Shown here piece after piece: positions 1-41,818 of a stretch of DNA of 41,818 bases (the first letter of the stretch is position 1; every line of letters starts with the position of its first letter). This DNA is from Oscillospiraceae bacterium. GTDB taxonomy: Bacteria > Bacillota > Clostridia > Oscillospirales > Oscillospiraceae. A program made the position numbers and the translations under genes. The DNA lies in NCBI GenBank assembly GCA_009785525.1, contig WQWC01000014.1, positions 1-41,818 on the forward strand, read 5' to 3'. The notes under the pieces are model-generated. The model ran no database searches. It was not told the origin of the DNA and was given only the letters and a program-made list of their open reading frames with translations.

Positions 1-1
1 A

Positions 2-148
2 GACAGTCCTGCCGCCGAAGTGCAGAAAGTTGAAATCTTCTATAACTGCGTTGGTGTAATAGATGTGCCGGACTTGAAGAAGATTCCGCAAACGGAAATT
101 CACATTCCAACAAGAAAGGGCGTAGCGGTAAGCTATGCTACTGCGTAA
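2..148 (+). CDS. C-terminal end of a large serine site-specific recombinase (5' truncated by the window)
   Basis: The frame is open from the first bases to a TAA at 146-148 and gives a 48-residue tail ending VAVSYATA. The stretch VQKVEIFYNCVGVIDVP followed by a TRKGV segment resembles, from memory, the DUF4368-type tail of large serine recombinases carried by clostridial conjugative and mobilisable elements. The catalytic resolvase and zinc-ribbon domains would lie left of the window. It converges on tmRNA, whose 3' end is 71 nt away, so this may be the edge of an integrated element. Alternative: any protein sharing this short tail; with 48 residues the call is moderate. Confidence 0.6.
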   Translation, partial: DSPAAEVQKVEIFYNCVGVIDVPDLKKIPQTEIHIPTRKGVAVSYATA

Positions 149-153
149 AAAGA

Positions 154-216
154 AAGTGGGTGTTGTCAAGTGACTTGAGATTGTAATACAATCTCAAATC
201 CCCTAACAACACCCTC
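154..216. terminator. Nested inverted repeat between recombinase and tmRNA
   Basis: A perfect 10-bp stem TTGAGATTGT/ACAATCTCAA (175-184 and 188-197, loop AAT) sits inside a second stem GGGTGTTGT/ACAACACCC (158-166 and 206-214). It lies between two convergent transcripts, so a bidirectional terminator is the simplest reading. There is no clear U-tract on either strand, so an element-end or recombination-site role is also possible. Confidence 0.5.
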
Positions 217-218
217 AC

Positions 219-588
219 TGGTGGAGCTGGGGGGAATTGAACCCCCGTCCGAAAGCGCTTTGACATAAACTTCTCCGGGCGCAGACGGTTATTGCGGAAC
301 CCTTGCGGATTCCCCTTCCCTTTCCATAGCGCAAACCGTCACGCGGTCATGGTCGGGTAGCTTCAATTATGCGTGGCGCGCTCGAAGCGCATCGCACTCA
401 CGTTCTCCACTTAATCAACGCCCTCATTCCCGCTCGTGGACCTTCGGGAGAGGACGGGCAGCCTTAAGCGGCTACCGGAACAAAATCGTTATTATTGTTC
501 TTTAATTTATAAAGGTTGCCGTTTTAGGAGTCAGCGCCTCCGCCCGCTATTTATGTTTCCACACCCCCGTCGAAACCAGTACAGCCCC
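219..588 (-). ncRNA. ssrA: tmRNA (transfer-messenger RNA)
   Basis: On the minus strand the gene starts at 588 with GGGGCTGT followed by the canonical ACTGGTTTCGACGGGGG, and ends at 219 with CAGCTCCACCA. The 5' GGGGCTG and 3' CAGCTCC pair as an acceptor stem with a G-U at the third pair, the alanine-identity signal, and the T-arm sequence GGTTCAATTCCCCCC precedes it. The mRNA-like part has a short frame ending with a TAA at 464-466; the readable tag end is NNNNDFVPVAA, a normal hydrophobic degradation tag. The resume codon is uncertain; it lies just before the Asn run at about 500-506. tmRNA rescues stalled ribosomes with SmpB, whose gene is 2.6 kb upstream on the same strand. No convincing own promoter was seen in the 32 nt before it, so read-through from the upstream operon is possible. 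Confidence 0.96.
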
Positions 589-620
589 GTGTTATTGTCG
601 TGGCACAGAGAGGCCGTCCG

Positions 621-2189
621 CTAATCCGGACGACCATCGACCCAAGCGACGTGCGCCACAGGCGACCAATCAATTATGTCGTTGCCGCTTAATGACAACA
701 ATTCTAAATTCGGAAGATTCGCCAGTGGAGAGATGTCAACAATCCAGTTATTGCTAATAATCAAGGATTGTAAATTTGTCAACCCTGCAAGTAGCGATAT
801 ATCGGTGATTCGATTGTTCTGTAACGACAAATGTCTCAAATTTGTCAACTCTGACAGCAACGCAATGTCTGTAATGTTGCTGCTGTTTAACTCTAGTGTC
901 TCCAAATTCGTTAAACCCGCAACAGGAGAGAAGTCGTTGATTCGGTTATCTCTCAGCGACAATCCTGACAAATTCGTAAGCCCCGCAAGTAGCGATATGT
1001 CAGTGATTCGAGTGCTGCCCAATTGCAACCATGTCAAATTAGTGAGTCCAGCCAGCGGCGATATGTCGCTTATTGGAGCGTCCCATATGGATAAATCTAT
1101 CAAATTCGCAAGCCCTGCAAGTAGCGATATGTCAGTAATTCGAGTGCTGCCCAATTGCAAGCTTGTCAAATTAGTGAGTCCTGTCAGCGGCGATATGTCG
1201 CTTATTGGAGCACCCCATATGGACAAGCTCGACAAATTAGTCAACCCCGCTAGCGGAGCTAGGTTGCTTATTGGAGCGCCCGATATGGACAAGCCTGACA
1301 AATTCGTAAGCCCAGCTAGTGGGGATATATTAGTGATTCGGTTACTGCCAAAATGCAACCATGTCAAATTAGTGAGTCTGGCCAGCGGCGATAAGTCGCT
1401 TATTTGAGCGCTCACTATGGACAAGCCCGACAAATTAGTGAGCCCAGCCAGCGGCGATATGTCGCTTATTGAATCGCCCGATATGGACAAGTTCGACAAA
1501 TTAGTGAGTCTGGCCAGCGGCGATAAGTCGCTTATTTGAGCGCTCACTATGGACAAACTTGACAAATTAGTCAGCCCAGTCAGTGGCGATATATCAGTGA
1601 TTTTACTGGACATTATATCAAGTGCATGCAAATTTATCATATATCTAAGCTGCTCAATATCCTCGTTGGTTAAATCCATGCCAAAAAACGAGAGTTCGGT
1701 TCGTGCCGTGCTAAACCGCTCACCGCCGATTGTGACAAACGCCGGGAACTCACCCGGAAGCCGTTCCGCCGAAACAAGCACAGTCCTAGTCGCGGCGTCC
1801 CAATCGACGTACAGTCCCACGCTTTCAAGCGGTAAGCGAATTGGCACCATTGTCCGGCCGCCGATTATTTGTGCGGGTACATCGAGGGTGAACTCTTCGC
1901 CGTTCACGGTGAATACATCGCTGCCGATGGGGATGCGCATTTCATACGTGCCGCGCATCAGGACAGCCGTACGTGCGACCTCATCCCAGTCTACCTCAAA
2001 GCCCAAGTGTTCAAACACACCGCGCACGGGTACAAGAGTGCGTCCGCCGCGAATCACCGGGGTTTGATCCGCGAATATGACGGACTGCCCCTCAATGGTG
2101 ACGCCGACTGCATCTTCAGCGTGTGTCAGCGGGGCAATCACCAGTGCTGTGATTACTATCAGCGCAAGTGTGAATATTCGCTTTTTCAT
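621..2189 (-). CDS. Secreted LRR protein with copper-amine-oxidase N-terminal-like stalk domain
   Basis: The 522-residue product has a signal peptide (KKR, hydrophobic core, cleavage near THAEDA at 24). Residues about 28-145 contain two copies of the motif RTLVPVR / RTMVPIR with following VDWD, typical of the copper amine oxidase N-terminal domain fold (not an enzyme here). From about 175 to the C-terminus run some 14 leucine-rich repeats of 22 residues of the internalin/SDS22 type (consensus ISDISPLAGLTNLxxLxI). There is no LPXTG or obvious anchor, so it is probably released or wall-associated by the stalk. RBS AGGTGGAG lies 5-12 nt before the ATG. It begins 16 nt after the GNAT stop, so it is likely co-transcribed from the smpB promoter. 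The repeats are nearly identical at DNA level, indicating recent expansion. Probable role: adhesion or protein binding; ligand unknown. Confidence 0.88.
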   Translation of the reverse strand: MKKRIFTLALIVITALVIAPLTHAEDAVGVTIEGQSVIFADQTPVIRGGRTLVPVRGVFEHLGFEVDWDEVARTAVLMRGTYEMRIPIGSDVFTVNGEEFTLDVPAQIIGGRTMVPIRLPLESVGLYVDWDAATRTVLVSAERLPGEFPAFVTIGGERFSTARTELSFFGMDLTNEDIEQLRYMINLHALDIMSSKITDISPLTGLTNLSSLSIVSAQISDLSPLARLTNLSNLSISGDSISDISPLAGLTNLSGLSIVSAQISDLSPLARLTNLTWLHFGSNRITNISPLAGLTNLSGLSISGAPISNLAPLAGLTNLSSLSIWGAPISDISPLTGLTNLTSLQLGSTRITDISLLAGLANLIDLSIWDAPISDISPLAGLTNLTWLQLGSTRITDISLLAGLTNLSGLSLRDNRINDFSPVAGLTNLETLELNSSNITDIALLSELTNLRHLSLQNNRITDISLLAGLTNLQSLIISNNWIVDISPLANLPNLELLSLSGNDIIDWSPVAHVAWVDGRPD

Positions 2190-2205
2190 ACAAACTCCAC
2201 CTTTC

Positions 2206-2670
2206 TTATGTTACCCACTTCGCTAGCATCAAACACGGATTATTTTCGTCCCAATATCCCTCCAGCACTTGCAACGGCAGGAATCCCATCGCTCTATAGA
2301 ACGCCAGTGTGCGCAAATACGATTCATCCTGCCTTGACTTATCCAGCGTTTTGACTGTAAGGAACGATCTTCCGGCCTTGCGGCACAGATTCTCCGCTTC
2401 TTTCACCAGCGTACTGCCCATGCCTTGGCGGTGATACTTTGGCATTATGCCCATGACATGAACCTCCGCCGTATGCTCGCTGTGTTCCTTTAGCGCTAGG
2501 AACGCTATTGCATCTCCGCCATTTACTGCCGCCAGGAATGGCATATCGCACACTTCACGGATATAGCTTTCAACAGATTCTGGTACACCAAACCATTCCG
2601 GCAGCAACTTCAGTATCCGCTCGCAGATCTTTGACTTTTCGTCCGAATTGGCTATCTGGACATATTCCAC
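2206..2670 (-). CDS. GNAT-family N-acetyltransferase
   Basis: The 154-residue product has the GNAT acetyl-CoA-binding motif A in HVMGIMPKYHRQGMGSTLV (about 71-89; R/QxxGxG/A type) and motif B around LAFYRAMGF (about 121-131). The substrate cannot be told from sequence. The start is a GTG directly after the TAG of the cyclophilin gene, with GGAG 9-12 nt upstream inside that gene, indicating translational coupling. It is the third gene of the smpB operon. Confidence 0.85.
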   Translation of the reverse strand: MEYVQIANSDEKSKICERILKLLPEWFGVPESVESYIREVCDMPFLAAVNGGDAIAFLALKEHSEHTAEVHVMGIMPKYHRQGMGSTLVKEAENLCRKAGRSFLTVKTLDKSRQDESYLRTLAFYRAMGFLPLQVLEGYWDENNPCLMLAKWVT

Positions 2671-3195
2671 CTACAGCTTCTCCGGCTCCGGATATTCGAC
2701 CCCGAATGTTTCAACCGTGACGCTCTCAATACGCTGATCTTGCTTGGGTTTATCGCTGTGATCTGTCGGAATGTCCGCGATGGCGTCAACGATATCCAAG
2801 CCTTCGGTAACACGGCCGAACGCGGCGTATGAACCATCTAAGTGCGGCGCGACCTCGTGCATAATGAAAAACTGACTGCCGGCGGAATCCGGATCTGACG
2901 CGCGCGCCATCGACAGAGTTCCTCTGTTGTGCTTTAAGTTGTTTTCAAAGCCGTTGATCGCGAACTCGCCGCGAATATTATACCCGGGGCCGCCAGTGCC
3001 TCTACCGCTTGGGCATCCGCCTTGAAGCATGAATCCGGGGATTACACGGTGGAAAATAAGCCCGTCATAGAACCCGCTTTTGATCAGCGATACGAAATTG
3101 TTGACCGTTCCCGGCGCGATTTCCGGATAGAGTTCAGCCTTTATAACTCCTCCGTCTTTCATTTTGATTGTAACTACAGGATTTGACATATTCAC
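2671..3195 (-). CDS. Cyclophilin-type peptidyl-prolyl cis-trans isomerase
   Basis: The 174-residue product is a single cyclophilin domain without signal peptide, hence cytoplasmic. Diagnostic segments are FHRVIPGFMLQGG (active-site Arg), GGPGYNIRGEF, GTLSMARA, SAGSQFFI and LDGSYAAFGRV, in the usual order. It catalyses proline isomerisation during folding. The GTG at 3195 overlaps the TGA of smpB (GTGA); an ATG two codons later (3189) is an equally good start, with AGAGG upstream of both. Confidence 0.93.
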   Translation of the reverse strand: MNMSNPVVTIKMKDGGVIKAELYPEIAPGTVNNFVSLIKSGFYDGLIFHRVIPGFMLQGGCPSGRGTGGPGYNIRGEFAINGFENNLKHNRGTLSMARASDPDSAGSQFFIMHEVAPHLDGSYAAFGRVTEGLDIVDAIADIPTDHSDKPKQDQRIESVTVETFGVEYPEPEKL

Positions 3196-3662
3196 GCATT
3201 CCTCTCTTTAATTAATCTGCTCATTTCCCGTTCTGATGATTTCACGGCCGCGGATTCCCGCTTATCATGCAGTTTCTTGCCTCTGGCCAGACCCAGCTCC
3301 AACTTCACCCGCGAGTCTTTAAAGTAAACCGAAAGCGGAATAAGCGCAAGCCCGTCCTGCTTAATGCGTCCGTAGAGCCGCATTATTTCTTTTTTGTGCA
3401 TCAACAGCCTTTTTTGCCGCATCGGGTCGCGGTTGAAGATGTTGCCTTTTTCATAGGGACTGACATGCATCCCACGCACAAAAAGTTCACCATCTTTAAC
3501 GGCGCAAAACGCGTCTTTCAAATTCACGCTGCCTTGCCGGACTGATTTTACTTCAGTGCCGAAAAGCTCAATTCCGGCTTCGTATTTCTCCAGAATAATA
3601 TAATCATGGTACGCTTTCTTGTTTCGTACCACTTGCTTCACTCCCGCGGCTTTTGGCGACAT
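3192..3662 (-). CDS. smpB: SsrA-binding protein SmpB
   Basis: From the ATG at 3662 the product has 156 residues, the normal SmpB size, and includes NKKAYHDYIILEKYEAGI, LFGTEVKSVRQGSVNLKD and a KKLHDKRES tail, all family hallmarks. SmpB binds the tRNA-like part of tmRNA and delivers it to stalled ribosomes. An in-frame open stretch continues upstream of 3662, but it is not SmpB-like; the chosen ATG has GAAGGGGGT 6-14 nt before it and a consensus promoter immediately upstream that would lie inside the longer frame. It is the first gene of the operon smpB-cyclophilin-GNAT-LRR, with ssrA downstream on the same strand, a common smpB/ssrA neighbourhood in Firmicutes. Confidence 0.95.
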   Translation of the reverse strand: MSPKAAGVKQVVRNKKAYHDYIILEKYEAGIELFGTEVKSVRQGSVNLKDAFCAVKDGELFVRGMHVSPYEKGNIFNRDPMRQKRLLMHKKEIMRLYGRIKQDGLALIPLSVYFKDSRVKLELGLARGKKLHDKRESAAVKSSEREMSRLIKERNA

Positions 3663-3701
3663 GCATTGACCCCCTTCGCAGAAACGGGCGATTGAATAAT
3701 A

Positions 3702-3731
3702 ATTATACACTGAGGCGAGCGCAGTTGTCAA
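3702..3731 (-). promoter_or_regulatory. Sigma-A promoter of smpB operon
   Basis: On the minus strand a perfect TTGACA (3726-3731) and a perfect TATAAT (3702-3707) are separated by 18 bp. The -10 is about 40 nt upstream of the smpB ATG. Confidence 0.85.
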
Positions 3732-3741
3732 GATTTTCCTG

Positions 3742-3908
3742 TGCGGGACATCCACATTGTCCCGTGTAACATGAAGTATTTTTCGCAGGGGACGATGGCA
3801 ATCGTCCCGCCGAACTAGGGGCGGATGGCAATCCGCCCCTACATTGGCCATTCGAATTGCCCATGTGCGGCAAATCCCCCTTCACGCACGAAGGGGAAAA
3901 GGGGATGC
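3742..3908. repeat. Cluster of REP-like palindromes
   Basis: Three successive imperfect palindromes are visible: one around GGGACA...TGTCCC (about 3745-3767), one GGGACGAT/ATCGTCCC (about 3789-3809), and one TAGGGGCGGAT/ATCCGCCCCTA (3816-3841). A fourth, weaker CCCCTTC...GAAGGGG pair lies at about 3879-3897. They belong to the TAGGGGCG family dispersed through the right half of the window and lie between smpB and the MecA-like gene. Confidence 0.7.
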
Positions 3909-3912
3909 CCCT

Positions 3913-4401
3913 CTAAAAACACTCCCGCAACTCATCCAGTGCAGACGGCCCAAGCAGCATTTTGCCGTGTTCTGTCAGATGAAGCGTATAGTTCGGGTGC
4001 AGCGGCAGCTCTTCGCCGTATTCAAACAGCACGCTTGGCGGAGTCTCTCTATCCCAGGGATATACGATTAGATAATAGTTCCCCTCGCAGTAAGATAGGA
4101 AAGATATAAGGCCGTCCGGACACATTGCTGCGGCCGCGATAATTTCTTCTATGTCCCGGAATTCAAAAAAATACGGGTCTCCTGAATGCGCCCTCGCCAC
4201 AAGAAGCAGTGAATTCCTGCCAGCAAAAAGCTCAAGATACACATTTCGCCACTCATCACGGCAGTTTTCCCCCAGCGCTTCGCGTAATATTCCCGCCGCA
4301 TCGTCAGTTTTCAACTCTGAAAGCGGTGCCGGCAGGGCTGATAGTTCATCGCTATTTAAATATATAAGCAGATTACGTTTGCCTATAGGATGTATGTCCA
4401 T
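3913..4401 (-). CDS. MecA-like adaptor protein (probable Clp adaptor)
   Basis: The 162-residue product begins MDIHPIGKRNLLIYLN, resembling the N-terminal strand of MecA (NegMecA) adaptors. Its second half has FRDIEEIIAAAA, then LSYCEGNYYLIVYP and finally FEYGEELP...LTEHGKMLL...ALDELRECF, which matches the order and character of the MecA C-terminal (ClpC-binding) domain. The acidic linker of MecA is short, so it is smaller than the usual 190-240 residues. MecA adaptors hand substrates to ClpCP. RBS AGGAGG is 7-12 nt before the ATG. The stop TAG opens a palindrome that follows the gene. No ClpC or competence gene is nearby; the assignment is by resemblance only. Confidence 0.6.
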   Translation of the reverse strand: MDIHPIGKRNLLIYLNSDELSALPAPLSELKTDDAAGILREALGENCRDEWRNVYLELFAGRNSLLLVARAHSGDPYFFEFRDIEEIIAAAAMCPDGLISFLSYCEGNYYLIVYPWDRETPPSVLFEYGEELPLHPNYTLHLTEHGKMLLGPSALDELRECF

Positions 4402-4493
4402 TATGTACGCCTCCTACTTCAGTTAGACCTATTAATGATATAGGCAAAAAGCCCGTTAGGCTAGTGCTAAATTAATGGAAATTCTAAAACGTA

Positions 4494-4521
4494 TTGATTT
4501 TTTCAGACACGATGATATAAT
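4494..4521 (+). promoter_or_regulatory. Sigma-A promoter, apparently leaderless, for the aquaporin-arsC-thrS operon
   Basis: TTGATT (4494-4499), 16 bp, TATAAT (4516-4521). The start codon ATG is at 4528, only 6 nt after the -10, which puts the expected transcription start at or beside the A of the ATG. No Shine-Dalgarno sequence could be placed on the transcript. Confidence 0.7.
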
Positions 4522-4527
4522 CAGGCA

Positions 4528-5208
4528 ATGAAAAATCAAAATTATTCAAGTGAGTTAACCGCAGAATTTATAGGTTCAATGTTCCTGGTCATGGCGGCTG
4601 TTTCGTCGATGATTCTATTCACAACCGTGTTTGATGCGCCAAAAAGCATCGCAGTATTTGCAAATGCCGTCGCGGTCGCGTTTGTTCTTTGTGCGCTGAT
4701 AGAAATATTCGGGCCGGTTTCCGGCGCGCACTTTAATCCGGTTGTTACCATGGTAATGCTGTTTGAAAAGAAAATTGCGGCGCCAAAAGCCGCGTTGTTT
4801 ATATTGTTTCAGTTCGCTGGGGGAATCGCCGGGACAATGCTAAGCCGCCTGATGTTTCTGCGTGAAGTTGAGGTTTTATTATCGGTTTCCGAGACTGTGA
4901 GAAATGAGTACATATTCTTCGGCGAAATTTTTGGCACATTCATCCTTGTTCTCGCGATATTGCTCCTTGTAAAAGCAGGATCTGACAAAATCCAGATTGT
5001 TGTGGGATTCTTGGTCGGCGGACAGCTTATGGCCACATCCTCCACAATGTTTGCAAACCCGCAGGTCACAGTCGCACGAATGTTTACAAACTCTGCCGCC
5101 GGAATAAGGCCGGTTGATGGATTGATTTTCATCGCCATGCAGATAATCGGCGCGCTTCTGGCATATGCGGTTTACAGACTAATATTTGCAAAGGCGGCTC
5201 TGAGATGA
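4528..5208 (+). CDS. Aquaporin-family channel (MIP), likely arsenite-conducting
   Basis: The 226-residue membrane protein has six hydrophobic segments and the two half-helix signatures of the MIP family: GAHFNPVVT (about 70-78; NPV in place of NPA) and FANPQVTVARMFTNSAAGI (about 170-188; NPQ), the latter ending in the family's conserved Arg. The NPA deviations suggest a pore not tuned to water alone. It overlaps arsC by ATGA (5205-5208), so the two are translationally coupled. Aquaglyceroporins in ars operons (AqpS type) pass arsenite produced by ArsC down its gradient; this context makes the same role likely here. Without arsC the sequence would only support a general MIP channel. Confidence 0.85.
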   Translation: MKNQNYSSELTAEFIGSMFLVMAAVSSMILFTTVFDAPKSIAVFANAVAVAFVLCALIEIFGPVSGAHFNPVVTMVMLFEKKIAAPKAALFILFQFAGGIAGTMLSRLMFLREVEVLLSVSETVRNEYIFFGEIFGTFILVLAILLLVKAGSDKIQIVVGFLVGGQLMATSSTMFANPQVTVARMFTNSAAGIRPVDGLIFIAMQIIGALLAYAVYRLIFAKAALR

Positions 5209-5615
5209 GTAAGCTAAAAATTGGGTTTATTTGTGTTCACAACTCATGCCGCAGCCAAATCGCTGAAGCTTTGGGCAAACATATTGCAGGAGACGTGTTT
5301 GAAGGTTACAGCGCAGGTACGCATACAAAAGATAAAATCAATCCTGACGCAGTCCGGATTATGAAGGAAAAATACAAGATTGATATGGCACTCACGCAAT
5401 GGCCAAAATTAATTGATGACATACCGCCTCTCGATATAGTGATCACGATGGGCTGTAATGTGGAATGTCCGCTTTTACCGTGCAAATACCGTGAAGATTG
5501 GGGACTTGACGACCCCACGGGCAAAAGTGATGATGAATTTTTGAAAATCATTACTGAAATAGAGAATAACATTCAAGTCTTGACGCAACGGGTATTACAT
5601 GCTATTCTAATCTGA
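5205..5615 (+). CDS. arsC: Arsenate reductase, LMW-phosphatase fold
   Basis: The 136-residue product starts with the P-loop CVHNSCRS (Cys10, Cys15, CX5R) and has TMGCNVECPLLPC (Cys84, Cys88, Cys93) followed by WGLDDPTGKSDDEF with the DP general-acid motif. This is the thioredoxin-type ArsC family, which reduces arsenate to arsenite using Cys10 and a pair of downstream cysteines. Cysteine spacing differs slightly from the S. aureus type (82/89), so which two resolve the intermediate is open. The start overlaps the aquaporin stop. No arsR, arsB or acr3 is visible in the window. Confidence 0.88.
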   Translation: MSKLKIGFICVHNSCRSQIAEALGKHIAGDVFEGYSAGTHTKDKINPDAVRIMKEKYKIDMALTQWPKLIDDIPPLDIVITMGCNVECPLLPCKYREDWGLDDPTGKSDDEFLKIITEIENNIQVLTQRVLHAILI

Positions 5616-5639
5616 TACGATATCAGGAGATGATGAACG

Positions 5640-7412
5640 ATGAACGAATACACATTTGAAAACGAAGAATACAAAAACGCGTATCGCCACACGGCCTCGC
5701 ATATTCTTGCGCAGGCTGTGAAACGGCTGTTTCCGGAAACTAAGCTGGCTATCGGCCCCGCGATTGCCGATGGGTTTTACTACGACTTTGACACCCCGGA
5801 GCCGTTCACGCCGGAGACGCTGGAGCAAATCGAGGCAGAGATGCGCAAAATCATCAAAGAAAAGCTGCCGCTGGAGCGGTTTGAATTGCCACGCGAAGAG
5901 GCACTTGCACTCGTGGCGGACGAGCCGTATAAGCTGGAACTTATTCACGACCTGCCGGAAGGTGAGGCCATCAGCTTCTATAAACAAGGCGAGTTTACCG
6001 ACCTGTGCGCTGGCCCGCAGGTGGATTCAACCGGCAGAATCAAGGCCAATGCTTTGAAACTCACAAGCGCCACCGGCGCTTATTGGAGAGGCGACGCGAA
6101 CAACAAAATGCTGCAGCGCGTGTACGGCACGTGCTTTATGACCAAGCCTGAACTTGACGAACATCTGGAGCGGCTGGAGCAGGCGAAGCTGCGGGATCAC
6201 AATAAAATAGGCCGTGAACTTGAGTATTTTACGACATCCGAGTTAGTCGGCCAGGGGCTACCAATCCTGTTGCCTAAAGGCGCAAAAGTTATACAAATTT
6301 TGCAAAGATTTGTTGAAGATGAAGAAGAGCGCCGGGGATATATGCATACAAAAACCCCGGTCATGGCAAAATCCGACTTGTATAAAATCTCCGGGCATTG
6401 GCAGCATTACCTTGACGGGATGTTTGTCCTTGGCGATAAGGATAAACACGAGGAAGAAGAGGTTCTTGCATTGCGGCCGATGACTTGTCCGTTCCAGTTC
6501 CAAGCGTACCTGAATCGTATGCGCAGCTATCGTGACCTGCCACTGCGTTATGCCGAAACAGCGACACTTTTCCGTAACGAGGCGTCAGGCGAAATGCACG
6601 GGCTTATACGCATCCGTCAGTTTACAATTTCAGAGGGACACTTGGCCTGCCGTCCGGATCAGGTCGAGGATGAATTCCGCGGCTGTTTTGAGCTGGCAAA
6701 CTATATGTTAAAAACCATTGGCCTCTTGGAGGATGTGACTTACCGTTTCTCAAAATGGGACGAGAACGACACGGATAAATACATGGGCAAAAAAGAGGAC
6801 TGGGAAAACACACAAAACTTTATGCGTGAAGTGCTTGACGGTTTGAATGTACCATATGTAGAAGCTGACGGCGAAGCCGCATTCTATGGGCCGAAGCTCG
6901 ATATCCAAATCAAAAACGTCTACGGCAAAGAGGATACGCTGATTACGCTTCAAATAGACTTTCAGCTTGCTGAACAGTTCGGTATGACATATGTGGACTC
7001 AGACGGTGAAAAGAAGCATCCGTTTGTCATACACCGCACTTCTATAGGCTGCTATGAGCGGACGCTTGCGTTGCTGCTTGAAAAATACGCCGGGGCGTTC
7101 CCGCTATGGCTCGCACCCGTGCAGGTGATCGTCATGCCAATCACCGACCGCACGAAGGACTACGCGCAATCTGTGGCAGATCAGCTAATAGACGCCGGAT
7201 TCCGTGTTGAGACGGATTTCCGTGCTGAGAAAATCGGATACAAAATCCGCGAGGCGCAGATGCAGAAGATCCCGTATATGCTGGTGCTTGGCGATAAAGA
7301 AGCGGAGAATGGGCAGGTAACAGTTCGCGCCCGCGCCGATGGAGATATTGGCGCAATGACGCTGGATGAGTTTATGGAGAGGATTACCGAAGAGAAGGGA
7401 AACAGGACATAG
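5640..7412 (+). CDS. thrS: Threonyl-tRNA synthetase lacking the TGS domain
   Basis: The 590-residue product begins directly in the editing (N2) domain: HTASH (His17, His21) corresponds to the HxxxH zinc-like cluster. The partner CxxxH motif reads CAGPQ (Cys123, Gln127), so the second His is replaced by Gln (codon CAG at 6018-6020). The class II core follows with MTCPFQFQAY (zinc Cys), RYAETATLFRNEASG (motif 2), SEGHLAC (zinc His) and HRTSIGCYERTLALLLE (zinc His, motif 3), then the anticodon-binding domain from about 490. Full-length ThrRS has about 640 residues with a TGS domain; its absence is seen in some Clostridia paralogues. The gene starts 24 nt after arsC with AGGAG upstream and has no T-box leader, so it is expressed with arsC. 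A second, TGS-containing ThrRS may exist elsewhere. Confidence 0.95.
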   Translation: MNEYTFENEEYKNAYRHTASHILAQAVKRLFPETKLAIGPAIADGFYYDFDTPEPFTPETLEQIEAEMRKIIKEKLPLERFELPREEALALVADEPYKLELIHDLPEGEAISFYKQGEFTDLCAGPQVDSTGRIKANALKLTSATGAYWRGDANNKMLQRVYGTCFMTKPELDEHLERLEQAKLRDHNKIGRELEYFTTSELVGQGLPILLPKGAKVIQILQRFVEDEEERRGYMHTKTPVMAKSDLYKISGHWQHYLDGMFVLGDKDKHEEEEVLALRPMTCPFQFQAYLNRMRSYRDLPLRYAETATLFRNEASGEMHGLIRIRQFTISEGHLACRPDQVEDEFRGCFELANYMLKTIGLLEDVTYRFSKWDENDTDKYMGKKEDWENTQNFMREVLDGLNVPYVEADGEAAFYGPKLDIQIKNVYGKEDTLITLQIDFQLAEQFGMTYVDSDGEKKHPFVIHRTSIGCYERTLALLLEKYAGAFPLWLAPVQVIVMPITDRTKDYAQSVADQLIDAGFRVETDFRAEKIGYKIREAQMQKIPYMLVLGDKEAENGQVTVRARADGDIGAMTLDEFMERITEEKGNRT

Positions 7413-7428
7413 AAGCAGCACAATATAA

Positions 7429-7462
7429 CCGCCTGACAAAATCATTTGTCAGGCGGTTTCTT
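7429..7462 (+). terminator. Intrinsic terminator of thrS operon
   Basis: A perfect 12-bp stem, CCGCCTGACAAA (7429-7440) and TTTGTCAGGCGG (7445-7456), loop ATCA, followed by TTTCTT. It lies 16 nt after the thrS stop and may also serve the convergent hpf transcript. Confidence 0.93.
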
Positions 7463-7497
7463 AATTGGTGTGCTCCATCGGCATTCAGGCAAATGAA

Positions 7498-8040
7498 TCA
7501 GCTTGTTTCAATCAGGCCGTATCCGCCCTGTTTGCGTTTGTAGACTATCGAAAACGCATCGTCATGTTCCTGATTTTTAAATACGAAGAACTCATGCTCC
7601 AGCAAATCCAGCTGCAGTACGGCCTCTTCCGGTGACATCGGCTTTATCGAGAACATTTTTGTGCGGACTATATTGAATTCCTGCTCATTCTCTTGCTCAG
7701 GCGATTCTTCACGTACAGGCGGCTCGTACTCCCGTTCAAACGCACCTTCGCGTAAACGTTTGCTAAGGCGTGTTTTGTGCTTGCGTATCTGACGTTCGAT
7801 TGCGGCGACGGCAGAGTCGATAGATGCAGTCATGTCGTTTGTTAAATCTGAAACACGGAAGAACATGCCGTTGTTTTTGATGGTTACCTCAGCCATGAAT
7901 CGCCCGCGTTCTGACGTGAACGTGACAAACGCCTCTGACTCAGTCTTAAAAAACCGGTCTATCTTGCTGATTTTCTTCTCAGCGTAGTCGCGCAAATCGT
8001 CTGTAATATGGACTTTTTTCTCGGTAATCGTAAATTTCAT
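7498..8040 (-). CDS. hpf: Ribosome hibernation-promoting factor, long form
   Basis: The 180-residue product starts MKFTITEKKVHITDDLRDYAEKK, the HPF/RaiA/YfiA fold, and has the linker and C-terminal dimerisation domain of long HPF (IVRTKMFSIKPMSPEEAVLQLDLLEHEFFVF). It binds the 30S decoding region and dimerises ribosomes into 100S particles in stationary phase. The ATG at 8040 has AAGGAGTT upstream; a longer in-frame extension would run through the leader hairpin and is rejected. The gene has its own promoter and a 26-nt palindrome in the leader. Confidence 0.96.
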   Translation of the reverse strand: MKFTITEKKVHITDDLRDYAEKKISKIDRFFKTESEAFVTFTSERGRFMAEVTIKNNGMFFRVSDLTNDMTASIDSAVAAIERQIRKHKTRLSKRLREGAFEREYEPPVREESPEQENEQEFNIVRTKMFSIKPMSPEEAVLQLDLLEHEFFVFKNQEHDDAFSIVYKRKQGGYGLIETS

Positions 8041-8068
8041 TATTGTCAACTCCTTACTATAATATAAA

Positions 8069-8094
8069 GCTATAATGTCAGGGGACATTATAGC
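8069..8094 (-). promoter_or_regulatory. Perfect hairpin in hpf 5' leader
   Basis: An 11-bp perfect inverted repeat, GCTATAATGTC/GACATTATAGC (8069-8079, 8084-8094) with a 4-nt loop, lies between the hpf -10 and the RBS, 28 nt upstream of the ATG. It could be an operator or an RNA stability/attenuation hairpin; no U-tract follows. Confidence 0.55.
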
Positions 8095-8111
8095 TGTCTT
8101 TTTCTAACTTA

Positions 8112-8120
8112 ATTATATCA
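8112..8120 (-). promoter_or_regulatory. Extended -10 promoter of hpf
   Basis: On the minus strand TGATATAAT (TGnTATAAT) occurs at 8112-8120, about 75 nt before the hpf ATG. The -35 region is poor, as is common with extended -10 promoters. Confidence 0.6.
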
Positions 8121-8159
8121 TATAAGAAAACATTTTGCTATCAAAAAAATATTTAATTT

Positions 8160-9002
8160 TCACAAAATCATACAGGCGTGTCGAGTTGCATGACAGCTTA
8201 TATTGACAACGCACGGAAGGCCCGTTGTGTGTGTTGGGCACGCTTCAATGTTAACCGCGATTGCCGTGTATCGCCCGCCCGTGCCCATAGGGCCGATGCC
8301 AAGCTCGTTTATCTTACCCAGAACCCGCCGCTCCATCTGTTCATAAAACTTGTCGGCGTTCCGGGTATCGGCGTTCCGCAAAAGTGCGCGTTTGGCAATA
8401 TTGGCACACTGCTCAACCGTTCCGCCGAGGCCGACGCCGACAAACACAGGCGGGCATATATCTGCGCCCGCGCGGGACGCGGTTTCAACGATAAAATCCT
8501 CTATTGTATCTGCGGAATCCCCCGGTGAAAACAGCCGCATCGCGCTCATATTCTCACCGCCGAAGCCTTTGGGGGAGACCTGCAGCTTGACAGAATCCCC
8601 GTCAACAAGCCGCATGTGCAAAACACACGGCGTGCCGTCCTTCGTATTCCGCCGTCTTATCGGATCTTCAACAATGCTTTTGCCCAGAAATCCAAGAGCG
8701 CACGCCCGGCCTACACCCTCGTTAACTGCGTCTTCAAACAATCCTCCGGTGATATGTACGTCCTGTCCAATGTCGGCGAATACAACGACCATACCGGTCT
8801 CTTCGCAAATCGGCACAGCGCGTTCCGCCGCGTGTTTGAAGTTTGTGACCATATCTTCAAGTGCGGATATCCCGGCGGGGGACTCTTCGCTTTCCGCGGC
8901 ACACTCCAACAATATGCCGAGCGCCGGCGGCAGAATCGTCGCCGCCTCAATACACAGCTGTTCCACCGCGGCCGCGATGGTTTCGCAGGTTATCTCTTTC
9001 AT
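8160..9002 (-). CDS. Class I (Fe-S) fumarate hydratase-type hydro-lyase, alpha subunit
   Basis: The 280-residue product matches the alpha (N-terminal) subunit of two-part class I fumarase / L(+)-tartrate dehydratase. Cysteines for the 4Fe-4S cluster are in PICEETGMVVVF, VEQCANIAK and the ACPTHTTGLP region; FVGVGLGGT and GIGPMGTGGRYTA are also characteristic. The ATG at 9002 is 4 nt from an AAGG and two codons after the coiled-coil stop. The beta subunit, normally the next gene and needed for activity, is not present on either side; hpf follows instead. The cluster could serve fumarase, tartrate or mesaconate hydration; the substrate is not determinable from the alpha subunit. Confidence 0.88.
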   Translation of the reverse strand: MKEITCETIAAAVEQLCIEAATILPPALGILLECAAESEESPAGISALEDMVTNFKHAAERAVPICEETGMVVVFADIGQDVHITGGLFEDAVNEGVGRACALGFLGKSIVEDPIRRRNTKDGTPCVLHMRLVDGDSVKLQVSPKGFGGENMSAMRLFSPGDSADTIEDFIVETASRAGADICPPVFVGVGLGGTVEQCANIAKRALLRNADTRNADKFYEQMERRVLGKINELGIGPMGTGGRYTAIAVNIEACPTHTTGLPCVVNISCHATRHACMIL

Positions 9003-9006
9003 AACC

Positions 9007-9990
9007 TTATACAGTCCACCAGAAGCGCGCCGGTTTGTTGATCTTAATTTTGTCTTTACTGTAAGTCTTGCTCTCAACACGGGATTCAATCTCAGACTGC
9101 GGGGACGACACAGCCTCACCAGTGGCAGATTTTCCAGTGTCTAAAAGTGCCTTTAGTTTGCTTAACTGGGAATCCACATCGTCGATGACTGCCGGCAGTC
9201 CGGCTATTGAGTTCAGTGTGTCGTCAAGCTCTGCTTTTATACGTTGCTGAACGCTGCCGAAATCTGAACCGACCCTGTCAAAAGCTGTTTTAAACTTTGA
9301 GAATGTTGCTAACGCATCGTCAAACGCAGCTATTTTGGCGGCGATATCAGGCCTATTCTCAGCATCTGTAAGCCTCTGCCGGAGGTCAGCCGTTTCTTCG
9401 GCGAGCCTTTGTAATTCTGTCTCCGCCTGCTCCCGCGTGTGCCGGAGGGTGGATATGTCGTCGGTGAGTCGCTTAACCTCTGCGTCCGCTTGCTCGTACG
9501 CGTATTTGAGGGACGATGCCTCGGCCGATAGCCGCTTTACTTCCGTGTCTGCCTGCTCCCGCGCGAATTGGAGAGATGCCATTTCGCCGGAGAGACGCTC
9601 CGCCTCTGCCTCCGCTTGCGCACATACATACTGAAGGGACGATGCTTCGCCAGAAAGCCGTTTAACTTCGGTGTCCGCCTGCTCATACGCGTGCTTGAGA
9701 GATGCTGCTTCGTTATTTAGCTGCTGAATTTGTGCATCTGCCTGCTCGTACTCGTATTTGACAGCGGCGGCCTCGCTATTCAGCCGCTGAATTTCCGTGT
9801 CTGCCTGCGCCTGCGAACGCCGCAGGTCGGCCGTTTCGTCAGAGAGTCTTTGCACTTCATTCTGCATTGACTCTTTCTCACTGCGCTGATTATTCCTGTC
9901 CTTAGTCAGCTGGGTGATATAGTCGATAACATCTTTCTCGTTAAATCCCCCGAAAAATCTTTTTCTGAAAAGATTGATTTCTCCTGCCAT
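9007..9990 (-). CDS. Coiled-coil protein with DivIVA-like N-terminus
   Basis: The product (about 327 residues from the ATG at 9990) begins MAGEINLFRKRFFGGFNEKD, followed by VIDYITQL, which resembles the FxxxxxGYxxxEVxxYL head of DivIVA/GpsB proteins. Residues about 35-215 form one long coiled coil built of about seven 22-24 residue repeats of the form EQADTEVKRLSGEASSLQYA. A second helical segment (about 220-280) and a basic C-terminus follow. No membrane segment or signal peptide. Function unknown; a cytoplasmic scaffold or cell-pole/division factor is a reasonable guess. An ATG four codons upstream (10002) is also possible; neither has a strong RBS. It lies between the transglutaminase-like lipoprotein and the fumarase gene. 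Confidence 0.75.
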   Translation of the reverse strand: MAGEINLFRKRFFGGFNEKDVIDYITQLTKDRNNQRSEKESMQNEVQRLSDETADLRRSQAQADTEIQRLNSEAAAVKYEYEQADAQIQQLNNEAASLKHAYEQADTEVKRLSGEASSLQYVCAQAEAEAERLSGEMASLQFAREQADTEVKRLSAEASSLKYAYEQADAEVKRLTDDISTLRHTREQAETELQRLAEETADLRQRLTDAENRPDIAAKIAAFDDALATFSKFKTAFDRVGSDFGSVQQRIKAELDDTLNSIAGLPAVIDDVDSQLSKLKALLDTGKSATGEAVSSPQSEIESRVESKTYSKDKIKINKPARFWWTV

Positions 9991-10038
9991 TAAACACCAC
10001 ATTCTTTCAATTTTTCTATTGTGAAATACGGAATAAAT

Positions 10039-11142
10039 TTACCAAGAGTAACCCATCTCAATAAAATCCGCACCGGTTCTCATGAATACCGTTTCAATCC
10101 CATTAACCGCGCCCATCGCGGCGTCAATATGATACGCTTCACCGTCAAGATAAACTTTGTTCCAAGCGTGTACCATATCATTAAGGTAACCCAAAACAAC
10201 GCGCGTGTCAATCCCCAGTTCATCAGCCAGTGCTTTGAATGCCATTGCGAACCCTTCCCCAACCGCTCTTCCGGCGACCAAAGCGCCGTATGCCGTCGCC
10301 TCTGTCCGCTGGGAACCATGCTCTGCAACCGTCATTGCCGCGCCATAGTCAAAATCGCAGGAGGCTATCAGGTTTTCAGCCAATGCGCGGAGTTTCTCCT
10401 CGTCATTGCCGCCGACTGCCAGTTCCGCGTTGCGGCGCACTGCATCAGCCAGACTTCCGCCGCGTTGATGAAGTATTCCGGATTCATCTCCGAATCTAAG
10501 CTGAAGCTCTATTATCTTATCGTCCCCATGGGTTTCGGGGAACACCTCGGCGGATGTGACCGGCATGATCACAATGCCTCGCGGATTTTCATAGTACAGC
10601 GTCCTGACTAAAGCTGTGACCATATTAGCCGTCACATCCGGCAGAGATGTGCGGAATATTATCTCATCCCGGTATTCGCCCATATATCTTAACAAAGCGT
10701 CTGTCAGCTCTTGCACTGAGTATATGGGTAAAATGGATTCTACCTGTCTTTGACTGATTCTGTATTCGATGTCTATGTCAAATCCAAGATATGTGCCGAT
10801 TCTTGTTTCCGCACCTGAAATATCATAAACGGCAAACGTGCCCAGGGGGTCGTAATTCAAGATATCATGCCTGACTTTCTCGAAATCCTCCTCAATCTCA
10901 CCTTCATAACCGTGGATAACTATTCTGCCTGATTCTGAGTGGTGTGTTATAAGGTAGAGTACCGCCGCATGAAGCTCATAGTAATTTGCCGCCGCATTCA
11001 GATAATCCAACTCCGGCGGACGTTCATACGGCGGGATGGGGCGTGGGGTGATATCAAATATCTCACCCTCAATTATAGCAGCGCACCCGGACATTACGAC
11101 GACCGCCGCGCATATTAAGCAGAATATTATTCGCCGTTTCAA
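10039..11142 (-). CDS. Lipoprotein with transglutaminase-like domain lacking the catalytic Cys
   Basis: The product has an n-region KRRIIF, a hydrophobic core and a lipobox VMSGC, so it is a membrane-anchored lipoprotein. The last 90 residues have the bacterial transglutaminase-core pattern: AYGALVAGRAVGEGFAMAF, then MVHAWNKVYLDGEAYHID. In active members the segment reads VCEGYA; here the Cys is Gly (GGG, 10258-10260), while His and Asp of the triad remain. The middle (about 60-250) has no recognised domain. Start: a TTG at 11142 with AGGTGG 10 nt upstream is preferred; a GTG at 11157 overlaps that RBS. It follows topoisomerase A by about 20 nt and is probably in its operon. Confidence 0.8.
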   Translation of the reverse strand: MKRRIIFCLICAAVVVMSGCAAIIEGEIFDITPRPIPPYERPPELDYLNAAANYYELHAAVLYLITHHSESGRIVIHGYEGEIEEDFEKVRHDILNYDPLGTFAVYDISGAETRIGTYLGFDIDIEYRISQRQVESILPIYSVQELTDALLRYMGEYRDEIIFRTSLPDVTANMVTALVRTLYYENPRGIVIMPVTSAEVFPETHGDDKIIELQLRFGDESGILHQRGGSLADAVRRNAELAVGGNDEEKLRALAENLIASCDFDYGAAMTVAEHGSQRTEATAYGALVAGRAVGEGFAMAFKALADELGIDTRVVLGYLNDMVHAWNKVYLDGEAYHIDAAMGAVNGIETVFMRTGADFIEMGYSW

Positions 11143-11164
11143 TCTAGGATACACCACCTATTAA

Positions 11165-13408
11165 TTAGCTGTCTAATAAAGTAAGCTGTTCCTCGCCTTT
11201 GTCTTCCGGCTTCAGGGTTGCACCGGCAGCGGGGATGTTGCGGACCCGATACCGAGCCGGATTGACTATAAGACTTTTATCAAGCGGCACGGCGGATTCA
11301 AGCTTATGCCGCGGCCCCAGTGTCATAACGGACACGCCCTGTGTTGCCCTTGTCGTCTTTGATGTCAGCAGAGCTGTTGAATAAACAAGCGCCCGGCCGC
11401 CGCTGGAGTAAACCGCCACTTCCGTGTCTTCAACGAGCGGTATAACGGATTTAACCGGACTTTTGCCAGAATACGCCCCGGTCAGCTTTTTGCGGTTCGT
11501 CTTCGTCAAGTACGCCGAAAGCGCGACTTTTGCCGCTTTCCCATTCTCAAAGAAGAATATGATCTGTCCCGAATAGTCCCCGGGATCTGTCAGGTAAATT
11601 ATATTTTCGCCCTCGTCCATCTCAAGTACACCGGGAAGATAGAGTCCCAGACTGGATGCCTTTGTATCCTCAAAATCAGACAGCCGCGCTTTATAGACTT
11701 GCTGCTTATCTGTGAATATCAAAACCTCATGTACGTTCCGCGACTCAAAACTGAGAAACGGCCCGTCGGAATCTTTGTACTTCTGCTCCGAACTCATACG
11801 GAGCGACTGCTGCGTTATTTTCTTAAAATATCCCTCCCGCGACAGGAATATGTTAACGGCATAATCCTCAACCTGCTGGTTATCTTCAAAGGCTTCTATC
11901 TCGTCTTCATATATTATCTTGGTTCGGCGCTCTTCGCCGTATTTTTTGATGACATCTTTGAGTTCCTTGACAATTATAGCCTTGACGCGTTTTTCAGAAC
12001 CAAGGATGTCTTCCAGATCTTTTATATCGCCCTCAAGCGTGGACGTTTCCTCGGTGCGTCTGATGATGTACTCGCGGTTTATGTTCCGCAGACGGATTTC
12101 CGCGACGTATTCGGCCTGTAATTCGTCAATACCGAAGCCTATCATAAGATTCGGCACAACCTCTGCCTCTTCTTCCGTCTCGCGGATCAATTTTATCGCC
12201 TTGTCTATGTCCAGCAGAATTTTCTTAAGGCCGAGGAGCAGGTGCAGCTTGTCTTTCTGTTTGCGCAGTTCGCTGAATACTCTTCGCTTTACGCAGTCAA
12301 TCCGCCAAGCTGTCCATTCCTCCAATATCTCACGCACGCCCATAACACGCGGGGAACCGGCGATCAAAATGTTGAAGTTGCATGAAAAAGTGTCTTGCAG
12401 CGGGGTTTGCCTGAAAAGGCGTGCCATAAGCTTATTCGGGTCAACCCCGCGCTTGAGGTCAATTGTCAGCTTCAATCCGCTGAGATCAGTCTCGTCGCGC
12501 ATGTCCGATATTTCGCGCATCTTGCCGGACTTTATAAGCTCCGCCACTTTGTCTATTATCGCCTCAGCCGTTGTGGAGTATGGAATCTGCGTGATCTCAA
12601 TCATGTTCCCGTCTTTCACATATTGCCACACGCCGCGGACTTTGATGCTGCCTCTGCCGGTTTCGTAAATCGCTTGCAGGTCATTGGCGTTGTAAATAAG
12701 CTCTCCCCCCGTGGGGAAATCGGGCGCTTTCAGCGTTTGCGTAAGGTCGCAGCTTGGGTCGGACATGAACTCAATCGCCGTGTTGCACACCTCTTCAAGA
12801 TTAAACCCGCAAATATTGCTTGCCATGCCGACGGCAATGCCGGTGTTTGCACTGACAAGCACGTTCGGGAACGTCGTCGGCAAGAGTGTCGGCTCCGTCA
12901 TCGTACTGTCGTAGTTGTCAACAAAATCGACGGTGTCCTTATCTATATCGCGGAAAATTTCAGCGCAGATTGACGACAGCTTTGCCTCCGTATAACGCGA
13001 CGCTGCGCAGGCCATATCACGGGAATAAGCCTTGCCGAAGTTGCCCTTTGAATCCACGAACGGCGTGAGTAGCGCGCCGTAACCTTTCGCCAGCCGCACC
13101 ATCGTGTCATAGATCGGCCCGTCACCGTGCGGGTTGAGCCGCATAGTCTGGCCGACAATATTCGCCGACTTTGTGCGCGAACCGGTCAGCAAACCCATCT
13201 TGTACATCGTATAAAGCAACTTCCTGTGGGATGGCTTGAACCCGTCAATCTCCGGAATCGCGCGGGAGATAATGACGCTCATCGCATAGGGCATGTAATT
13301 TACTTCAAGCGTGTCAGTAATCGGCTGTTCCAATACTTCGGCACGCAGCCCGGCTACATTGGGGCTATCGACTTTTTTAGTTGTTTCGTCTGATTTTTTC
13401 TTCGGCAT
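11165..13408 (-). CDS. parC: Type IIA DNA topoisomerase subunit A (topo IV/gyrase A family)
   Basis: The 747-residue product is the breakage-reunion subunit. The catalytic Tyr is Tyr139 in AASRYTEAKLS. The N-terminal core (YAMSVIISRAIPEIDGFKPSHRK), the winged-helix QRDR segment NPHGDGPIYDTMVRLAKGYG, a long coiled-coil arm and a C-terminal beta-pinwheel from about 500 are in normal order. No gyrase-type QRRGGKG box is present in the C-terminal domain, so decatenating topo IV-like activity is more likely than supercoiling. At the quinolone Ser83-equivalent position the residue is Gly. It follows its B subunit with about 90 nt between. The symbol parC is by family resemblance; the gene belongs to a divergent clostridial branch. 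Confidence 0.88.
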   Translation of the reverse strand: MPKKKSDETTKKVDSPNVAGLRAEVLEQPITDTLEVNYMPYAMSVIISRAIPEIDGFKPSHRKLLYTMYKMGLLTGSRTKSANIVGQTMRLNPHGDGPIYDTMVRLAKGYGALLTPFVDSKGNFGKAYSRDMACAASRYTEAKLSSICAEIFRDIDKDTVDFVDNYDSTMTEPTLLPTTFPNVLVSANTGIAVGMASNICGFNLEEVCNTAIEFMSDPSCDLTQTLKAPDFPTGGELIYNANDLQAIYETGRGSIKVRGVWQYVKDGNMIEITQIPYSTTAEAIIDKVAELIKSGKMREISDMRDETDLSGLKLTIDLKRGVDPNKLMARLFRQTPLQDTFSCNFNILIAGSPRVMGVREILEEWTAWRIDCVKRRVFSELRKQKDKLHLLLGLKKILLDIDKAIKLIRETEEEAEVVPNLMIGFGIDELQAEYVAEIRLRNINREYIIRRTEETSTLEGDIKDLEDILGSEKRVKAIIVKELKDVIKKYGEERRTKIIYEDEIEAFEDNQQVEDYAVNIFLSREGYFKKITQQSLRMSSEQKYKDSDGPFLSFESRNVHEVLIFTDKQQVYKARLSDFEDTKASSLGLYLPGVLEMDEGENIIYLTDPGDYSGQIIFFFENGKAAKVALSAYLTKTNRKKLTGAYSGKSPVKSVIPLVEDTEVAVYSSGGRALVYSTALLTSKTTRATQGVSVMTLGPRHKLESAVPLDKSLIVNPARYRVRNIPAAGATLKPEDKGEEQLTLLDS

Positions 13409-13497
13409 GTTGTCCTCTATAATCTAAGTTCAATCAAAATAATATTCCAACATATCATCCGGGGCAATGAAGCCGCCGGGATGGTTTCCTCATCGCT

Positions 13498-15480
13498 CTA
13501 CGACACATCAGCGACGTCAATATACCTGTGCCCATGCTCCGAAATAAACTCCTTACGCCCGGCGAGGTTGTTGCCGAGGAAGAGGTCAAACGCTTCTGCC
13601 GTGGCTTCGGCTTCGCTGGGCAGCACTTTTACAAGCCGCCGCGTTTCGGGATTCATTGTCGTCAGCCACATCATGGCCGGGTCGTTCTCACCCAGGCCTT
13701 TTGAGCGCTGAATCGTATGCTTCGCACCGTTGAATCCGGATATAATTTCAGCTTTTTCCCGCTCAGAATACGCAAAATACGTTTTGCCCTTGCACTCAAG
13801 CTCAAACAGCGGTGACTCGGCGATATATACATGGCCTTTCTCAATCAGCGTCGGCACCAGCCGGTACAGCATTGTCAGAATCAGCGTGCGTATCTGGAAT
13901 CCGTCATAATCAGCGTCAGTGCAAATTATCACGCGGCTCCACCGCAGGGCGTCTAAATCGAACTCGCTTAAATCCCGCGAGTGCCGGGTCTGTATTTCAA
14001 CGCCGCAGCCCAGAACTTTTATTATGTCAGTGATAATCTCATTCGCGAAAATCTTGCCGTAATCGGCTTTCAGGCAGTTGAGTATCTTACCGCGAACCGG
14101 GATGATCCCTTGAAACTCCGCGTCCCGGCTGAGTTTGCAGGCGCCCAGGGCGCTATCGCCCTCAACGATATATATCTCGCGGCGGGACACGTCCTTTGTC
14201 CGGCAATCCACGAATTTTTGGACGCGACTCATAATATCCACGCCGCCGGATAGCTTCTTTTTTATGTTCAGTCGCGCTTTTTCCGCCGTTTCGCGGCTGC
14301 GTTTGTTGATAAGCACCTGCTCTGCGACTTTTTCCGCCTCTGCCTTGCGTTCTATGAAAAACACTTCAAGTTGAGACCGCAGAAATTCCGTCATCGCCTC
14401 TTGAATAAACTTGTTTGTTATTGCCTTCTTCGTCTGATTTTCATAAGATGTTTGTGTTGAAAAGCAGTTTGTGACAAGAATCAGGCAATCCTGCACGTCT
14501 ATGAAAGTGATTTTGCTTTCGTTTTTCTGATATTTATTGGTTTTCCTCAAATAAGCGTCAATTTCAGCAACAAACGCACTGCGGGTCGCTTTCTCCGGCG
14601 CACCGCCATGCTCCAGCCAGGACGAGTTGTGGTAATATTCAATTAAGTTGAATGTGTTGGAAAAACAAAATGCCGCCGAAAGCTTAACTTTGTATTCCGG
14701 CCTGTCCGCTCGGTCGCGTCCGCGGCGTTCGGCTTCAATAAACATAGGCGTCGTCAGCGATTCTTCACCAGCAAGCTCCGTAACGTAGTCTAAAATACCG
14801 TTTTTGTAAAGGAATTCCGAAATCTCAAAACTCTGCCCAGCCTGATTCTTGAATTTGAACGTCACTCCGGCGTTGACGACTGCCTGGCGCTTGAGCGTAT
14901 CCATGAAATATTCCGGCCTGACGGAAATATCGGTAAACACATCAAGATCCGGCTTCCACCGGATAACAGTGCCGGTGCGCTTGCCTGCAAAATCTTCCGA
15001 TTGCAAGCCGCCGATATTTTCGCCTTTTTCAAAATGCAGCGAATACTTTTTCCCGTCACGGTAGATCGTCACATCCATGAACTCCGACGCGTACTGCGTG
15101 GCGCAGGAGCCTAAGCCGTTTAGGCCAAGGGAGTATTCATAGCTCTCGCCCTCGTCATTGCTGTATTTGCCGCCGGCGTATAGTTCGCAAAACACCAATT
15201 CCCAATTATACCGCTCCTCTGCGGTATTCCAATCAACCGGACAGCCTCTGCCAAAGTCCTCTATCTCGAACACATTGTTCTCAAACCTGGTGACTGTGAT
15301 GATGTTGCCGAACCCTTCACGGGCTTCGTCAATTGAGTTTGAGAGTATTTCAAATACGGCGTGCTGACAGCCTTCTAATCCATCTGAACCGAAGATAACG
15401 CCCGGGCGTTTCCGGACGCGATCTGGGCCTTTGAGGGCGCTGATACTGTCATTGCCGTATTGTTCAGCTGTTGTTTTCAT
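13498..15480 (-). CDS. parE: Type IIA DNA topoisomerase subunit B (topo IV/gyrase B family)
   Basis: The 660-residue product has the GHKL ATPase motifs (ILSNSIDEAREGFG, IEDFGRGCPVD, GLNGLGSCATQYAS), the transducer domain, and a TOPRIM domain with YIVEGDSALGACK and TDADYDGFQIRTL carrying the acidic metal ligands. The C-terminus is short, without the gyrase B insert of proteobacteria. It pairs with subunit A directly downstream to form the A2B2 enzyme. RBS AAAGGAGC precedes the ATG and a good promoter lies just upstream, so this is the head of the operon running to the coiled-coil and fumarase genes. Confidence 0.9.
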   Translation of the reverse strand: MKTTAEQYGNDSISALKGPDRVRKRPGVIFGSDGLEGCQHAVFEILSNSIDEAREGFGNIITVTRFENNVFEIEDFGRGCPVDWNTAEERYNWELVFCELYAGGKYSNDEGESYEYSLGLNGLGSCATQYASEFMDVTIYRDGKKYSLHFEKGENIGGLQSEDFAGKRTGTVIRWKPDLDVFTDISVRPEYFMDTLKRQAVVNAGVTFKFKNQAGQSFEISEFLYKNGILDYVTELAGEESLTTPMFIEAERRGRDRADRPEYKVKLSAAFCFSNTFNLIEYYHNSSWLEHGGAPEKATRSAFVAEIDAYLRKTNKYQKNESKITFIDVQDCLILVTNCFSTQTSYENQTKKAITNKFIQEAMTEFLRSQLEVFFIERKAEAEKVAEQVLINKRSRETAEKARLNIKKKLSGGVDIMSRVQKFVDCRTKDVSRREIYIVEGDSALGACKLSRDAEFQGIIPVRGKILNCLKADYGKIFANEIITDIIKVLGCGVEIQTRHSRDLSEFDLDALRWSRVIICTDADYDGFQIRTLILTMLYRLVPTLIEKGHVYIAESPLFELECKGKTYFAYSEREKAEIISGFNGAKHTIQRSKGLGENDPAMMWLTTMNPETRRLVKVLPSEAEATAEAFDLFLGNNLAGRKEFISEHGHRYIDVADVS

Positions 15481-15521
15481 GCACGCTCCTTTGATGCCTT
15501 GGTTAGTAATTCCAATATATA

Positions 15522-15550
15522 ATTATATAACATTTCCCTCGGCAAAGCAA
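15522..15550 (-). promoter_or_regulatory. Promoter of the topoisomerase operon
   Basis: Minus strand TTGCTT (15545-15550), 17 bp, TATAAT (15522-15527), about 40 nt upstream of the topoisomerase B start codon. Confidence 0.7.
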
Positions 15551-15553
15551 CCC

Positions 15554-16813
15554 TTAATCGGCAACCTTTAATCCCGTCAAGAACCGCCGGATCATATCCA
15601 GCGCGTGGGAGGCTGCGCCCATGCGGACCCGCTCGCGATCATGGAACAGTCTCAAACTGCGGCAGAACGATTGATCCGCCGTTGTCAGCGCAACAAACGC
15701 ACTGCCAAGTTCCATGCCGGAGCCATCGCCGTCAGGCCCCGCGACTCCCGTTATGCCGATGCCGATATCAGTCCCCAGTTTGAGTCTCGCACCATCCGCC
15801 ATGGCCAAGGCGACCTCTCGACTGACGACGCCTTTTTCGCGAATCAGTGCTTCGTCCACGCCTAAAAGCAGCGTTTTGGACTCCGCGCTGTAAGTAATCA
15901 TGCCGCCCATGAACACCGCGGACGCGCCGGGGATATCGGTCAAACGCTTGGACAAAAGCCCGCCGGAGCAGGATTCTGCCGCCGCAAGTGTCATCCCCTG
16001 TTCTGTGAGCAGACGTATCGCCTCACTTTCGAGGCTTATCGCATCCACGCCATAGATGATGTCGCCCAAAATTTCGCGCACTTCGGCAATTACCGGGTTC
16101 ATAAGCCTATCTGCCTCTGCTTCCGACTGTGCTTTCGCTGTGATCCGCAGCATGACCTCGCTGTCCTTGGCGTACGGCGCAAGTGTTGGATTTTGCATAC
16201 TCTGCATCATGCCACGCAACCGATCTTCAACCATGCTTTCGCCCAGACCGAAGATATGGATATTGTGAGAGCGAATCTCAAACTTGGACAACCGCTTCAG
16301 ATACGGCGCGACACATCCTTGCAGCATCGTACGGCACTCTCTCGGAGGGCCGGGAAGCATCAGGACATGCTTGCCCTCCGCCTCGAAAGCGCAGCCCGGC
16401 GCCGTGCCAACGGGGTTATCGAAGATCTCGCAGCCTTCCGGCATTTCTGCCTGCCGCAGATTATTTTCCGTCATCTGCATGTTATGCAGTCGGTTTTTGA
16501 AAAAGCTCCGTATCTGCTCCGCTAAATCCTCACGAAAGACAAGCCTTTTGCCAAAAGCCTCGGCCAGAGTCTGCTTCGTCATGTCGTCATATGTGGGACC
16601 TAATCCGCCGGTGGTGATGATTATATCCGCGCGGCTCTTGGCGATTTCCACCGCCTGCTTCAATCGCTCGTGATTATCACCGACCACGGTGTGAAAGAAT
16701 ACGTTGATCCCAAACTCAGAAAGCACCCGGGACACATCCTGCGTGTCAGTGTTCACGATGGTGCCGAGCAAGAGTTCTGTGCCAACGGCGATGATTTCGG
16801 CTGTGTATGTCAT
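15554..16813 (-). CDS. cinA: CinA-family protein (nicotinamide-nucleotide amidase with MocF-like domain)
   Basis: The 419-residue product starts MTYTAEIIAVGTELLLGTIVNTD, the molybdopterin-binding-like (COG1058) domain, with TTGGLGPTYDDMTKQTLAEAF and MLPGPPREC. From about 260 the C-terminal amidase domain follows: LAAAESCSGGLLSKRLTDIPGAS, GVVSREVALAMADGA and GITGVAGPDGDG. CinA deamidates NMN in pyridine-nucleotide salvage and is often near competence or recombination genes. ATG at 16813 with GGAGGT 7 nt upstream is chosen; an in-frame extension would overlap the transposase gene. Confidence 0.94.
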   Translation of the reverse strand: MTYTAEIIAVGTELLLGTIVNTDTQDVSRVLSEFGINVFFHTVVGDNHERLKQAVEIAKSRADIIITTGGLGPTYDDMTKQTLAEAFGKRLVFREDLAEQIRSFFKNRLHNMQMTENNLRQAEMPEGCEIFDNPVGTAPGCAFEAEGKHVLMLPGPPRECRTMLQGCVAPYLKRLSKFEIRSHNIHIFGLGESMVEDRLRGMMQSMQNPTLAPYAKDSEVMLRITAKAQSEAEADRLMNPVIAEVREILGDIIYGVDAISLESEAIRLLTEQGMTLAAAESCSGGLLSKRLTDIPGASAVFMGGMITYSAESKTLLLGVDEALIREKGVVSREVALAMADGARLKLGTDIGIGITGVAGPDGDGSGMELGSAFVALTTADQSFCRSLRLFHDRERVRMGAASHALDMIRRFLTGLKVAD

Positions 16814-16838
16814 GGTGTACCTCCGATGTGAGTTTGTT

Positions 16839-17327
16839 CTACTTTTTCGCAAAATAGCAATCTTCTGTCCAATTTTCAGGGTTTTCGTCTATGTATTGCC
16901 AAATGTGTTGATATTCCGTCTCGTCACGGATGATGTGGTCGTGGTATAATTTTTGCCATAATGAAAAACCAATTTCTTTTGTTACATATCCTTTCATTTG
17001 ATTAACGACGGTCGATATTGTAGGGGCGCGCATTGCGCGTCCGTCATTAATGTTACGCAACAAAATAATTATGTGCACATGGTTAGGCATAATCACATAT
17101 TTGTCAATGGCTACATTTGTGTAAATTTTCGGGATATTTTCTATTGCTGTTTTTATCGTTTCGCCGATGTCGGACAGCGGACGCGCAATGCGCGCCCCTA
17201 CACCGGAATTACCATCCCACAACATTTCATGCCCGTCCTTCACACAAAACGTCACAAAATAATATCCCGCGCTTGAATAATCATATCCCTGCAATCTTAT
17301 CTTTTTTCGCACAGGTAATTCTTTCAT
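16839..17327 (-). CDS. REP-associated tyrosine transposase (RAYT, Y1/HUH family)
   Basis: The 162-residue product has the Y1-transposase layout: YYFVTFCVKDG (about 19-29), the metal-binding HUH motif in MPNHVHIIILL, NQMKGYVTKEIGFSLWQKLYHDHIIRDETEYQHIWQYID and a final NPENW. RAYTs are single-copy domesticated relatives of IS200/IS605 TnpA that act on REP palindromes. Two exact inverted 25-bp copies of the local REP sequence are translated within the gene (GRAMRAPT and VGARIARP). It starts at the ATG at 17327, 10 nt after the thiI stop, with only a weak RBS, so it may be translated by coupling to thiI. No inverted-repeat-bounded IS is apparent around it. Confidence 0.9.
   Translation of the reverse strand: MKELPVRKKIRLQGYDYSSAGYYFVTFCVKDGHEMLWDGNSGVGARIARPLSDIGETIKTAIENIPKIYTNVAIDKYVIMPNHVHIIILLRNINDGRAMRAPTISTVVNQMKGYVTKEIGFSLWQKLYHDHIIRDETEYQHIWQYIDENPENWTEDCYFAKK
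17019..17043 (-). repeat. REP copy inside RAYT (3' copy)
   Basis: The plus strand reads TGTAGGGGCGCGCATTGCGC then GTCCG. On the coding strand it encodes GRAMRAPT, just after the HUH motif. It is the exact reverse complement of 17178-17202. Confidence 0.9.
17178..17202 (+). repeat. REP copy inside RAYT (5' copy)
   Basis: Exact 25-bp inverted copy of 17019-17043, separated by 134 bp. On the coding strand it encodes VGARIARP, before the HUH motif. The transcript could pair the two copies into a long stem. Confidence 0.9.
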
Positions 17328-17337
17328 ATACGTTACT

Positions 17338-18507
17338 CTACACCTCCACCGCCACGCGCTCAATCCCAGCCACCGCCTCTTCAACCAGCGCCGTGATATC
17401 CAGCCCGGATTCAGCCTCCAGCACATCTTCAATCCTAGGCTTCGTCCGTGGACGGCGCGGGGTGAACACGGTGCAGCAGTCTTCGTACGGCAGAATCGAT
17501 GTCTCGAAAGTTCCGATCAGACGCGCGCGCTCGATGATCTCCTGCTTATCAAACGCCACAAGCGGCCGCAGGATTGGGATGTTGACGCATTCCTCCGTCA
17601 CCGCCAATGCCTCCGCCGTTTGACTTGCGACTTGACCCAAGTTCTCACCGGTCACAAGTGCGGTACAGCCGTTATTAATGGCGATTTGTTCCGCGATCCG
17701 CATCATCAACCGGCGCATGACAATCGTGAAAAATCCCTCCGGGGAGTGTGCCCTTATCTCTTCTTGAATATGCGTAAACGGCACAAGCTCTACCACCATT
17801 CGTCCGCAGTATTTTGTCAGGATTTTCGTCAGCGTCATCACCTTGTCCTTCGCCATTTCCGACGTATACGGCGGTGAGGCGAAATGCACGGGGATCACCT
17901 TGACGCCGCGCTTGGCGATCATGTGCGTCGCCACCGGACTGTCAATCCCGCCGGATAGCAGCGTAACCATTCGTCCGCCGGCGCCGATTGGCAATCCGCC
18001 TGCGCCGGGCAATGCCGGACCGTGGACGTAGGCCGCAAGATCCCGGATCTCCACATTGACGGTAAGCTCCGGCGAGTGCATGTCGGGCGTCAGGTGCGGG
18101 AATCGCTCATGCAACAATCCGCCGACATAGCGGGAGAGTTCAATCGATCCCATCGGGAAACGCTTATCCGCACGCTTGGATTCCACTTTGAAAGACTTTA
18201 CCGCGTTGAGTTTGTCGCCAAGGTATTCGACGGCGGTTTCGACAATTGCGTCTTTGTCCTTTTCACACGCGGCAGCGCGCAAAACTGAGTTCGCGCCGAA
18301 GACAGTCCCCGCCGCATCCAGCGCCCCATCCATGTCGCAATCCCCACGAGGCTCGACGTATATCGTCGATTGCATACAGTATATCTCAAACTCGCCGAAG
18401 GGCTTAAGCCTCCGGCGGATGTTTGCCATCAACTGCGATTCAAAATGACGGCGGTTCTGGCCTTTTAAGATTATTTCACCTTGTTTTAATAGTATAATAT
18501 CGTCCAT
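17338..18507 (-). CDS. thiI: tRNA 4-thiouridine synthase
   Basis: The 389-residue product has the N-terminal ferredoxin-like and THUMP domains (ILLKQGEIILKGQNRRHFE...) and the PP-loop ATPase motif LLSGGIDSPVATHM (about 183-196), followed by the characteristic HFASPPYT and TGENLGQVASQT. It adenylates U8 of tRNA and inserts sulfur; it also supplies sulfur for thiazole synthesis in some bacteria. There is no C-terminal rhodanese domain, the usual state in Firmicutes, where a cysteine desulfurase gene normally lies next to it; none is adjacent here. RBS AAAGGAT is 8-14 nt upstream. Confidence 0.95.
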   Translation of the reverse strand: MDDIILLKQGEIILKGQNRRHFESQLMANIRRRLKPFGEFEIYCMQSTIYVEPRGDCDMDGALDAAGTVFGANSVLRAAACEKDKDAIVETAVEYLGDKLNAVKSFKVESKRADKRFPMGSIELSRYVGGLLHERFPHLTPDMHSPELTVNVEIRDLAAYVHGPALPGAGGLPIGAGGRMVTLLSGGIDSPVATHMIAKRGVKVIPVHFASPPYTSEMAKDKVMTLTKILTKYCGRMVVELVPFTHIQEEIRAHSPEGFFTIVMRRLMMRIAEQIAINNGCTALVTGENLGQVASQTAEALAVTEECVNIPILRPLVAFDKQEIIERARLIGTFETSILPYEDCCTVFTPRRPRTKPRIEDVLEAESGLDITALVEEAVAGIERVAVEV

Positions 18508-18535
18508 ATGGATTTATCCTTTATCATGTTTCGCG

Positions 18536-18560
18536 GGTTCAGCCCATAGGGGCGGGAGCG
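18536..18560. repeat. Partial REP-like sequence upstream of thiI
   Basis: CATAGGGGCGGGAGCG matches the TAGGGGCG start of the family but lacks a clear closing arm. It occupies the 68-bp gap between comM/yifB and thiI. Confidence 0.4.
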
Positions 18561-18575
18561 AAACGATTTTTAATT

Positions 18576-20099
18576 TTACACTCTGCCCTTCGTAAATATG
18601 CTCATCCTATACTGAATCGCCTCGGCGATATGTGCGGGGGTCAAATCCGGCGCATCGGCGAGGTCGGCGATTGTTCTCGCCACGCGGAGGATTCGGTCGT
18701 ATGATCGCGCCGTCATCGCCAGGCGGGAATATGCGTCACGCATTAGCTTCTCGCACTCTGGTGATAACGTGCAGTAACGATCCAGCTCTTTTGTTCCGAT
18801 ATGGGCGTTGCAGTTGATCCCAGAATCTTCGTAACGCTTCCGCTGAGTTTCACGCGCGGTGTTCACCCTGGTGCGGATTACGGCGGAAGACTCGGATTCC
18901 GGGCGGGCGCGAAGCTCGTCAAATTCCAGCGACGGGGCCTCGATCAACATATCAATCCTGTCTAACAGCGGGCCGGAGAGCCGTTCGTGATACCGCGTGA
19001 CCGCGCTTTCGGTACACACGCATCTTCGCGATGGGTGACCGTACCATCCGCATTTGCAGGGATTCATCGCGCAGACCAGCATGAATCGGCTTGGATATGT
19101 AACGGAATACGCGGCGCGTGAGATTGTCACCTCGCCGTCTTCCAAGGGCCCCCGGAGCGTTTCAAGTGCGTCCCGGTGGAACTCCGGCAGCTCGTCCAGG
19201 AAAAGTATGCCGTTGTGGGCAAGCGACATTTCACCCGGCTTTGGATTCGCGGTTCCGCCGGTCAAGGCGGTGGCTGATACGGTGTGGTGCGGGGCGCGAA
19301 ATGGGCGTGTCGCCAGAATCGGGTACTCGCGGCTTATCAGGCCCATAACGGAATGGATCTCTGTCGTCTCCAGCATTTCATCTTTTGTCATGTCCGGCAA
19401 AATTGTCGGCAGGCGTTTCGCTAGCATACTCTTCCCCGCACCCGGCGGGCCTATAATTAGGATGTTGTGTGAACCCGCCGCCGCAATCTCAAGGGCGCGT
19501 TTTACGTTCTCCTGCCCCTTGACCTCGGAAAAATCCGGCGACGGCGTCCATACCGGCTGCGGTTCGCGCGGCTCCACAGGTTCTATCAACGTCTTTCCCT
19601 CAAGATGATCCAACAGCTCCGGCACATCGGCAACGGGATAGACTGTAATGCCGGAAGCGTACGCGGCCTCCTGCGCGTTATCGGCGGGGACAAATAGTTC
19701 CCGCACACCGGATCGCTGCGCGCACAGCGCCATCGGTAAAGCGCCCGGGACGTGCCGCAACTCCCCGGATAGCGACAATTCCCCGAAAAAGGCGGTACCC
19801 TCCGGCGGCTCTTCAATTTCGCCCGATGCTACGAGAATGCCGAGGAGGACAGGCAGATCATACACCGTCCCTGCCTTTTTTTTATCGGCTGGGGCTAAGT
19901 TCACCGTTATCCGGCTGATTGGAAAGCCGAGTCCGCAATATTTGGCGGCGGCGCGCACACGTTCGCGCGCTTCCCGGACTGCGGCATCCGGCAATCCGAC
20001 AATGTCGAAAGCCGGCAATCCGCCGGACAGGTAGCACTCAACAGACACCTCGTATCCGCTTATTCCGCCGAGACCTAATGACCTGACCTTGGAAATCAT
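18576..20099 (-). CDS. comM: YifB/ComM-family Mg-chelatase-like AAA+ ATPase
   Basis: The 507-residue product starts with the Lon-like domain (GYEVSVECYLSGGLPAFDIVG), then a Walker A GPPGAGKSMLAKRLP (about 219-233), Walker B GILFLDELPEF and a zinc-binding stretch CKCGWYGHPSRRC typical of the family, ending in the Mg_chelatase C-terminal helical domain. ComM is a hexameric helicase that promotes branch migration during integration of transformed DNA in Gram-negative bacteria; its role in Clostridia is not established. The leader is about 150 nt long and contains a composite palindromic repeat. Confidence 0.93.
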   Translation of the reverse strand: MISKVRSLGLGGISGYEVSVECYLSGGLPAFDIVGLPDAAVREARERVRAAAKYCGLGFPISRITVNLAPADKKKAGTVYDLPVLLGILVASGEIEEPPEGTAFFGELSLSGELRHVPGALPMALCAQRSGVRELFVPADNAQEAAYASGITVYPVADVPELLDHLEGKTLIEPVEPREPQPVWTPSPDFSEVKGQENVKRALEIAAAGSHNILIIGPPGAGKSMLAKRLPTILPDMTKDEMLETTEIHSVMGLISREYPILATRPFRAPHHTVSATALTGGTANPKPGEMSLAHNGILFLDELPEFHRDALETLRGPLEDGEVTISRAAYSVTYPSRFMLVCAMNPCKCGWYGHPSRRCVCTESAVTRYHERLSGPLLDRIDMLIEAPSLEFDELRARPESESSAVIRTRVNTARETQRKRYEDSGINCNAHIGTKELDRYCTLSPECEKLMRDAYSRLAMTARSYDRILRVARTIADLADAPDLTPAHIAEAIQYRMSIFTKGRV

Positions 20100-20136
20100 T
20101 TGAAGTCCTCTCTTTCATTAGGATCGCTGTATTGTG

Positions 20137-20229
20137 TGGAAAACCACCCCGCCTCTGCGTAGGAGGGTGTTTTGTCCCCATGCCCCTCTTTGGAGGGGTG
20201 GCGGCAACGCCGCCGGGGCGGTTCCCCCA
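20137..20229. repeat. Composite palindromic repeat in the comM/yifB leader
   Basis: Several nested arms are visible: CCACCCCGCC...GGCGG outer pair, CCCCTCTTTGGAGGGG (about 20183-20198) and GGCGGCAACGCCGCC (about 20201-20215). The GGGTGTTTTGT segment (about 20166-20176) recurs in the element after nifJ. It lies between the yifB promoter and its ATG, so it is transcribed as 5' leader. Confidence 0.7.
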
Positions 20230-20246
20230 TTTTTGCATATATTGCC

Positions 20247-20276
20247 ATTATATCACACAAGCTGAATTTTTTTCAA
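20247..20276 (-). promoter_or_regulatory. Promoter of comM/yifB
   Basis: Minus strand TTGAAA (20271-20276), 18 bp, TATAAT (20247-20252). Confidence 0.7.
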
Positions 20277-20294
20277 CATAAGGAAGAGAATAAG

Positions 20295-20323
20295 TTTACA
20301 TGTATCGGCGCGGATGATATAAT
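20295..20323 (+). promoter_or_regulatory. Promoter of nifJ
   Basis: TTTACA (20295-20300), 17 bp, TATAAT (20318-20323), followed 40 nt later by the nifJ RBS AGAAAGG and ATG. It is back-to-back with the yifB promoter; the two -35 boxes are 18 bp apart. Confidence 0.75.
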
Positions 20324-20369
20324 TTTGTTATATTGTTACGTACACGAAAAATAGAAAGGCAGAATAATT

Positions 20370-23300
20370 ATGGCGCGAAAATTAATGACGATGGACGGCA
20401 ACACGGCTGCCGCCCATGTATCATATGCATTTACGGATATGGCGGCGATTTACCCGATAACGCCGTCTTCAAACATGGCGGAGTATGTGGACGCATGGGC
20501 CGCCGGTGGGAGAGAGAATATTTTCGGACAAGCTGTCCGCGTTGTTGAAATGCAGTCGGAAGCGGGGGCCGCAGGAGCCGTTCACGGCTCGGTATTAGCA
20601 GGAGCGCTGACGACGACGTTTACGGCCTCTCAGGGGCTGTTGCTGATGATCCCCAACATGTACAAAATCGCGGGCGAACAGATGCCCGCCGTTATCCATG
20701 TATCGGCGCGGACGATTTCAACTCACGCGCTGTCTATTTTCGGGGATCACAGTGACGTTATGGCCTGCCGCCAGACGGGATTCGCGATGATTGCATCCAC
20801 AAGTCCGCAGGAGGTAATGGATTTGGGCGCAGTGTCGCATCTTGCGGCGGTGAAAGGCAGTATGCCGTTCCTGCATTTTTTTGACGGGTTCCGTACCTCT
20901 CACGAAATGCAGAAAATCGAAGCGTGGGATTATAATGAGCTTAAAGCTATGTTTGATAATGAAGCGCTTGAAAAATTCCACGCGCGGGCAAATGTTCCGG
21001 CGCATCCGGTACTTCGCGGTTCGGCGCAGAATGGGGATATCTTCTTCCAAGCGCGTGAGGCGTGCAACACAGCGTATGACGATCTTGCCGGAGTTGTTGA
21101 GGAATGCATGAATCAAGTCAACGCCCAAATAGGTACAGACTATAAGCCGTTTAATTACTACGGCCCGGCGGACGCGACGCATGTGCTTGTAGCGATGGGT
21201 TCTGTCTGCGACACGATTGAGGAAGTTGTGGATCATTTGACAGCTACCGGTGAGAAAGTCGGCTTGATTAAGGTCCGGCTGTACAGGCCATTTTCGGTAA
21301 AGCACCTGTTATCACAGATTCCGGAATCGGTCAAAACGATCGGTGTGTTAGACAGGACAAAGGAACCGGGCGGCGTCGGTGAACCATTGTATCTTGACAT
21401 TGTCACGGCGCTCCGCAGAACTGACATAAAAGTCGTCGGCGGCAGATATGGGCTAGCCAGCAAAGACACAACTCCGGGGCAGATCATCGCCGCGTTCAGG
21501 AACATTCAGGCAGATTCACCGCGAGACAACTTTACGATAGGCATAGAAGACGATGTGACAAATTTGTCGCTGAAGATTACCGAAGCGCCGGACACGACTC
21601 CCGCCGGTATAAAGTCCTGCAAATTCTGGGGCATAGGCTCTGACGGGACGGTCGGCGCGAACAAAAACTCAATCAAAATAATCGGCGAACATACAGACAT
21701 GAAGGTTCAGGCGTATTTCCAGTACGATTCGCGCAAATCAGGCGGCGTTACGATAAGCCATTTGAGATTCGGCTCCAGTCCGATTAAATCGACTTACTAT
21801 ATTTCAAAGGCCGATTTTGTCGCCTGCCATGTTCCGGCGTATCTGGAGCAGTTTGACCTAGCGCGGGACGTTAAACCCGGCGGCGTGTTCCTGGCTAACT
21901 GCGCCTGGGATGTGGATGAATTCACTGAACGTATGCCGGCGGAGGCGAAGCGGCATATCGCGGAGAATGGCATACAGCTGTACACCTGTGACGCTGTGAC
22001 GATTGTGAAAGAGCTCGGTCTCGGCGGCAGAATAAACACGATTTTGCAAGCGGCGTTCTTTAAGCTTTCGGGGATTCTGCAGATTGACGAGGCAATCGAC
22101 TATATGAAGCAAGCCGTGCAGGACACATACGGCAGCAAGGGTGAGGCCATTGTCAACATGAATAACGCCGCTATTGACAAAGGCGTTGAGAGTATTAAAA
22201 AAATCGACGTGCCGGATTCATGGAAAACAGCAGAAACCGAAACGATGACGCATATGTTCACAGGCGGGTCGCCCAGCGCAGCGAAATATGCCACAAAAAT
22301 TATGACAACCATGAACGTTATGAAAGGCGATAATTTGCCGGTTTCGGCGTTTGTTGAGACGGAGGGCGGTTCGCTGATACCCGCCGGAACCTCGCGGTAT
22401 GAGAAGAGAGCCATCAATGCCGACGCGCCGCTGTGGCTGCCGGAGAATTGTATACAGTGCAATCAGTGCGCGTATGTCTGCCCGCATTCGGTGATTCGGC
22501 CCTTCGTGCTTGACGAGGCGGAGTTCGCCGCCGCGCCGGAGGGGTTGCAAAGCCTAAAGATGATGGGTACAGGCAATGAAAAGCTGCGGTATTGCATCAT
22601 CGCGTCAGTTCTGGACTGCACCGGCTGCGGATCCTGTGCAAATGTTTGCCCGTCCAAAACCAAGGCGATTGAGATGGTTGCGATTGACAAAGCGGCACAG
22701 ACTCAAAAATACTTTGATTACGCGGAAGCCAATGTGTCTGAGAAAAAGACGGGATTTGCCACAAACACCGTCAAAGGATCTCAATTTCTGAAGCCGTTGC
22801 TGGAGTTCCCAGGTGCGTGCGCGGGATGTGGAGAAACGCCTTATGCCAGACTCATTGCCCAGCTGTTCGGCGACAGAATGTTCATTGCCAACGCGACGGG
22901 ATGCTCATCAATCTGGGCCGGCAGCGCGCCGTCCACGCCGTATACGGTTAATAAAGACGGGCGCGGCCCCGCGTGGGCGAACTCGCTGTTTGAGGATAAT
23001 GCCGAATTCGGCTATGGCATGGCGCTCGGGTTCAACCAGCGCAGGGATCGGCTTGTGAGTGTCCTGAAAAAGCTCGTGATTCTACAGGCGGCTCTCGTGC
23101 AGGAGGTGCGCGAGAATCCTGTGGAAGAAGCGCTGCATGAAAGTCCTGTGGTTCAAATGCGGATGGATGAGCCTGTCGCTCTGGAACGGCCGGAGAAATC
23201 CGCGGCGCAGGAGTGGCTGGAGAATAAAGACAATGCCGACGCCACGAAAAAAATCGCGCCACGGTTGATCCGTGAACTTGAAAACTGCAAAGAAAAAGCC

Positions 23301-24032
23301 TGTGAAAATCTGTGTAAAGAGGCGCTTTCGATGCAGGACTTGTTCGTAAAACCCTCGGTCTGGATTTTCGGCGGGGACGGCTGGGCGTACGACATCGGCT
23401 ACGGCGGACTTGACCATGTGATCGCCAGCGGGGAGAATGTGAATATCCTCGTGTTCGATACTGAGGTTTACTCCAACACCGGCGGACAGGCGTCTAAATC
23501 GACGCCGACCGGGGCAGTTGCGCAATTTGCCCACGCCGGGAAAAGCATAAAGAAAAAAGACCTCGGCCAGATGGCTATGACATACGGCTACGTCTATGTT
23601 GCGCAGATTGCAATGGGCGCGAACTATCAGCAGACGCTGAACGCGATCATCGAGGCTGAGAGCTATGACGGCCCGTCTATCGTAATTGCCTATTCGCCCT
23701 GCATAGCCCATGGGCTGAAAGTTGGGATGGGCCGGTCAATCGAATGGACGAAAAAAGCGGTCGAAGCCGGATACTGGAACATGTACAGATTCGACCCGCG
23801 CCTAGCGCTGGAGGGCAAGAATCCGCTGATGATAGACAACAAGCCGCCAAGGGGCAGTTTCAACGAGTTCATCATGGGTGAAGTCCGCTACAGCTCGCTT
23901 GCGCTGACTTTCCCGGAACGATCACAAAAATTGTTCCCTGCCGCCGAAAAACAGGCAAAAGAACGGTACGAACAGCTGATTAAGCAGCAGCAGATGTTTG
24001 AAACGACAGAAAAGGTGCTGGAACCGAAATAG
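20370..24032 (+). CDS. nifJ: Pyruvate:ferredoxin (flavodoxin) oxidoreductase
   Basis: The 1220-residue single-chain enzyme oxidises pyruvate to acetyl-CoA and CO2, reducing ferredoxin; it is the central catabolic enzyme of anaerobes. In order: domain I with IYPITPSSNMAEY and QSEAGAAGAVHGS, domain III with GIGSDGTVGANKNSIKIIG, a two-cluster ferredoxin domain with CIQCNQCAYVCPHS (about 694-707) and CTGCGSCANVCPS (about 750-762), the proximal-cluster Cys in GACAGCGETPYARL, and the TPP-binding GDGWAYDIGYGGLDHV with DTEVYSNTGGQASKSTPTGA. Length and domains are complete. The TAG stop is the first triplet of a following palindromic repeat. Confidence 0.98.
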   Translation: MARKLMTMDGNTAAAHVSYAFTDMAAIYPITPSSNMAEYVDAWAAGGRENIFGQAVRVVEMQSEAGAAGAVHGSVLAGALTTTFTASQGLLLMIPNMYKIAGEQMPAVIHVSARTISTHALSIFGDHSDVMACRQTGFAMIASTSPQEVMDLGAVSHLAAVKGSMPFLHFFDGFRTSHEMQKIEAWDYNELKAMFDNEALEKFHARANVPAHPVLRGSAQNGDIFFQAREACNTAYDDLAGVVEECMNQVNAQIGTDYKPFNYYGPADATHVLVAMGSVCDTIEEVVDHLTATGEKVGLIKVRLYRPFSVKHLLSQIPESVKTIGVLDRTKEPGGVGEPLYLDIVTALRRTDIKVVGGRYGLASKDTTPGQIIAAFRNIQADSPRDNFTIGIEDDVTNLSLKITEAPDTTPAGIKSCKFWGIGSDGTVGANKNSIKIIGEHTDMKVQAYFQYDSRKSGGVTISHLRFGSSPIKSTYYISKADFVACHVPAYLEQFDLARDVKPGGVFLANCAWDVDEFTERMPAEAKRHIAENGIQLYTCDAVTIVKELGLGGRINTILQAAFFKLSGILQIDEAIDYMKQAVQDTYGSKGEAIVNMNNAAIDKGVESIKKIDVPDSWKTAETETMTHMFTGGSPSAAKYATKIMTTMNVMKGDNLPVSAFVETEGGSLIPAGTSRYEKRAINADAPLWLPENCIQCNQCAYVCPHSVIRPFVLDEAEFAAAPEGLQSLKMMGTGNEKLRYCIIASVLDCTGCGSCANVCPSKTKAIEMVAIDKAAQTQKYFDYAEANVSEKKTGFATNTVKGSQFLKPLLEFPGACAGCGETPYARLIAQLFGDRMFIANATGCSSIWAGSAPSTPYTVNKDGRGPAWANSLFEDNAEFGYGMALGFNQRRDRLVSVLKKLVILQAALVQEVRENPVEEALHESPVVQMRMDEPVALERPEKSAAQEWLENKDNADATKKIAPRLIRELENCKEKACENLCKEALSMQDLFVKPSVWIFGGDGWAYDIGYGGLDHVIASGENVNILVFDTEVYSNTGGQASKSTPTGAVAQFAHAGKSIKKKDLGQMAMTYGYVYVAQIAMGANYQQTLNAIIEAESYDGPSIVIAYSPCIAHGLKVGMGRSIEWTKKAVEAGYWNMYRFDPRLALEGKNPLMIDNKPPRGSFNEFIMGEVRYSSLALTFPERSQKLFPAAEKQAKERYEQLIKQQQMFETTEKVLEPK

Positions 24033-24290
24033 GGGAGGACAGCCCCCTTCGCGAACGAAGGGGGCTTAAGACGGGGGACGGAAGACGAGGAAACGGGACG
24101 CCGAGGACGGGGGCAAAACAACCGCCGACTGCGGTCGGCACCCTCTTTACTAAAGAGGGCGGGGGAAACGCACGCCAAACCTTGCCCTCTTTAGTAAAGA
24201 GGGTGGCCCCGCAGGGCCGGGTGTTTTGTTTCTGCGTCTCTCGTCCACATCCCCCTTCACGCATGAAGGGGGATGTCCCCATAGCTACAA
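24033..24290. repeat. Array of palindromic repeats after nifJ
   Basis: This 276-bp gap holds no gene. It contains GCCCCCTTCG/CGAAGGGGGC (24042-24065), which may end nifJ transcription although no U-tract follows; GCCGAC/GTCGGC (about 24124-24139); CCCTCTTTACTAAAGAGGG (24141-24159) and its exact inverted copy (24185-24203); GGCCC/GGGCC (about 24205-24217); and CCCCCTTCACGCATGAAGGGGG (about 24251-24272). The outer CAAAACA and TGTTTTG segments suggest one composite mobile or REP-like unit. Confidence 0.75.
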
Positions 24291-24308
24291 TTAATTTTGG
24301 AGGCATAC

Positions 24309-24812
24309 ATGGAAATACGAAAAGTAACACAAACTGACGACTTTAACGCCATTGACCGTATTTATACGCTAAGTTGGCAAACCGCATACAAAAACATCAT
24401 CCCGCAAGACCTTTTAGACGGACTATCAGAATACCAAAGGTCTGACAATCCGCAAAAAAGCTCTAATGAAGAGTTCGTCGCTATAGAAAACGGCGAATAC
24501 ATAGGCATTTCATCAGTACGTGCCGCGAGAGATGAAAAGATGGTCGGTTGGGGAGAAATCGTAGCTATATATCTGCTGCCTAAGTATTTCGGAAAAGGTT
24601 TCGGCAAGCCGCTTTTGGAAGTCTCAATTTCTGCGTTAGTGAGTATGGGGTACGATAAAATTTATCTCTGGACATTAGAAGATAACATGCAGGCTAGAAA
24701 ATTTTACGAGAAGAACGGCTTTTCACTTTGCCCAGACAGAGAAGTAATAAATATCGGGGGCAAAGATTTGGTTGAGGTTCGCTACACATACCACATGGAA
24801 AAGGAGGCTTAA
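24309..24812 (+). CDS. GNAT-family N-acetyltransferase
   Basis: The 167-residue product starts MEIRKVTQTDDFNAID and carries motif A in EIVAIYLLPKYFGKGFGKPLL (GKGFGK, about 95-106) and motif B near ARKFYEKNGF. Its similarity to RimI/phosphinothricin-type GNATs is general; the substrate is unknown. GGAGG is 6 nt before the ATG. The glycerol dehydrogenase gene follows with its RBS inside this gene's last codons, so the two are coupled. Confidence 0.85.
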   Translation: MEIRKVTQTDDFNAIDRIYTLSWQTAYKNIIPQDLLDGLSEYQRSDNPQKSSNEEFVAIENGEYIGISSVRAARDEKMVGWGEIVAIYLLPKYFGKGFGKPLLEVSISALVSMGYDKIYLWTLEDNMQARKFYEKNGFSLCPDREVINIGGKDLVEVRYTYHMEKEA

Positions 24813-24815
24813 CTC

Positions 24816-25880
24816 ATGGCAACGCAAATCTTCGGCGCACCGGGGCGGTATATACAAGGCGCGGGAGCGGCTTTCAGCCTTGGCGGATACATAAAGCCAC
24901 TGGGCGAGCGCGTACTTGTTTCCGGCGGGCGGACAGGGTTGCTTGCCACGCGCGAGGGGCGGGGGCGCAGCTTTCAGGCAAGCGGAATCCGGCAGGTTGA
25001 AGAACCGTTTCGCGGAGAGACCTGCGACAGTGAGATTGAGCGGCTTTGCGGTATCGCCAAAGCGCACGGTTGTGACGTGATACTCGCTTCCGGCGGCGGG
25101 AAGGTTATTGACACAGTCAAAGCCGTGGCAGAACTTTTGGGCGTCCCGTCCGTGATAGTTCCGACAACGGCGGCAAGCGACGCGCCATGCAGTGCGCTTG
25201 CGGTGATTTATAACGAGGATGGTTCGTTCAACCGCCTGATGCCGTTGAAGAAAAGCCCGGCGCTTGTGATTGTTGATACTGAGATTATCGCAAACGCCCC
25301 GGTGAGGCAGCTTGTATCCGGAATGGGCGACGCCATTGCAACATGGTTTGAAGCGGAGGCGGCTTATAAATCCGGCGCGTTAAACAATTTCGGCGGAAAC
25401 ATATCAATGGCGGCAATAGCGCTGTCCAAACTGTGCCGCGATACGCTGCTTGAATACGGCAGAGAGGCGGTGCGGAGCGCTGAATCTAAAACCGTGACCA
25501 TGGCTCTTGAAAAAGTTGTCGAGGCGAACACTCTGCTCAGCGGACTGGGGTTCGAGAGCGGCGGAGTGGCGGTGGCCCACGCTTTGTCGGAGTCTTTCAC
25601 CATCATCCCCGCAATGCACGATTATACCCATGGCGAAAAAGTCGCGCTGGGTTTGTTGGTGCATATGCGGCTTGAAGGCAGATCGGAGGGGGAGATACGT
25701 GAAATCAAGAGTTTTTGCGAAGATATCGGACTGCCTGTGGCGCTTCCTGATTCTGTGGATGAGGATCTTATGCGAGCAGTGGCGCAAGACGCGGCGGCTC
25801 TGGGGAAACCATCGCACAATCTGTGGGTCAGTATAATGGCGGAGGAGATTCTGGAGGCTATGCGGGGTATTTTGCTATAG
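24816..25880 (+). CDS. gldA: Glycerol dehydrogenase (iron/zinc-dependent alcohol dehydrogenase family)
   Basis: The 354-residue product has the NAD-binding GGGKVIDTVKA (93-103) and PTTAASDAPCSALAV motifs of GldA. Metal ligands are visible as Asp172 (GMGDAIATW), His255 (VAHALSES) and His272 (DYTHGEKVALG), matching the zinc triad of Bacillus glycerol dehydrogenase. It oxidises glycerol to dihydroxyacetone with NAD+, or runs in reverse. No dha kinase or glycerol dehydratase genes are near. The RBS AGGAGG overlaps the end of the GNAT gene. Alternative: hydroxybutyrate or other polyol specificity within the family. Confidence 0.92.
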   Translation: MATQIFGAPGRYIQGAGAAFSLGGYIKPLGERVLVSGGRTGLLATREGRGRSFQASGIRQVEEPFRGETCDSEIERLCGIAKAHGCDVILASGGGKVIDTVKAVAELLGVPSVIVPTTAASDAPCSALAVIYNEDGSFNRLMPLKKSPALVIVDTEIIANAPVRQLVSGMGDAIATWFEAEAAYKSGALNNFGGNISMAAIALSKLCRDTLLEYGREAVRSAESKTVTMALEKVVEANTLLSGLGFESGGVAVAHALSESFTIIPAMHDYTHGEKVALGLLVHMRLEGRSEGEIREIKSFCEDIGLPVALPDSVDEDLMRAVAQDAAALGKPSHNLWVSIMAEEILEAMRGILL

Positions 25881-25884
25881 GCTG

Positions 25885-25913
25885 TTGCGCGGGCAGAGAA
25901 AATATGGTATAAT
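25885..25913 (+). promoter_or_regulatory. Promoter of the ECF/kinase operon
   Basis: TTGCGC (25885-25890), 17 bp, TATAAT (25908-25913) with an upstream TG giving an extended -10. The ECF gene ATG is 45 nt downstream. Confidence 0.7.
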
Positions 25914-25958
25914 CTTGAAAACTCAATAAACACATACAGAAAGACGGAGGTTACATTT

Positions 25959-26549
25959 ATGGCACAGTCAACACCCAAAACGCATTCACAAATCAAGAAC
26001 TTAACTCTTGCAGCTATGTTCTTGGCGATTGGTCTTACGTTGCCGCTTTTGATAGGGCAAGTTCAGATTCTTGGTGCGGCGCTGTTGCCTATGCATATAC
26101 CCGTTCTGTTGTGCGGACTTATCTGCGGCTGGAAGTATGGCTTAGGCGTCGGGCTTATCCTGCCTATTATGCGTTCACTGATATTCGGGATGCCGCCGAT
26201 GTTTCCGGTCGCTTATGCAATGACTTTTGAGCTGGCTGTCTATGGCCTGGTGATCGGCCTTCTATACGGGAAGTCCCGCTGGCAATGTATTGTCGCGCTG
26301 TATCGTTCGCTGATTATCGCCATGATCGCGGGCCGCATTGTTTGGGGCGCGGCGATGTTTGTACTGCTCGTTGGAATCAGAGGCGGCACATTCACGTTTT
26401 ATGCGTTTATTACTGGTGCGGTTTTGAACGCGTGGCCGGGGATTGTAATCCAGCTTATTCTTATACCGGTGCTTATGGTTGCCCTTAACCGCACCGGGCT
26501 TGTCCATTTTTACAGGGAGAAGAAAGAGGAAGTAACGCTCAGTGAATAA
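25959..26549 (+). CDS. ECF transporter S-component (substrate-specific membrane subunit)
   Basis: The 196-residue protein has about six membrane segments. It begins with a polar tail and KNLTLAAMFLAIGLTLPLL, the helix-1 pattern by which S-components dock to the EcfT subunit, followed by LLPMHIPVLLCGLICGWKYGLGVG and GMPPMFPVAYAMTFELAVYGL. Such proteins bind a vitamin or nutrient and share an EcfAAT energising module encoded elsewhere; none is here. RBS GGAGG precedes the ATG. It overlaps the next gene, a uridine-kinase-like kinase, by 8 nt, so transport and phosphorylation of the same substrate is likely. The substrate is unknown. Confidence 0.85.
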   Translation: MAQSTPKTHSQIKNLTLAAMFLAIGLTLPLLIGQVQILGAALLPMHIPVLLCGLICGWKYGLGVGLILPIMRSLIFGMPPMFPVAYAMTFELAVYGLVIGLLYGKSRWQCIVALYRSLIIAMIAGRIVWGAAMFVLLVGIRGGTFTFYAFITGAVLNAWPGIVIQLILIPVLMVALNRTGLVHFYREKKEEVTLSE

Positions 26550-27108
26550 CGGAACATTAGCGCTTGTGCGGCGGAGAATTGATAGTCTAGATTCCCCGCA
26601 CGCGATAATTGCGATTAACGGCAGATGCGGCAGCGGCAAGACAACGTTGGCTTTAAGGCTAAAAGAAGCGCTGGGGTGCAATGTAATACATATGGATCAC
26701 TTTTTTCTGACGCCGGGACTCCGTACCGAATCTCGATTGGCGGAACCGGGCGGCAATGTGGACTATGAGCGGTTTAACGAAGCAGTGATGACGCCGCTTA
26801 AAAAAGCCCTGCCATTTGCATACAGACCATATGACCCCAAAACACAGCAGTTCTGCGAAGACATAGAGATACCGGTGCACCGTATAAACATAGTCGAGGG
26901 GTCCTACAGCTGCCACCCGCTGTTTAAGAACAATTATGATCTGAAAGTTTTCCTGACGATAGACAAGGCGGAGCAGCTCCGCCGAATCCGACAAAGAAAC
27001 GGGGAAGACGGATTGCAGGACTTTATAGAGAAATGGATTCCGCTGGAAGAACGGTACTTTGAATTCACTAAAATAAGTGACCAGTGCGATATAATCGCAA
27101 CAACTTGA
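26542..27108 (+). CDS. Uridine kinase-like P-loop kinase
   Basis: The 188-residue product has a Walker A in INGRCGSGKTTLALRLKEAL (about 23-42), an acidic HMDHFF segment used by uridine kinase/pantothenate kinase relatives for substrate binding, and a lid with RIRQRNG. It resembles small Udk-family kinases that phosphorylate a primary hydroxyl of a nucleoside or vitamin. The GTG start lies within the ECF gene's last codons (8-nt overlap). The family is broad, so uridine itself is not proven. Confidence 0.8.
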   Translation: MNNGTLALVRRRIDSLDSPHAIIAINGRCGSGKTTLALRLKEALGCNVIHMDHFFLTPGLRTESRLAEPGGNVDYERFNEAVMTPLKKALPFAYRPYDPKTQQFCEDIEIPVHRINIVEGSYSCHPLFKNNYDLKVFLTIDKAEQLRRIRQRNGEDGLQDFIEKWIPLEERYFEFTKISDQCDIIATT

Positions 27109-27122
27109 AAGGAGGTGAAATA

Positions 27123-27929
27123 TTGGCAGTTCTTGATCTTAACAATCTCAGACTAGCCGTGCTTATTGACGCGGAAAATGTCCCGCGCAATTGCATAAAA
27201 AGCGTCATGGAGGAAATCGCGATTTACGGTATACCCACAATAAAACGTATCTATGCCGACTGGACCAGCCCCACAGTCTCCGGGTGGAAACTCTCGCTTC
27301 TGGATAACGCCATCACGCCGATTCAGCAGTACAGCTATACCACGGGAAAAAACTCCAGCGATTCGGCCATGATAATAGACGCCATGGACATACTTTACAC
27401 GGAGAAGACGGACGGATTTGTCATCGTCTCAAGCGACAGCGATTTTACAAGGCTTGTTATTCGATTACGTGAGGCAGGACAGCGTGTTATCGGGATAGGG
27501 GAGCGGAAAACGCCGAACGCGTTTATCGCCGCCTGCGATAAATTTATCTACATAGAAGTAATCCGCGCCAACGCCGGAGATCCTGACCCCATCCATGAAA
27601 CGGCTGAAAACGGGCATCGCACTCCGTCGCACTATCGTGAGAGGCAGCAGTATCAGCCCAGGGCGAAGCTGACCAAAGAAGTGCCGGACTCGATTATCCA
27701 GCTGATTGCGGATTCCGTATCCGATTTAGCCGGCGACAGCGGGTCTGTTTTTATGGGCGAACTCGGCAACTTGATATTGAAAAAACAGCCGGATTTCGAC
27801 CATCGGAATTTCGGGTTCAACAGTCTATCCGCCCTTATTAAGACAATCGACCGGTTCGAGATAGATTTCCGGCAAACGGCTGACCCGAATATTAAGCATG
27901 TGTTTGTGCGAGATAAGGAATCAAATTAG
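27123..27929 (+). CDS. NYN-domain (LabA/DUF88) protein with C-terminal OST-HTH/LOTUS domain
   Basis: From the TTG at 27123 the product has 268 residues. The N-terminal NYN (PIN-like nuclease) domain shows the acidic pattern LAVLIDAENVPRN, KNSSDSAMIIDAMDILY and FVIVSSDSDFTRLV, the Asp residues expected for metal-dependent RNase activity. Residues about 190-260 (VPDSIIQLIADSVSDLAGD...KQPDFDHRNFGFNSLSALI) match the OST-HTH/LOTUS RNA-binding fold. A perfect AAAGGAGGTG 6 nt upstream decides the TTG start. It follows the kinase gene by 14 nt. Likely role: RNA processing or turnover. Confidence 0.87.
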   Translation: MAVLDLNNLRLAVLIDAENVPRNCIKSVMEEIAIYGIPTIKRIYADWTSPTVSGWKLSLLDNAITPIQQYSYTTGKNSSDSAMIIDAMDILYTEKTDGFVIVSSDSDFTRLVIRLREAGQRVIGIGERKTPNAFIAACDKFIYIEVIRANAGDPDPIHETAENGHRTPSHYRERQQYQPRAKLTKEVPDSIIQLIADSVSDLAGDSGSVFMGELGNLILKKQPDFDHRNFGFNSLSALIKTIDRFEIDFRQTADPNIKHVFVRDKESN

Positions 27930-27946
27930 CATTGGAGCCACACTAA

Positions 27947-28831
27947 ATGACAAAAGCAAAAGCAAAACCAAGATTCAGACGCGGTCTGATTTTCATTAAA
28001 ATACTACTAAGCTTTATCCTGATAATTGCCATACTGTTCCTTGACAGCAACATAAGAATAGTCACAAGCGAGTATGAACTTTTCTACAGTAATCTGCCAG
28101 AATCGTTTGACGGGTTCCGTATTGTTTTGCTGGCTGACATACATGCAACGGAGCATGGGGAGGACAACAGAAGGCTTATCAACCGTGTGGAAGCCGCGAA
28201 TCCGGATATCATCGTTATCGCGGGGGATTTGCTGGACGCTTACAGAAGAATTCCGGTCAGAAGACAACTGCAGGTGGCCGAAACGCTTGCAGCGGGTTTA
28301 ACGCCGATTGCGCCTGTGTATTTTGTGACAGGCAATCATGAATGGGACAGAAGAGTCGGCGGACCTTGGGCGCTTTTTGAGATTATGGAGGAGCACGGCG
28401 TCACCGTGCTGCGCAATCAACACGTCCGGATTCAACGCGGCGATGAACAGGTCATCTTAGCCGGTGTTGACGACCCTCACGGCCCGGCCGACATGATAAC
28501 TCCCTATGACTTTGTCCGCAGAATACACGCGGCGGAGGGCGAGGACAGCTTTATCATAATGCTGGCGCACCGGAATCAAAACCTGCCGCTGTACAGCTCA
28601 CTCGGAGTGGACCTCGTGCTGTGCGGACACGCCCACGGCGGGATAATCAGGTTGCCATTTACCGATGGGCTGATAGGCCCCCAGCGCGAATGGTTCCCGA
28701 CACATACAAGTGGAATATACACGATGGACAATACACACATGGTAGTTTCCCGCGGCTTGGGGAATTATATCTGGATGCCGCGATTTTTGAACAACCCACA
28801 TCTTGTAGTAGCTGTGCTGAGGACGGGGTAG
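27947..28831 (+). CDS. Membrane-anchored calcineurin-like metallophosphoesterase (YkuE type)
   Basis: The 294-residue product has a basic start, one transmembrane helix (about 15-33, FIKILLSFILIIAILFL) and then the metallophosphoesterase motifs ADIHATEHG, AGDLLD, GNHEWD, MLAHR and GHAHGG for a dinuclear metal site. The type resembles YkuE/LpxH-like enzymes acting on phosphodiesters at or outside the membrane. Substrate unknown. GGAG lies 10 nt before the ATG, 17 nt after the NYN gene. No terminator was seen between it and the structured RNA that follows. Confidence 0.9.
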   Translation: MTKAKAKPRFRRGLIFIKILLSFILIIAILFLDSNIRIVTSEYELFYSNLPESFDGFRIVLLADIHATEHGEDNRRLINRVEAANPDIIVIAGDLLDAYRRIPVRRQLQVAETLAAGLTPIAPVYFVTGNHEWDRRVGGPWALFEIMEEHGVTVLRNQHVRIQRGDEQVILAGVDDPHGPADMITPYDFVRRIHAAEGEDSFIIMLAHRNQNLPLYSSLGVDLVLCGHAHGGIIRLPFTDGLIGPQREWFPTHTSGIYTMDNTHMVVSRGLGNYIWMPRFLNNPHLVVAVLRTG

Positions 28832-28862
28832 GACAAATTTGCAATGAAACAGGAGTGATATT

Positions 28863-28895
28863 TTGACACGACACTACGACAAACTCACATACTAA
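28863..28895 (+). CDS. Possible 10-residue leader peptide (or -35 region of the RNA promoter)
   Basis: A TTG at 28863 with AGGAG 8-12 nt upstream opens a frame MTRHYDKLTY ending at TAA 28893-28895, immediately before the first base of the structured RNA stem. The same bases contain a perfect TTGACA (28863-28868), which with CATACT (28888-28893, 19-bp spacing) could be the RNA's promoter. Either reading may be accidental. Confidence 0.3.
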   Translation: MTRHYDKLTY

Positions 28896-29133
28896 CGGGG
28901 GATGACGCCGCAAGCCGGTGAAATAGGATGACGCCTACCGCTGGATGGTGATTTAACCCGCCATACATTGCTCGGTACAATAAAAAACCGGGAATAGTTC
29001 GGATAAGGGGATGCAATATGCTCCTTTGAAGCAGGAAGCGGAAGTATTCGCCGCCTCAAGAGGGTGGCGGAGAATTGGTCTCTCTCTTATTAAGCCCGGA
29101 AAGCGTTACACGCTAAGAGTAAACAGAACCCCG
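28896..29133 (+). ncRNA. Large structured RNA upstream of the RNHCP gene
   Basis: No protein reading frame explains this region, yet it is dense in helices: a long-range closing pair CGGGG/CCCCG (28896-28900, 29129-29133), two copies of GATGACGCC (28901-28909 and 28927-28935), TAGG/CCTA (28924-28937), CTCGGT/ACCGGG (28971-28976, 28987-28992), AAGGGG/CTCCTT (29005-29010, 29021-29026), CCGCC/GGCGG (29051-29055, 29066-29070) and AGCGT/ACGCT (29102-29106, 29110-29114). Size and the repeated GATGACGCC remind me of the clostridial raiA RNA, but I cannot verify this. It is not RNase P, 6S, SRP or tmRNA by signature. It could be a stand-alone RNA or the sensing part of a riboswitch controlling the RNHCP gene. 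Confidence 0.7.
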
Positions 29134-29167
29134 CCTTCCGATATTTGAAATTCAAATATCAGGAGGC
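29133..29167 (+). promoter_or_regulatory. Hairpin sequestering the RNHCP ribosome binding site
   Basis: GATATTTGAA/TTCAAATATC (29140-29149, 29151-29160) extended by GCCTTC/GGAGGC (29133-29138, 29162-29167). The second arm contains most of the Shine-Dalgarno AGGAGG (29161-29166). The left arm adjoins the CCCCG strand that closes the upstream RNA, so the two pairings may compete. Confidence 0.7.
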
Positions 29168-29172
29168 TCGGT

Positions 29173-29490
29173 GTGAGTAGAAAAACCGAAAATACAGGAT
29201 TCCTCTGTGCACATTGCAACGCGGAGGTTAAGCCGCTGGACAACGGAAGTTATCGAAACCATTGTCCGCTTTGTCTATATTCGCTGCATGTGGATAATCT
29301 TCCGGGTGACCGGATAAGTGACTGCCACGGAATTATGGAGCCAGTGGGCATCCACTATCACAGTAAAAAAGGTATGCAAATAGTCCATCGCTGTCAAAAG
29401 TGCGGTGCGGAAAAGGTAAACCGAGTAGCAACGGACGCAATGCAGCCGGACGATAAAGATAAAATCAATAAATTAATGATGTTGGGATAA
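29173..29490 (+). CDS. RNHCP-domain zinc-binding protein
   Basis: The 105-residue product contains FLCAHCNAEV, YRNHCPLCLYSLHVD and HRCQKCG, three Cys/His groups that match the RNHCP domain (named for its RNHCP motif). The function of the family is unknown; the motif layout suggests zinc ribbons and nucleic-acid contact. GTG start with AGGAGG 7-12 nt upstream, which is buried in a hairpin. prfB follows 42 nt later. Confidence 0.9.
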   Translation: MSRKTENTGFLCAHCNAEVKPLDNGSYRNHCPLCLYSLHVDNLPGDRISDCHGIMEPVGIHYHSKKGMQIVHRCQKCGAEKVNRVATDAMQPDDKDKINKLMMLG

Positions 29491-29532
29491 TCGCGCAATG
29501 CGCACCCTAAAATATATGTTGAGGCTTTGGCA

Positions 29533-30639
29533 ATGATTGAATTTGACGATTACAAACAAAAAATAACAGCTTTGAAACCAACTCTCGAGAATCTAAAATC
29601 CGCGCTCAAGCTCGAAGAAGCGCGGGAAGAGTTGCGGTTGCTGGAGGAAGAATCCGCGCAGGATGGGTTTTGGTCTGATCTCGAGAATTCGCAGAAGGTG
29701 CAACAGAGAATCAAGCAGCTGAAAAACAAGTGCGACAGATACGACAAGCTTTCAGGCGGATTAAGCGACCTAATGGCGCTTTGCCAGATGGGTATCGAAG
29801 AGGCGGATGAAAGCCTGCTGCCGGAGCTGCGGGACGAGTTCGCGGCGTTCAGCGAGTCGCTTGAAAAAGCGCGGCTTGATACGCTACTATCGGGGGAGTA
29901 CGACGACTCGCCCGCCATTTTGTCATTCCATGCGGGTGCTGGCGGAACAGAGGCGCAGGACTGGGCGCAGATGCTATACCGCATGTACACCAGGTGGGCT
30001 GAGCGGCACGGCATGAAATACAAGCTGCTGGACTATCTGGACGGCGAGGAGGCGGGGCTAAAATCTGCTTCAATTGAGATCGAGGGTGAGAACGCCTACG
30101 GGTACCTGAAAAGCGAGGGGGGAATTCATCGGCTGGTGCGGATATCGCCGTTCGATTCTTCGGGCCGCCGCCACACCTCATTCGCGGCGGTGGAGGTGAC
30201 ACCGGTTATTTCAGACGATGTTGAGGTTGAAATCCGCCCCGAGGATTTGAAGGTGGATACGTTCCGGGCATCCGGCGCCGGTGGACAGCATGTAAACAAG
30301 ACCGAAAGTGCCATTCGTATAACCCATCTACCGACAGGAATTGTCGTAGCCTGCCAGATGGAACGCAGCCAGCACCAGAACCGAGACGTCGCGATGCGTA
30401 TGTTGCGGTCAAAGCTGATTGAAATCAAAGAACGGCAGCACTTGGACAAGATCAGCGATATCAAAGGCGAGCAGATGAAAATAGAGTGGGGCAGCCAAAT
30501 ACGCTCATACGTATTCATGCCGTACACACTGGCGAAAGATCACCGCACTAACTTTGAAAACGGAAACATAAACGCCGTCATGGATGGCGATATCGATGGG
30601 TTTATCAACGCGTATCTCAGCATGAAAGCTGAGGGGTAG
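29533..30639 (+). CDS. prfB: Peptide chain release factor 2
   Basis: The 368-residue product has the RF2 stop-recognition tripeptide in VRISPFDSSGRRHTSF (SPF) and the universal GGQ in RASGAGGQHVNKTESAIRI, plus WGSQIRSYVFMPY and VMDGDIDGFI at the C-terminus. It terminates at UGA and UAA codons. The frame is continuous through the N-terminal region, so the programmed +1 frameshift that autoregulates many prfB genes is absent. The ATG at 29533 has GAGG 8 nt upstream. Confidence 0.97.
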   Translation: MIEFDDYKQKITALKPTLENLKSALKLEEAREELRLLEEESAQDGFWSDLENSQKVQQRIKQLKNKCDRYDKLSGGLSDLMALCQMGIEEADESLLPELRDEFAAFSESLEKARLDTLLSGEYDDSPAILSFHAGAGGTEAQDWAQMLYRMYTRWAERHGMKYKLLDYLDGEEAGLKSASIEIEGENAYGYLKSEGGIHRLVRISPFDSSGRRHTSFAAVEVTPVISDDVEVEIRPEDLKVDTFRASGAGGQHVNKTESAIRITHLPTGIVVACQMERSQHQNRDVAMRMLRSKLIEIKERQHLDKISDIKGEQMKIEWGSQIRSYVFMPYTLAKDHRTNFENGNINAVMDGDIDGFINAYLSMKAEG

Positions 30640-30670
30640 CGTTGACAAAACTTGATAATATGCGATAAAA

Positions 30671-30709
30671 CATGGACGCGGTCTTATTGATCGCGTCCAT
30701 GGCGTTTTT
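30671..30709 (+). terminator. Intrinsic terminator of prfB
   Basis: CATGGACGCG (30671-30680) pairs perfectly with CGCGTCCATG (30692-30701), loop 11 nt, followed by GCGTTTTT. Confidence 0.88.
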
Positions 30710-30761
30710 AGGCTAACCGTTTACCGGCAACGCAATAACTTTGTGAATACCGTTGTTGCTC

Positions 30762-31160
30762 TTAAAAAGAATCCCGAAACATCGCTGTTGTGGTTTTGTC
30801 AGCTACAAAACCGCTGCTATGATAAAACCCAGTTGCATTTTCCTCTGAAAGCAGTAAAATCCTTAGATAATCCTTGTACTTCTCCATAACCAGACGTAGC
30901 AATTCTTTCCCAATTCCTTTTCCGTGATATTCTGGATTGACAAGCAGAAAATGCACATACGCAGTCATAATACTATCATCTAAAACGTTTATCAGTCCGA
31001 TAAGTTTATCTCCATCCCACGCTGAGAACACTGCGCCGGAATTTTTCATAGCCTCCGCCAGTTTTTCCGGGTGATTTCCTGAAATCCACCCAACAGACAG
31101 GAATAGGTCCTGCAATTCTTTGGGTGTAAAAATCTGCGAATTTTTGTATTCTATGTTCAT
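30762..31160 (-). CDS. GNAT-family N-acetyltransferase
   Basis: The 132-residue product has motif A in VHFLLVNPEYHGKGIGKELLRLV (HGKGIGKE) and motif B ATGFYHSSGF. The layout resembles small GNATs that also carry a GWISGNHPEKLAEAM N-terminus. ATG at 31160 with AAAGGAT upstream is preferred; an ATG at 31181 forms an ATGA overlap with the modC stop and would add seven residues. It is the last gene of the mod operon; a link to molybdate is not evident. Confidence 0.83.
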   Translation of the reverse strand: MNIEYKNSQIFTPKELQDLFLSVGWISGNHPEKLAEAMKNSGAVFSAWDGDKLIGLINVLDDSIMTAYVHFLLVNPEYHGKGIGKELLRLVMEKYKDYLRILLLSEENATGFYHSSGFVADKTTTAMFRDSF

Positions 31161-31177
31161 TTTCCAATCCTTTCTAT

Positions 31178-32221
31178 TCATCCATACAGCAACAGCACAT
31201 TCTCAGGCCCGATGCCCAGTTCAGACGGCTCTCGTGAGCCATTGGCGCCTTTCGGCAGCCGCCAAAGGAGGTCGGGGGAGCTGTCGTCCTGGTCTTTATA
31301 GCGGAACTGCACCATGTACTCAAACGGTTCTTCCATCTCTCCGGTGATGTTTACCGGATTACGGTTAACTGCTGTTTCCGTGTTAAAATAATGCGCTCGT
31401 ATACCGATTGCGCTCAATCCGTCCCGCACCGGGTCCGCGGTGGTGAATTTAACGCCCCAGGCAGGGACTGTGACCTCGTACTCCCCTGATTTGACCGCGT
31501 CAGCTATATTTTTGCATCCTGTAAGAAGTGCCGCCTTATGGCTTCCGGGGTCTAAGAACAGCGCTTTCGTGCCTTTGTTCGCCAGGATTTTTCCGTTGTC
31601 AATCAGCGCTATCCGGTGACAAAGCCGGTACGCCTCGTCCCTGTCGTGGGTGACCATTAGGACATCTTTCCCGAATTGCTTTAACAGATTCTGTAGCTGC
31701 AACTGTAACTGTGACCGCAAATGGCTGTCCAATGCGGAAAACGGCTCATCCAACATCAGAAGGCTTGGATTTCCGGCCAAAATTCTCCCTAGCGCCACTC
31801 TTTGCTGCTGGCCGCCCGATAACTCGTTCGGGCGGTGTTTTTCAAGCCTGCGGAGTTGCATGAGGTCGATAATCTCATCCAACGCACGCGCTCTCGCGGC
31901 TTTATCTGCCTCGTTCCGCAAACCGCATAAGATGTTCTGCCGTACATTCATGTTCGGAAACAGCGCATAGTTCTGAAACAGATACCCAAGCCCGCGCTTC
32001 TGCGGCGGCAGATTCATGCGTCTAGCGGAATCGAACAGCGTAATGCCATTGAGTACGATTCTGCCCTCGTCCGGTTTTTCAATACCGGCAATGCACTTCA
32101 GCGTCATGCTTTTACCGCAGCCAGATTCGCCCAGCAGGCCCAGTACGCCGCTGTCAGTCTCGAAACTCACATCCAAGTTAAAGTTGCCGAGCTTTTTTTT
32201 AATATCTACAAAAAGACTCAT
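31178..32221 (-). CDS. modC: Molybdate ABC transporter ATP-binding protein
   Basis: The 347-residue ATPase has Walker A GESGCGKS (about 33-40), signature LSGGQQQRVALGR, Walker B LLMLDEPFSALD and H-loop VTHDRDEAY. The C-terminal 110 residues form a short MOP-like regulatory region with GIRAHYFN and PEN. It energises molybdate or tungstate uptake with ModB and ModA. The ATG at 32221 overlaps the modB stop (ATGA); a longer in-frame stretch upstream is only modB read in another frame. Confidence 0.93.
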   Translation of the reverse strand: MSLFVDIKKKLGNFNLDVSFETDSGVLGLLGESGCGKSMTLKCIAGIEKPDEGRIVLNGITLFDSARRMNLPPQKRGLGYLFQNYALFPNMNVRQNILCGLRNEADKAARARALDEIIDLMQLRRLEKHRPNELSGGQQQRVALGRILAGNPSLLMLDEPFSALDSHLRSQLQLQLQNLLKQFGKDVLMVTHDRDEAYRLCHRIALIDNGKILANKGTKALFLDPGSHKAALLTGCKNIADAVKSGEYEVTVPAWGVKFTTADPVRDGLSAIGIRAHYFNTETAVNRNPVNITGEMEEPFEYMVQFRYKDQDDSSPDLLWRLPKGANGSREPSELGIGPENVLLLYG

Positions 32222-32886
32222 CGTATCACCGCCCTTTTGTTCCGCCGCTCCAGCATATTCACAGCCAGCAGCACCGCCGCGCTGATTGCGAGGTTTATCA
32301 TCACCCATGTAAACGCGCCGCGCTCATCAGCCACGCGCCAGAGGTGATAGACAGTTGTGGATATCGTCGCGGTCCGACCCGGCGTGTATCCTATAAGCAT
32401 AACAGTTGCACCAAATTCACCGAGCGCACGGGCAAAGGCCAGAACCAATCCGGCTAGGATCCCTTGACGGCAGACAGGCATACGGATACGCCAGAAAATA
32501 TACGAGTTGCTCAATCCAAGGGTTTTTCCCGAATATGCCAACGTTTCGTCAAAACTCTCAAACGCACCCCGCGCCGTCCGGTACATAAGTGGAAAAGCAA
32601 TAACCAAAGCCGCCAGCACACCGCCATACCATGTCATGGCGAATCTGATATCAAACTGCGCGAGAAATGCCCCCAGCGGCCTGCGCGCGCCGAACGCAAT
32701 TAACAGAAAGTACCCAACTACCGTCGGCGGCAGAACAAGCGGCAATGTAAGTATAACATCAATAATGCCTTTGAGCGCACGCGGGAGTTTAGCCACGTAG
32801 TATGCCGCAAAGATACCTGTAAAAAACACAATAACAGAACTAAGCGCCGCTATCCGCAGCGAGTTCCAGAGCGGGAATAAGTCCAA
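32218..32886 (-). CDS. modB: Molybdate ABC transporter permease
   Basis: The 222-residue protein has five to six hydrophobic helices and the cytoplasmic EAA-type loop (ESFDETLAYSGKTLGLSNSYIFWRIRMP...AGLVLAFARALGEFGATVMLIG), the classical ModB/CysT signature. It forms the channel dimer. It starts 15 nt after modA. Confidence 0.94.
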   Translation of the reverse strand: MDLFPLWNSLRIAALSSVIVFFTGIFAAYYVAKLPRALKGIIDVILTLPLVLPPTVVGYFLLIAFGARRPLGAFLAQFDIRFAMTWYGGVLAALVIAFPLMYRTARGAFESFDETLAYSGKTLGLSNSYIFWRIRMPVCRQGILAGLVLAFARALGEFGATVMLIGYTPGRTATISTTVYHLWRVADERGAFTWVMINLAISAAVLLAVNMLERRNKRAVIR

Positions 32887-32901
32887 AACTACTACCTGCC
32901 T

Positions 32902-33699
32902 TTACTGCGCAAATGGACTAAAGCCCCATGCGACAAAAACTTCCATAGCCGTATCTCCGACAAGAAAATCGAGGAAATCTCGCGCCTCTTTAGGATTTTG
33001 GCTGTCATTCAGCACTGCGGCGGGATAAATGACCCGACCTGATATTTCAGGTGCGGCAATGTCGGCAACGGTCAGATTATGATCTACCGCGTCTGTCAGA
33101 TAGACAATGCCCATGTCAACGCTTGCTTCACGAACTTGCAGCGCGACTTCCCGTACGTTGGAGGCGTAGCTTATCACGCCTGTCGCGGCAAGCTCCGCAT
33201 GATCCAGTCCGAAGTATAACAGAATCTCCTGCGCGTATCGGCCTGCCGGGACATCCATGTTGCCCATCGCCATCAATACATCCCCCGAAAGAAGTGCCTC
33301 TACCATATCGGCAAAACTCTCTATGCCTCTCGGATTGTTGTCCGGTACAACGAGTACAGTCTGATTCTCCAAGAAATCAACACGAGTACCTGGTTGGACA
33401 AAACCCCCTTCTTCAAGCTGGTCCATCTCTCTTGTAGCGGCGGAAACAAACAAATCAGCCTGTGCGCCCTCTTGGATTTGCGTTCTCAAAGTGCCGGAGG
33501 AATCGAAATTGAATATCAGGTTAACATCAGGATTTTCGTCCTGATAAATTCCGGCGATTTCTGTAAGTACACCGGCCATGGACGCGGCGGCAAATACGAT
33601 GATCTCTGTCTCGTCATCCGAGGCTTGTCCGCAACCGGGCAGAATCAGTGGCGTCACTAATGCTAGCACGGCGAGGAGAAATGCTAATTTTTTCTTCAT
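32902..33699 (-). CDS. modA: Molybdate ABC transporter substrate-binding lipoprotein
   Basis: The 265-residue product has a signal peptide with lipobox ILPGCG (Cys about 23). The mature part shows ModA features: VFAAASMAGVLTEI, NFDSSGTLRTQIQEGAQADLFVSAA (the SS oxyanion-binding pair), GDVLMAMGNMDVPAGRYAQ and VGIVY-like VDMGIVYLTDA. It binds molybdate or tungstate outside the membrane. GGGAGG precedes the ATG, directly behind a riboswitch terminator. Which metal is bound cannot be told. Confidence 0.94.
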   Translation of the reverse strand: MKKKLAFLLAVLALVTPLILPGCGQASDDETEIIVFAAASMAGVLTEIAGIYQDENPDVNLIFNFDSSGTLRTQIQEGAQADLFVSAATREMDQLEEGGFVQPGTRVDFLENQTVLVVPDNNPRGIESFADMVEALLSGDVLMAMGNMDVPAGRYAQEILLYFGLDHAELAATGVISYASNVREVALQVREASVDMGIVYLTDAVDHNLTVADIAAPEISGRVIYPAAVLNDSQNPKEARDFLDFLVGDTAMEVFVAWGFSPFAQ

Positions 33700-33714
33700 T
33701 TTAATTACCCTCCC

Positions 33715-33760
33715 AAAAATATTAAAAGCAGTCTATTTTGAGATAAACAAAACAGACCGC
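33715..33760 (-). terminator. Riboswitch-linked intrinsic terminator before modA
   Basis: On the minus strand GCGGTCTGTTTTG (33748-33760) pairs over 13 positions (two G-U) with CAAAATAGACTGC (33728-33740), loop 7 nt, and is followed by TTTTAATATTTTT. It ends just before the modA RBS, so premature termination would silence modABC. Confidence 0.88.
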
Positions 33761-33789
33761 CGCAACATACGCGCACAGGGCAAATCCCT

Positions 33790-33912
33790 GATGCTTTGGT
33801 TTGTCTCCTTCTCAAAACATGAAGGCTGAATCATTTCTAACATCAGCCCCGTGAGCCTGTAGCTCAGGCCAAGCGTCCATAGGAAAACCCGTAGGCCGCA
33901 AGGCACGGAAAC
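33790..33912 (-). promoter_or_regulatory. Moco/Tuco-type riboswitch upstream of modABC (probable)
   Basis: Between a consensus promoter and the terminator lies about 120 nt of structured leader: a GCTTTGG/CCAAGC closing stem (33793-33799, 33869-33874), a TGAGC/GCTCA hairpin (33852-33866), GGCTGA/TCAGCC (33824-33848) and CCTTC/GAAGG (33807-33825), and a CCGTGCC start near 33910. The multi-helix shape and position before a molybdate transporter fit the molybdenum-cofactor riboswitch family; the naming rests on context and recollection. A small CAGGG/CCCTG hairpin (about 33776-33790) links it to the terminator. Confidence 0.68.
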
Positions 33913-33927
33913 TATTAAATTCACGTA

Positions 33928-33956
33928 ATTCTACCATGTGAGATATTACTTGTCAA
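33928..33956 (-). promoter_or_regulatory. Promoter of the mod riboswitch operon
   Basis: Minus strand TTGACA (33951-33956), 17 bp, TAGAAT (33928-33933) with an upstream TG (extended -10). Confidence 0.85.
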
Positions 33957-34011
33957 TATTGAAGTTGGGGAAATCTTTCGCAGCGGGGAATATGTCGAAC
34001 GACTCCCCGTT

Positions 34012-34568
34012 TTACGCTTCTCCAATCACGGATTTCACGGCGGTGACAATAATGTCCACATCGGCAAGCGCGCCTTTGCCCAGGTCTCCGCAGGCAAGGC
34101 GGGATTCCTTCGGGTCTATAAACTGATATCCGTGGCCTTTTAACTTTTCAATGTTGGCTTGAACTATTGGGTTCTCATACATCGCCGTGTTCATCGCCGG
34201 ACAGATTATGACCGGTTTGTGAGTCGCTATGGCCATGGTTGTTGTTGAAAGCATATCATCGGCAATCCCGGATGCTATTTTGCCGATGATATTCGCCGTC
34301 GCCGGGGCAATAACGCATATATCCGCCTTTTGCGCCAGCGATATGTGCTTTATCTCACTCACCGCGATTTCGGCAAACATATCGGTATGAACCTTGTTTT
34401 TGGTCAAAGATTGAAACGTCAGCGGCGCAATAAGTTTCATCGCGGCGGCTGTCATTATGACATGCACGTCTACATTGCTTTTTACAAGCAGATTCGCGAT
34501 TTCAGCCGCTTTGTAAGCCGCAATACTGCCGGTTACACCCAGAACTACCTGTTTGATGACTCTCGCAT
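34012..34568 (-). pseudogene. coaC: Phosphopantothenoylcysteine decarboxylase, start region frameshifted or non-canonical
   Basis: The coding frame reads VIKQVVLGVTGSIAAYKAAE at its start (34560 downward), then INxx-type CoaC features: KHISLAQKADICVIAPATAN (catalytic His), PAMNTAMYENP and LACGDLGKG (catalytic Cys). CoaC decarboxylates phosphopantothenoylcysteine to phosphopantetheine with FMN. The conserved N-terminus has no in-frame ATG, GTG or TTG. An ATG at 34566-34568 behind AGGAAAGG is one nucleotide out of frame with it. The only in-frame standard start, GTG at 34467, would delete the FMN-binding GSIAAYK segment. So there is a 1-nt frameshift (mutation or base-call error), a programmed shift, or a rare start codon. 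If functional, it completes CoA synthesis with coaB directly upstream. Confidence 0.75.
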
Positions 34569-34574
34569 CCTTTC

Positions 34575-35237
34575 CTAAATCGTGGCTGAGACGGTTGCCT
34601 CAGCTATGGCTTGTTTTGTTTCATATTTCGTGAAATTCTTCGTCCGGTCTATAAGATATCCCACATGCCGCTCACCTGAGATTTCAGTTAAATCATTCGC
34701 GAGAACGAAAGTACAGTTATTCTGCGTCAGCACATCAAAACCCCTGTCAATAAGCGTTTCAAACGGGGAGTTATCCAACAGCTTGAAACCCACAAGCGTC
34801 GATTGCGGGGACACGTCCCGGAACATCGCAATGATTTTGGGCGTGCGCTCCATCACCAGCAGCAGATCGTCCACGTTCGAGCTGATTTTGCCAGACTCCA
34901 GCATTGTTTTGCCGAAATCAGATACGGTTGTGACTGCTTTCACACGGTAATCGCTGACAGCCATGCTGTGGATTATGATGTCAACTTTTACACGGGATAA
35001 CAAACCGCGCAGAGCGTTTTCCAGACTTGCGACGCTGTCAACATATATAATCTCAGTCTTTGCGGATTCAGGCCGCGCCGCCGCTTTGCCGCAGATGTAA
35101 AATATTTTTTCCACCGACGAGTTGGTGGAAAAATCATCGGCTATCAAGCATCCCAGTCTGCCGGTTGAGGTGTTTGAGATACTTCTCACGTTGTCGATTT
35201 TCTCAGTCGTCCCGCCGGCGGTTATCAATACGTTCAT
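34575..35237 (-). CDS. coaB: Phosphopantothenate--cysteine ligase, stand-alone
   Basis: The 220-residue product begins MNVLITAGGTTEKIDNVRSI followed by SNTSTGRLG, the CoaB nucleotide-binding start, and has IIHSMAVSDYRV and TPKIIAMFRDVSPQSTLVGFKLL. It joins cysteine to 4'-phosphopantothenate. In most bacteria CoaB is fused behind CoaC as Dfp; here it is a separate gene placed before coaC, the arrangement known from streptococci. ATG at 35237 with AGGAT upstream is chosen over an ATG seven codons earlier. Confidence 0.9.
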   Translation of the reverse strand: MNVLITAGGTTEKIDNVRSISNTSTGRLGCLIADDFSTNSSVEKIFYICGKAAARPESAKTEIIYVDSVASLENALRGLLSRVKVDIIIHSMAVSDYRVKAVTTVSDFGKTMLESGKISSNVDDLLLVMERTPKIIAMFRDVSPQSTLVGFKLLDNSPFETLIDRGFDVLTQNNCTFVLANDLTEISGERHVGYLIDRTKNFTKYETKQAIAEATVSATI

Positions 35238-35267
35238 AGATAATATCCTGTTTCGCATTTATCATTG

Positions 35268-35300
35268 TAGGGGCGACCGTCCCGGTCGCCCGCGGGCGAA
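35268..35300. repeat. REP-like palindrome upstream of coaB
   Basis: TGTAGGGGCGACCGTCCCGG followed by TCGCCCGCGGGCG; a TAGGGGCGACC/GGTCGCCC pair of the dispersed family. Confidence 0.7.
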
Positions 35301-35331
35301 CAATGTTTGCAGGGTTGCGTCGACTTCAAAT

Positions 35332-36288
35332 CTAATGCACAATCACATTCAAGCCCATGTCTGCGAGCTGTTTGCGGCGCGCTTCAATAAGCTCATCGGA
35401 CGGGACAGCTGTTTCGAACACGGGATTTCCTGTCTGTAATCGCTCCCACTTTACTGTACCCAAATTGTGATACGGCAGGATCTGCACGACTTCCACGGCG
35501 TCGCCGAGTTCCAGTATAAATTTGCCGATCTTCTCAAAAGCCTCAGCCGAGTCGCTGTACATCGGCATAACTGGGACTCTGATTTGAAACTTTCCGCCAG
35601 CTGCCGCTATTTTCCGCGCGTTTTCCAGTATCAACTCATTCGGTACGCCGATAACCTGCTTATGCAACGTGGAGTCTATGCCCTTAATATCGTACAGGAA
35701 CACGTCGGTATACGGCAAGATTGACTCTATAATTTCCCACTTGACGAATCCGGTGGTGTCAACGGCTGTATGTACGCCCTCTTCTTTGCAACGTTTTAAT
35801 AGCGCCAGCGTAAATTCAGGCTGGCACAAACACTCCCCGCCGGAGATGGTGATGCCGCCGCCGGAACGCTCAAAAAACGGCTTGTCGCGTTCCACCCGCT
35901 GCATGATTTCGTCGATTGTATAATCGGTGCCGCACATGTACAAAGCCTTTGCCGTGCAGGCATCGGCGCATTTGCCGCAGTTATCGCATTTTGTGCGGTC
36001 CACCGTGACAAGCTCAATCTCCTCGCCGGATAGTCCCTCTTTCTTCTTGCCCGGTGAAATGGTGTCATGCGGGCAAACGTTTAAGCAACGCCCGCATTTT
36101 TCCGTGCCGATGCATTTGAGTTCCATCCAGTTAAGTTCTGTGTGAAACTCCAAACACTCCGGACTGTGGCACCACGGGCAGCGAAGCGGGCAGCCTTTCA
36201 TAAACAGCGTAAGCCGAATTCCGGGCCCGTCATGCACCGAAAATCCCTGAATATCATAAAACTTGCCTGTAAGCGCTTTCGTCTCCAT
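35332..36288 (-). CDS. Glycyl-radical enzyme activating protein (radical SAM)
   Basis: The 318-residue product has the N-terminal radical-SAM motif CPLRCPWCHSPE (CX3CX2C) after FSVHDGPGIRLTLFMKG, then an inserted two-cluster ferredoxin segment (CGRCLNVCPHD and CDNCGKCADAC) and the GGGITISGGE and VDTTGF motifs of PflA-type activases. The extra clusters mark the subgroup that activates glycerol dehydratase-, hydroxyphenylacetate decarboxylase- or arylsuccinate-synthase-like enzymes. No glycyl-radical enzyme gene is in the window, so the target is unknown. AAGGAG lies 9 nt upstream of the ATG. Confidence 0.92.
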   Translation of the reverse strand: METKALTGKFYDIQGFSVHDGPGIRLTLFMKGCPLRCPWCHSPECLEFHTELNWMELKCIGTEKCGRCLNVCPHDTISPGKKKEGLSGEEIELVTVDRTKCDNCGKCADACTAKALYMCGTDYTIDEIMQRVERDKPFFERSGGGITISGGECLCQPEFTLALLKRCKEEGVHTAVDTTGFVKWEIIESILPYTDVFLYDIKGIDSTLHKQVIGVPNELILENARKIAAAGGKFQIRVPVMPMYSDSAEAFEKIGKFILELGDAVEVVQILPYHNLGTVKWERLQTGNPVFETAVPSDELIEARRKQLADMGLNVIVH

Positions 36289-36319
36289 ACATGATATCTC
36301 CTTACATCAGGTTTCGGCT

Positions 36320-36354
36320 ATTATACCACAGGCACGAAGTGCCATTGTGGTATA
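36320..36354. repeat. Palindromic repeat with embedded promoter
   Basis: TATACCACA/TGTGGTATA (36322-36330, 36346-36354) encloses GGCAC GAA GTGCC (36331-36343). On the minus strand the arm plus next base gives TGGTATAAT (36320-36328), an extended -10 reading toward the glycyl-radical activase. Confidence 0.65.
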
Positions 36355-36369
36355 TGAATTCTAATCCTG

Positions 36370-36395
36370 TATAATGTTGCGTAGCAATCATTATA
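36370..36395. repeat. Second palindrome of the same architecture
   Basis: TATAATG/CATTATA (36370-36376, 36389-36395) encloses TTGC GTA GCAA (36377-36387). It has the same AT-rich outer stem with a GC inner hairpin as the neighbour. Confidence 0.6.
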
Positions 36396-36446
36396 ACATG
36401 TTTCGTGGCAATATGGAACAGGGGAAATAGATGAAACGTAAACAAA

Positions 36447-36464
36447 GGGGGCTAAATAGCCCCC
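36447..36464 (-). terminator. Terminator-like hairpin after the XRE remnant
   Basis: GGGGGCTA/TAGCCCCC (36447-36454, 36457-36464), read on the minus strand and followed by TTTGTTTAC. It begins 3 nt after the remnant's stop codon. Confidence 0.55.
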
Positions 36465-36467
36465 TAA

Positions 36468-36585
36468 TTAATTCGGTGGTGTTGGATCATTGGTCAGACC
36501 CAAAATATAATCAGTGCTTGTTTTATACAGCTCCGCGAGTTTGATGACAGCCCATACCGGGATTTCACGGCATGACTTTTGAACA
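36468..36585 (-). pseudogene. Remnant of an XRE/Cro-type HTH regulator (C-terminal part)
   Basis: The minus frame ends at TAA 36468-36470 and reads IPVWAVIKLAELYKTSTDYI followed by LGLTNDPTPPN, the typical last helix and STDYILG tail of small XRE repressors. Upstream it continues as AVFHVQKSCRE, where the recognition helix appears to be deleted, and then runs into the terminator hairpin. No start codon or N-terminal helices are found, so this is a decayed fragment of a mobile-element or phage-type regulator. Confidence 0.6.
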
Positions 36586-36587
36586 TG

Positions 36588-36630
36588 AAAAACAGCGGAC
36601 GCATGTGTAAAAATGCGTCCGCTGTTTTTT
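36588..36630. terminator. Bidirectional intrinsic terminator after the CoA-transferase gene
   Basis: A 14-bp perfect stem AACAGCGGACGCAT/ATGCGTCCGCTGTT (36591-36604, 36613-36626) with an 8-nt loop, flanked by AAA on the left and TTTT on the right, so it works on either strand. It lies 6 nt after the CoA-transferase stop. Confidence 0.9.
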
Positions 36631-36635
36631 ATTGT

Positions 36636-38231
36636 TTATTTGCCGAGGTTCATCAGACTTTCATTAAACAACCGCACATCCATCGTCTTCAAATCCGGGC
36701 TGACCAGCGGCTTGAACTCCATCTTGTCAAGCACGTCTTTTTCCAAATCGACCCCGGGGGCGATCTCGACCAGCATCAACCCATCCGGCGTGAGTTTGAA
36801 CACGGCGCGTTCCGAGATGTACATTACTTCCTGGCCGCTTTTTACCGCGTATTCGCCGGAGAATGTGATCTGTTGCACGTTTTTGACGTATTTCAAATCA
36901 GCGCCGTCTTGCTTAATGTTAATCCCGCTTCCGGTGATTTCAATATCCGGTTTCGGCTTCCCGGCTGTGAAGTTGCCCATGAAGAACACTTTTTTCGTGT
37001 TCTGCGAAATGTCGATAAATCCACCGGCGCCGATGCATCTTCCGGCGAACTTCGACACGTTCACGTTGCCCTTTTCATCGATTTCCGCCGCGCCGAGGAA
37101 CGTCATGTCAAGAATCCCGCCGTCGTACATATCCAGCGTATCGGTTTGTGAGAAGATAGCGTCCGCGTTGGCGACACCGGGGAACGACAGACCGGCCTGT
37201 ACCTGGCCGCCCATGGGTCCGGACTCAACAGAAGCTGTCATGCCCTCGCCTAAACCCTCTTCAGCCGCAATGCTGCCGATTCCGGACGGCATTCCGCTGC
37301 CGATATTGATGATGCTGTCGGGCTTGAGTTCCATAGCCGCGCGCCGTGCAATCACTTTGCGGAGCGTGAACGGCAGCGGAGCCACTCCGCCGGTGGCGAA
37401 TTTCGCCTCTCCAGCGAGTTCCGGCCGATACTTCGGTGTCGCGTAACACTGGCGGTGGTTATCGGGATTCTCTGCCCGGACTATGTAATCTACAAGCTTT
37501 TCGTGCAGTCTGATATTTTTAGTCCGCAAACTGCCGCGTCTTACGATTTCCTCGACCTGAACGATCACGATTCCGCCGCTATTTTTCGTGGCGACGGCGA
37601 TCTCAAGCTCTGTCCCGTGCAGTCCCTCGCGCTCCATTGAGATATGCCCGTCCTCATCGGCGTATGTGCCTCTGATAAAACAGACGTTCGGCTTGAAGCC
37701 TTTGTAGAACAGATACTCTTCACTGTCTATAGTCATAAGCTCAACAATCGGGCCTTGCTGCCGTGCTTTTTCGTTGACGGCGCAACCCTCATTCCGCGGG
37801 TCGCAGAATGTGCCGAGGCCGACTTTGGTAATCAACCCCGGTCTGCCGCCCGCGATAGCGCGGAACAGGTTCACCATAACGCCCATCGGCGGCAAGTATC
37901 CGGCGATTTTATTGTCACCGACGTCGTAAGCAATCGCCCGCGCGTCGGTCAGGTTGCCGCATAGCACGGTAGTGATAAGCCCCTCCGCCCGCAAGCGATT
38001 GACGCCGAGTTCATATCCTTTGCCGTTCTCACCCACAGTCTCCAGCTTGTCTCCGGGTGTGATTCCGCATGTAATTGTGAGGCCTTTCGGACTTTGCGTT
38101 TCTGCGTGTCTGGCGGCAAGACCTTCCAAAAGTTCTTCCGGACTGCCGTATGAGCCGAATCCGCCGACGACAAGCAAGTCTCCGTCTTTAACATGGCTCA
38201 CAGCCTCTTTAAGCGTAACAAATTTAGCCAT
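36636..38231 (-). CDS. Family I acyl-CoA:acetate/3-ketoacid CoA-transferase (fused alpha-beta)
   Basis: The 531-residue product is a single chain with both halves. The first has VVGGFGSYGSPEELLEGL and the GITPGDK region, the second carries the catalytic Glu in MTASVESGPMGGQVQAG (YdiF/Pct type) and GAAEIDEKGNVNVSKF. It moves CoA between acyl groups (acetyl, propionyl, butyryl or acetoacetyl). It is the last gene of the CoA-linked catabolic cluster with cupin, hydroxyacyl-CoA dehydrogenase and BKACE, where it could activate or recycle the acids. The exact acyl specificity cannot be read. Confidence 0.92.
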   Translation of the reverse strand: MAKFVTLKEAVSHVKDGDLLVVGGFGSYGSPEELLEGLAARHAETQSPKGLTITCGITPGDKLETVGENGKGYELGVNRLRAEGLITTVLCGNLTDARAIAYDVGDNKIAGYLPPMGVMVNLFRAIAGGRPGLITKVGLGTFCDPRNEGCAVNEKARQQGPIVELMTIDSEEYLFYKGFKPNVCFIRGTYADEDGHISMEREGLHGTELEIAVATKNSGGIVIVQVEEIVRRGSLRTKNIRLHEKLVDYIVRAENPDNHRQCYATPKYRPELAGEAKFATGGVAPLPFTLRKVIARRAAMELKPDSIINIGSGMPSGIGSIAAEEGLGEGMTASVESGPMGGQVQAGLSFPGVANADAIFSQTDTLDMYDGGILDMTFLGAAEIDEKGNVNVSKFAGRCIGAGGFIDISQNTKKVFFMGNFTAGKPKPDIEITGSGINIKQDGADLKYVKNVQQITFSGEYAVKSGQEVMYISERAVFKLTPDGLMLVEIAPGVDLEKDVLDKMEFKPLVSPDLKTMDVRLFNESLMNLGK

Positions 38232-38259
38232 ATGTTCACCTCTATTAAGTCATTTCGCT

Positions 38260-38346
38260 CTGTAGGGGCGGTTATTAATCGCCCGCATACCTGCCGATCG
38301 CATACCTTGGAACGGGGCAACAGGCGGCAGCTTGCCGCCCCTACAG
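38260..38346. repeat. Inverted pair of REP-like palindromes
   Basis: CTGTAGGGGC (38260-38269) and GCCCCTACAG (38337-38346) form the outer ends of a two-hairpin unit; inner pairs include GGCGGTTATTAATCGCC and GGCGGCAGCTTGCCGCC. It fills the gap between CoA-transferase and cupin. Confidence 0.8.
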
Positions 38347-38362
38347 GGCAAAACATGACGTT

Positions 38363-38824
38363 TTATTTATAAATATCTTCCGCGTCGTATTCTGCATTCA
38401 TCACGACGGAGAAATGGAATATCGGGCGGTCAACCTGGACTATCCGGAGCGGACTGTGTGGGATGCCGCCGGGGATATAGATAAGCGTTGTCTTTGTCAG
38501 CCTGTGGTTTTCACCATTGATTGCAAACTCAATAACGCCGCCGAGATCATACGGGTCGTCCGGATTAGAGCCGAAAAATCCGACAAGCTCCGCGTGAGAG
38601 TGATCATGTTCCGGGAACATCGGGTCACGTTCGGGGATACCTGTGTACCACGCGACGTTCATCTGAAAAGCGCCGGGGCAGATATTGCCGTCCATCCACA
38701 GCACGCGTGTTGCGAATTTATTGTAAATTTCCTGCATGTCCGGGGACATCATCCCGGACGGGGTTTGCAAATCTTGGATATAATATTTTCCGTATTCGCC
38801 GCCGTTGTTGTTGTCGTATGTCAT
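38363..38824 (-). CDS. Cupin-domain protein
   Basis: The 153-residue product has a cupin core with the metal-ligand motif EHDHSHAELVGFFG (HxH...E) and a second motif IPGGIPHSPLRI supplying the later His. Cupins of this size may be dioxygenases, isomerases or regulators' sensors; no DNA-binding domain is attached. Its place between CoA-transferase and 3-hydroxyacyl-CoA dehydrogenase suggests a catabolic or substrate-handling role. Substrate unknown. Confidence 0.82.
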   Translation of the reverse strand: MTYDNNNGGEYGKYYIQDLQTPSGMMSPDMQEIYNKFATRVLWMDGNICPGAFQMNVAWYTGIPERDPMFPEHDHSHAELVGFFGSNPDDPYDLGGVIEFAINGENHRLTKTTLIYIPGGIPHSPLRIVQVDRPIFHFSVVMNAEYDAEDIYK

Positions 38825-38841
38825 ATGTTAATCCTCCTACA

Positions 38842-38915
38842 TGTAGGGGCGGCCATTGGCCGTCCGTTTATCCTAATTTGCTGCCATCCGCGGACGCGCA
38901 GTGCGCGCCCCTACG
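38842..38915. repeat. Inverted pair of REP-like palindromes
   Basis: TGTAGGGGCGGCCATTGGCC (from 38842) and, in opposite orientation, CGGACGCGCAGTGCGCGCCC (ending CTACG at 38915). The second differs from the copies in the RAYT gene at one internal base. Confidence 0.8.
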
Positions 38916-38924
38916 GTCCGTCTT

Positions 38925-39881
38925 CTATTCCGTCGGCAGATCCCAATCAATAAACCGCCAGTATGGGGCGTTCACGCGCGCTTGATATGCTTCCATATCA
39001 ACGCCGTTCCAATCGTAGAATCCGATTTTCCCCTCCGATCGTGCGCCAAGTTCGCCTTTGGCGATACGGTCGGTCACTGCGGGTGGGGCTTCTGTTACAT
39101 TACTCAAATGCGGGAACGTGCCATTGCAGCCCGCTTGATTCAGCATCAGGCCGCCATTGTCGAAATGCTCATAAATCCCAATAGACGTATAACGCGGGCA
39201 GAAGCTGTAATTCAGACACGTATCAATATCCCGCGGGTCGCATATGCCGCTTTCGACCAGACTCAGCGCCTCACGCCACAGCGCGAATTGGAGTCTGTTG
39301 CCGATAAATCCGGGCGTCGGTTTTTTAAGTACAACTGGCTTGCGGTCAAGCGATTCAAGCAGTTCTACAACGAAATCCATCGCAGCCGGATCAGTAGCCG
39401 CGCCGCCGCAGCATTCAAAGAACGGAACCATATGCGCCGGATTGAACGGATGCGTGACGATAAGGCGGTCTTTATACTTCGTCATTTTCTGCCCCATCTC
39501 GTCCGGCGTGATTGTCGAACTGACCGAGCAGATGGCTTTGACATTCGTGCAGATTTCCTCAATCCGCGCTAAAATATCGAACTTCAGTTCCAGATTCTCG
39601 TTAACGCATTCAAAAATCACGTCGCAGTCGGCAAGTTCGTTGTAGTCGAGTGTGTATTTTAGATATTTTTCGCAGATTTCCAGTTGGTTTGCCGGTGCGA
39701 CTCCCTGAGCTATCATTTGACGGAAGTAGTTGTCGTAAGTCTTTTTATACTCCGGAATCATCTCCGCACGGCGTGCCACACAGGTGGTTTTGTAGCCGTG
39801 CCCGGTTGTCAGCACCGCCATGCTGTCGCCTATCATCCCCAGGCCGATGATTCCGATATGCTTTACACTGTCAAGTTTCAT
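38925..39881 (-). CDS. 3-hydroxyacyl-CoA dehydrogenase family protein (carnitine dehydrogenase-like)
   Basis: The 318-residue product has a Rossmann start HIGIIGLGMIGDSMAVL (GxGxxG), the catalytic region SVSSTITPDEM...VTHPFNPAHMVPF (His) and the C-terminal helical domain with TPGFIGNRLQFALWREALSLVE. This family includes L-carnitine dehydrogenase, L-gulonate 3-dehydrogenase and hydroxybutyryl-CoA dehydrogenase. Its neighbour BKACE cleaves beta-keto acids, which this enzyme would make from beta-hydroxy acids with NAD+. ATG at 39881 has GGAGG 6 nt upstream; an ATG two codons earlier is less well spaced. Longer in-frame sequence upstream is repeat DNA. Confidence 0.88.
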   Translation of the reverse strand: MKLDSVKHIGIIGLGMIGDSMAVLTTGHGYKTTCVARRAEMIPEYKKTYDNYFRQMIAQGVAPANQLEICEKYLKYTLDYNELADCDVIFECVNENLELKFDILARIEEICTNVKAICSVSSTITPDEMGQKMTKYKDRLIVTHPFNPAHMVPFFECCGGAATDPAAMDFVVELLESLDRKPVVLKKPTPGFIGNRLQFALWREALSLVESGICDPRDIDTCLNYSFCPRYTSIGIYEHFDNGGLMLNQAGCNGTFPHLSNVTEAPPAVTDRIAKGELGARSEGKIGFYDWNGVDMEAYQARVNAPYWRFIDWDLPTE

Positions 39882-39908
39882 TTGCATCCTCCAAGTGTTA
39901 ATAATGGA

Positions 39909-40056
39909 TGTAGGGGCGGCCATTGGCCGTCCCGTGATGTAACGTCCACACCCAGTAGGGACGGTCGCCCTCGACCGTCCGCGGACGACCGGGGCGGTCG
40001 TCCCTACTGGCGCACCCATGTTTCTGGATAACGGGCAGATTGCCATCCGCCCCTAC
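39909..40056. repeat. Tandem REP-like palindromes between BKACE and dehydrogenase
   Basis: At least three units: TGTAGGGGCGGCCATTGGCC (from about 39910), TAGGGACGGTCGCCCTCGAC plus CGTCC with its opposite arm ACGACCGGGGCGGTCGTCCC (39956-40005), and CAGATTGCCATCCGCCCCTA (40036-40055). The last one supplies the TAG stop of the BKACE gene. Confidence 0.8.
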
Positions 40057-40967
40057 CGCGGTTTCAATCCTATCATTTCTCTCGCTTCTTCCGGGGTTGC
40101 AACTTCCATCTCAAGCTCGCGGATGATTCTTGCCATGCGCTCTACGAGTTGGGCGTTGGATTTTGCGAGGTCGCCGTAGGCGTAATAGATGTTGTCTTCC
40201 ATACCGGTACGCGCGTGGCCGCCTTTCAGGACGCCGTATGTCACGCCGTGCAACTGATGCGATGCAATCGCCATTGTTGTGACGTTGACGTTGTATTTGC
40301 CGCCACTGTACTTCTTTATCATATCCATCATAAAGTCGTGATTGTCCTGCGTATAAGAGACCGCGCCCTGGCTGACTTTGTTCATACCCATGACCATCGT
40401 CATGTTGATAGGCTCGTTCGGGTCATCGGTCAGTCTGCCGACTCCGGCGGGGATGAGCACCTGGAACAAGTCCTCAATAGACTCAATGTTAAACAGTTCA
40501 ATCTCCGGCTTGATGCCGAGTTCTTTCATACGCAAGCCGTGCTTAATCAGCCAATCGCGCTCCCAGCGGTAGATAAAGCTGAGGTCTTCCCACACGGTTG
40601 TGATAAGCGACGTATCCAGCGAACACATTTCCGGCAGTGCGTCTCTAATGCTGTCGTCATAAAGCAACGCAATTCCGTCGTCCGCCTCTGATCCCGGGCG
40701 TGTTGCCGGAGCGGTGGAGTTCTGGGTAATGATGTTGCACTTCGCACGGATGCCAGAGTTAATTTCTGCAAACACTTTCGGGTCATTACACGACTTACCC
40801 TCTTTATTCCGCGCGTGGATGTGTACGATCGATGCGCCCGCGTTGTAGCAGTCATATGCCGATTGTATAACTTCACTCGGCTGCTCCGGCAGATTGGGGT
40901 TTTGCGCTTTACCCTGGAAATTGCCCGTCTGTGCGACGGTGATTATAACTTTTCTTTTCTTTGACAT
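40053..40967 (-). CDS. Beta-keto acid cleavage enzyme (BKACE, DUF849)
   Basis: The 304-residue product begins KRKVIITVAQTGNFQGK, has the zinc-binding HIHARNKEGK (two His ligands), and ends with the VTYGVLKGGHARTGMEDNI segment of the BKACE/Kce family. These TIM-barrel enzymes condense a beta-keto acid with acetyl-CoA to give acetoacetate and a new acyl-CoA; Kce acts in lysine fermentation and others on dehydrocarnitine or beta-ketoadipate-like acids. The adjoining dehydrogenase and CoA-transferase make a three-step path for a beta-hydroxy acid likely. Which acid is open. Confidence 0.93.
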   Translation of the reverse strand: MSKKRKVIITVAQTGNFQGKAQNPNLPEQPSEVIQSAYDCYNAGASIVHIHARNKEGKSCNDPKVFAEINSGIRAKCNIITQNSTAPATRPGSEADDGIALLYDDSIRDALPEMCSLDTSLITTVWEDLSFIYRWERDWLIKHGLRMKELGIKPEIELFNIESIEDLFQVLIPAGVGRLTDDPNEPINMTMVMGMNKVSQGAVSYTQDNHDFMMDMIKKYSGGKYNVNVTTMAIASHQLHGVTYGVLKGGHARTGMEDNIYYAYGDLAKSNAQLVERMARIIRELEMEVATPEEAREMIGLKPR

Positions 40968-41046
40968 GTAGATTCATCCTTTCGTGTGTGTCAGTTATTT
41001 TGTATAGAACACTATATCATATGACGTTGTGTTCTGTCAAAGCTGT

Positions 41047-41622
41047 TTAAGCTCTTAATTTCTCAGCGTATTTTATAACATTCCGAGCCAAAATACGCGC
41101 TTGCTCAAGTCGCTTTTCTTGGGTTAGTATATCACCGGGTTTATTTGCAGCAGCTGATAATCCGTTGAGCTCTCCGGGAACAGGCAGTGCCCCGCAGGAT
41201 AGCAGGTAGTTATATATAACCGTCAACACAATGGCTTGCCCGGCACCTTGACCGCGTCCGACCGTTATCGCCCCGCCGGGTTTGCCAGTGAGAAATTCAC
41301 CGCGCTGATATGATGAGAATGACCGGTCAAAAACAGCTTTCAACTGTGCCGTTACGTTGCGGTAATATACAGGCGACCCAATAATCACCGCGTCGCAGCC
41401 TGCCAGTTCATTGAACAATCCCGTCATGTCATCATCTGATATTACGCATATGCCGTTATCAACACAAGTTTCACACCCGGTACACGGATTTACTGTTTTT
41501 TCTGACAAATAAAACTCCGAAACATCCCAGCCCTGCGCGGTAAACTCATTCAGACATTCTCTGACAAGACACTCGGTATTGCCGCCATTTCGCGGGCTGC
41601 CTGATATTCCGACTACTTTCAT
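41047..41622 (-). CDS. Iron-sulfur flavoprotein / NADPH-dependent FMN reductase family
   Basis: The 191-residue product has a flavodoxin-like fold with the FMN-phosphate loop SGSPRNGGNTECL, a compact cysteine motif CTGCETCVDNGIC (about 47-59) as in archaeal and clostridial iron-sulfur flavoproteins, and GSPVYYRNVTAQLKAVFDRS. It would carry electrons between ferredoxin or NAD(P)H and an unknown partner. The ATG follows the TAA of the preceding partial gene without a gap, indicating coupling; it heads toward BKACE in the same direction. Confidence 0.87.
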   Translation of the reverse strand: MKVVGISGSPRNGGNTECLVRECLNEFTAQGWDVSEFYLSEKTVNPCTGCETCVDNGICVISDDDMTGLFNELAGCDAVIIGSPVYYRNVTAQLKAVFDRSFSSYQRGEFLTGKPGGAITVGRGQGAGQAIVLTVIYNYLLSCGALPVPGELNGLSAAANKPGDILTQEKRLEQARILARNVIKYAEKLRA

Positions 41623-41818
41623 TTAATACCCCCCCACCCCCTTCATATAGTCTAAGCCCCATTGGTGTGCCCAACGGCGTATGAGGTCGCCTTTATCATA
41701 CAGTTTTTTGCTGTCTTTTTCGCCGTACCGCCGCGCTAATTCACTAACAGGCGTTTCGCGGTTCATCTTCATCCCCGGCGTGGCTTTGTCGCGATAAGCT
41801 TTGATAATTGCGTCAACA
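41623..41818 (-). CDS. C-terminal part of an unidentified protein (5' end beyond the window)
   Basis: The minus frame is open from the window edge to a TAA at 41623-41625 and gives about 64 residues ending RRWAHQWGLDYMKGVGGY. The segment is basic and probably helical, with SELARRYGEKDSKKLYDKGD before it. I do not recognise the family. It is the upstream neighbour of the Fe-S flavoprotein in the catabolic cluster, so its identity would help define the substrate. Confidence 0.6.
   Translation of the reverse strand, partial: VDAIIKAYRDKATPGMKMNRETPVSELARRYGEKDSKKLYDKGDLIRRWAHQWGLDYMKGVGGY

Follow-up and report, generated by a model that had tools for sequence, protein, structure and literature searches.

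A miniature 16S rRNA head-like RNA upstream of RNHCP zinc-protein genes, a candidate rRNA-mimic leader

Locus and anatomy of the RNA

The window (the whole stretch of DNA analysed, 41,818 nucleotides from an Oscillospiraceae bacterium) has a gap at 28832-29172 without a convincing gene, located between the genes for a metallophosphoesterase and for the RNHCP zinc protein (Table 1). The open reading frame list gives only short mechanical frames there (84 aa at most), in agreement with the gene-free stretch of about 240 nt marked by the sequence-only reading. No RNHCP matches were detected at 18 other prfB loci of the same genus (17 genomes; two of the 18 loci show fewer than 700 bases upstream), and the phosphoesterase gene precedes prfB in 11 of the 18. 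The absence of RNHCP from these loci suggests that the RNA and RNHCP probably arrived together, as a joint insert in the window's operon.

The CGGGG and CCCCG ends lie at 28896-28900 and 29129-29133. At the 5' side GGGGAYGRYGCC is common to all six rows of alignment A4, and at the 3' side GAACCC is present in five of the six, the relative L186 being the row without it. GATGACGCC occurs twice in the window RNA, as had been noticed from the letters; the first copy (GAYGRYGCC) is common to the six A4 rows, but the second is conserved in none of the others. The helix names are E. coli 16S helix numbers, assigned by us. The functional unit extends past the 240-nt domain to about 29168.

Just 5' of the RNA (28863-28895) we noticed by eye a TTGACA box, followed 19 bases later by a weak second box, and a ten-codon ORF (TTG start, AGGAG before it) that ends immediately before the RNA; these are a possible promoter and a possible leader peptide. 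Promoter and terminator scans around the RNA gave nothing convincing: the TTGACA box was not listed by the promoter scan, and no terminator was found between the RNA and the RNHCP gene. Elsewhere in the window, the Rfam search matched an ordinary molybdenum/tungsten cofactor riboswitch at 33789-33922 (- strand), before genes that by eye look like those of a molybdate transporter (ModA-like).

Table 1. Positions of the RNA, its predicted helices and the flanking genes in the window.
Feature	Position	Strand	Remarks
Metallophosphoesterase gene	27947-28831		Gene before the RNA-bearing gap
16S-head-mimic RNA domain	28896..29132	+	GGGG strand to CCCC strand
Outer helix	GGGG 28897..28900 with CCCC 29129-29132	+	Nearly invariant, hence beyond the covariation test
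Neck helix (h28 counterpart)	AAUAGGA 28922..28928 with UCUUAUU 29085-29091	+
h29	CCGCU 28938..28942 with AGCGG 29037-29041	+	E. coli 16S: GCGGU/AUCGC
h30, shortened to a hairpin	28945..28964 (28945-28950/28959-28964)	+	16S h31-h40 absent here
h41, shortened to a hairpin	28971..28992 (28971-28976/28987-28992)	+
55-base gap-free 16S alignment	28996..29050	+	AGUUCGGAU, h42 (29005-29010/29021-29026), UGAAG, GGAA, 3' strand of h29, AGUA.UCG
h43	29049..29069	+	CGCCGCC/GGUGGCG, then GAGAAU (16S: GUGAAU)
Predicted hairpin over the RNHCP ribosome-binding site	29133..29168	+	GCCUUC 29133-29138 with GGAGGC 29162-29167
Same hairpin, second pairing	GAUAUUUG 29140-29147 with CAAAUAUC 29153-29160	+
RNHCP zinc-protein gene	29173..29490	+	105 aa, GTG start; PF12647, 110.2 bits; proposed regulated gene and ligand

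Likeness to the 16S rRNA head

By sequence and pairing, the window RNA is a miniature 16S head, made of h28, h29, h30, h41, h42 and h43 with the junction bases and without h31-h40. The sequence-only reading had proposed an Rfam search, in which the only gathering-level match in the gap was bacterial SSU rRNA (RF00177; 28935-29078, 54.0 bits, gathering score 50). This match covers model positions 926-1370 only, with large deletions, and not the whole length of a 16S rRNA; the score is 48.2 when the RNA is searched as a short piece, and the relative L184 matches the SSU model at 60.5 bits. Among the 4227 models of Rfam 15, no non-rRNA match at gathering score was detected to the RNA in the window or in relatives L184-L188; L185 and L187 each have a T-box match and L187 a SAM match, all of them beyond the RNA itself. 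The likeness to raiA RNA that had been proposed was not borne out: Rfam includes a raiA model, which gave no match in 28830-29200 with E as high as 5, and the homology of the RNA is to 16S rRNA. The window's own genome (70 contigs, 96% complete) has no SSU match besides the window RNA, so the assembly presumably lacks the true 16S gene.

Positions 28996-29050 are identical to 16S at 35 or 36 of 55 bases in each of six distinct rows (18 compared). Against 18 distinct 16S rows, 26 of 31 invariant unpaired positions and 4 of 7 variable unpaired ones are kept; stem positions are kept at 5 of 17 (3/9 invariant, 2/8 variable), and the stems still pair. Relative to E. coli, 22 of the 34 stem sites of h29, h42 and h43 differ with 16 of the 17 pairs intact. 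Pairing that intact was reached in a fraction of 5e-6 of 200,000 random-substitution simulations, with E. coli as the proxy ancestor and a hand-picked h43 register (a 7-pair register noticed afterwards is better). Plain local alignment to 16S stays within the shuffle range (34 for E. coli, shuffle maximum 34), and therefore the 16S evidence needs structure; the plain alignment to E. coli 16S nonetheless picks the correct place.

The covariance model R1, with letters from the window alone and the pairing map from 16S (so that the map is not independent of 16S), recovered E. coli rrsH at 27.4 bits. The R1 loci checked in the 24-39 bit range were all 16S genes, at the family (L103-L121, 19/19), order (L137-L144, 8/8 new) and phylum level (L178-L183, 6/6, at 36-39 bits). 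Twelve regions with weak R1 matches were retrieved, and three of them are 16S; the other nine (L122, L123, L125-L131; at most 21 bits) were treated as noise. Model R2, built from six mimics, raised rrsH to 52.7 bits and took in the neck (16S 1195-1399).

Relatives, covariation and the ribosome-binding-site hairpin

R1 searches with strict filters covered overlapping sets of 400 family, 394 order and 398 phylum genomes. No clear relatives beyond the window's own genome were detected in the family and order sets, and the phylum set gave five: L184 (103.5 bits), L185 (83.0), L186 (80.2), L187 (76.4) and L188 (53.4). BLAST against E. coli 16S matches none of the five, the next six fetched loci (36-39 bits) being 16S genes, and in all five the RNA is directly upstream of RNHCP. 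At L186 (5381-5750) RNHCP has a disrupted frame, and part of h42 and the hairpin are gone from the RNA; the two seem to have decayed together.

Plasmid and phage sequences were searched with the L187 RNHCP protein (4 + 6 records), and three of the ten records were examined for the RNA. Plasmid pPNK of Candidatus Protochlamydia naegleriophila, a member of another phylum, carries the RNA (L190) at 154.6 bits with R2, 92 bases upstream of an unannotated RNHCP stretch that seems changed at a cysteine and frame-shifted near its end; the other two gave nothing above 7 bits with R2. The pPNK copy is a held-out test, as it was reached by the RNHCP search and not by an RNA search. An RNHCP gene or what remains of one thus follows directly on each of the seven copies (the window and six others), and the new RNA tied to RNHCP that the sequence-only reading had envisaged is outside the described families. 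By reading, the gene neighbours vary among the relatives, except between two of one genus, and the spacing from the core to the start codon is 83 to 126 bases in five copies.

Among 57 other RNHCP loci fetched, none has an RNA match at E up to 1, and therefore the RNA serves one sub-clade. Direct DNA similarity gave two chance matches in 119 relatives and, for the window RNA, none in phages or plasmids; a search with the L190 RNA returned itself alone among plasmids, and one with the L187 RNA drew no match in phages. A first DNA pattern picked 13 stretches of viral contigs, none of them an RNA match, and a pattern built from the relatives picked no viral contig. A stricter pattern had been rejected (no viral and three genome contigs, all ordinary 16S genes); its failure is uninformative because it demanded UGCAA in h42, kept by no relative found later.

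Covariation was counted in seven sequences with 38 pairs on the L185 pairing map, to which the count therefore leans: 92.5% of 252 cells are paired versus 75.5% in shuffles, and 28 of 38 pairs show double-sided changes versus 14.0, with none of 500 shuffles reaching either value. Sliding the partners by one to three columns lowers pairing to 28-49%. When the window is left out and the five relatives are aligned to R1, which biases the count to R1, 13 of 28 pairs are double-changed and again none of 500 shuffles is as high. The neck helix (8/8 pairs double-changed, 88.2% of cells paired) and h29 (5/5, 100% paired) covary throughout, and the h29 of L190 replaces even the two outer pairs that had been invariant. 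The weakest helix is h43, paired in 85.3% of cells in the seven-sequence and 72.0% in the five-relative alignment. A hand-made helix table, in which L186 is included where letters exist and left out of h42 and the hairpin, and from which L190 is absent, has 215 of 229 cells paired.

The folding energy of 28885-29145 is unexceptional (z = -0.90, 40 of 200 shuffles as stable); 28895-29190, with the ribosome-binding-site hairpin, gives z = -3.26, and none of 200 shuffles is as stable. Folding energy alone is weak evidence, and conservation is the proof of a real structured RNA. The sequence-only reading had taken the stretch for such an RNA, to be given up if conservation outside this genome or covariation was lacking, and both were found, in the five phylum relatives and in pPNK. 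The helices and CGGGG/CCCCG ends it had named are present, but some of the covarying helices (h29, h42, neck) are missing from the minimum-energy fold.

In the window, a hairpin of -18.6 kcal/mol is predicted to hide the RNHCP ribosome-binding site. Hairpins of mostly different sequence are predicted over this site in L184, L185, L187, L188 and L190 as well, i.e., in all six copies with a readable leader 3' end (L186 is without the hairpin), with stabilities of -12 to -19 kcal/mol across the leaders. Folding ensembles of the six leaders keep most of the ribosome-binding site closed, least firmly in L190. In the hand-made table, 25 of 25 cells of the proximal hairpin are paired versus 20.9 with a foreign 3' strand, and the covariation of this hairpin is therefore modest; L185 and L187 have part of its sequence in common. 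An anti-hairpin switch between CUUCCG and the CGGAAG in the mimic is compatible with the window and was rejected by eye since it fails in some relatives. The anatomy favours an mRNA leader.

RNHCP, the proposed control and comparison with known systems

RNHCP was detected in 29 of 119 relatives and in 41 of 391 genomes of the class. RsgA is in the flanks or in the same frame at 8 of the 57 other RNHCP loci fetched. At L018 (445-1845) Pfam confirms that one frame encodes both RsgA and RNHCP, and L151 and L152 have long joint RsgA-RNHCP frames. The second RNHCP of the window's own genome (L021, 216-1845) overlaps an rsgA gene at the latter's end. The GTPase RsgA acts in 30S maturation, and its C-terminal domain bridges head h29/h31 and the platform (PMC9032327), so that the 16S part copied in the leader would be near where an RsgA-fused RNHCP would sit. 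The fusion and adjacency lend indirect support to the proposed binding of RNHCP to both the leader and rRNA. The 16S homology, the hidden ribosome-binding site and this RNHCP-RsgA link had been missed by the sequence-only reading, which was otherwise partly supported.

By reading, RNHCP genes at L165 (1120-1791) and L167 (1468-2231) have a bL28 (rpmB)-like gene, a further translation-related neighbour, no more than about 230 bases away. The C-terminal half of RNHCP resembles phage antitermination protein Q (Pfam Antiterm, 23.5 bits, below the cut-off of 26.7), and the comparison of RNHCP with solved structures gave weak matches only, the best being phage antitermination protein Q at E 0.3. The literature search on RNHCP found no study of the protein family; the papers using the word are chemistry by title.

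We lean, with modest confidence, to a cis-regulatory leader that would control RNHCP by 16S mimicry, most likely via RNHCP itself, a predicted 16S-head binder. Judged from sequence, the RNA is 16S-homologous, conserved in structure, linked to RNHCP in seven copies and followed by a predicted hairpin in six. RNHCP would be a ribosome-associated zinc protein with a binding site near h29 of the 16S head. If it outnumbered its 16S sites, it would bind the mimic and hold the leader in the mimic-plus-hairpin state, stopping its own translation; new 30S subunits needing RNHCP would draw the protein off, and the gene would be read. Several results count against this explanation: the rarity of the RNA (5 of 398 phylum genomes), the lack of matches at the 57 other RNHCP loci and in two of the three plasmid or phage records, the broken RNHCP of L186 and the seemingly altered one of L190, the plain 16S alignment within the shuffle range, the stability of the predicted hairpin, which would need some opening route, the mimic fold, which in the folding model falls short of the unconstrained one by about 10 kcal/mol of stability, and the tree, in which the RsgA-linked RNHCPs are on another branch than the RNA-bearing ones. 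The five RNA-linked RNHCPs in the tree form one clade with modest FastTree support (0.73).

On its origin we hold a tentative though quite conceivable view, that the RNA-RNHCP pair travels between bacteria as one cassette, because it was inserted in the window's operon and is also on a mobilizable plasmid of a chlamydia-like bacterium. The RNA would be a descendant of the 16S head, cut down and moved into an mRNA, where it would sense ribosome assembly for RNHCP as a new 30S factor.

It is also possible, if rather unlikely, that the ligand in control of RNHCP is uS7 or a different head protein bound to the mimic, in which case the output of RNHCP would follow how head proteins and 16S rRNA are balanced. 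The kept h28/h29/h43 and h29/h30/h41/h42 junctions amount to roughly the minimal fragment that uS7 binds. In PMC10931766 the cyanobacterial S12-S7 spacer is described as resembling the S7-binding region of 16S, in support of the copied part being a protein-binding site. However, known leaders usually have their ligand encoded downstream, reading around the other RNA copies revealed no rpsG, and the window genome's own rpsG is a single copy on another contig; a mimic in its own str operon was rejected, the surroundings scoring at most 9.5 bits.

Release of the RNA as a stable small RNA acting in trans, for instance as an RNHCP-bound decoy or a 30S-assembly chaperone, is quite improbable. It would suit a compact closed domain with an outer GGGG/CCCC helix and the boxes seen by eye just before the RNA, but the promoter scan omits the TTGACA box, no terminator was detected between the RNA and the gene, and the ribosome-binding-site hairpin and the similar core-to-start spacing point to a leader. 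We give still less weight to another route, in which the mimic is read by RsgA, 30S-assembly intermediates or some different head factor, or in which the hairpin opens upon binding, so that the leader activates; a ribosome-binding site hidden by default in the folding model suits an activator, but nothing found ties the mimic to one specific other factor. A functionless, decaying partial copy of a 16S gene is hardly credible: the bases look 16S-derived and L186 looks decayed, but the pairs left intact among the many sites changed from E. coli argue against it, and it is contradicted by the covariation in seven sequences and the constant gene neighbour.

The preferred reading, control of RNHCP by 16S mimicry, has precedents. 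In the leaders of S15, S8, L1, L20 and S4, the mRNA copies the rRNA site of the protein and controls downstream translation, as far as the consulted parts of PMC10931766 and PMC7247131 describe them. The window RNA appears to have the features of this kind, namely likeness to an rRNA site, a place in the 5' leader with conserved linkage and a predicted hairpin at the ribosome-binding site; unlike in those leaders, the gene that follows codes for no known ribosomal protein, and a 16S covariance model recognises the two-junction core. The uS7/str operator and the cyanobacterial S12-S7 spacer resemble the same part of 16S (in the consulted part of PMC10931766), but the window RNA is outside its own str operon and uS7 transcript and precedes RNHCP. 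Helices h28-h30 and h41-h43 and the junction bases are homologous to RF00177, whereas the window RNA is about 240 nt long, lacks h31-h40 and all other domains, and is no working rRNA. Compactness and length recall raiA RNA (210 nt in Clostridium acetobutylicum, according to the part of PMC11751092 consulted), but besides the lack of a raiA match the neighbouring gene is another one.

A literature search on 16S-mimic, uS7 or rRNA-like RNAs gave no paper on the window RNA among the matches listed. Taken together, we suggest a new structured leader family, of the known rRNA-mimic-leader kind in looks and probably in working. It provides a function hypothesis and a ready RNA substrate for RNHCP, predicted to bind near h29 of the 16S head and to work jointly with RsgA, and, as a natural mini-head, a possible tool for head-assembly studies. 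Judged by its letters and fold, it is a piece of 16S rRNA inside an mRNA leader, and the novelty relative to the known leaders is that it precedes a non-ribosomal-protein gene and is an exceptionally full mimic.
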